Source: a virus
Strand: one strand, 5' to 3'
IMG/VR virus record: IMGVR_UViG_3300030101_003617
Span: 1-31,718 of that record
DNA: 31,718 nucleotides
Of the stretch, positions 1 to 31,718 are shown one piece after another. The translations under genes were made by a program, and so were the position numbers. The stretch's first letter is position 1, and every line of letters starts with the position of its first letter. A model generated the notes under the pieces. It was not told the origin of the DNA. It did no database searches and saw only the letters and a program-made list of their open reading frames with translations.

Positions 1-2
1 TA

Positions 3-296
3 CGTGCTCGTATTAAAAGCGGTGATGTTGTAGATTACTATGATAGACATCAAAAAGAATATAACGAAGCTAAAGAGCATAACAAAAAGATACAAATTCT
101 AATAGATACACTGCACGAAAGAGTCAAAGAACAATATGGTGATATAGTTCCAAGAGAATATCCCGAACCACATAAAACTGATTGGGATAACCTACAAGCA
201 CAAAAAAAGTGGGAAGCTAGTTATCCGTTTGATATAAATAATGTAAAAGAATTTGCAGAGTTCTGTGAACAATCAGGTGGATTTGAAATTTATTAA
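3..296 (+). CDS. C-terminal part of an unknown phage protein (5' end outside window)
   Basis: An open frame runs from the window edge to a TAA at 294-296 and gives 97 residues without a start, so the gene begins upstream of the window. The visible part is hydrophilic, rich in Glu, Lys and Asp, and has a helical charged first half (YYDRHQKEYNEAKEHNKK) that could form a short coiled coil. It shows no motif I recognise. It belongs to the same rightward run as the next gene, which starts four bases after its stop. Sure that it is coding; function unknown. Confidence 0.6.
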   Translation, partial: RARIKSGDVVDYYDRHQKEYNEAKEHNKKIQILIDTLHERVKEQYGDIVPREYPEPHKTDWDNLQAQKKWEASYPFDINNVKEFAEFCEQSGGFEIY

Positions 297-299
297 AAT

Positions 300-515
300 A
301 TGCAAGTAATTATAGGAACATACGAAAGAGATAATGTCGTTATATCGTATGAATTAACTATTGATGGTGGCACCTGGATAGATCCACCATACACATCAAT
401 AGAAATTAAAACAATGACATATGAAGGCGTTGATGTATACGATCTAATATGCAATATTGCAGATGATTGGTACGAGAACGTAGAAGATTATATTAAAGAA
501 CATCATAGATCATGA
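300..515 (+). CDS. hypothetical protein, 71 aa
   Basis: Small acidic protein of unknown function. Its N-terminal half alternates hydrophobic and polar residues like beta strands (VIIGTYERDNVVISYELTI), and the C-terminal half looks helical and acidic. The ATG lies four bases after the previous stop, and its end overlaps the next start by four bases (ATGA), the usual packing in a phage early operon. No domain is recognised and no membrane segment is seen. Coding status is supported mainly by context. Confidence 0.6.
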   Translation: MQVIIGTYERDNVVISYELTIDGGTWIDPPYTSIEIKTMTYEGVDVYDLICNIADDWYENVEDYIKEHHRS

Positions 516-754
516 AGATTAAAGTAAACAAAGATGCACAACGTAGAAAGCTTATAGACACAGCTAACATAGTAGTTATAATGGCTGAAGATTGTGCACT
601 TTTAGGATTAGAAACATTCAACTATGAGTATCCAAAAGGATATGGTTTTGATGCACAACAACTCATAACACAAGTTGAAAAACAAACTGAAAACACTGTA
701 TATGCAGGTTACAAATCTGTAAGCAATGGTAAAATAAAATTTACAATAAGATGA
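512..754 (+). CDS. hypothetical protein, 80 aa
   Basis: Unknown small protein that starts in an ATGA overlap with the upstream gene and ends in an ATGA overlap with the next one. This suggests coupled translation through three consecutive mini-genes. The N-terminus is basic (KIKVNKDAQRRK); a short hydrophobic stretch (ANIVVIMAEDCALLGLE) follows but is too acidic to be a convincing membrane helix. No recognisable motif. Confidence 0.6.
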   Translation: MKIKVNKDAQRRKLIDTANIVVIMAEDCALLGLETFNYEYPKGYGFDAQQLITQVEKQTENTVYAGYKSVSNGKIKFTIR

Positions 755-1050
755 AAGTAAAAGAAATCAGTATTAGTTACTCGGTGTCAATCAACACTGG
801 TAACTTTGAATCAGAAAAGTGGAATGTCACACAAGTGGCTGAACTACAAGAAGGCGAGAACTATGAAGATGTTCGTAGTCTGCTAGCAAAAGATGTGCAT
901 ACATATGCGCAGAAACTTAAAAGCATAACTCAGACTAAGAATAAAATCTTTAGTTCACTACCAAGCAAAAAAGGTGTAGTCAAAAAAGTTGACCTATCAC
1001 AAGAAGATCTTGAATTAGAAAACAGAAAGCATGCGAATAGCATTGAGTAA
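751..1050 (+). CDS. hypothetical protein, 99 aa
   Basis: Unknown protein. The first 30 residues look like beta strands, the middle is helical and the C-terminal 40 residues are highly charged and Lys-rich. It overlaps the preceding gene by four bases and the next gene by 20 bases in another frame. A leftward open frame across its 3' end is a shadow. No function can be assigned. Confidence 0.6.
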   Translation: MKVKEISISYSVSINTGNFESEKWNVTQVAELQEGENYEDVRSLLAKDVHTYAQKLKSITQTKNKIFSSLPSKKGVVKKVDLSQEDLELENRKHANSIE

Positions 1051-1405
1051 ATTAATTTGCATACTATTGTTATCAACAAAAGTATGTGCACAACATAACA
1101 AAACTTGGATAGTAGTGGGGGGCGATAAGCCTCCTGCTGTTGTCGATGATACACGTGTAATAAGATTTTTTGATAATATGAATCTTGATATAATGATATC
1201 TGACTCATTACACCACACTGTATTAGTTACTGGTGATCATAAATTTTTTGAAAACCAACAAGTTCATAGACAAGTTGTATGTCATTACAATACAGGCAAA
1301 ATAGATACTAATATGATTCGTACTGATGAGCAAATGCAAGTATATTACTTTAATCACTACATACACAAAAGACTCGAAGTATCTAAATATATATTAGAAG
1401 AATGA
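1031..1405 (+). CDS. predicted exported protein with signal peptide, 124 aa
   Basis: The N-terminus reads as a Sec signal peptide: Met-Arg, a hydrophobic core (LICILLLS) and a likely cleavage site after Cys-Ala before Gln21, the AQ ending usual in Flavobacteriia. The mature part of about 104 residues is polar, with WIVVGGDKPP and several His and Tyr residues, and matches no family I know. It starts inside the end of the upstream gene (20-base overlap) and ends in an ATGA overlap with the next. An exported product in an otherwise cytoplasmic early operon points to a host-envelope role, but that is inference. Confidence 0.6.
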   Translation: MRIALSKLICILLLSTKVCAQHNKTWIVVGGDKPPAVVDDTRVIRFFDNMNLDIMISDSLHHTVLVTGDHKFFENQQVHRQVVCHYNTGKIDTNMIRTDEQMQVYYFNHYIHKRLEVSKYILEE

Positions 1406-1704
1406 AAGCAGAAACATTAAAAACAAAAGTGTTAAACATATTGCGTGAAGATATCAAGTATGCAGATGACGACCAAAGATTAGTAGCTCGTATTATATGG
1501 GAGTCAATGCCTAAAAAAGATATCATGGCTAAAGAGTTGTTGCAAGATATGTTTATACATAAAAAATATCCTAAACCTAAATCAATAGAAAGATGTAGCA
1601 GATTATTGCAAGAAAATTATCCAGGACTACGAGGTAGTAAATGGGTAGAAAGACAAAGAAAAGCTGATAAAGCAAGAACAATCATAAACGAAAGATTAGT
1701 ATGA
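1402..1704 (+). CDS. conserved phage protein, 100 aa, function unknown
   Basis: The C-terminal half (SIERCSRLLQENYPGLRGSK, then WVERQRKADKAR) resembles a small protein seen again and again in phage early regions, with the pattern S-I-x-R-x-R-R-x-L-Q-E-x-x-P-x-L-R-G. I know no established function for it; its predicted helices and basic surface would suit a nucleic-acid or replication-associated role. Both ends overlap neighbours by four bases. The family resemblance is from memory and was not searched. Confidence 0.6.
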   Translation: MKAETLKTKVLNILREDIKYADDDQRLVARIIWESMPKKDIMAKELLQDMFIHKKYPKPKSIERCSRLLQENYPGLRGSKWVERQRKADKARTIINERLV

Positions 1705-2966
1705 TGAAAATAAAATTTGATTTGGCTGATATACTAGCAGTTCAAAGTCATTCATATGAAGAAAAACTAATGACTGACTATATAATAAAACAACTAGAAT
1801 ATCTCAAAACACTAAATCAACCTATTAGTTATCATGTAGATGAAATAAAATCATTAACGGGTAAATCCATTACCAACATATATGTTACTAAAGGCACTGT
1901 AACTGGTAATGAACACTATCCTTGTTTTGTATCACATACAGACACTGTGCACGATATCATTGATAATTTATGGATTGGTAAAGGTAAAACAAAAGAAGGC
2001 AAAAAAACTTTGTATGGTTATACAATTTTGAATGACGAAACCTATGGCGGTAAATTTATTGAACCAGCAGGTTGTGGCGCAGATGACAAAGTTGGCATAT
2101 GGGCTTGTCTAAATTTAATTGCTAACCTTGATGTATGTAAGCTAGCATTTTTTGCAGCAGAAGAAATGGGATGCGTTGGCTCAAGTAAAGCAGACAAAAA
2201 CTTCTTCAAAGATGTTGGCTATGCACTACAAACAGACAGAAAAGGTAGTAGCGACTTCTCTCTTGATATCAATGGTACAGAGATGAATGACAAAAAGTTT
2301 CGTAAAAAGATTAAAGATCTTGTAAAACGAAGAGGTTTTCAGTTTACTAAAACATTTACCACAGATGTCGGTCAACTCAAAAAAGACGGTATAAATGTTT
2401 GTATGTCAAACCTCAGCTCTGGCTATTACAATGCACATCAAGACACTGAGTATGTTGTAGTTGAAGAAGCTGAGAACACATTAAATCTAATGTATGATAT
2501 TGCACGCAGACTAGGTCTAGAAAAACAATATCATAAGCACGAACCTAAGTTTACAACATACACAGGTAGATTTAGTGCTGGTACAAAAAAGTACAATGCA
2601 TACAATAAAAGTTATATAGATAGATGGAATCAAGAACAAGAATTAGAAGATTGGAATCGTAGTTTCAATGTTAAACCTCAAGGTACAGATGTCTGCCCAT
2701 TTTGTAATGAAGATTTACGAACTATCAATGGTCACAAAGTATGCGTAAACCATGAGTGCACAAATTGTGACGTTCAATACACTATGGATTTTTATGATGA
2801 CTACAGTTATAATGCTGGAGCATTTTATGAATCTGAACAAATCTATCCTGTAACTAATAAAAGTTTTGTATTGCTTGGTTACTACAATCCTTCTAAAGAT
2901 AAATTGTACTACAAACCAACTGAGGTTACATACAAAGATCCAAACCAAACAACAATACCATTTTAA
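1701..2966 (+). CDS. M20/M28-type co-catalytic zinc peptidase with C-terminal zinc ribbon
   Basis: The first 270 residues carry the metal-binding pattern of two-zinc exopeptidases: SHTDTVH at 78-84 (His79 ligand, Asp81 support), GCGADDK at 124-130 (bridging Asp128), AAEEMG at 152-157 (catalytic Glu then ligand), QTDR at 177-180 (Asp179) and AHQDTEY at 245-251 (His246). All expected ligands are present, so an active di- or tripeptidase or carboxypeptidase-like enzyme is likely. Residues 332-356 add a zinc ribbon, CPFC...CTNC, unusual for this family and possibly a nucleic-acid or partner-binding module. The protein is cytoplasmic, with no signal peptide. ATGATG at the 5' end leaves position 1701 or 1704 as the start. 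The substrate is unknown. Confidence 0.8.
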   Translation: MMKIKFDLADILAVQSHSYEEKLMTDYIIKQLEYLKTLNQPISYHVDEIKSLTGKSITNIYVTKGTVTGNEHYPCFVSHTDTVHDIIDNLWIGKGKTKEGKKTLYGYTILNDETYGGKFIEPAGCGADDKVGIWACLNLIANLDVCKLAFFAAEEMGCVGSSKADKNFFKDVGYALQTDRKGSSDFSLDINGTEMNDKKFRKKIKDLVKRRGFQFTKTFTTDVGQLKKDGINVCMSNLSSGYYNAHQDTEYVVVEEAENTLNLMYDIARRLGLEKQYHKHEPKFTTYTGRFSAGTKKYNAYNKSYIDRWNQEQELEDWNRSFNVKPQGTDVCPFCNEDLRTINGHKVCVNHECTNCDVQYTMDFYDDYSYNAGAFYESEQIYPVTNKSFVLLGYYNPSKDKLYYKPTEVTYKDPNQTTIPF

Positions 2967-2968
2967 TC

Positions 2969-4432
2969 ATGATTGATAAAATTAAATTTAAAAAGTTTAA
3001 TTCTGTAGGTGAAATCGTAACATATTTAGATGCTAATAACTTACTAGTAAGTATGAATTTGTCCGAAAATATATACAATGCTGGACAAGCAGGCACTGAA
3101 TTTGCTATTCTTCAAGAAAGTATGTTCGATGGATACAGAATTTTACCCATATGGGATATGGTTAACATGAGTTCTAAAATTGACAATACTTGGTTTACCT
3201 GGTATGCTACACAAAAAGAACACCTGCCACCTGATATGTTTGATCAAAGAACTAGAAAGCCTTATGAAGCACCATACGGTTTTATAGAACTATCAAACAT
3301 TAGTACATTGTTTAGAATTGATAACAAACTAATGAGATTGTTTGATAGTATACCGCGTAGTCCATTGCATGAATTTTTAGAAGATTACCATGCAGGTAAT
3401 CTAAGAAAGATCAGAGGACACTTGCAAATAGATGCTACTGAATGGCCAGTAACACTAGCGCTTGGTATGAGTGATAGTACTAGAGTAGGATTTTTTACTG
3501 TAAGTAAAATATTTTCTCTTCTCAAACAACAAAATAAAGGTTTTGCTACATACTTTGATCAAAGTGAAAACATTAAATCTAACTTGTTGAGACCTGAACT
3601 TAGACAATCTAAAGGTATTATTACAACTTTTGGTAGAGCTCTACAAAAACTAGCAAGAGAAGGCCACAATAGGCCTTGGAATCATAATATACAATGCTCT
3701 TTTGAAGATATATTACTATTTAATGGTAGTGATGGATTCAGATTTGAAATGTGGGATGCTAGCGAAATACCATATGCATATCATTGGGAAAGTTATGCTG
3801 AAGAATCAGGCACACTTGGTAGATCTTGTATGCGTAGCCAGGAGGATCAACACAAAGTAATGTTTTATAAACATCTAGGAAATAATATTAAAATACTTGT
3901 GCTTCTCAATCAAGACGATTTAATATTAGGCCGTGCTCTTGTATGGCAAAATTGCTTCAATCGTAAACGCAAACACAAATTTAAAGTTATGGACAGGGTG
4001 TATACAACACAGAACAGATATGAGGTTTTGTTTCATAGATATGCAGTCGATAATGATATTATTAGGAAAAAACTAAACTCATACACCAACAACACATTGA
4101 TACAACCAAATGGTAAAGGTGGCATTGGTGCATGTTTTATTAAAGTACCCAAAAAAATGCAAAACATATTGCAGATGCAAGCAGAAAATCAGGTAAATCG
4201 ACATCATCCTGTGCATGAAATAAAAGATACTGATCGTGTATATTTACCATGGCTTGACACTTTCAAGTTCTACGATCACATAGCTGGTGCATTTACTACA
4301 CATAAAATTCTTGGCGGTAGATTTAAATGTCAATCTACTACAGGTACCATGTATACAGAGCACAGTTATGACCATCAAAGATCGTATGATCTACGTGCAA
4401 TAATGAATAGCAAAGAAGAAATAAATGCTTAA
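2969..4432 (+). CDS. large conserved phage protein of unknown function, 487 aa
   Basis: No catalytic domain is recognised with confidence. Residues 281-327 (GTLGRSCMRSQED, then KILVLLNQDDLILGRALVW) resemble a segment found in uncharacterised phage and plasmid proteins, some distantly like PcfJ, in which an LGxSCMR motif is followed by a strand-rich L-L-D...L-G-R-A-L-V-W hairpin. Many Trp, Tyr and His residues suggest a folded globular protein. It lies between the peptidase and the DnaB helicase, two bases after the former, so a role in DNA metabolism or host takeover is plausible but unproven. It ends 23 bases before the helicase. Confidence 0.55.
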   Translation: MIDKIKFKKFNSVGEIVTYLDANNLLVSMNLSENIYNAGQAGTEFAILQESMFDGYRILPIWDMVNMSSKIDNTWFTWYATQKEHLPPDMFDQRTRKPYEAPYGFIELSNISTLFRIDNKLMRLFDSIPRSPLHEFLEDYHAGNLRKIRGHLQIDATEWPVTLALGMSDSTRVGFFTVSKIFSLLKQQNKGFATYFDQSENIKSNLLRPELRQSKGIITTFGRALQKLAREGHNRPWNHNIQCSFEDILLFNGSDGFRFEMWDASEIPYAYHWESYAEESGTLGRSCMRSQEDQHKVMFYKHLGNNIKILVLLNQDDLILGRALVWQNCFNRKRKHKFKVMDRVYTTQNRYEVLFHRYAVDNDIIRKKLNSYTNNTLIQPNGKGGIGACFIKVPKKMQNILQMQAENQVNRHHPVHEIKDTDRVYLPWLDTFKFYDHIAGAFTTHKILGGRFKCQSTTGTMYTEHSYDHQRSYDLRAIMNSKEEINA

Positions 4433-4455
4433 ATTAGCAAACCAATTAAATAATT

Positions 4456-5748
4456 ATGTTTTATGAAATAGAAAATTTAATCCTGGGCAATATTGTCCAA
4501 GATCCAAAAAAATATTTTGAACATGCACAAATGTTCAATCCACTTATGTTTGAAGATGTTAACAACTTAATTATATACAATGCATTTGTAAAAATAGTTA
4601 AGAAAGGTGACGAACCTGATTTAATATCTATAAACAAAACTATTGGACAAAAAAAGAGTATCAACACACATTTAGTAAATTTATGCTCTACACCTATCAT
4701 GATGTCAAACGAGTTCCAATCAGGGTTACAAGAACTTTATGAAACATCACAAAGAAAAATGGTGCATAATACCATAATAGACATTAACAATAGTCTACAA
4801 AATCATGATAGTATAGAAAAAGTTAAATTATTAGTTGATACTTTGCAAAGTAAATTTAATAGTCCTAATGATGATAAAGCAAAAACGTTAGTGTCACAGC
4901 TTGTAGAATTTACAGAAGACTTGCACACTAAAATAAACACTGATGGTATATCAGGTATTACAACAGGATTTAAATCATTAGACGAATTTACAAACGGTTG
5001 GCAAAAAACAGACCTTATTATAATTGGCGGAGCATCGTCCATGGGTAAGACAAGCTTTGCTGTAACTACTGCATTTAATGCAGCTAAGGCAAAAAAACCG
5101 ATAGCTATATTTAGCTACGAAATGTCAAGCATACAACTGCTACAAAGAATGGTCAGTCTAGACTCTGGCATACACAGTCATTGGATTAGAAAAGGTGCTC
5201 TCGATGAAAAAGAAATCAAGAAGATAAACACCTCTGTAGGCAGAATTGAAAAGATGCCTATAATAATCGATGATTGTAATCAAACAAGTTTATCATACTT
5301 ACTTTCTAAAATTAAACAGTATGTTATAACTAACAAGGTGCAGCTTATACTTGTTGATTACTTGCAACTTGTATCTACTACAGGTGGATCTCGTGAGCAA
5401 GAAGTTAGCAAGGTAGCTCGTGCACTCAAAAATATAGCGAAAGAACTTGGTGTCGCTGTAATAGCATTGTCACAACTCAATCGTGGAGTTGGTATGCGTA
5501 ATAATTCTAAGCCAACTATGGCAGACCTGCGTGAATCAGGCGAAATAGAACAAGCTGCAGATATTGTTGCACTTATATATAGACCTGAATACTATGGTTT
5601 ATATGAAGATGAACAAGGTAATCCTACAAATGGATTGGCTAAAATTATATTTGCAAAGGGCAGAAACATAGGTGTTGGTGAAATCAACCTTAAGTTTATC
5701 GCTGACCTTACAAAATTTGAAGACTATGAGCCAAGCAAAGGGTTTTAA
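4456..5748 (+). CDS. dnaB: replicative DNA helicase, DnaB family
   Basis: A hexameric 5'-3' helicase of the DnaB/SF4 class that unwinds the fork during phage replication. The N-terminal all-helical domain covers roughly residues 1-135 and the RecA-like motor 160-425. Walker A is GGASSMGKTS at 191-200, motif H1a/2 is FSYEMS at 219-224, Walker B is LILVDYLQL at 297-305 with Asp301, and ALSQLNRGV at 337-345 and LRESGEIEQAADI at 358-370 complete the family pattern. At 430 residues it is close to normal DnaB length. It opens the replication block (Rad52-like, SSB-like, RusA, DnaA-IV-like) downstream. No helicase loader or primase is seen in the window. Confidence 0.95.
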   Translation: MFYEIENLILGNIVQDPKKYFEHAQMFNPLMFEDVNNLIIYNAFVKIVKKGDEPDLISINKTIGQKKSINTHLVNLCSTPIMMSNEFQSGLQELYETSQRKMVHNTIIDINNSLQNHDSIEKVKLLVDTLQSKFNSPNDDKAKTLVSQLVEFTEDLHTKINTDGISGITTGFKSLDEFTNGWQKTDLIIIGGASSMGKTSFAVTTAFNAAKAKKPIAIFSYEMSSIQLLQRMVSLDSGIHSHWIRKGALDEKEIKKINTSVGRIEKMPIIIDDCNQTSLSYLLSKIKQYVITNKVQLILVDYLQLVSTTGGSREQEVSKVARALKNIAKELGVAVIALSQLNRGVGMRNNSKPTMADLRESGEIEQAADIVALIYRPEYYGLYEDEQGNPTNGLAKIIFAKGRNIGVGEINLKFIADLTKFEDYEPSKGF

Positions 5749-5875
5749 ATACGGAATATTTACAGTGCTTGCACTTCTTATTGCACTGTTTATAAAGTTA
5801 ATAATTTTGCCTATTACAATTATAGGCGCTATCGGGTACTTCACAATTAAGTTGTGGAATACTTTGGATAATTAA
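5726..5875 (+). CDS. small membrane protein, 49 aa
   Basis: The hydrophobic core from residue 10 to about 42 (FTVLALLIALFIKLIILP, then ITIIGAIGYFTI) can form one long or two short membrane helices. The frame is open further upstream, but ATG at 5726 is the sensible start because earlier candidates lie deep inside the helicase; it still overlaps the helicase 3' end by 23 bases. Function unknown; small inner-membrane proteins in phage early operons often act on the host. No sign of a lysis role is seen. Confidence 0.5.
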   Translation: MSQAKGFKYGIFTVLALLIALFIKLIILPITIIGAIGYFTIKLWNTLDN

Positions 5876-5894
5876 CAATTATTAACTACATTTG
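5863..5894 (+). promoter_or_regulatory. Bacteroidota-type promoter upstream of the HU-like/Rad52 genes
   Basis: TTTG at 5863-5866 and TACATTTG at 5887-5894 match the Bacteroidota -33/-7 consensus (TTTG and TAnnTTTG) with 20 bases between, inside the accepted 17-23. The next ATG is 17 bases after the -7 box, so the transcript would have a short leader. It sits in the first real gap after the helicase and would start a second early transcript. Confidence 0.6.
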
Positions 5895-5911
5895 TATACC
5901 GTTTAGAAACA

Positions 5912-6145
5912 ATGAAACTAAAGACTAAACTTGAACAAATTTATGAAGAAGTTGCCTATGACACAGGTGAAAAACCATCTGTCGTTAAACGGGTAATAAA
6001 AGAACTATTTACTCAAATAGGTATACATCTAATTAAAAACGCTGCACCTGTTATGATACGTGGCTTTATTAAAATAGTAATAGCTACAAGAGCAGCAAAA
6101 TCAAATAAAAAAGATTACAGAAATTATGAAACAAGAGAAAATTAA
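5912..6145 (+). CDS. small basic protein with HU/IHF-like helical half, 77 aa
   Basis: Residues 1-57 follow the order seen in the dimerisation half of HU/IHF proteins: a helix (LEQIYEEVAYDTG), a second helix beginning SVVKRVIKELFTQIG, then a hydrophobic strand-like stretch leading to IRGF, where HU has a conserved R-G-F-G. The DNA-wrapping beta arm is missing or very short; the tail is basic (RAAKSNKKDYRN). It could be a minimal DNA-bending or regulatory protein. It is the first gene behind the promoter at 5863-5894 and overlaps the Rad52-like gene by 20 bases. The HU/IHF link is a weak visual resemblance. Confidence 0.5.
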   Translation: MKLKTKLEQIYEEVAYDTGEKPSVVKRVIKELFTQIGIHLIKNAAPVMIRGFIKIVIATRAAKSNKKDYRNYETREN

Positions 6146-6605
6146 TTTAAAGGATTTACAAAAAGAATTACCATACAAATGGCGAGTACAGTCTGCAAGA
6201 TATGGTAAAGCAAGTTGCGTTGCATACATTGATGCACGTGACGCACAAGATTTGTTAGATGATGTAGTTGGTCCAGGCAATTGGGCTACTGAATACTACG
6301 AAGCAAACGGACTACTAATGTGTAAAGTCGGCATACTTGTTGACGGGCATTGGGTATGGAAGTCAGACACTGGTTCTGAGTCTAATGTAGAAAAAGACAA
6401 AGGACATGCGTCTGATGCATTCAAACGTGCTTGTGTAGCATGGGGTATAGGTAGATTTTTGTATAGATTAGACATACAACAAATACCAACCAAAGAATAT
6501 AAGGGTAAAGAATATCCTTATGCCAAAGAAAAAGATAAAATAATCTTTGACGGCACAACCTTAACTAATTATATAAAATGGAGGATAGAAAATGGAGTTA
6601 AATAA
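6126..6605 (+). CDS. Rad52/Rad22-like single-strand annealing protein
   Basis: A probable recombinase that anneals complementary single strands during phage recombination and replication. The signature is DKGHASDAFKRACVAWGIGR at 91-110 followed by FLYRL, the strongly conserved G-x-x-x-S-D-A-x-K-R-A...G-I-G-R-x-L-Y core of the Rad52 fold. Upstream, VGPGNW at 48-53 and a strand-rich middle fit the same family. At 159 residues it holds the annealing domain only, without the Rad51-binding tail of eukaryotic Rad52, as is usual in phages. The downstream SSB-like and RusA-like genes fit a recombination pathway. Confidence 0.85.
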   Translation: MKQEKINLKDLQKELPYKWRVQSARYGKASCVAYIDARDAQDLLDDVVGPGNWATEYYEANGLLMCKVGILVDGHWVWKSDTGSESNVEKDKGHASDAFKRACVAWGIGRFLYRLDIQQIPTKEYKGKEYPYAKEKDKIIFDGTTLTNYIKWRIENGVK

Positions 6606-6813
6606 ACAGTTATTAGATATAGCAGCGTTAGAATCAACCTACGCATATACAAATAATCAATATACTGATGAGTTAACAAATGAGATAATGGATTATCTCA
6701 GACATAAATTAAACATTAATCCTAACTCAGATAAGGATGATATGATATACAGTCAGATATGGATGACTATATCATTACACAATAATAAAATTAAATCAAA
6801 CATTAATAAGTAA
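6592..6813 (+). CDS. hypothetical protein, 73 aa
   Basis: Small helical protein rich in Asn, Ile and Leu that starts 14 bases before the Rad52-like stop and ends four bases before the SSB-like gene. The N-terminal ELNKQLLDIAALESTYAYTN and a later YSQIWMTISLHNNK are both amphipathic. No domain is recognised. Its place between annealase and ssDNA binder suggests an accessory recombination role, by context only. Confidence 0.6.
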   Translation: MELNKQLLDIAALESTYAYTNNQYTDELTNEIMDYLRHKLNINPNSDKDDMIYSQIWMTISLHNNKIKSNINK

Positions 6814-6817
6814 AATT

Positions 6818-7420
6818 ATGACTTGGAATTTAAACGAAGTAGAAACTTCAAACAACAAAAACAAAAAAGAGTACAAAAAAGTTGAGTGGTTAAAAACACC
6901 TGGAGCTTATACAGTAACAATCAATGGATGGACTGATGACGAACATGAAGAGAACTATAACGGCTCTCCATTTATTGGCTTTAGTTTATATACTGAAGAT
7001 GGTAGAAAAAATAGCACTAGATTTTACAAACCAAAAGATACTGATAAACCTACAAGCGCAGAGTTTAAAAGAAAACTTCTTAAAGAGTTTCTTGTAAATG
7101 CTGGCGTTACAGTATTTGACGATATGGATAAAGCTTTAAATCAAGCTACAGGTAAAAGATTACAATGTGTATTTTGTACAGAAGAATATGTAGGCACAGA
7201 CAGAGAAACTAATGAGCCTGTGATCAGAACTGCACTTAAGTATAAGTTTAGTAAAAAGATGGGACAAACAATTAAGTATGATGCTAAATACAATAAAACT
7301 TTGAGCCCTGATCAACACAAAGATTTTCAAGAGCTGCATAAAATATGGTTAGACTCAAATAAATCAAACGATAACGGTGTAGTATACGAATCAGATGATG
7401 CAGATAACTTGCCATTTTAA
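6818..7420 (+). CDS. single-stranded-DNA-binding-protein-like, 200 aa
   Basis: Probably the phage's ssDNA-binding protein. Residues about 20-165 are strand-rich and carry aromatic and basic positions suited to an OB-like or similar fold, but the sequence is not a recognisable bacterial SSB. The C-terminus is an acidic, disordered tail ending DDADNLPF, close to the DDDIPF tip by which SSBs recruit other replication proteins, and this is the main evidence. Position between a Rad52-like annealase and a RusA-like resolvase, after DnaB, supports it. A member of another phage family with the same tail type is possible. Confidence 0.65.
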   Translation: MTWNLNEVETSNNKNKKEYKKVEWLKTPGAYTVTINGWTDDEHEENYNGSPFIGFSLYTEDGRKNSTRFYKPKDTDKPTSAEFKRKLLKEFLVNAGVTVFDDMDKALNQATGKRLQCVFCTEEYVGTDRETNEPVIRTALKYKFSKKMGQTIKYDAKYNKTLSPDQHKDFQELHKIWLDSNKSNDNGVVYESDDADNLPF

Positions 7421-7427
7421 AAAATCG

Positions 7428-7435
7428 TATATTTG
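7428..7435 (+). promoter_or_regulatory. possible -7 promoter box before the RusA-like gene
   Basis: TATATTTG fits TAnnTTTG, but the nearest TTG (7409-7411) is only 16 bases upstream, shorter than preferred. The gene starts five bases after the box, so a transcript from here would be nearly leaderless. Weak candidate. Confidence 0.3.
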
Positions 7436-7439
7436 ATGC

Positions 7440-7802
7440 GTGAAAATATTTATACCAGGTAATGTCCCAAGTTCCAAGAACTCAAAACGATGGACTGGAA
7501 AGATGCTCATTAACAGTAAAACAGTAATGAATTACATTAAAGAGTCTCAGGGATATTATCTGCAGTATAAATTACAATTTAAAGAAGAAATAAAACAACG
7601 AGAATATCCTGTGAAAATATCATTTCAATTTATACGTAAGTCACGACATAAGTTTGACTATATCAATCCTGCACAAACAGTGCAAGACCTTATGGTAAAA
7701 AATGGATGGATAGAAGATGACAATGCAGACTATATGATACCCGTATTTGAAGAATATAAATACGATAAAGAAAATCCAGGAGTATATATAACAATCATAT
7801 GA
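7440..7802 (+). CDS. rusA: RusA-like Holliday junction resolvase
   Basis: An endonuclease that cuts four-way junctions formed in phage recombination or replication. It begins KIFIPGNVPSSKNSKRW, the usual RusA opening, and has the metal-binding acidic set in KFDYINPAQTVQDLM (Asp73, Asp83) and GWIEDDNADYM (Asp93, Asp94), matching the D...D-x-N-x-x-K-x-x-x-D...D-D pattern, with Asn76-Pro in place of the most common D-N pair. At 120 residues it has normal length. The start must be GTG at 7440, since the ATG at 7436 is out of frame. It overlaps the next gene by four bases. Confidence 0.85.
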   Translation: MKIFIPGNVPSSKNSKRWTGKMLINSKTVMNYIKESQGYYLQYKLQFKEEIKQREYPVKISFQFIRKSRHKFDYINPAQTVQDLMVKNGWIEDDNADYMIPVFEEYKYDKENPGVYITII

Positions 7803-8308
7803 CGAATATACCAATCAGTACATTCCCTTTTATACGGAGCAATAAAGTGTGGAGTCAAAGAGTTATAGCTGCATATTCTGATAAAATCTTTGATATATGT
7901 TTTACTTTAGTAGGACATACAAAAAAAGAAATACTATCAAGAAAAAAAACAGCAGACTTAGTACTACTACGCAAAACCGTTTGCAATATATTGTGGGGCA
8001 AATATGGATTACATCCTGAAATTATAGCTTCATTTCTAAAAAGAGATAGAACATCTTGTTTGTATTACATGAAAAATCATGATGGAGATTATGAATATTA
8101 TTTAGAATACAAAGAACTATATGATTTAATATCATTAAGTTTAGATCAAATTATGGATCAAGAAGAACTTAACAATATGCAAGAAGAGCAAGTACAGAAC
8201 TATTTAGAAAGAGAAGCAGCTAATGAAGTAATAGAAAAATTAAGATTAGAAAACGTAGAACTTAAACTACAATTAAAAAAAGTAACTGAATTTATTAATA
8301 ACATTTAA
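7799..8308 (+). CDS. DnaA-domain-IV-like DNA-binding protein with C-terminal coiled coil
   Basis: Residues 60-95 contain GLHPEIIASFLKRDRTSCLY, which follows the DnaA domain IV signature (I-G-x-x-F-x-x-R-D-H-T-T-V-L-Y) used to read DnaA boxes; the central His is Arg here. There is no ATPase domain, so this is not a full DnaA. Residues about 120-165 (EELNNMQEEQVQNYLEREAA and LRLENVELKLQLKKV) form a clear coiled coil, suggesting dimerisation. In a replication block it could be an origin-recognition factor or a transcriptional regulator. It overlaps RusA by four bases and is followed two bases later by the next gene. Confidence 0.6.
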   Translation: MTNIPISTFPFIRSNKVWSQRVIAAYSDKIFDICFTLVGHTKKEILSRKKTADLVLLRKTVCNILWGKYGLHPEIIASFLKRDRTSCLYYMKNHDGDYEYYLEYKELYDLISLSLDQIMDQEELNNMQEEQVQNYLEREAANEVIEKLRLENVELKLQLKKVTEFINNI

Positions 8309-8309
8309 A

Positions 8310-8624
8310 ATGGCAAAAAGAAAAACACCTAAAACAGATAAACAAAAAGGCATGGTTGATGTAACAATTGATGGAGTCAATATTACTGTACCCGTGCTTG
8401 TTAAAAAACTATTAGATGATCAAAGAGCTGTAGTACAATACTACGAACACCTCACTTGTTTGTGGTATTACAAAGAGTTTGACGAAGAAACATCTAGCAG
8501 TTTTGAAAAAGAATTAGCTGCTTGGTTTAAAGATAATACTCCAGGCTTTGAAGAAAGAATCGAAAACTTCAAAAAAGTAGACGAAGAAAAAAATGAAAAT
8601 TTGGAAGATGACAAAGTTAATTAG
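8310..8624 (+). CDS. hypothetical protein, 104 aa
   Basis: A Lys-rich start (MAKRKTPKTDKQKG), a small strand region (VDVTIDGVNITVPVLVKKLL) and a helical, very acidic C-terminal half with several Trp and Tyr residues. No recognised domain. It starts two bases after the DnaA-like gene. The -33 box of the promoter at 8600-8632 lies in its last codons. Its stop directly precedes the TAACTTTG box. Confidence 0.6.
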   Translation: MAKRKTPKTDKQKGMVDVTIDGVNITVPVLVKKLLDDQRAVVQYYEHLTCLWYYKEFDEETSSSFEKELAAWFKDNTPGFEERIENFKKVDEEKNENLEDDKVN

Positions 8625-8632
8625 TAACTTTG
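8600..8632 (+). promoter_or_regulatory. Bacteroidota-type promoter driving the 8.7-11.9 kb genes
   Basis: TTTG at 8600-8603 and TAACTTTG at 8625-8632, with 21 bases between, match the Bacteroidota -33/-7 consensus. It lies at the start of the largest non-coding gap in the left arm. Transcription would begin near 8638 and produce a leader of about 100 bases before the ATG at 8738. Confidence 0.65.
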
Positions 8633-8639
8633 CATATCT

Positions 8640-8722
8640 TTCTTACTGGACGTTCTGTCCAGGTTTTCATTGTTTTATTTGATTGGTTGTTCCCAGGGTT
8701 AGTTTAACCTGGCTCTGGGCGC
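8640..8722 (+). ncRNA. foldable GC-rich leader, candidate regulatory RNA
   Basis: This 113-base gap has no open frame and is GC-richer than its surroundings. One hairpin is CTGGAC (8646-8651), loop GTTCT, GTCCAG (8657-8662). A second is CCAGG (8693-8697), a bulged G, TTA, loop GTT, TAA, CCTGG (8708-8712). A third option pairs CCCAG (8692-8696) with CTGGG (8715-8719) and excludes the second. CCAGG occurs twice and its partners CCTGG/CTGGG twice, so alternative folds are possible. No strong T-run follows, so it is not a standard terminator. It may be a leader, a small RNA or part of an origin; I recognise no known RNA class. Confidence 0.4.
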
Positions 8723-8737
8723 ATATATATTTAATAA

Positions 8738-8989
8738 ATGGATTTAGACGAAATATTTAAAGATAATCAAGAACCAATAGCTGAACCAGTGCAATGGTGG
8801 CAATTAGATAAAATAGAATCTATTATACATCTTTGTCCCTATGATGAGTATAAAAAACAATACATAATTGACAATCCACCAGAAACTAAAGAAGAAGCAG
8901 ATAAACTTTTAGGACAACTTTGGTTTGATCACATACCAAGAGATCCTAAAGATCAATTAGACAAATGGATAAAATTAAAAACAATATGA
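8738..8989 (+). CDS. hypothetical protein, 83 aa
   Basis: First gene behind the leader at 8640-8722. Acidic, with a Trp-rich centre (PVQWWQLDKIESIIHLCPYD) and ending DKWIKLKTI. No recognised family. It ends in an ATGA overlap with the start chosen for the next gene. Single Cys, no membrane segment. Coding by context and codon pattern. Confidence 0.6.
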   Translation: MDLDEIFKDNQEPIAEPVQWWQLDKIESIIHLCPYDEYKKQYIIDNPPETKEEADKLLGQLWFDHIPRDPKDQLDKWIKLKTI

Positions 8990-9198
8990 ATAGCAGAGAA
9001 AAACAACACAAAGAAATGTGTATAAGAATACTTAAATCAGTATCTTTTTGGATAGAAACAAGTAAATTTGACTATAAAATGGAGGACATGAAATCTGTTT
9101 TAGATGAAGTTAAAACACATTACGAGCATTATTTAGGTTATAAAAATGATGACAACGGAACATACAAAGCAGATATGCAAAGCAAAAGTTTTAAATAA
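8986..9198 (+). CDS. hypothetical protein, 70 aa
   Basis: Mostly helical and charged (SREKQHKEMCIRILKSVSFW). An in-frame ATG at 8965 exists, but ATG at 8986 overlaps the upstream TGA as ATGA and gives the usual coupled arrangement, so I prefer it. It ends TAATG with the next start. No domain recognised. Confidence 0.55.
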   Translation: MNSREKQHKEMCIRILKSVSFWIETSKFDYKMEDMKSVLDEVKTHYEHYLGYKNDDNGTYKADMQSKSFK

Positions 9199-9587
9199 TG
9201 AGAAAGACAATAGTATTTGAAGGTGGTGTGGATAACATACGCACCCTAGCAGACAACAGCCTAAGAGTTTCATTAGGAACGCCTGAACTATCGCCTGAAA
9301 CGGTAGGTAACTTATACAGCGTATTAAAACAACCAGGATTTGTAGTGTTATCTTCAGCGCCAATAAGCGAAAAACAAATAGAAGCAGTAGAGTCTGCTAG
9401 TATTGATATGGAGTTTGAAACAAAAACACCAGCTCAAAGAATGCGTGCTGTTATGTATAGATTGTGGGAACAACAATCTCCTAAACAAGCTAATGAAAAT
9501 GGTGACTTAGAATATGTAGAATTTGAATTATTTTACAAAAGAAAAATGAATGAAATAATTAATCACCTTAAATCTAAACTAGACTAA
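9198..9587 (+). CDS. conserved phage protein of unknown function, 129 aa
   Basis: Residues 1-75 look like an alpha/beta domain (TIVFEGGVDNIRTLADNSLR, then GFVVLSSAPI). The second half reads KTPAQRMRAVMYRLWEQQ and later FELFYKRKMNEIINHLKSKL, a pattern I know from many phage early-region proteins without a proven role; it recalls a small domain that packs helices around Arg and Trp. The start and stop both form TAATG junctions, so it is probably translationally coupled to both neighbours. Confidence 0.65.
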   Translation: MRKTIVFEGGVDNIRTLADNSLRVSLGTPELSPETVGNLYSVLKQPGFVVLSSAPISEKQIEAVESASIDMEFETKTPAQRMRAVMYRLWEQQSPKQANENGDLEYVEFELFYKRKMNEIINHLKSKLD

Positions 9588-9901
9588 TGGATGTAAGAAC
9601 AGAAATAAGAATAGCTTGTGACTCAATTAAAGAGTTACTAATTCATAAAAATATTAGTTATGGTGATAGTGCAATCAAACCAGCTAATATATTTGGTAGA
9701 GGATCTGCCATAGAAAATTTATCTGCAAGAATAGACGATAAGCTAATGCGAATTGCTAACAAAGGTTTGAATAAAAATACTTTGGATACCGTTGATGACT
9801 TAATTGGATATTTAGTACTTTTGAAAATAGCATTTAAAAAAGAGAAAAATGAAACTAATTCTAGAGGTACAACTAACAGCAGAGGAAAAGAAATTACATA
9901 A
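9587..9901 (+). CDS. nucleotide-modification-associated domain (DUF1599/Nmad1-like) protein
   Basis: Residues 8-83 match the pattern of this family: a helix, then KNISYGDSA at 21-29, a Phe-Gly loop, ARIDDKLMRI at 47-56 and DLIGYLVLLKIAF at 71-83, that is Y-G-x-S...R-I-x-D-K-x-x-R...D-x-x-x-D-L-I-G-Y. Such proteins occur in phages near pathways for modified DNA bases and have an all-helical fold like MazG-type nucleotide hydrolases. The substrate is unknown, and no other base-modification gene is seen in the window. The C-terminal 18 residues overlap the next gene by 53 bases. Confidence 0.7.
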   Translation: MDVRTEIRIACDSIKELLIHKNISYGDSAIKPANIFGRGSAIENLSARIDDKLMRIANKGLNKNTLDTVDDLIGYLVLLKIAFKKEKNETNSRGTTNSRGKEIT

Positions 9902-10061
9902 TGCAGAATCTATATTAGCAGAAAAGCTATACAATACCTGTGATGATTGGCTAAATGGTAAAACAATACCAGAACTTATTTTTGTATATGATGATGAAGA
10001 TTATGACAATTTAGACAAAGAAATATTAAATTGTTATGATCCAAAGAACTACATAAACTAA
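9849..10061 (+). CDS. hypothetical protein, 70 aa
   Basis: Small acidic protein. It starts KLILEVQLTAEEKKLHNAES and ends with a strongly acidic tail (FVYDDEDYDNLDKEIL). It overlaps the upstream gene by 53 bases in a different frame, which is long, but ATG at 9849 is the only good start for the conserved-looking frame. It ends TAATG with the next gene. No family recognised. Confidence 0.5.
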   Translation: MKLILEVQLTAEEKKLHNAESILAEKLYNTCDDWLNGKTIPELIFVYDDEDYDNLDKEILNCYDPKNYIN

Positions 10062-10255
10062 TGAGTGTAGAAGTACAAAGAATAGTTTTCTATAATAAAT
10101 CAGGAGATTTAGAAAGTAAAAAAATAATTTTACCAAAAATAATCAATACAGATATTAGTTTTCAATTACAGTTTGGCATGAACTGTCCTAAAGATCCAGG
10201 AAAAGGACAATCAGCAATAAAAGAATATCCAACACCTAATACAATAAAAGAATGA
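10061..10255 (+). CDS. hypothetical protein, 64 aa
   Basis: Strand-rich N-terminal half (VQRIVFYNKSGDLESKKIIL) and a Pro/Lys-rich end. Starts in a TAATG junction and stops in an ATGA overlap with the tiny gene that follows. No recognised domain. Confidence 0.5.
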   Translation: MSVEVQRIVFYNKSGDLESKKIILPKIINTDISFQLQFGMNCPKDPGKGQSAIKEYPTPNTIKE

Positions 10256-10350
10256 CATATAGAGGAAGATTACAACGATACAAAAGATGGTTAGAAAAAC
10301 AATTAAAAAAAGTTAATGAAGCCATCAAATACTACACACCCAAAAAATAA
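10252..10350 (+). CDS. tiny basic helical protein, 32 aa
   Basis: ATG at 10252 overlaps the upstream TGA (ATGA) and reads MTYRGRLQRYKRWLEKQLKK, then VNEAIKYYTPKK and TAA at 10348-10350. It is helical, amphipathic and very basic. Its perfect ATGA coupling and the absence of another frame here support it, but at 32 codons the evidence stays limited. It overlaps the next gene by 35 bases. Confidence 0.4.
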   Translation: MTYRGRLQRYKRWLEKQLKKVNEAIKYYTPKK

Positions 10351-10633
10351 AGTTCCCATTTGGCTTACAGACTGGCACTTTAAAGACAAACACGGAAGCA
10401 TTAGAATACAAGAACGTGTAATCATGAAGTTTCATAAAGGCGAAGACGTTATGAACAATCCCTTGTTGATAAGTATTGCTATGAAGAAGGGAAGACCTTG
10501 GAGAAAAAATCATACTTTCAAACCGTTTAAAGTTGTAGTTAAATCACAGCACAGCTTTGGGCCGCCATATGAAAGACGAGAATTTGAACAAGCTCAAAGA
10601 CTATTTGATAGCCAATCCAGAAAAATTAAATAA
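10316..10633 (+). CDS. hypothetical basic protein, 105 aa
   Basis: Basic protein with many His, Lys and Trp residues (VPIWLTDWHFKDKHGSIRIQ; MKKGRPWRKNHTFKPFKVVV). It fills the stretch between the 32-aa gene and the phosphoesterase, but its last 65 bases overlap the phosphoesterase start. The strand-rich Lys/Arg/aromatic pattern could bind nucleic acid, although no family is recognised. Without it, more than 200 bases would be empty, which is unusual here. Confidence 0.5.
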   Translation: MKPSNTTHPKNKVPIWLTDWHFKDKHGSIRIQERVIMKFHKGEDVMNNPLLISIAMKKGRPWRKNHTFKPFKVVVKSQHSFGPPYERREFEQAQRLFDSQSRKIK

Positions 10634-11858
10634 GGATTACCATCAAACAGCATCACTCTTCAACACTAATTATGAGCAGGTTAGAGGAACTGCAAGAAGA
10701 TTAAGAGCAAAGATAACACCACAACACAATAAAGAAAAAACTACATTTTATGAAAATAAAGATATTGCTACGGCTACTTGCGAAGATAGTAAAAGAGTTA
10801 AGTCGTTAAATGATTTATTAAAAGCATGTAATGTAGATTTAAACACCTGGGAGGTTGATAAATACGACATAGGAACCTACGAGGTAACAGGGTTTGATAA
10901 AGCTAAAAGACCAATAACTATACCAATGTATAGAACTAAAGCATGGTTAAAGCGTATAGATCCTACAATGAATATACAAAAGATAAGAGAGGAATTAGTT
11001 GAAGACTTAGTTCCTCTTTTTGATTCTGTACCTGCCATAGCTATTAGACCTTCTAGTTTTATAGAAGACGATGCACATTTACTGGAAATCAATGCTTGCG
11101 ACTTACATATTGGTAAGATAGGTATTGACGGTGATGACTATAGTATACAAATTGCAAGAGATAGAATGCTTGACGCATTAGAACATCTTGTCAAAAGATC
11201 AAGTGGGTTTTATATAGATCAAGTATTATTTGTAGTCGGTAACGACTTTTTAAATGCAGATGGTGATTGGCCTGTACCAAGCACTACAAAAGGTACACCA
11301 CAGTTTAACACTAATAAGCATATGGAAATGTATCGAGCAGGTAGAAAATTACTTATAGAGTGTATCAATATGCTTATAGATATAAGTCACGTACATGTTA
11401 TGGTTATACCTGGTAATCACGACAGAGAATCTATGATGCATATAGGCGATGCTCTTGAGATATATTATGAAAACAATGGCAATGTAAGCGTGGACAATTC
11501 AATGTCTATGATGAAAGCATTTCATTATGGTAACTGCTTAATAGTAAATGATCATGGTGACGGAGCCAAACTTAACGATTTACCTGGCATAGTATCACAA
11601 CGATACAGAGATATATGGAGTCAAGTAAGACATGTTGAAGTGCATAGAGGACACTATCACACCAATAAAGCATACAAAATGCAAGCTGTAGAAGAATTGA
11701 ATGGACTCACTGTAAGGAACCTATCGTCTATGTCTGCAACAGACGAGTGGCACGACATGAAAGGTTTTGTAGGTAATATAAAGAAAGCTTCTGCTTTTGT
11801 TTGGTCTTATTACAATGGAGTGCAAGCCAAACTAAACTACAATGTTCGCACTACTTAA
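10569..11858 (+). CDS. calcineurin-type metallophosphoesterase with N-terminal DNA-binding-like segment
   Basis: Residues from the ATG at 10569: the first 50 look like a helix-turn-helix (NKDYHQTASLFNTNYEQVRG). From about 165 comes a two-metal phosphoesterase: DLH at 178-180, VVGND at 222-226, PGNHDRES at 281-288, a strand with NDHGDG near 327-332 and HRGHYH at 359-364, the D-x-H / G-N-x / G-N-H-D / G-x-H set complete. Such phage proteins are often called exonuclease-like (Mre11/SbcD type), but specificity cannot be read from the sequence. The TTG at 10557 also opens the frame; ATG at 10569 is preferred. It is the last gene of the rightward arm, and its TAA overlaps the opposing gene by eight bases. 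Confidence 0.85.
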   Translation: MKDENLNKLKDYLIANPEKLNKDYHQTASLFNTNYEQVRGTARRLRAKITPQHNKEKTTFYENKDIATATCEDSKRVKSLNDLLKACNVDLNTWEVDKYDIGTYEVTGFDKAKRPITIPMYRTKAWLKRIDPTMNIQKIREELVEDLVPLFDSVPAIAIRPSSFIEDDAHLLEINACDLHIGKIGIDGDDYSIQIARDRMLDALEHLVKRSSGFYIDQVLFVVGNDFLNADGDWPVPSTTKGTPQFNTNKHMEMYRAGRKLLIECINMLIDISHVHVMVIPGNHDRESMMHIGDALEIYYENNGNVSVDNSMSMMKAFHYGNCLIVNDHGDGAKLNDLPGIVSQRYRDIWSQVRHVEVHRGHYHTNKAYKMQAVEELNGLTVRNLSSMSATDEWHDMKGFVGNIKKASAFVWSYYNGVQAKLNYNVRTT

Positions 11859-12459
11859 GCACAGTAATATCTAAATCGCCCGTGCTGGTAGTTTTACCAA
11901 CATAAATAAATATTTGTTTCTGTTTAGAGGATAATAGCGCATCATTTAACATCGAAGCTTCTCTAAGCGTAGTCATATTAGAAGTAGTTTGATCGCTAAC
12001 AAAAGAAGTGTTAGCCCTTAAATCATAGTTATGTAATAAAAATACAGTAGAAGAATCTTGCAATAAAGTCTGATTAGGATATTTATCATTAGGATCTGCT
12101 ATAGCTAATTCTATATCATATTCAGATAATATAACATCAAAACTTACAGTTTCTGAATCAATTGTGTTTACAAACAAAATATCTTGCAATCTTAAATCTA
12201 TAACACTATCAAAAACTTTTGTATATAATGTGTTGCTTAAAGCTACAACCTGAGGCGCATTTTGTATAACTTGTATTTCTGTTTTGTTATATCTCGCTTC
12301 TTCTACTATACTTTGTTCTTGTATAGCTCCATAATTAGATACGCTTGTTCTTTGTGTAGGTTGTGCACTTTCGATTGGCGATACGATATCTTTTTTTATC
12401 TTATCTCTGTCAAAACTTTTTCTTTGTAAATCAAACTCACTTTTAGTTTTTAATGCCAT
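11851..12459 (-). CDS. hypothetical probable virion protein, 202 aa
   Basis: Last gene of the leftward late run. The first 70 residues are polar and probably extended (RKSFDRDKIKKDIVSPIESA); residues 75-200 are strand-rich with Ser, Thr, Asp and Val, like a small tail or head accessory domain (IFIYVGKTTSTGDLDITVL at the end). No signal peptide and no recognised family. It starts 17 bases inside the upstream DUF5675 gene and converges on the phosphoesterase with overlapping stops. Structural role inferred from location and composition only. Confidence 0.55.
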   Translation of the reverse strand: MALKTKSEFDLQRKSFDRDKIKKDIVSPIESAQPTQRTSVSNYGAIQEQSIVEEARYNKTEIQVIQNAPQVVALSNTLYTKVFDSVIDLRLQDILFVNTIDSETVSFDVILSEYDIELAIADPNDKYPNQTLLQDSSTVFLLHNYDLRANTSFVSDQTTSNMTTLREASMLNDALLSSKQKQIFIYVGKTTSTGDLDITVLK

Positions 12460-12922
12460 CGAAATCTATATATTCTATTGTTACTTCTTCACCCTCAGCT
12501 ATTGCCTTAGCAATAGACGGATAAATCCTTTTATACGCATTGACGCTCTTACCAACAAACCCATCACGGAGAATAAGATTGTTTTCTTGACTATCTCCAA
12601 CGATAAGACAACCAGCAGTATGCTCGTCAGTATTTCCAGTGTGTATAAGAATATATTCAAAACCAGGGACATCAACAACATGAAGCATACCGCGATGTAT
12701 ACCAGGATACTTCTTGTCATATCTTTGATGAAACCCACCTTCTGTTCTTAGTTTAATATTGTATATACCAGCAGGTATACGAGTTTCTCCCCTTACTTTT
12801 AAAACACGATGTTCATCTTCTAAAGTATAACAAAGAAAACGTTTACCTAAGTCTGAAATCTCAAAAAGCAGACCGTGTGTGCAATCTGCTTGTGAGCTAA
12901 ACCTTAATACTTGCAGACGCAT
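12443..12922 (-). CDS. DUF5675-family protein, possible cell-wall enzyme
   Basis: Residues 45-110 carry the family pattern: GETRIPAGIYNIKLR at 45-59, HVVDVPGFEYILIHTGNTDE at 81-100 and HTAGCLIVGDS at 101-111. The paired His94 and Cys105 in an I-H-x-G-N...G-C-L-x-V-G frame recall the His...Cys arrangement of L,D-transpeptidase-like folds, so a peptidoglycan-acting role is reasonable. In this phage no other lysozyme or amidase is visible, and a holin lies about 1.1 kb upstream, which makes this the best endolysin candidate in the window. That role is inference. It starts in a TAATG junction with the upstream gene. Confidence 0.65.
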   Translation of the reverse strand: MRLQVLRFSSQADCTHGLLFEISDLGKRFLCYTLEDEHRVLKVRGETRIPAGIYNIKLRTEGGFHQRYDKKYPGIHRGMLHVVDVPGFEYILIHTGNTDEHTAGCLIVGDSQENNLILRDGFVGKSVNAYKRIYPSIAKAIAEGEEVTIEYIDFDGIKN

Positions 12923-13347
12923 TAGTCGTCAGTATTGATTCCTGAATTAGGGCCATCGCAAAGTAAAAACTGTACTTTTTGAGCAGCTGTTGTTGCAGCT
13001 AAATCAATGTTGTTAGAAGCGTCACCAGCTCCATCAACATGCACAGGAGCAAACATAAACTCTGTTGGTTTAAGATCTGCTATAACATCACCATCTGGCT
13101 TTACAGCTACAGGATAATCGCCATCTACATTTTTAATAAATGCAAATACTGCATCCTTATGGTGCCTTGCTAAGTTAATTGTTGTATCACTTGTACCATC
13201 AGTTAATACTTCTCCTGTACTAATTACAGCGCCTGCTGTTGTAGTATCTGTAGTAAAACTAGGTGCAAATGTAAAAACAATATTCCCTGAAGAATCAGTT
13301 AAGGTAAAACTACCTGTAACACTTATGCTTGTTGTTTGTGTTGCCAT
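12922..13347 (-). CDS. small Thr/Asp-rich probable virion protein, 141 aa
   Basis: Strand-rich protein with long runs of Thr, Ser, Gly and Asp (TDTTTAGAVISTGEVLTDGT), typical of head-decoration or tail-fibre domains. Its centre, FAFIKNVDGDYPVAVKPDGD, then ADLKPTEFMFAPV, parallels YVKNMDDTSTLEV...VLKPGEFLFT in the 129-aa gene upstream, so the two are probably old tandem duplicates. No signal peptide. Exact structural role unknown. Confidence 0.6.
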   Translation of the reverse strand: MATQTTSISVTGSFTLTDSSGNIVFTFAPSFTTDTTTAGAVISTGEVLTDGTSDTTINLARHHKDAVFAFIKNVDGDYPVAVKPDGDVIADLKPTEFMFAPVHVDGAGDASNNIDLAATTAAQKVQFLLCDGPNSGINTDD

Positions 13348-13364
13348 TTTTTAATAATTATTAA

Positions 13365-13754
13365 TTATGCTGCAGAGTCAATCTCTACCGCAAAATATTC
13401 TGCTGTTACTGCATTACTAGTACCTCTAGCTGTAGTAGTTCCTGTGCCTCTAATAATAGTAAATAAAAACTCACCAGGCTTAAGTACGCCTATTAAGTCA
13501 TTATCCGAAGAAGCACCCTCATAAACCTCTAGTGTACTAGTGTCGTCCATGTTTTTAACATACAAAATTCTACCGTGTCCAGGTGCAGCCATTATAGTAG
13601 CGTCAGAACCTGTAGGGCAATCTATTCTACCTGATGCAATTTGATCTACACCTGTAATATTTATAGTTGTAGAGCCGCTCATGCTTGCAGAATAGCCTGT
13701 ATTAGAATTTGCAGTCATTGTAAGACTACCAGTAAATGTATAATTTTGAGCCAT
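13365..13754 (-). CDS. small Thr/Ser-rich probable virion protein, 129 aa
   Basis: Strand-rich and Ser/Thr/Gly-rich, with GRILYVKNMDDTSTLEV and LIGVLKPGEFLFTIIRG marking a domain shared with the 141-aa gene downstream. A trimeric fibre or head-decoration protein fits, without proof. It has its own upstream gap of 44 bases holding a TAnnTTTG-like box on this strand, so it may begin a separate late transcript. Confidence 0.6.
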   Translation of the reverse strand: MAQNYTFTGSLTMTANSNTGYSASMSGSTTINITGVDQIASGRIDCPTGSDATIMAAPGHGRILYVKNMDDTSTLEVYEGASSDNDLIGVLKPGEFLFTIIRGTGTTTARGTSNAVTAEYFAVEIDSAA

Positions 13755-13778
13755 TTCTTTATGATTTAAATCTATTTA

Positions 13779-13786
13779 CAAAAGTA
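13779..13786 (-). promoter_or_regulatory. possible late -7 promoter box
   Basis: On the minus strand this reads TACTTTTG, matching TAnnTTTG, 24 bases before the ATG at 13754 and inside a small AT-rich gap. No TTTG was found at the right distance upstream, so this is only half of a promoter. Confidence 0.3.
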
Positions 13787-13798
13787 ATAAAAATATCT

Positions 13799-14032
13799 TT
13801 AGTATCCCGAGCCGCCACTACTTCTTATAGTACTAGTAACAGTAACTTGATTTTGTGGTAAACTATTCAAGTCATCAACAGCTTGATCATGCGTAGCCCC
13901 ACCCATATACCCTATTTGACCTTGATAAGTATGAGTATGATAACCACTTAATCCATTAGTTGCAGCGTACTGCAAAGCCTCTTGTATTGTTGAATACAAG
14001 GGTATACCATCAATTGTTGTTAGTACTGCCAT
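13799..14032 (-). CDS. small YHTHTY-motif phage protein, 77 aa
   Basis: ATG at 14032 (MAVLTTIDGIPLYSTIQEAL) is chosen over an earlier in-frame GTG because it begins the conserved-looking part. The core GLSGYHTHTYQGQIGYMGG followed by THDQA is a motif I know from marine phages, where A-x-G-x-x-G-Y-H-T-H-x-Y...Y-M-P/G-G occurs alone or at the end of structural proteins. Three His residues could bind a metal. It overlaps the holin 3' end by 23 bases. A virion-associated role is likely; the biochemistry is unknown. Confidence 0.6.
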   Translation of the reverse strand: MAVLTTIDGIPLYSTIQEALQYAATNGLSGYHTHTYQGQIGYMGGATHDQAVDDLNSLPQNQVTVTSTIRSSGGSGY

Positions 14033-14444
14033 TACTTTCGTTATTTTTTTTACTACTACCACCAAAGAAAAAATCTATAATGGTATTTACTTTAGCGCTC
14101 ATAGCGCCAAATATTGTAGATATAAAGCTTATTTCAAACTCTCCCATATCTATTCCACCTCCAACAAAATGTTGGAACATAACAAAACTAATACCAAAAT
14201 ATGCTACAGTAAAAAGAGTTGCTAATACTTTTTGTATTATAGCATCATCTTTATACAGATCACGCGCAGATTTTCTGTCTTCTACTTCTTTAGCAAAAGC
14301 TTCTTTCTCTGCATCTAATAATAGTTTTTTTATCTCAAACTTAGCAGCATCACGCTCCTTGTCTGTAGTTATTACTTTGTCTAAGATACCCTCGGCATTG
14401 TCTACGACTTTACCAAGAATACCTCCTACTAAATTGTTTAACAT
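14010..14444 (-). CDS. holin, 3TM (gene-transfer-agent) type
   Basis: Probably forms the inner-membrane lesion that starts lysis. The order is typical of this holin family: an amphipathic N-terminal region with VVDNAEGILDKV, a charged helix containing AFAKEVEDRKSARD at 49-62, a membrane helix at about 70-93 (IIQKVLATLFTVAYFGISFV), a second at 104-127 (FEISFISTIFGAMSAKVNTI) ending in FFFGGSSKK, and a polar Asn/Ser-rich tail. It starts in a TAATG junction with the 37-aa basic gene. The DUF5675 gene downstream is its possible enzyme partner. Confidence 0.75.
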   Translation of the reverse strand: MLNNLVGGILGKVVDNAEGILDKVITTDKERDAAKFEIKKLLLDAEKEAFAKEVEDRKSARDLYKDDAIIQKVLATLFTVAYFGISFVMFQHFVGGGIDMGEFEISFISTIFGAMSAKVNTIIDFFFGGSSKKNNESNGSTNNN

Positions 14445-14557
14445 TATTTTCTTTTTTTCTTCATCATAGTTTTCTTCTTAGATGCTTTTTTAGTCATTTT
14501 AGACTTTTTAGCCATCTTAGACATTCTACCTGATGCTTTTTTCATTCCGTATGCCAT
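14444..14557 (-). CDS. 37-aa Lys-rich mini-protein
   Basis: Reads MAYGMKKASGRMSKMAKKSK, then repeats of Lys with Met, Ser and Thr, ending MMKKKRK; 17 of 37 residues are Lys or Arg. It forms a TAATG junction with the holin. It belongs to a run of six basic mini-genes and may condense DNA in the capsid like a protamine. The repeated K-(M/A)-(S/T)-K pattern resembles short basic phage virion peptides. No catalytic potential is seen. Confidence 0.55.
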   Translation of the reverse strand: MAYGMKKASGRMSKMAKKSKMTKKASKKKTMMKKKRK

Positions 14558-14582
14558 GATATTAATTATTTATGTTGAGTAT

Positions 14583-14786
14583 TCATCCTAGCCATTCTTT
14601 TATCGCAACAACACATTTTTTTAGTTGGTCGCGTAATGGCTTTAGTTTGTTTTTTATTATTTCTTTTAGTTCTATGCATTTTTCTTGACAATAACAGCAG
14701 CATGCTTTACAACATCTGCAACATTCTTCAGGATTTGGACAATCCAAATTCCTTTTGTAATCGTAATAATATTTACTTTTTTCCAC
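14583..14786 (-). CDS. Cys-rich small protein, 67 aa
   Basis: Eleven Cys in 67 residues, ten of them packed into residues 16-37 (CPNPEECCRCCKACCCYC, then QEKC), followed by an amphipathic Lys-rich helix (IELKEIIKNKLKPLRDQLKK). The only start in frame is GTG at 14786, 14 bases inside the upstream 53-aa gene. Metal binding or disulfide clustering is possible; no family is recognised. It could be artefactual, but the frame is the only long one here on the gene-bearing strand and there is no gap for it to be spacer. Confidence 0.5.
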   Translation of the reverse strand: MEKSKYYYDYKRNLDCPNPEECCRCCKACCCYCQEKCIELKEIIKNKLKPLRDQLKKCVVAIKEWLG

Positions 14787-14934
14787 GAGCTTTTCTTTTT
14801 CTACACTTAGCTATCGCTCCTGATGCATATGCACTAGGAAACACCTTGTAAGATCGTTTTACCTTGTAGTAACAAGCGTCTTTAGTAGATCCTTTTTTCT
14901 TTGTACTACTTTTTCTTTTTCTTCTTGCTGGCAT
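14773..14934 (-). CDS. 53-aa basic mini-protein with YKVK...PSAYASGA motif
   Basis: After a Lys/Arg-rich start (MPARRKRKSSTKKKGSTK) comes DACYYKVKRSYKVFPSAYAS, then GAIAKCRKRK. This follows a motif (Y-K-V-K-x-R-Y-K-V-W-P-S-A-Y-A-S-G-A-L-V-K-C-R) I have seen in phage and large-virus small basic proteins; here Arg-Ser replaces Ser-Arg and Phe replaces Trp. 21 of 53 residues are Lys or Arg. It probably packs with nucleic acid in the virion. Too short for ordinary gene-length cut-offs. It overlaps both neighbours by 14 and 29 bases. Confidence 0.65.
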   Translation of the reverse strand: MPARRKRKSSTKKKGSTKDACYYKVKRSYKVFPSAYASGAIAKCRKRKARGKK

Positions 14935-15037
14935 TTTTTCTTTTCTTTAATGCTTTAAAGTCAGCACCAGTTATTTTATTAAATGGCTTAGCTGCTCTAG
15001 CTATTTTACTTTGCTTACCTTTTAACTTTTTTTTCAT
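14906..15037 (-). CDS. 43-aa Lys-rich mini-protein with NKITGADFKAL motif
   Basis: MKKKLKGKQSKIARAAKPFN is followed by KITGADFKALKKRK and a terminal run of six Lys; 20 of 43 residues are Lys or Arg. The P-x-N-K-I-T-G-x-D-F-x-x-L segment is the one patterned part and recurs, as I recall, in other phage basic mini-proteins. It starts in a TAATG junction with the 51-aa gene. A DNA- or RNA-binding virion component is the likely role. Confidence 0.6.
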   Translation of the reverse strand: MKKKLKGKQSKIARAAKPFNKITGADFKALKKRKNASKKKKKK

Positions 15038-15192
15038 TATTTTTTCTTTTTAAGTCTACGCTTATCGTGATTATAACCCCTCTTTTTTAATTCTAAGTGT
15101 TTTTTAAATGTACCAGCTTTTACAGCTTTTCCTGATTTGCTGTACATCATATGAGGCTTAAACTTTTTTGTTTTTGTTTTTTTTACTGCCAT
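15037..15192 (-). CDS. 51-aa basic mini-protein
   Basis: MAVKKTKTKKFKPHMMYSKS, then GKAVKAGTFKKHLELKKRGY and NHDKRRLKKKK. The middle fits H-M-M-Y-x-x-G-K-A-V-K-A-x-T-x-x-x-H-L-x-L-K-K-x-G-Y, a pattern I recognise from small phage proteins of unknown function. 21 of 51 residues are Lys or Arg. Both ends form TAATG junctions, strong support for a real coupled gene even though it is short. Confidence 0.65.
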   Translation of the reverse strand: MAVKKTKTKKFKPHMMYSKSGKAVKAGTFKKHLELKKRGYNHDKRRLKKKK

Positions 15193-15470
15193 TACTTCTT
15201 CTTTTTTTTATTAGTTTTTTTTCTTTTTCTTATAGCACTAGTTCTTTTGCCCATACCTACTCTCTTCTTTTCTGCAACAGCTTTGGCTTTTTGTGACTTT
15301 GATAAAGAACTCCATGTTCTTGGTGTTTTTGATGAAACACGTTTACTAGGTCTACACTTTTTAGTTTTTTTGTTTTTTGAAGAACCACAAGGATTACCCT
15401 TCTCGTCCTTCCATTTTTCTTTAAACCAACGTTTAAGTGCTGCGCCTTTTGCTGTTTTTCTTATAGCCAT
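15192..15470 (-). CDS. DUF5872-like basic protein, 92 aa
   Basis: Begins MAIRKTAKGAALKRWFKEKW, then KDEKGNPCGSSKNKKTKKCR, PSKRVSSKTPRTWSSLSKSQ and a Lys-rich tail. The order W-F-x-E-K-W...G-x-P-C-G...C-R-P-S-x-R-V...T-P-x-T...L-S...K is typical of DUF5872, found in phages and large DNA viruses as a small basic protein. Two conserved Cys may bind zinc or form a disulfide. Probably packaged with DNA; not shown experimentally to my knowledge. It follows the 95-aa gene by one base. Confidence 0.7.
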   Translation of the reverse strand: MAIRKTAKGAALKRWFKEKWKDEKGNPCGSSKNKKTKKCRPSKRVSSKTPRTWSSLSKSQKAKAVAEKKRVGMGKRTSAIRKRKKTNKKKKK

Positions 15471-15471
15471 A

Positions 15472-15759
15472 CTAACACTTCCATCTACGTCTAGCTGCGC
15501 AGATTCTTTTTTTAGGAGTTTTACTACAACTAATATTGTGCATCTTCATTTGTCCTAAACTTCTAGAACAATAAGACTTTCTACGCTTTGCAGCTTTACT
15601 ACCCTTTTTAACTTTACCTGTTACTGCAGTTTTTAATTTACTACCAGGATTATCTCTTCTATATTTTTTAACACCTGCACGCGTCATGCCAGCACCAGAT
15701 TTAGTAGATCTGAAATACTTCTTTTTTTTAGGCGGCATCTTTTTACGTGCTCTTGGCAT
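15472..15759 (-). CDS. DUF6321-like basic protein, 95 aa
   Basis: After a Lys/Arg-rich start, residues 17-67 read FRSTKSGAGMTRAGVKKYRR, then NPGSKLKTAVTG and KAAKRRKSYCSRSLGQMK, ending in AARRRWKC. This follows the pattern G-A-G-x-T-x-x-G-x-x-x-Y-x-R-x-x-P-G-S-x-L-x-x-x-V...K-R-R-K-S-x-C-x-R-S-x-G-Q-M...R-R-W-x-C of a small family in phages and large viruses. The spaced Cys residues (64, 78, 87, 95) could bind a metal. A DNA-condensing or capsid-interior role is likely. It starts in a TAATG junction with the T9SS gene. Confidence 0.7.
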   Translation of the reverse strand: MPRARKKMPPKKKKYFRSTKSGAGMTRAGVKKYRRDNPGSKLKTAVTGKVKKGSKAAKRRKSYCSRSLGQMKMHNISCSKTPKKRICAARRRWKC

Positions 15760-17756
15760 TAGTCAAGTATTATAATTGTTTTTGTTATTCTGATTTTATC
15801 GTAATCTATAAGAAGATAATAAATACCAGACTCAAAATACAGCGAATTAACATTATCATATTCGCCTACTAATGCTCCCTTAGAATTGTACGCTTGTACA
15901 TTTACAAATTTAGTAAAATAAATTGTATGATTAGCAGGATTTGGATAAACGTCCATACCCAATCTTTCAAACATATCAATGTTGGTAGGTCCCGACCAAC
16001 CATCCTGACAATAATCATATAAATCATTACATGGTTGATCCCATACGTTATCACAACAATATGGATCTACACTAATTACCCATTCAAAACAAGCATTAGG
16101 TATATAATATGGTACATTTGCATCACACGATGATTCATAATAACAACTACTATCTGGTATGTTTGCTAATGGCTCAAAGTTTACAGCAGTAGCATCCATA
16201 CATCCAGGAAATGGATATATACAAGTACCATTGTCCGTATTAGCCATAGCATCATAATTCATAGCTGTTGTGTCCATACACCCATAGATATAAGGTATGC
16301 AACTCCCATTGTCAGTATTACATGTATCACAATAATTAAACATTGTTGGATCAGTACAACCAAATATTACCGCTATACATGATCCATCGTCACTATTTGC
16401 TAGCGGATTATAGTTAAAGGCCGCACCATCAGTACAGCCCCAGACAACGGGTATGCATGAACCATTATCTGTATTTGCTAAACTATCATAATTAAATGCT
16501 GTAACATCTGTACATCCATAATAAAACGGTATACATGTACCATCATCTACATTAGCATTTATATTATAATTATACATTGTGCTATCAGTGCAACCCTCTA
16601 CAATAGCAATACAAGAATTAGGTAACTCAACGTTAGCCAATGGATCGTAATTAAGTGCAGTTGAATCCATACATCCGTATACAACCACCGTAGCACAACT
16701 ACCATCGTCATAGTCGTAAGACGCGTCATATTCCAAATAAAGTGGATTAGTACACCCTGGATTATAATAACAAGTTCCGTCATCTGTATTTACTGTATCG
16801 TTATAATTTACTGCTAAGCTATCTATACAACCATATGTTCTTTCTATACAATTATTACCGCAATATGGCTCTCCCATAATTGGAAAAAATGGTGGTATAG
16901 GATTGACAAATCCTCCTTCTATGTCTATAGCTACATAATCTTCAGAGTATAAACTATAACCACATTGTACTGCAGTAAAATCTGATTGTTGTGTTATTTC
17001 AAACACTGCTCTTACAGGATATCCTGCTGCTAAGTTTATAAAAAACGTAGTATCAAAACCATCCAAAAGCGTATATGTACCAATAACCTGATAATTAAAT
17101 GGAGGTACTACGCTTGTTGCCTGTGACAGTTTGAGTGTAGAACCAGCCCAACCGTTTCCAGCTAGGTCAGTTAGTTCAAGCTCATGCAGACAGCTATCTA
17201 TAGCTATATCTGTATTAGCTGAAACTATATAATTATATGCTAATGAGTCTGTACAACCGTATACTTTTGGTGTATAACACATGCCCGTGTCAACTGTAGC
17301 CGTTAAATCAAACTCTAAATAACTACTATCCATACAACCAAATACTGGTGGAGGTGGAGGGCAACCTGATGTATATATTGTATCAAATATTTGAAAGCCA
17401 AAATCAGCTACAGGTAAACTCCATATAGTGTCACCGCATTGTTCTATATATACAGAACCATCATTACCACCCCATAAACTACCAGCAACACCATCTCCAT
17501 ACAAATCATCTAAAACAAATAAGAAAGAATCTATAGGAGCACATACACTAGAATATTGTGGCTGATAGTCTACTATATTATTATAAGGGCCACCTTGCAA
17601 TAAAGTGTCACCATTAAAGTTTATTATATACCAAGATGTTTCTTCTGGATATTGATCTGGATTTATAGTAACATCAAGACTCCATGTGCTTGGAGGACAT
17701 TGTGCATATACTAGATTGCTAAGTAATATAAATAATATTGTGAGTAATTTTTTCAT
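15759..17756 (-). CDS. secreted repeat protein with type IX secretion C-terminal sorting domain, 665 aa
   Basis: Probably made late in infection and delivered to the host surface by the host's own type IX system. A signal peptide (MKKLLTILFILLSNLVYAQ) covers residues 1-19. Two strand domains follow, with VLDDLYGDGVAG at 81-92 and LTDLAGNGWAG at 195-205, a D-x-x-G-D/N-G-x-x-G pattern common in flavobacterial secreted proteins. Eleven repeats of GC(T/M/I)(D/N)...NY...A...DDGSC occupy about 140-189 and 307-538. Residues 600-665 match a T9SS type A sorting tail: MDVYPNPANHTIYF, VQAYNSKGALV, then SGIYYLLI and TKTIII. If carried on virions instead, the tail would be unexplained. It is coupled by TAATG to both neighbours. 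Confidence 0.85.
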   Translation of the reverse strand: MKKLLTILFILLSNLVYAQCPPSTWSLDVTINPDQYPEETSWYIINFNGDTLLQGGPYNNIVDYQPQYSSVCAPIDSFLFVLDDLYGDGVAGSLWGGNDGSVYIEQCGDTIWSLPVADFGFQIFDTIYTSGCPPPPPVFGCMDSSYLEFDLTATVDTGMCYTPKVYGCTDSLAYNYIVSANTDIAIDSCLHELELTDLAGNGWAGSTLKLSQATSVVPPFNYQVIGTYTLLDGFDTTFFINLAAGYPVRAVFEITQQSDFTAVQCGYSLYSEDYVAIDIEGGFVNPIPPFFPIMGEPYCGNNCIERTYGCIDSLAVNYNDTVNTDDGTCYYNPGCTNPLYLEYDASYDYDDGSCATVVVYGCMDSTALNYDPLANVELPNSCIAIVEGCTDSTMYNYNINANVDDGTCIPFYYGCTDVTAFNYDSLANTDNGSCIPVVWGCTDGAAFNYNPLANSDDGSCIAVIFGCTDPTMFNYCDTCNTDNGSCIPYIYGCMDTTAMNYDAMANTDNGTCIYPFPGCMDATAVNFEPLANIPDSSCYYESSCDANVPYYIPNACFEWVISVDPYCCDNVWDQPCNDLYDYCQDGWSGPTNIDMFERLGMDVYPNPANHTIYFTKFVNVQAYNSKGALVGEYDNVNSLYFESGIYYLLIDYDKIRITKTIIILD
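16143..17339 (-). repeat. eleven Cys-rich protein repeats (GCTDxxAxNYxxxANTDDGSC type)
   Basis: Inside the 665-aa gene: two repeats code for residues 140-189 (17190-17339), and nine in near-perfect succession for 307-538 (16143-16838). Each is about 20-25 residues with a GC at the start and a Cys at the end, probably closed by a disulfide, and acidic DDG/DNG residues that could bind calcium. DNA identity between units is moderate, so they are old. Number of units may vary between related phages. Confidence 0.8.
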
Positions 17757-18634
17757 TATATATCTTCAAAGGTTACGTTAGACAAAGTAAAATTAAGAGT
17801 AGTTCCACTTGCAATACGACCAATAACATCATTTCCATCTGCCTGTAAAGGGTAATGCAATAAAGGTTCAGTAGCTATTAAATCTGTATAATCTGTTATA
17901 ACACCAAAATTATATAACTTACCTACTTCAGTTGCAGATAATTCTTCATTCCATATAGCAAAATCTCTCATACCTAACTGACCATACAAATTACTATATT
18001 CAAAAAAACCTAAACTAAAACTATCATATTCAGATGTAGAAGTATTTAATGATCCAGAATCATTATCTATTAAACTCATCGATTGACCATTCCAATATAT
18101 TGACCATTCTCCAGTGCCTCTTGTAAATGCAACATGTACAAATCCATCAGCGTTTGTATTTATGTTAGTATTTCCAGATCGCCACATAGCAGAGTGTGCA
18201 GATGAAGTACTACCTGTTATAGAAGTGTTAGAGCTTAATCTTGCAATATCTACTTGTCTTGCATTACCAGGACTTGTAGTTCTTATTTCTATAATAAGAT
18301 CATTTTTATTATTAGCAGAACCATCTTCTATCATGTAATAACACCTAAATGATTCGTGTACATCTGTATCACTACCTAACATAAAAAATGGTATAGCATT
18401 AACTACTGCGTCAGCTGGACTATCTGGAATACTCCAAGTAGCTTTTACCCACATAGCAAATGAAACATTATCACCAATAGTTCCTGTGCCGCCTGCTAAA
18501 AGACTTGGTAATCTACCCAAATCATTTACAAGAGCTTTACTATCTGAACCATTAAAATTTGCGTACTTTGTAGCATATCTGCTTTCAGGACAATAATCAG
18601 GCGTATTTACAGAATTTGATAAAGCTAATTGCAT
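17756..18634 (-). CDS. LamG/concanavalin-A-like lectin domain protein, 292 aa
   Basis: A single jelly-roll domain takes most of the protein: KYANFNGSDSKALV near 24-37, VSFAMWVKATW near 59-69, a MWRSGNTN strand, GFVHVAFTRGTGEWSIYWNG, then GMRDFAIWNEELSATEVGKL, the A-x-W-x-x-x-L-S-x-x-E-x-x-x-L-Y pattern that ends LamG-like domains. There is no signal peptide, so it is more likely a virion (fibre, decoration) protein binding host glycans than a secreted one. It overlaps the thioredoxin-like gene and the T9SS gene by TAATG junctions. Confidence 0.75.
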   Translation of the reverse strand: MQLALSNSVNTPDYCPESRYATKYANFNGSDSKALVNDLGRLPSLLAGGTGTIGDNVSFAMWVKATWSIPDSPADAVVNAIPFFMLGSDTDVHESFRCYYMIEDGSANNKNDLIIEIRTTSPGNARQVDIARLSSNTSITGSTSSAHSAMWRSGNTNINTNADGFVHVAFTRGTGEWSIYWNGQSMSLIDNDSGSLNTSTSEYDSFSLGFFEYSNLYGQLGMRDFAIWNEELSATEVGKLYNFGVITDYTDLIATEPLLHYPLQADGNDVIGRIASGTTLNFTLSNVTFEDI

Positions 18635-18966
18635 TAGAATTTACTTATTATTAATTCATCAATATAGCCCTGTATTTCTTTTCTTGTTATTACCATAGTA
18701 AAACTTAAATCCGCTTGATATCTTTTGACTTCTTCACCATCATCAAATATTACAATAGTCGGTACAATAGCTATATTATATTTTTTTTGATTGTCATCGT
18801 CTTCAATAAAAAGAGACTGCTTATCGCAATCTCCTAATTTATTAAACCATTCGACATTATTTTGTTTGTTCCAATCTGCATTAAAGTGTATCGCTGTTAT
18901 CTGAGCTGAGCACGTAGTATAAACTGCAGAGAATAAAAAAACCAAATATAATATCAACTGTTTCAT
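18634..18966 (-). CDS. exported thioredoxin-fold protein lacking the CxxC pair
   Basis: Signal peptide (MKQLILYLVFLFSAVYTTCS then AQ) of about 22 residues. The mature part has the thioredoxin core: IHFNADW before the active site, YNIAIVPTIVIFDDGEEVKR at 63-82 with the cis-Pro at 69, and a C-terminal helix. Where WCxxC should be, it reads W32-N-K-Q-N36, so both redox Cys are lost; two other Cys (20, in the signal peptide, and 47) do not restore the motif. It may be a periplasmic binding or scaffold module, for example for assembly of the secreted proteins next to it. It lies between the coiled-coil gene and the LamG gene. Confidence 0.65.
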   Translation of the reverse strand: MKQLILYLVFLFSAVYTTCSAQITAIHFNADWNKQNNVEWFNKLGDCDKQSLFIEDDDNQKKYNIAIVPTIVIFDDGEEVKRYQADLSFTMVITRKEIQGYIDELIISKF

Positions 18967-18970
18967 TCAT

Positions 18971-19243
18971 TTATTGCATTCTATCTATTTTATCTTCTAT
19001 ACGAATCATACGCTCTTCTAACTTACGAACATCATCTCTTGTTTCAATTATTGTATTTCTTATATTTTCATCCTTCATATTAAACTCCATTTTAGAAACC
19101 TCTGGTGTTGGCAACTCTCTTGCTTCAGCAATATCTGCCTGCAATGTAAACCACATTCCTACTAAGGTGAAGATTAAAGCTGCTATGCCAGCTAAAGTTT
19201 TAATACTTATTTTAAAACTAGTATCTTCGTTTAACTCTTTCAT
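18971..19243 (-). CDS. single-pass membrane protein with coiled coil, 90 aa
   Basis: A short cytoplasmic-looking start, one membrane helix at about 13-34 (SIKTLAGIAALIFTLVGMWF) and a charged helical tail from 50 on (IRNTIIETRDDVRKLEERMI and RIEDKIDRMQ) with heptad spacing. That layout recalls inner-membrane spanin subunits, which link to an outer-membrane partner, but there is no lipoprotein partner next to it and it sits far from the holin. It may instead be a structural or regulatory protein that multimerises. Follows the outer-membrane gene by one base. Confidence 0.6.
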   Translation of the reverse strand: MKELNEDTSFKISIKTLAGIAALIFTLVGMWFTLQADIAEARELPTPEVSKMEFNMKDENIRNTIIETRDDVRKLEERMIRIEDKIDRMQ

Positions 19244-19244
19244 T

Positions 19245-20276
19245 TTAAAAAATTATATAATTTATTCCAAATTTAAAATCATACCACTCTCTGTTCCAAT
19301 ACTTATTGTATTTGCCTTCTACAAAGGTACCTAAATGTTTGTTGATTTTCAAACCAAATATTATACCCCCTGAATAATCATACCATTGCTCTCCATCATT
19401 AAAATTATGATATGAATATTGCCCACCATCATTATAATGATACGGCATAAAATTTCCCCAACTATGTAACCAAAAACTTTTAGTATAATAATAATAATCA
19501 AAACCTATGACTAATGAATGTTGCCATTGATTAGCTAGTTCATTTCTTTTTTCTTCTACATAGTTTTCTAATACTTGAGGCATAATAACTTGATTCCATA
19601 CCTCAGCACTAGTAGCTACAATAGCACCATCTGGTGATCTGTATTCAGATTCATATACATCTATACTATAACCTTGTTCAATAGCTAGTTGCGTATAATG
19701 AATATCACCTGTTCCCATTGTCCATAGCTCCAATGGATCGTAACCATAAGGCTCTGCAAGCCTTTGTACTGCACCTATGTTAAATGATAGTTTTTTACTA
19801 CCCCTTACTCTTAATCTCTGTGTGCTTTCAAAGTATTCTATGTCTGCAAAACCATCTTTAATATATTCAGCTTTTGTAAACCATTTTGATTTAGCATATC
19901 TAATAAAGTGATGTTGATCTAAATACTCTACACCTTCTTGTCTTCTATATTCTATTTCAAACAAATACTCAAAAGGATTTCTACCAATACTAGCAGCATC
20001 ACTAAATGATGACTCTGTACCATCTTTAAATGTAGTTTTATCCTCATACCCAAAACGTTGTATTTTACGAATACCCATAGATAAAGAATAATCGTATGGT
20101 GTGAGAATTGTATCATATAACAATGTGCTACCATCCAAAGAATACACCTCTTTATCTGACAAAGATGTACCACCATTAGCAGCCACATAAAATGTTGAAA
20201 ACTTTATAGCTTTCTTAAATTGCGCACTTACTAATAGCGATGAAAATAAAAATAATACAATTAGTATTCTAATCAT
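19245..20276 (-). CDS. phage-encoded outer-membrane beta-barrel protein, 343 aa
   Basis: Signal peptide MIRILIVLFLFSSLLVSAQ, from the ATG at 20276 (the GTG just upstream is less likely, since the ATG forms a TGATG junction with the upstream gene). The rest is made of alternating-residue strands rich in Tyr, Phe and Trp (SLVIGFDYYYYTKSFWLHSW; GTFVEGKYNKYWNREWYDFK) and ends FGINYIIF, a C-terminal Phe as required for BAM-dependent insertion. A barrel of about ten to fourteen strands is likely. Because late phage genes rarely encode outer-membrane proteins, it may alter the host surface or block superinfection; function unproven. Confidence 0.7.
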   Translation of the reverse strand: MIRILIVLFLFSSLLVSAQFKKAIKFSTFYVAANGGTSLSDKEVYSLDGSTLLYDTILTPYDYSLSMGIRKIQRFGYEDKTTFKDGTESSFSDAASIGRNPFEYLFEIEYRRQEGVEYLDQHHFIRYAKSKWFTKAEYIKDGFADIEYFESTQRLRVRGSKKLSFNIGAVQRLAEPYGYDPLELWTMGTGDIHYTQLAIEQGYSIDVYESEYRSPDGAIVATSAEVWNQVIMPQVLENYVEEKRNELANQWQHSLVIGFDYYYYTKSFWLHSWGNFMPYHYNDGGQYSYHNFNDGEQWYDYSGGIIFGLKINKHLGTFVEGKYNKYWNREWYDFKFGINYIIF

Positions 20277-20641
20277 CACGAAACATTAAATGGTTGTGGT
20301 GCAAAATAACATACACAAGTCCCTTCTGCTAATTCAACATAATCCCACCTGCCAAATATTGTTACTCCTTTAGGAAACACGTGTGAGTTAGTTATATCAG
20401 TTGCATTTGCCGCTGCACCAAACTCTGCATCGTGATCATTTTCTGCAGTTACAGTACTTATAGATCTTATCTCACCTTTATAGTTTTGCAAAGCTGTAAA
20501 CTTACTGTCTGCTAAAAATGTTATTGCTATTACAAACATTGTAGCCGATGAGCCATTTAAATCTACAGAACCTGTTCCTGTAATAAATGATGAACCATAC
20601 TGGCCTAATGTTGCGTTATATATATCATTACTGTTTGCCAT
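20276..20641 (-). CDS. small probable virion protein, 121 aa (paralogue 2)
   Basis: Same layout and length as the 121-aa gene at 21231: MAN-x-N-D start, LGQYGSSF, a middle FVIAITFLAD, then VFPKGVTIFGRWDYVEL and an ending CVCYFAPQ. Both match in the F-x-K/R-G-x-x-I-x-G-R-W segment, so they are duplicates on either side of the 193-aa gene. A small strand-rich protein likely to decorate head or tail. TGATG overlap with the outer-membrane gene. No enzyme motif. Confidence 0.6.
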   Translation of the reverse strand: MANSNDIYNATLGQYGSSFITGTGSVDLNGSSATMFVIAITFLADSKFTALQNYKGEIRSISTVTAENDHDAEFGAAANATDITNSHVFPKGVTIFGRWDYVELAEGTCVCYFAPQPFNVS

Positions 20642-20647
20642 AATTTT

Positions 20648-21229
20648 TTATCTTAAGTTTAATGAGGTAGATCTAATTTTACCGTCATCACAATTTACTA
20701 TTATATTTAAAGTGTAACCAGACTTAGCATTACCCACAACATTAAATGTCATAGTGGTGTTAGCTGTTGTAAGGCCTTGACTTACTTTAGCTGTATTAGC
20801 TGTAATTGCATTAGCTTGTGCTGTACTTATAGTGGTGGTGTCACCTGCTAATGCAGTAGTACTTGTAGTACCTAATTGCAATAAAGATGTATTACCTTCT
20901 AATGCCCTTCCAGAACTTGTTCCAAAACCAGGAAACGAAGTCTTAGCCGTGTTAGCATTTATAGCCAATACTTGAGCTGATGTAGCTCCTGTATCATCAT
21001 CAGTGCTATTAGCTACAGATTTTACTAACATATGAATCATAGCCCTCAAATCTTCAAAGTCTAATCTTTTTTTTTGCCCTTCAAACAGTTCTTCTACCAT
21101 ATCAAGTAGCTCTGCCCTGCTTCTTTTTTCTTCTGCGTCTACAACTATTTTAGTAAGAGTTTGTTTTCTTACTCTATCTTTATATCTAGTTTTAAGACTA
21201 GCATCTTTATAATCTTTTTTAATTGCCAT
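20648..21229 (-). CDS. fibre-like repeat protein, 193 aa
   Basis: The N-terminal 75 residues are charged and helical (KTRYKDRVRKQTLTKIVVDA; LRAMIHMLVKSVAN). Residues 80-155 are low-complexity Ala/Thr/Ser/Asn with two copies of an INANTAK/ITANTAK unit, as in collagen-like or trimeric fibre stalks. The C-terminal 30 form a small strand domain. It probably forms an oligomeric virion fibre or whisker; the partner 121-aa proteins on both sides suggest one assembled structure. Not sure of tail versus head. Confidence 0.6.
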   Translation of the reverse strand: MAIKKDYKDASLKTRYKDRVRKQTLTKIVVDAEEKRSRAELLDMVEELFEGQKKRLDFEDLRAMIHMLVKSVANSTDDDTGATSAQVLAINANTAKTSFPGFGTSSGRALEGNTSLLQLGTTSTTALAGDTTTISTAQANAITANTAKVSQGLTTANTTMTFNVVGNAKSGYTLNIIVNCDDGKIRSTSLNLR

Positions 21230-21230
21230 C

Positions 21231-21596
21231 TTAACTACCTTTAGGCGCTAGATATATAAATATACCTCCATCACTATCTGCAGTCTGTAACTTTACACTA
21301 TTCCATCTTCCATAAATTATTGTACCTCTTACAAAAACTAATGTATTATCTATTTGTTGACCATTAGTGCCTTCAAGATTTGTAGCAGATGAATGTGCTG
21401 CGTTTGCAGTATTTGCATATCTTCTTATCCCTGCATCAGTATCTACAGAAGTTAAAGTATTTAATGTATTCTGTGCAAGAAATTGTATTGCAGTAATAAT
21501 CATGCCTGATGGAGGCTCAAATAAATCTGTTGTATCCACATAAGCTACGCCATATTTACCTAGCGCTGCACCATTTACGTCATTCTGATTTGCCAT
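21231..21596 (-). CDS. small probable virion protein, 121 aa (paralogue 1)
   Basis: MANQNDVNGAALGKYGVAYV, a middle IITAIQFLAQNTLN and a terminal VFVRGTIIYGRWNSVKL, then GIFIYLAPKGS. Shares order and key residues with the 20276-20641 protein (identical length, F-x-x-G-x-x-I-x-G-R-W core, A-P end), which marks a duplication. It is the first gene after the giant gene and has a -7 box directly upstream. Strand-rich, without signal peptide; virion decoration is the likely role. Confidence 0.6.
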   Translation of the reverse strand: MANQNDVNGAALGKYGVAYVDTTDLFEPPSGMIITAIQFLAQNTLNTLTSVDTDAGIRRYANTANAAHSSATNLEGTNGQQIDNTLVFVRGTIIYGRWNSVKLQTADSDGGIFIYLAPKGS

Positions 21597-21610
21597 AAAA
21601 TTATTTTTTA

Positions 21611-21618
21611 CAAATATA
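21611..21618 (-). promoter_or_regulatory. possible late -7 promoter box after the giant gene
   Basis: On the minus strand this is TATATTTG (TAnnTTTG) in the 26-base gap between the giant gene and the 121-aa gene, 14 bases before the ATG at 21596. The nearest TTTG is 27 bases further up, too far for a good -33 box. It may give extra transcription of the small virion genes. Confidence 0.35.
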
Positions 21619-21622
21619 AGAA

Positions 21623-24600
21623 TTATAATCCTAACCTATCGCCTACAAAGTTTACACTCGGAGGCACAGCCATAAACTTTAATCTTTCTGGATTAAAGAA
21701 TACGTTTTGTTCTTGTATCCTAGCATGTGCTGCTCTATTTATATTTTGTGATACTACACTATCATCATCATCAGATGACAATCCATAAGCTAACATAGCT
21801 GCCATAGTTAAAGCTACACCTCTTACATATCTAATAATAGCATCTTTTCTATACTTAGGTAATTTTTCAAAATCTTTTAATGATTTTTTACCCTCGTACA
21901 TTTCTTTTGTAAAATCAAATGCAGCTCTGTAAGTCCCTATGTCGGCATTGCCATACATATCTATATTAGCATCACCAAACCTTTCTCTAGTCATTGTAAA
22001 GAAATATTTTTTAAACTGTCCTAAAGCTCTACCCCAACTATACATAGAAAGTCTACGCTGATCTAAAGGAGAATAACCAAAACCCTGTTGTTTCTTAACG
22101 TCAAATACTATTTGATTAACTTGATCTACAGTTAATGCATCAGGACTTATTTGATCTAACGATAGGTCTGTGTACTTATAAAATTTACCATCAACAGCTT
22201 TTACTAATAAGTTGCCTTCTGTATCAGCATCGTATGAGTTCCATTGTTTCTCGCTCATTTGACCAAAGAACATCACCCCTTGTATCCATTTTTCAGATTG
22301 TTCCATTGGCCACAATGCTAATCTAAATATAGGATTTTGTTTATGCACTGCAGATATGTCTTCATACTCATAGTATTCAAACTTAAATAACTCATTAAGC
22401 ATTGCAGTAGTTTTATTAGTGGCACCAAACTTTAAATCTTTAGCTCTTTCTGTAAATGATTTTACAGAAGCTTGACCTCCTAAAAATCCCTGCCAAAATC
22501 TTTTTTCACCCTTAACAAACTCTTGTCCACCTTTAGCTCTAAGGTTTGTATACTTACCCATAACAGTATTACCTAAAACAACAGATGCATCCAAACCTAT
22601 ATAACCTAAGGTTGTAATATCTACAAGCTTGTTAATAGACCAATCCCAAACACCCTTAAATGCTTTTTGTTTTTTACCGCCTATAATATTATCTTTCCAA
22701 ACTTCTTGTAGATAATCTACCATGTTATCATTACCTTTTAATTTATTTAAAGCTATAGCACCATCAATTAAAGGTAGGTATGATTGCATACCCAAAAAGT
22801 CTGTCTTCTCGTTTCTAACAGCCCATTGTTGATAAGTTTCTGCAAAGTAGCTGCTACCATCTTTATCTTGTATAACCTCAGCATCATCTAAATATTCTAA
22901 TCTATATTCTTGTGTGCCATGCTTAAACATATTACTGTGTACATAAGACTTAAGTATGTCACCTAAATCTCTACTACCTATTTCTGATATGCTAACATTT
23001 TTATTATCTATCATGTTGTAGAATATGTCGCTGTCAGTCATTGTAGCGCGTTCTACTTTATTTAAAATAATTGGTGTTTTATCATCATTCATACCGCGTT
23101 TAGCAGCGGCTACAGCACGCTTACGCGTTTTTTCTAATCTTACTAAATTCTTGGCTTTTGTAAGAAAAGAATCTTTAGTTTTGGCTTCATACAAAGTTTT
23201 CCACTCTGCAAAGGTTCTTATCTCTGTAGTTCCATCTGGCAACTCACCTAATACTTTTATATTGTTTAGATCAGAAGTACTACCTATTTGTGATTTATAT
23301 AGTCCAAGTAAACCGTGTCTAGCTATAGATGGTATGCCACTCATAGCTTTGTACGGTATAGATGTAACATCTGTGCCAGGACTATACTTTTGTACTTGAT
23401 CAATAAATAAATTATAGAACTCTATTTCACTTGCAGTTGCTCCAGCTTTCTGCACTTCTTCTATTGTTCTTAATGTAATAAACTCACGACCATCTTTATT
23501 TACATTTACTTTAAATAAATTTTTATATATATAATCATTTAGTTTACCACGCAAAAACAAACCTACCATTTGTGCATTAGATAGTTTAGATAATCTTTGA
23601 TCTTTAATCGTTTTTTCTAATCTAGATATACTTTTAGATATTCTTCTATAGTCTTTGATAAACTTCATATATCCATTTTGAAGTTCTCTTATAATAGATT
23701 GCACTTCAGGATTTGTTTGTTTTAGGTTATTAGATATCAACCAAGACTCCCAAGAACCTAAATCTTTTCCCATCAATGATATATTATTTTTATTTGCAAC
23801 CTCTGCTATGTTAGCTATTTGTTGCTTTTCCATTCTTTCTGTAAGCTCCACACCTATGTATTCTATATATTGATTGTATAGTATTTTATCAAAGTTACTT
23901 AGCTTAATAGATATATCAACAAGCTCAGCGTCATTCATTGCTTTATACTTGTCTGTTTTAATAATATCTAAATACAATGTTTCGTATAAGTCATCATGTT
24001 GTTGCTTATAATCATCATACATTTTATCATAGTACTGCTCAGTACCAGCAGACATAGTTCTATTTCTTGTAGATAAACCTTTTAGTTGATAGTATGCATC
24101 TTTTGACATAGCTTTTGTAGGTACACCAGATTGTTCTGCTCTATTGACTTGTACATCTGTTGAATCATAAGTACCCTTATATCTACTTCTGTTAGGTCTA
24201 TTTTGATATTTTTTTCTATCAACAGCTCTACGAACAACTTGCTTAAATGTTTTACTAGAGTTGCTTGTTCTATGTTGCTCTTCAGTCTTAGGATTAAACT
24301 TAGAGTTACCTATTAAATAATACTTACCATCTACATATTCAAATGTTCTATAAGTTTTATCTGTATTATCCCAAGACTTTACTACGTGTGGTGTATCAGA
24401 CTTTTGTAACTTCTCTACAACTGGGGGTGGGAAACCTTTTATTGTAAATACAGTACCGTCTTCAGACACTTCGCTTTCAGCCATAGTAACTGACGGTGCA
24501 TTATATGAATAATCTTTTAAGAACTCAACAGCTAAACCTTTAGCTTCTTGCTGTGTAACATTACGCTTGTTATCAAGTATTAGATTGTTAAGCTCTTGAT

Positions 24601-27600
24601 TTATTTTATAATCTTTACCATATGTATTAGGGCTCCACAAGACAGATGTAGAAGAAGATCCTATCCAACCATTTTGTAAAAAGTCCATTTGTATAAACAA
24701 CTTTCTTTGATCAGGACCAAAGTCTATATACTGCGGTATATAGCCATCACTCTCTTGTGTTCTATCAGTTTCTATTCTGGGTGTACCTGGAGCAACATCA
24801 AACTTATTTATTCCTCTATTCTGGTCTAATAAATCAAAATGTCTTTGCAATATGTTTATATCAGACTCTGGTATATTAGCGTCAACAAATCTACTATTAA
24901 GAGAAACAGTTTTATTATCATAGTTTAACATTATACCATCTGCTAAAAATCTATTTTGCAAATCATATGGTAATTTATTATTTTCAAATACCAACTGCTC
25001 TATACTTGCAAACAACACATCTTGTGACGGCATATCTTGTAACACAGATAAATCTTGTTTCATTCTGAACAATTGATACTGACGAACAGCAACAGGATGA
25101 TTTTCAAATGCATTTTGTTGACTACTGTCTACTATTTCATTAATAGCTTTTTGTACCTCAACAGCTTCATTACTATATTGTGTATTTATTTCTTGATCTA
25201 ATTCTTTTACTTTATTAAGCACAGCTATATTATGCTGTATTATAGGATCAGATTTGAGTGCGTCCATTGGACCTTGTAAGAACCTAGAATCTTTACCACC
25301 AACATCATTAAAGTCTTTAATAAGTTTATCTACTTGAAATCCATTCTGCAATGTAAGACCATACGCACCAATAACTCTACCTGTGTTAAACACCTCAGTA
25401 CCAACCTTATTCAGTTGATCAAGAAGCTTTACTACCTGCATGTTAAAGTTATTGTCATTAACATTACTAAAGTCTATATTTATTATATCACCCTTATTTA
25501 CTTTTAACAAAGGATCTATGTTATTCCTTATGTAACTAGATGCTGCTTGCTTCTTGCCTAAAAACTCTATAGAGTTATCAACATTCTTATTGTTAATTTC
25601 TGATTCATAATATTCTACCATAGCCTTTTGTCCAGGTGTATAGTATGACATATCATTAACATTAATTACAGTTCTTTCTGATGCATACTTATTATATTTT
25701 AGTGCACCCTGACTATTAAGTATAGTAGCAACTTGATTAAAATTGTAACCCATTCTGAGTAACAACATAGCTGGTTTTATTGTTTCATAAGTAAAACCTA
25801 ATTTACGTGCAAACTGATATTTTGGATTATCAAGTATAATATTTAAAACTTTTGCTGTCTGTAAATAGTTTGTTTTATTATCATCAGTTAACTTGTTTCT
25901 TTCTACACCCTCTATTCTTACACTAAAATCTATTTCTGCATTATGATGTGCAAAGTAATTCATATCTCTTTGCATTGTAGCAGCTATACCAATCATACCA
26001 CCAGCAGGTACATTTTCATTAAATGCGTTAAGCATACCTACAGGCATCATTTGGCTAGACTCTGTTGCAAAATCATCTGTACGCTTACCAAGCTTTTCTT
26101 GTGCAAAATTTAATGCTGCCTCTACATCAGATTCAAAATCAATTGGTGTAGTTATTTCATCTATGTGAGCTTGATTACCATTAAGCTTTACAATATTATC
26201 AAATGCTCTATTGTAAGCTGTTTCTGATAGTTTTAAATTTTTCTTTACATATCTACCATTAACAAATATTGCATCACCATCTAAGTCAGATCCCATAGCT
26301 TTTGATACTCCCGTTGCTACAGCTATAATACTACCAGCATCTCTGTCAAAGAAATCTTTTACTATAAGTACAGGTTGTGTAGACTTAGCGTGAGAAGGTA
26401 TACGACTACCTAACACTACATCACCTACATTATAATCTTTAGCCATATTGTACGGTAATATAACCTCAGATACAATTAAGTCTTCACCATACTTATCTAT
26501 TTGTTTGTTTATTTTACTAGGATCAGCTGTAGTTTGTTGTAAAGCTTTTAGTGTAGTAAATGATTTTAAACCATACCCATATGGTGTTACCTGGAACGCT
26601 ATAGTTCCTGGTGTGACAACTTTAGTTCCTACCTCAACAAGTAATTTATTTAATATAGAGTTTCTAGACACATTAAGTTTTGGGAAGAATGCACTTGCAT
26701 AATCCTTCATATTACCAGTAGGATTACCTGCCCATGATGCGTCTATCTTATCTAATAAAGATCTGTTTAATGATATTTGTTTTGCTTCTGTATACTCATC
26801 TACATTATAATACTTCTTTACACCTGACTCTTCTAATTGATAAGCCATTGCCCTAGCTATTGCGTTATGTGCACCCTGTGCCAATAACTGTGTTTCAGGT
26901 GTAGTATTAGTGAGATGTTGTGAGTAAGACTGTGACGCCATTGGTGATGTATACTTTTCTTTATCAAGTATAAGCTGTACACCAAAGTTCTGACCATCTA
27001 ATCCTACATATCCTTGATCATTAGAATATAACTCGTTATATACATTTTTTATTTCTTGTTCGTAAGCTAATCCAATTAAGCTTGACTCTACATTAGATAT
27101 ATCTATAGTGTAATCTTCTATTTTATATGGCGCTGTTTTTATTGCCGACTCCTGATATGCTACCACTTGATATGTCAGATCTTTATTATCTTTTTGTAAA
27201 TCTGCCTTACGAACTCTTAACAACTCTGCTACACTAGCTAAATATGGATTTTTCTTTTCCATTTCAGGAGTAATAGACATAACGTTAGCCTTAGCATAAA
27301 AAGAACTATTAGGACTAAAGATATTGTTAACTAATCCGTCTTGTCGTAAATCTTGTCCATAATAAACATATTTAAAATGTCTAGCTGTTTCACTGTCATT
27401 ACGCATAAAATTCAATCCATACTGTGATCCTATATTATCAGCATCTTCAGATAATACATATCCTTGTGCATCCATTTCAGAAAATCCATCTACCTCTACA
27501 TCTTTTAATACAAGTACATCTACAGATTGATTTATGTCTGTAGGCATTTGTCTTGCTATGGAACCTGCACTACGTTTTACAAAGTCTTCTTCATTTTTAA

Positions 27601-30600
27601 ATTGTTTATGATCACCAATAAACATTCTTTGTGCTTGGAATCTATTGATACCAAAGTTAAGTATATATGTACGTAAAGCTTTTTTACCAGCAGCATTTAA
27701 TTTATTACCATCAAACATACCTTGAAAATCTACATTTGTTTTATATAAATGTAAATTATTCATCATATGCGATTCTAATAATTTTACTTGTTTAGATACA
27801 TATGCTTCATCTATCACAGCCTTTTTACCTTTTTGTTTTATAAATGGTAATACAGGTTTGCCGTCAATATATGTTTGCCCTACATACTCAGATAATCTAA
27901 AATCTATTTCTTCTTTTATTTGTGAATCTTTAAGCAGTTTAGTTTCTATGTAATACATTCTTGTCTTTTCTGCAAAAACACCAACCTGCTGCATATATGT
28001 AGTATCAACTAAATTACCTTCGCTATCTGTTTGTCTACGTCTACCTAAAGCATTCATAAAGTCAGTCATTTCACTAACCATAAGCTCTTGTGGTGTTAGT
28101 CTAACATAGTTAAGGCCTCTATTATTTAGCTGTGATATAAGGCCGCCTCTAAATTTAAGAACATTCATTCTTGGCTCTACAGTTTCTACGCCATTTACAA
28201 TCTTAAACTCGAACGGTAAATATACGTTATCGCCATATAAACTTCTTAGTGCGTCAGCTCTATCAAATACTCTATCATAGTATTCTTGATCTGTTTCTTC
28301 ATCTTTTCTGGCAAAAAACTCGTTAAGTCTTTCGTTCTGGTTTATAATGAAACTACGAGTATTCATAGTATTAGATGGATTACCCTCTGCATTCTTAATC
28401 ATAGTAAAGTAATAGAACACTCTACTATTAAGAGCGGCTTGTTGTAACACAGGCCTAAATACATCTATAGCTAACCTTGGATCTTTAGTTGCTTTTATTA
28501 TTTTCTTTTCGTTCTTTTTAAACCAATCATTAAGACTTAATCTTGTTTTACCATCTTGTATACCTGTCTGCTCTAATGTGTTCCAATAAAAATAATTACC
28601 ACCATACACATCAAACATTTCCATCAATATCATTTCTGCATCTTCATATGTAGTATTAGGATCTTCATTAAGTCCACGTATACCGTTTATAACTTTATTG
28701 GTAAACTCTACATCTCTTCGTCTTCTTGTACCATCTCTACCCTTATCAAATATAAATCCTGCTTCTTTAATAACTCTTGATACTAATGCTCTTTCTTCAC
28801 TAGCAGTAGTTTCTTCGTTAAATAAATCTAAATCACTAACTTGTGATGCTTCATTATTTCTTTCTACTGTACTAAATATCTCTTCGTTAGTTCTGTTACT
28901 AAAGTTAATCCATATAGATGACAACAAATAGTTAGCTACATTTTTCTGTACATTTTTAGTATCCTTTCTTCTAACTATCTGTAATGGCTTTCTATACTTT
29001 ACGCCTTCTACAACTAATCTATCTTCTAAATACTTTAAGAAAGCTACCACACTACTATTCTTATTAGCCCTAATGGACGCTATAAAACCTTGTAAATCGC
29101 CTCTATGTTGCTGTGCTGTTTGTAATATTACAGCCATAGCACCTAACGCTTTGTTTTTAACATAAGGCTGACGCATAAGTTTTTTCTTGTTCTGCGCTTC
29201 TTCTGTTTGCATATAAACTCTGGTAAAGTCCATCATTAGTGCAGACATACCAGACAACAACTCATCTTTATTTTTATTATATATGTTTAGTACATTATCA
29301 CTATAGTCTACTAGCTCATTAATATCTGTTATATCATCTAAGCCGTGGTAATTAATTCCAAATACTTTTTCGTACTCATCTATTACTACACGCAATTGAT
29401 CGCTTACAAGGGCTTCTATTTGTAAATCATTAAGACCTTCTTTTTCTAATGCATTATTGAATAGCTTCTGTATTTCTGACTTAGTGGTATCAGTAGATAC
29501 TTTCTGTACCTCTCTATTAAACTTATCAAACACAGAGTTTACACCTCTACGATTCATAACTTTAAAAGCAATTGCTTGTGCAAAAGATCTTACGGTCATA
29601 CTACTATTACCCATTTGTATAGTAGTGGTATCTATATCTTTTGGTTGTACTTTTGCAGCTGCTTTTCTAAGTTGTGCTTTTTTAAATTTAATTTGTTTTA
29701 CAAACTCTCTTCGTGATTCTATATTAGTTGCAGCATCTATCTTTTTTTGTATATCAGCAACCTCACGATTTAATTTAGAAAGTTTTTTTGTATTGTATAT
29801 AATTGCTTCTGAGAATCTATTATGTATACCATACTCATATGACAGTTGTGCCATATTTTCTACCACTATATTTATAAACTCTTCATCCTCTAATAGTTTA
29901 GCAGGATCATCAGCGTATTTTCTAGCAAACTCATTTATTAATTTAGTATTATCTTTTAATGAATTATATACATTATTTGCTAATTCATTCTCAAATACAG
30001 ATGTATCAGTAAGATTTCTATTAGGCTTATAATTCATTCTTCTTGAACTTGTAGCTCTACCTTGTCTTACTTCTTCTGGTGTCATACGTAACATATCAAC
30101 ACTTAGTTTGCTACGCATTTCTTCTAAGCTAAGTCCATCAAAATCATTTTCGCTTTGTAATATAGTTTTAGATTCTTTTTCTACAGACTTGCCTTGTTTA
30201 CTTACTAAACTCCAAAAACGTTTTATTCTTGACTTACGTTTTTTATTTTCTTGTGGACTTTCTAATATACCATCAAAAATACGTTTTGCATCTTCTCTAG
30301 TATTAGGATTATCAGGATCAGATATATAAGTTGCCCAGCCCTCTTCCATTAATGCCATTTGTTTTTCTGCAGCAACTTCTTTGACAAGATTATTCTCTCC
30401 TAGCATACGCTTTAGCTCATTATAATCTTCTATTTGTTTTGTTACACCTGTGCCTTCATATGCTCCTGCAGATTCATTTGCAGCTATCTCATCAACTATA
30501 TCTATCAAAGCCTGTAACTCTGATGATAAATTTTCGTAAAAGAACTCATCATTTTTATTAAATGATCTTTCATGTAGATCTTGTGCTATCTCAGCTAAAG

Positions 30601-31718
30601 TATAATCTACACCATTATATGTAAACATCTCGAGCTCTGGATATCTACCTTTTAATGCAGCATATTCATTAGACTTTGCAAACTCTTTGATAAAGTTTTT
30701 GATTAATGGCTTATCTTGATTTACTCTAAAATAGATATGCCCTGTATACTCGTGTACAAATAATTCTTGATATAGTTTATTAGGATCTACAAATACAGCA
30801 CCAGCCACCTCATATGCAGGTGATGTACCAAAATGATTAAATGATGAGTCTATAATACCTACAGGTACATTAAGCTTGTCCTGTATAAACATAGTGTTAG
30901 TTATTCTAGCATTCCTACGATTGAAGTTTATATTCTTTGATACGTTTTGATTAGCAGACTTATAGTTTGACTTCTTACCCTTCTCTCTTGGTTTAATTGG
31001 TTTTTTCTGACTAGTCTTAGTAGATGTCTTTTTATTTACTTTAGTTTCTACTTTTTTTTTACGAGCTTGAGATACTTCTTCTTGGAACTCAATAGCTATA
31101 GTCTTCTCATTATTAGTAAGATCAGAAACTTTTGTGCCAGCATCTAATTTTTCTGCTACAGATTTTACAGCTGCATCTACATCAGCTTGATCTTGCGGTC
31201 TTACATTTTCAGGAGTTATAGTTCCTGTGTTTAATTTAGATGCTACTCTAGATACAGACACATCTTCTTCTTCTTTAACTTGTGGCTGTGTTTTTGGTGT
31301 TGTTTCTGCAGCAGGTGTTTTAGGAGTTGTTTCTTCTTCAGTTTGTTGTTTAGGCTTAACTATACCTAATTTTTCACCTGTCTTACGAGCTATTTTACCT
31401 GCAGTTTTAGAAGCTATTTTACCTGCTGTAGTTACTGCTCTTTTAACTATAGATGGCTTTTCTTCTGTCGGTGTTTCTTCTTCTTGTTCTTCAGCTTTTT
31501 TCTTTTCTGCTTCTTTAGTAAGTATATCTTCCCTTTGTTCTTGTTCTAGTTTACTCTTTGGTGTAAACTGTCCACCTACTTTTTTACCTTCACCTCTTGT
31601 AAGTTTACCTTCTTTAGTTTTAGCTACTCCTTTTTTAAACCTACCATTCTCTGATAAAACTTCTTGTTCAATAGATAAATTTACTTCACGAGCTTTTGCA
31701 CTAGCTTCTTCAAGTTCC
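21623..31718 (-). CDS. giant multidomain protein with RNA-polymerase-like DLDGD motif, at least 3364 aa (partial)
   Basis: Residue numbers count from the GTG at 31261, but the frame is open to the window edge (152 more codons), so the real start lies outside. In order: Glu/Lys/Pro/Thr-rich linkers; a metalloprotease-like part with HEYTGH at 170-175 and EEGWATY from 306; coiled-coil segments near 480-525; a block at about 1530-1760 with ILNKLLVEVGTKVVTPGTIA, SRIPSH and MGSDLDGDAIF, where D1659, D1661 and D1663 match the Mg-binding motif of multisubunit RNA polymerases; and a C-terminal third with a hydrophobic helix near 3144-3160. crAss-like phages carry similar giant, probably virion-packaged polymerases; this could be ejected with the genome to transcribe early genes. 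Role inferred. Confidence 0.75.
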   Translation of the reverse strand, partial: ELEEASAKAREVNLSIEQEVLSENGRFKKGVAKTKEGKLTRGEGKKVGGQFTPKSKLEQEQREDILTKEAEKKKAEEQEEETPTEEKPSIVKRAVTTAGKIASKTAGKIARKTGEKLGIVKPKQQTEEETTPKTPAAETTPKTQPQVKEEEDVSVSRVASKLNTGTITPENVRPQDQADVDAAVKSVAEKLDAGTKVSDLTNNEKTIAIEFQEEVSQARKKKVETKVNKKTSTKTSQKKPIKPREKGKKSNYKSANQNVSKNINFNRRNARITNTMFIQDKLNVPVGIIDSSFNHFGTSPAYEVAGAVFVDPNKLYQELFVHEYTGHIYFRVNQDKPLIKNFIKEFAKSNEYAALKGRYPELEMFTYNGVDYTLAEIAQDLHERSFNKNDEFFYENLSSELQALIDIVDEIAANESAGAYEGTGVTKQIEDYNELKRMLGENNLVKEVAAEKQMALMEEGWATYISDPDNPNTREDAKRIFDGILESPQENKKRKSRIKRFWSLVSKQGKSVEKESKTILQSENDFDGLSLEEMRSKLSVDMLRMTPEEVRQGRATSSRRMNYKPNRNLTDTSVFENELANNVYNSLKDNTKLINEFARKYADDPAKLLEDEEFINIVVENMAQLSYEYGIHNRFSEAIIYNTKKLSKLNREVADIQKKIDAATNIESRREFVKQIKFKKAQLRKAAAKVQPKDIDTTTIQMGNSSMTVRSFAQAIAFKVMNRRGVNSVFDKFNREVQKVSTDTTKSEIQKLFNNALEKEGLNDLQIEALVSDQLRVVIDEYEKVFGINYHGLDDITDINELVDYSDNVLNIYNKNKDELLSGMSALMMDFTRVYMQTEEAQNKKKLMRQPYVKNKALGAMAVILQTAQQHRGDLQGFIASIRANKNSSVVAFLKYLEDRLVVEGVKYRKPLQIVRRKDTKNVQKNVANYLLSSIWINFSNRTNEEIFSTVERNNEASQVSDLDLFNEETTASEERALVSRVIKEAGFIFDKGRDGTRRRRDVEFTNKVINGIRGLNEDPNTTYEDAEMILMEMFDVYGGNYFYWNTLEQTGIQDGKTRLSLNDWFKKNEKKIIKATKDPRLAIDVFRPVLQQAALNSRVFYYFTMIKNAEGNPSNTMNTRSFIINQNERLNEFFARKDEETDQEYYDRVFDRADALRSLYGDNVYLPFEFKIVNGVETVEPRMNVLKFRGGLISQLNNRGLNYVRLTPQELMVSEMTDFMNALGRRRQTDSEGNLVDTTYMQQVGVFAEKTRMYYIETKLLKDSQIKEEIDFRLSEYVGQTYIDGKPVLPFIKQKGKKAVIDEAYVSKQVKLLESHMMNNLHLYKTNVDFQGMFDGNKLNAAGKKALRTYILNFGINRFQAQRMFIGDHKQFKNEEDFVKRSAGSIARQMPTDINQSVDVLVLKDVEVDGFSEMDAQGYVLSEDADNIGSQYGLNFMRNDSETARHFKYVYYGQDLRQDGLVNNIFSPNSSFYAKANVMSITPEMEKKNPYLASVAELLRVRKADLQKDNKDLTYQVVAYQESAIKTAPYKIEDYTIDISNVESSLIGLAYEQEIKNVYNELYSNDQGYVGLDGQNFGVQLILDKEKYTSPMASQSYSQHLTNTTPETQLLAQGAHNAIARAMAYQLEESGVKKYYNVDEYTEAKQISLNRSLLDKIDASWAGNPTGNMKDYASAFFPKLNVSRNSILNKLLVEVGTKVVTPGTIAFQVTPYGYGLKSFTTLKALQQTTADPSKINKQIDKYGEDLIVSEVILPYNMAKDYNVGDVVLGSRIPSHAKSTQPVLIVKDFFDRDAGSIIAVATGVSKAMGSDLDGDAIFVNGRYVKKNLKLSETAYNRAFDNIVKLNGNQAHIDEITTPIDFESDVEAALNFAQEKLGKRTDDFATESSQMMPVGMLNAFNENVPAGGMIGIAATMQRDMNYFAHHNAEIDFSVRIEGVERNKLTDDNKTNYLQTAKVLNIILDNPKYQFARKLGFTYETIKPAMLLLRMGYNFNQVATILNSQGALKYNKYASERTVINVNDMSYYTPGQKAMVEYYESEINNKNVDNSIEFLGKKQAASSYIRNNIDPLLKVNKGDIINIDFSNVNDNNFNMQVVKLLDQLNKVGTEVFNTGRVIGAYGLTLQNGFQVDKLIKDFNDVGGKDSRFLQGPMDALKSDPIIQHNIAVLNKVKELDQEINTQYSNEAVEVQKAINEIVDSSQQNAFENHPVAVRQYQLFRMKQDLSVLQDMPSQDVLFASIEQLVFENNKLPYDLQNRFLADGIMLNYDNKTVSLNSRFVDANIPESDINILQRHFDLLDQNRGINKFDVAPGTPRIETDRTQESDGYIPQYIDFGPDQRKLFIQMDFLQNGWIGSSSTSVLWSPNTYGKDYKINQELNNLILDNKRNVTQQEAKGLAVEFLKDYSYNAPSVTMAESEVSEDGTVFTIKGFPPPVVEKLQKSDTPHVVKSWDNTDKTYRTFEYVDGKYYLIGNSKFNPKTEEQHRTSNSSKTFKQVVRRAVDRKKYQNRPNRSRYKGTYDSTDVQVNRAEQSGVPTKAMSKDAYYQLKGLSTRNRTMSAGTEQYYDKMYDDYKQQHDDLYETLYLDIIKTDKYKAMNDAELVDISIKLSNFDKILYNQYIEYIGVELTERMEKQQIANIAEVANKNNISLMGKDLGSWESWLISNNLKQTNPEVQSIIRELQNGYMKFIKDYRRISKSISRLEKTIKDQRLSKLSNAQMVGLFLRGKLNDYIYKNLFKVNVNKDGREFITLRTIEEVQKAGATASEIEFYNLFIDQVQKYSPGTDVTSIPYKAMSGIPSIARHGLLGLYKSQIGSTSDLNNIKVLGELPDGTTEIRTFAEWKTLYEAKTKDSFLTKAKNLVRLEKTRKRAVAAAKRGMNDDKTPIILNKVERATMTDSDIFYNMIDNKNVSISEIGSRDLGDILKSYVHSNMFKHGTQEYRLEYLDDAEVIQDKDGSSYFAETYQQWAVRNEKTDFLGMQSYLPLIDGAIALNKLKGNDNMVDYLQEVWKDNIIGGKKQKAFKGVWDWSINKLVDITTLGYIGLDASVVLGNTVMGKYTNLRAKGGQEFVKGEKRFWQGFLGGQASVKSFTERAKDLKFGATNKTTAMLNELFKFEYYEYEDISAVHKQNPIFRLALWPMEQSEKWIQGVMFFGQMSEKQWNSYDADTEGNLLVKAVDGKFYKYTDLSLDQISPDALTVDQVNQIVFDVKKQQGFGYSPLDQRRLSMYSWGRALGQFKKYFFTMTRERFGDANIDMYGNADIGTYRAAFDFTKEMYEGKKSLKDFEKLPKYRKDAIIRYVRGVALTMAAMLAYGLSSDDDDSVVSQNINRAAHARIQEQNVFFNPERLKFMAVPPSVNFVGDRLGL

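Follow-up and report, generated by a model that had tools for sequence, protein, structure and literature searches.

The closest described relative of the protein considered here is gp66 of phage phi14:2 (PDB 6VR4; Crassvirales, Steigviridae), a DNA-dependent RNA polymerase (RNAP) whose two-barrel core is contained in one chain. Gp65, gp66 and gp67 of phi14:2 carry virion-protein annotations based on mass spectrometry, and gp65 is RNAP-associated. In p-crAssphage (Carjivirus), gp44 is annotated as an RNAP catalytic subunit fusion and gp45 as an RNAP-associated protein fused to a zincin; RNAP genes coding for up to ~6,000 amino acids have been reported in crAss-like phages (PMC10136315), so that giant fusions as such have precedent. 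Gp96 of the Thermus phage P23-45, which belongs to a different phage group, is tail-tape-fused, a two-barrel RNAP joined to a giant virion protein (PMC10770324). The two-barrel single-chain fold is also that of QDE-1 and RDR2, which, unlike the phage enzymes, are cellular and RNA-templated.

The window (the whole stretch of viral DNA that was analysed; 31,718 nt, IMG/VR record IMGVR_UViG_3300030101_003617) carries a giant ORF of comparable kind. An earlier note, made from the letters of this DNA, had described a phage protein of >3300 residues, and the frame does run on for 3,364 codons without a break until it leaves the window at the right-hand edge. Its intact relatives on IMG/VR contigs are 3,983, 3,969 and 3,983 amino acids long. 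All three start MGFDLNEFF, implying that ~620 N-terminal residues of the window's protein lie beyond the window and that the GTG at 31261, from which the note had numbered the aspartates of its central motif (1659/1661/1663, in a protein of 3,212 amino acids), is not the true start. (Residue numbers in this text are those of the open frame, which makes these aspartates 1811/1813/1815.) Scanning Pfam, PHROGs and the PDB with the whole giant protein gave no significant match, and a single-sequence search gave three close relatives. With a DNA pattern for G-S-D-[LF]-D-G-D-A and a profile search the family was widened to ~20 contigs, each with a single giant ORF (~3,510-4,640 codons, stop to stop, where uncut); in the polymerase core its members range down to 21% identity with the window.

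Homology of the core to phi14:2 gp66 is evident when the family is compared as a profile. Against all PDB sequences, a 22-sequence profile finds one relevant match, 6VR4 (E 1.2e-16), followed by a designed repeat protein (0.0015); no QDE-1 or RDR chain is among the matches. (A seven-sequence profile of the family missed 6VR4 in the PDB.) Alignment of the family with the single gp66 sequence by hhalign yields 98.1% over 602 columns (gp66 860-1665), shuffled or reversed gp66 yielding at most 0.7%, and pairs KYVYYG with LKGVYFG, FYAK with TYLK, GSRIPSH with GYRIPNQ, DLDGD with DFDID, and LDNPK with VDNAK. The predicted fold leads to the same protein. With an AlphaFold2 model of residues 1120-2240 (mean pLDDT 80.1, pTM 0.80) as query, Foldseek ranks 6VR4 first (E 3.6e-21, TM 0.61; ~12% identity in the structural alignment), followed by QDE-1 and maize RDR2; P23-45 gp96 (a weak match, E 8e-3) and the cellular RNAPs come far below these. 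A viral structure library returns mainly crAss-like phage proteins. Fpv3 gp32, which contains GLDYDID, was considered as a further relative and set aside for want of a significant profile match to the giant-protein family.

The model supports a two-barrel, single-chain architecture for this core, with the motifs in the same order as in gp66. The earlier note's RNA-polymerase-type reading had been staked on a barrel at DLDGD and on a second one carrying conserved lysines: the confident model has a barrel at DLDGD (DPBB-A), and upstream of it lies a barrel region (DPBB-B, modelled with moderate confidence) with two invariant lysines. In the family alignment D1416, K1449 and K1476 are present in 23/23 sequences and K1527 in 22/22; D1811, D1813, D1815, G1809, G1814, R1772 and P1774 are without exception among the 22 sequences covering the site. 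The column of K1966 holds Lys in 17/21 relatives, and Asn with Lys one place further on in the other 4/21.

The codons of DLDGD are exactly those given in the earlier note (26273-26287, minus strand), in the context SKAMGSDLDGDAIFV. SRIPSH, which the note had placed about 30 residues before it, precedes it by 40 residues start to start, with 34 between. Chance alone would give about one bare D.D.D in a chain of such length and composition (0.96 per shuffle of the giant protein), but in 1,000 shuffles G[ST]D-x-DGD never occurs, and RIP with D.D.D 30-45 residues after it occurs in one; conservation together with the shuffles rules out a chance origin. The DLDGD motif is the polymerase active site, and the note's interpretation of it is borne out by the similarity to gp66 in both profile and fold. 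Its letters are not those of gp66 (DFDID) or of p-crAssphage (DFDVD). They are, letter for letter, those of the plant RDR-alpha enzymes (PMC3610679, PMC8713982).

Table. Features of the giant protein and their positions in the window (residues in open-frame numbering).
Feature	Position	Strand	Basis
Giant ORF	21623..31717	minus	3,364 codons within the window, running off its edge
C-terminal part similar to phi14:2 gp65, residues 3142-3352	21662..22294	minus	BLAST; hhalign 94.8%
RNA polymerase core, residues 1352-2016	25670..27664	minus	hhalign to phi14:2 gp66 860-1665; 6VR4 by profile and fold
K1966, trigger-loop Lys	25820..25822	minus	aligned with phi14:2 Lys-1615; role from PMC8713982
DPBB-A, beta'-like barrel, residues 1704-1820, approximate limits	26258..26608	minus	model strands, pLDDT blocks 78-96; Foldseek 6VR4
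DLDGD, Mg2+-binding Asp triad D1811, D1813, D1815	26273..26287	minus	22/22 relatives; aligned with gp66 DFDID 1361-1365
SRIPSH, conserved RxP element of second barrel	26390..26407	minus	aligned with gp66 YRIPNQ
DPBB-B, beta-like barrel, residues 1397-1583, approximate limits	26969..27529	minus	model pLDDT blocks 48-93; gp66 alignment
K1476, second candidate Lys of DPBB-B	27290..27292	minus	FYAK aligned with gp66 TYLK; 23/23
K1449, candidate catalytic-site Lys of DPBB-B	27371..27373	minus	KYVYYG aligned with gp66 LKGVYFG; 23/23
E458-E459, EExxA, candidate third zinc ligand	30341..30346	minus	E459 21/21, E458 20/21
HEYTGH, zincin-type motif, H322, E323, H327	30737..30754	minus	H, E, H 21/21

Resemblance to phi14:2 extends to both ends of the chain. 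The family's C-terminus aligns with gp65 (hhalign 94.8%, score 81.5; no control, shuffled or reversed, above 0.2%) and its N-terminus with gp67 (82.3%, score 62.5); gp65 and gp67, when shuffled or reversed, score no higher than 27.7. These matches span 40-44 columns, which makes them good evidence for collinearity and not for equivalence of whole domains. They came from profile comparison; tblastn of both termini against phage records found nothing. Since the ends match gp67 and gp65 far above the shuffled controls, what is three genes in phi14:2 corresponds to one gene here, with gp67-, gp66- and gp65-like parts in the same order: by alignment, the three-gene cargo set of phi14:2 appears as a single gene in the lineage of the window. 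P-crAssphage likewise assembles polymerase, RNAP-associated parts and zincin in giant fused proteins, but distributes them over two genes.

The N-proximal zincin-type motif distinguishes the window's protein from the phi14:2 set, in which HExxH was not found in gp65-gp68. Its spacing varies within the family, HExxGH being the form of the window's clade and HExxH (mostly HELSH) the form elsewhere, and the downstream EE is nearly always kept. The HExxGH spacing occurs in dipeptidyl peptidase III. The model of the N-terminal region is poor (pLDDT 58, pTM 0.35), without a match in the PDB, and the region belongs to no Pfam family; 'protease' is therefore a reading of the motif. Of the protease-like part proposed in the earlier note, the conserved HExxH-type motif with its downstream Glu stands, but a confident fold does not, and the part can be regarded as a putative protease.

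Evidence on the head genes comes from a 67-kb relative (G002), the window itself being without a TerL/portal/MCP gene block; the DnaB helicase of G002 is 80% identical to the window's. The TerL of G002 matches Crassvirales records with E 1e-59 to 1e-51 and its MCP with ~1e-18; its portal has a PHROG match of crAss type, and its tail tubular protein a match of 89.9%. IHF was not found in the structural block, the gene at the IHF position giving one 36% match, to Fpv3 gp26. Judged by TerL, portal and MCP, the phage is crAss-related. In a TerL tree that has long branches and no secure root, 12 members of the lineage form their own clade (100/99), which includes neither Fpv3 nor any sampled Crassvirales family; Elemovirus and ctfjg026 sit on a very long branch between this clade and the sampled families, and the placement of cr113 is weak because its row is a 186-aa fragment. 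The separate lineage suspected in the earlier note thus has a clade of its own beside the sampled families. The note is to be corrected in that crAss relationship is found in the head genes also, and not in the polymerase only. Contigs of the lineage do not exceed 70.8 kb and are mostly fragments; crAss-like genomes, as compared here and in PMC7886860, are ~83-192 kb.

Several other elements accompany the lineage. A 44-nt element resembling a tRNA acceptor stem plus T-arm, AACCCTGTTTGGAACATGGAGAGGTTCGAYTCCTCTTCAGGGTT, lies beyond the window's end, at L083:2728-2771, L084:6009-6052 and in four other contigs. It occupies the divergent gap between early and structural genes and is nearly invariant among otherwise diverged members; tRNA and Rfam searches gave no match to it, and it may be an early promoter mark or a tRNA-derived site. 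Within the window, the early gene block has a gene for a peptidase T-like protein adjoining DnaB (1701-2966, plus strand; PHROG peptidase, E 1.5e-38). A 665-aa protein (15759-17756, minus strand) has a signal-peptide-like start and many GC.D..A.NY....DDGSC repeats. Its C-terminal stretch matches the T9SS sorting domain weakly (17.8 bits, below the 23-bit cut-off), and the protein possibly uses the host's T9SS. A thioredoxin-like gene and the adjoining gene of a 340-aa secreted protein (18634-20279) recur as a pair twice near the ends of the G002 contig (789-2417 and 64062-65735), by similar starts and sizes only.

The giant gene is the last of the head-tail block, following the head and tail genes on the same strand. 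Very probably, its product is an RNA polymerase of the type of phi14:2 gp66, DNA-dependent and with two barrels in a single chain, which is packaged in the virion and leaves it together with the genome on ejection. The chain of ~4,000 residues would run from a gp67-like N-terminus and the zincin-type motif through the polymerase in mid-chain to the gp65-like C-terminus. Catalysis is likely: the upstream barrel, DPBB-B, would supply Lys 1449 and Lys 1476, DPBB-A the Mg2+-binding DLDGD, and the trigger-loop Lys 1966 would contact the NTP. By analogy with phi14:2 and crAss001 (PMC10172136, PMC10136315), the giant protein would be kept inside the virion, pass through the tail with partial unfolding and refold in the cell, where it would presumably transcribe the early (replication) genes without host RNAP.

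An active two-barrel RNAP need not be virion-borne. Phages with non-virion enzymes of this kind exist (PMC10770324), and the window's polymerase might, like gp64 of P23-45, be made in the infected cell for middle or late genes. That is unlikely for a gene that follows the tail genes within the structural block and whose product resembles phi14:2 virion proteins in both parts flanking the core; in structure, moreover, the core matches the P23-45 enzymes far less well than 6VR4.

Alternatively, the protein might be derived from a polymerase but structural, or concerned with ejection, its catalysis having been lost. Here the giant proteins of Elemovirus (gp21) and ctfjg026 are pertinent: like the window's gene, theirs follow the tail genes, are of similar size and include HExxH motifs, but they are without the barrel motif, so that this genomic slot does not need a polymerase. 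Loss of catalysis is nevertheless very improbable, since the Asp triad and both barrel lysines are invariant in relatives down to 21% identity, which would not be expected of a dead enzyme. (Position and size had made Elemovirus gp21 and the ctfjg026 protein candidate homologues; neither has DxDxD or a profile match to the polymerase core, and they were rejected as such. Gp21, of a cultured Flavobacterium phage, has 3,694 aa, L078:17564-28648, and the ctfjg026 protein 3,859 aa, L077:741-12320; they are a natural comparison for the non-polymerase parts.)

That the enzyme copies RNA, and has its closer kin among the RNAi RdRPs of eukaryotes and not among the crAss enzymes, would fit the identity of DLDGD with the RDR-alpha motif and the place of QDE-1 and RDR2 as the next structural matches, but is scarcely credible when the nearest protein by sequence and by fold is the DNA-dependent gp66, QDE-1 and RDR2 are weaker structural matches than 6VR4 and absent from the profile matches, and template choice is not set by two letters of a motif.

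The reading as a virion-carried, DNA-dependent polymerase can be taken further, to an injection machine that has everything in one chain and processes itself: its N-terminal cargo part would help to form the entry channel, and once the protein had been ejected the zincin would cut the chain, freeing the polymerase and the associated C-terminal part, throughout a lineage that is sister to Crassvirales. This is speculative and, taken as a whole, unlikely. If true, the link between the polymerases of phages and those of eukaryotic RNAi could be judged from a further, independent point of reference.

The class of polymerase is already known; what is new is a variant of it from a separate lineage, distinguished by an RDR-like DLDGD and by a cargo set joined in a single chain. 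It shows that one polypeptide can house the crAss cargo set, and it brings a lineage apart from the sampled named Crassvirales families to the short list of known RNA polymerase families that have two barrels in one chain. Proteins of 3,500-4,600 amino acids that Pfam and PHROG models miss, and that stand as 'hypothetical', become recognisable to annotators. The RDR-like DLDGD, present in members down to 21% identity with the window, is useful for judging the kinship of phage and RNAi polymerases.
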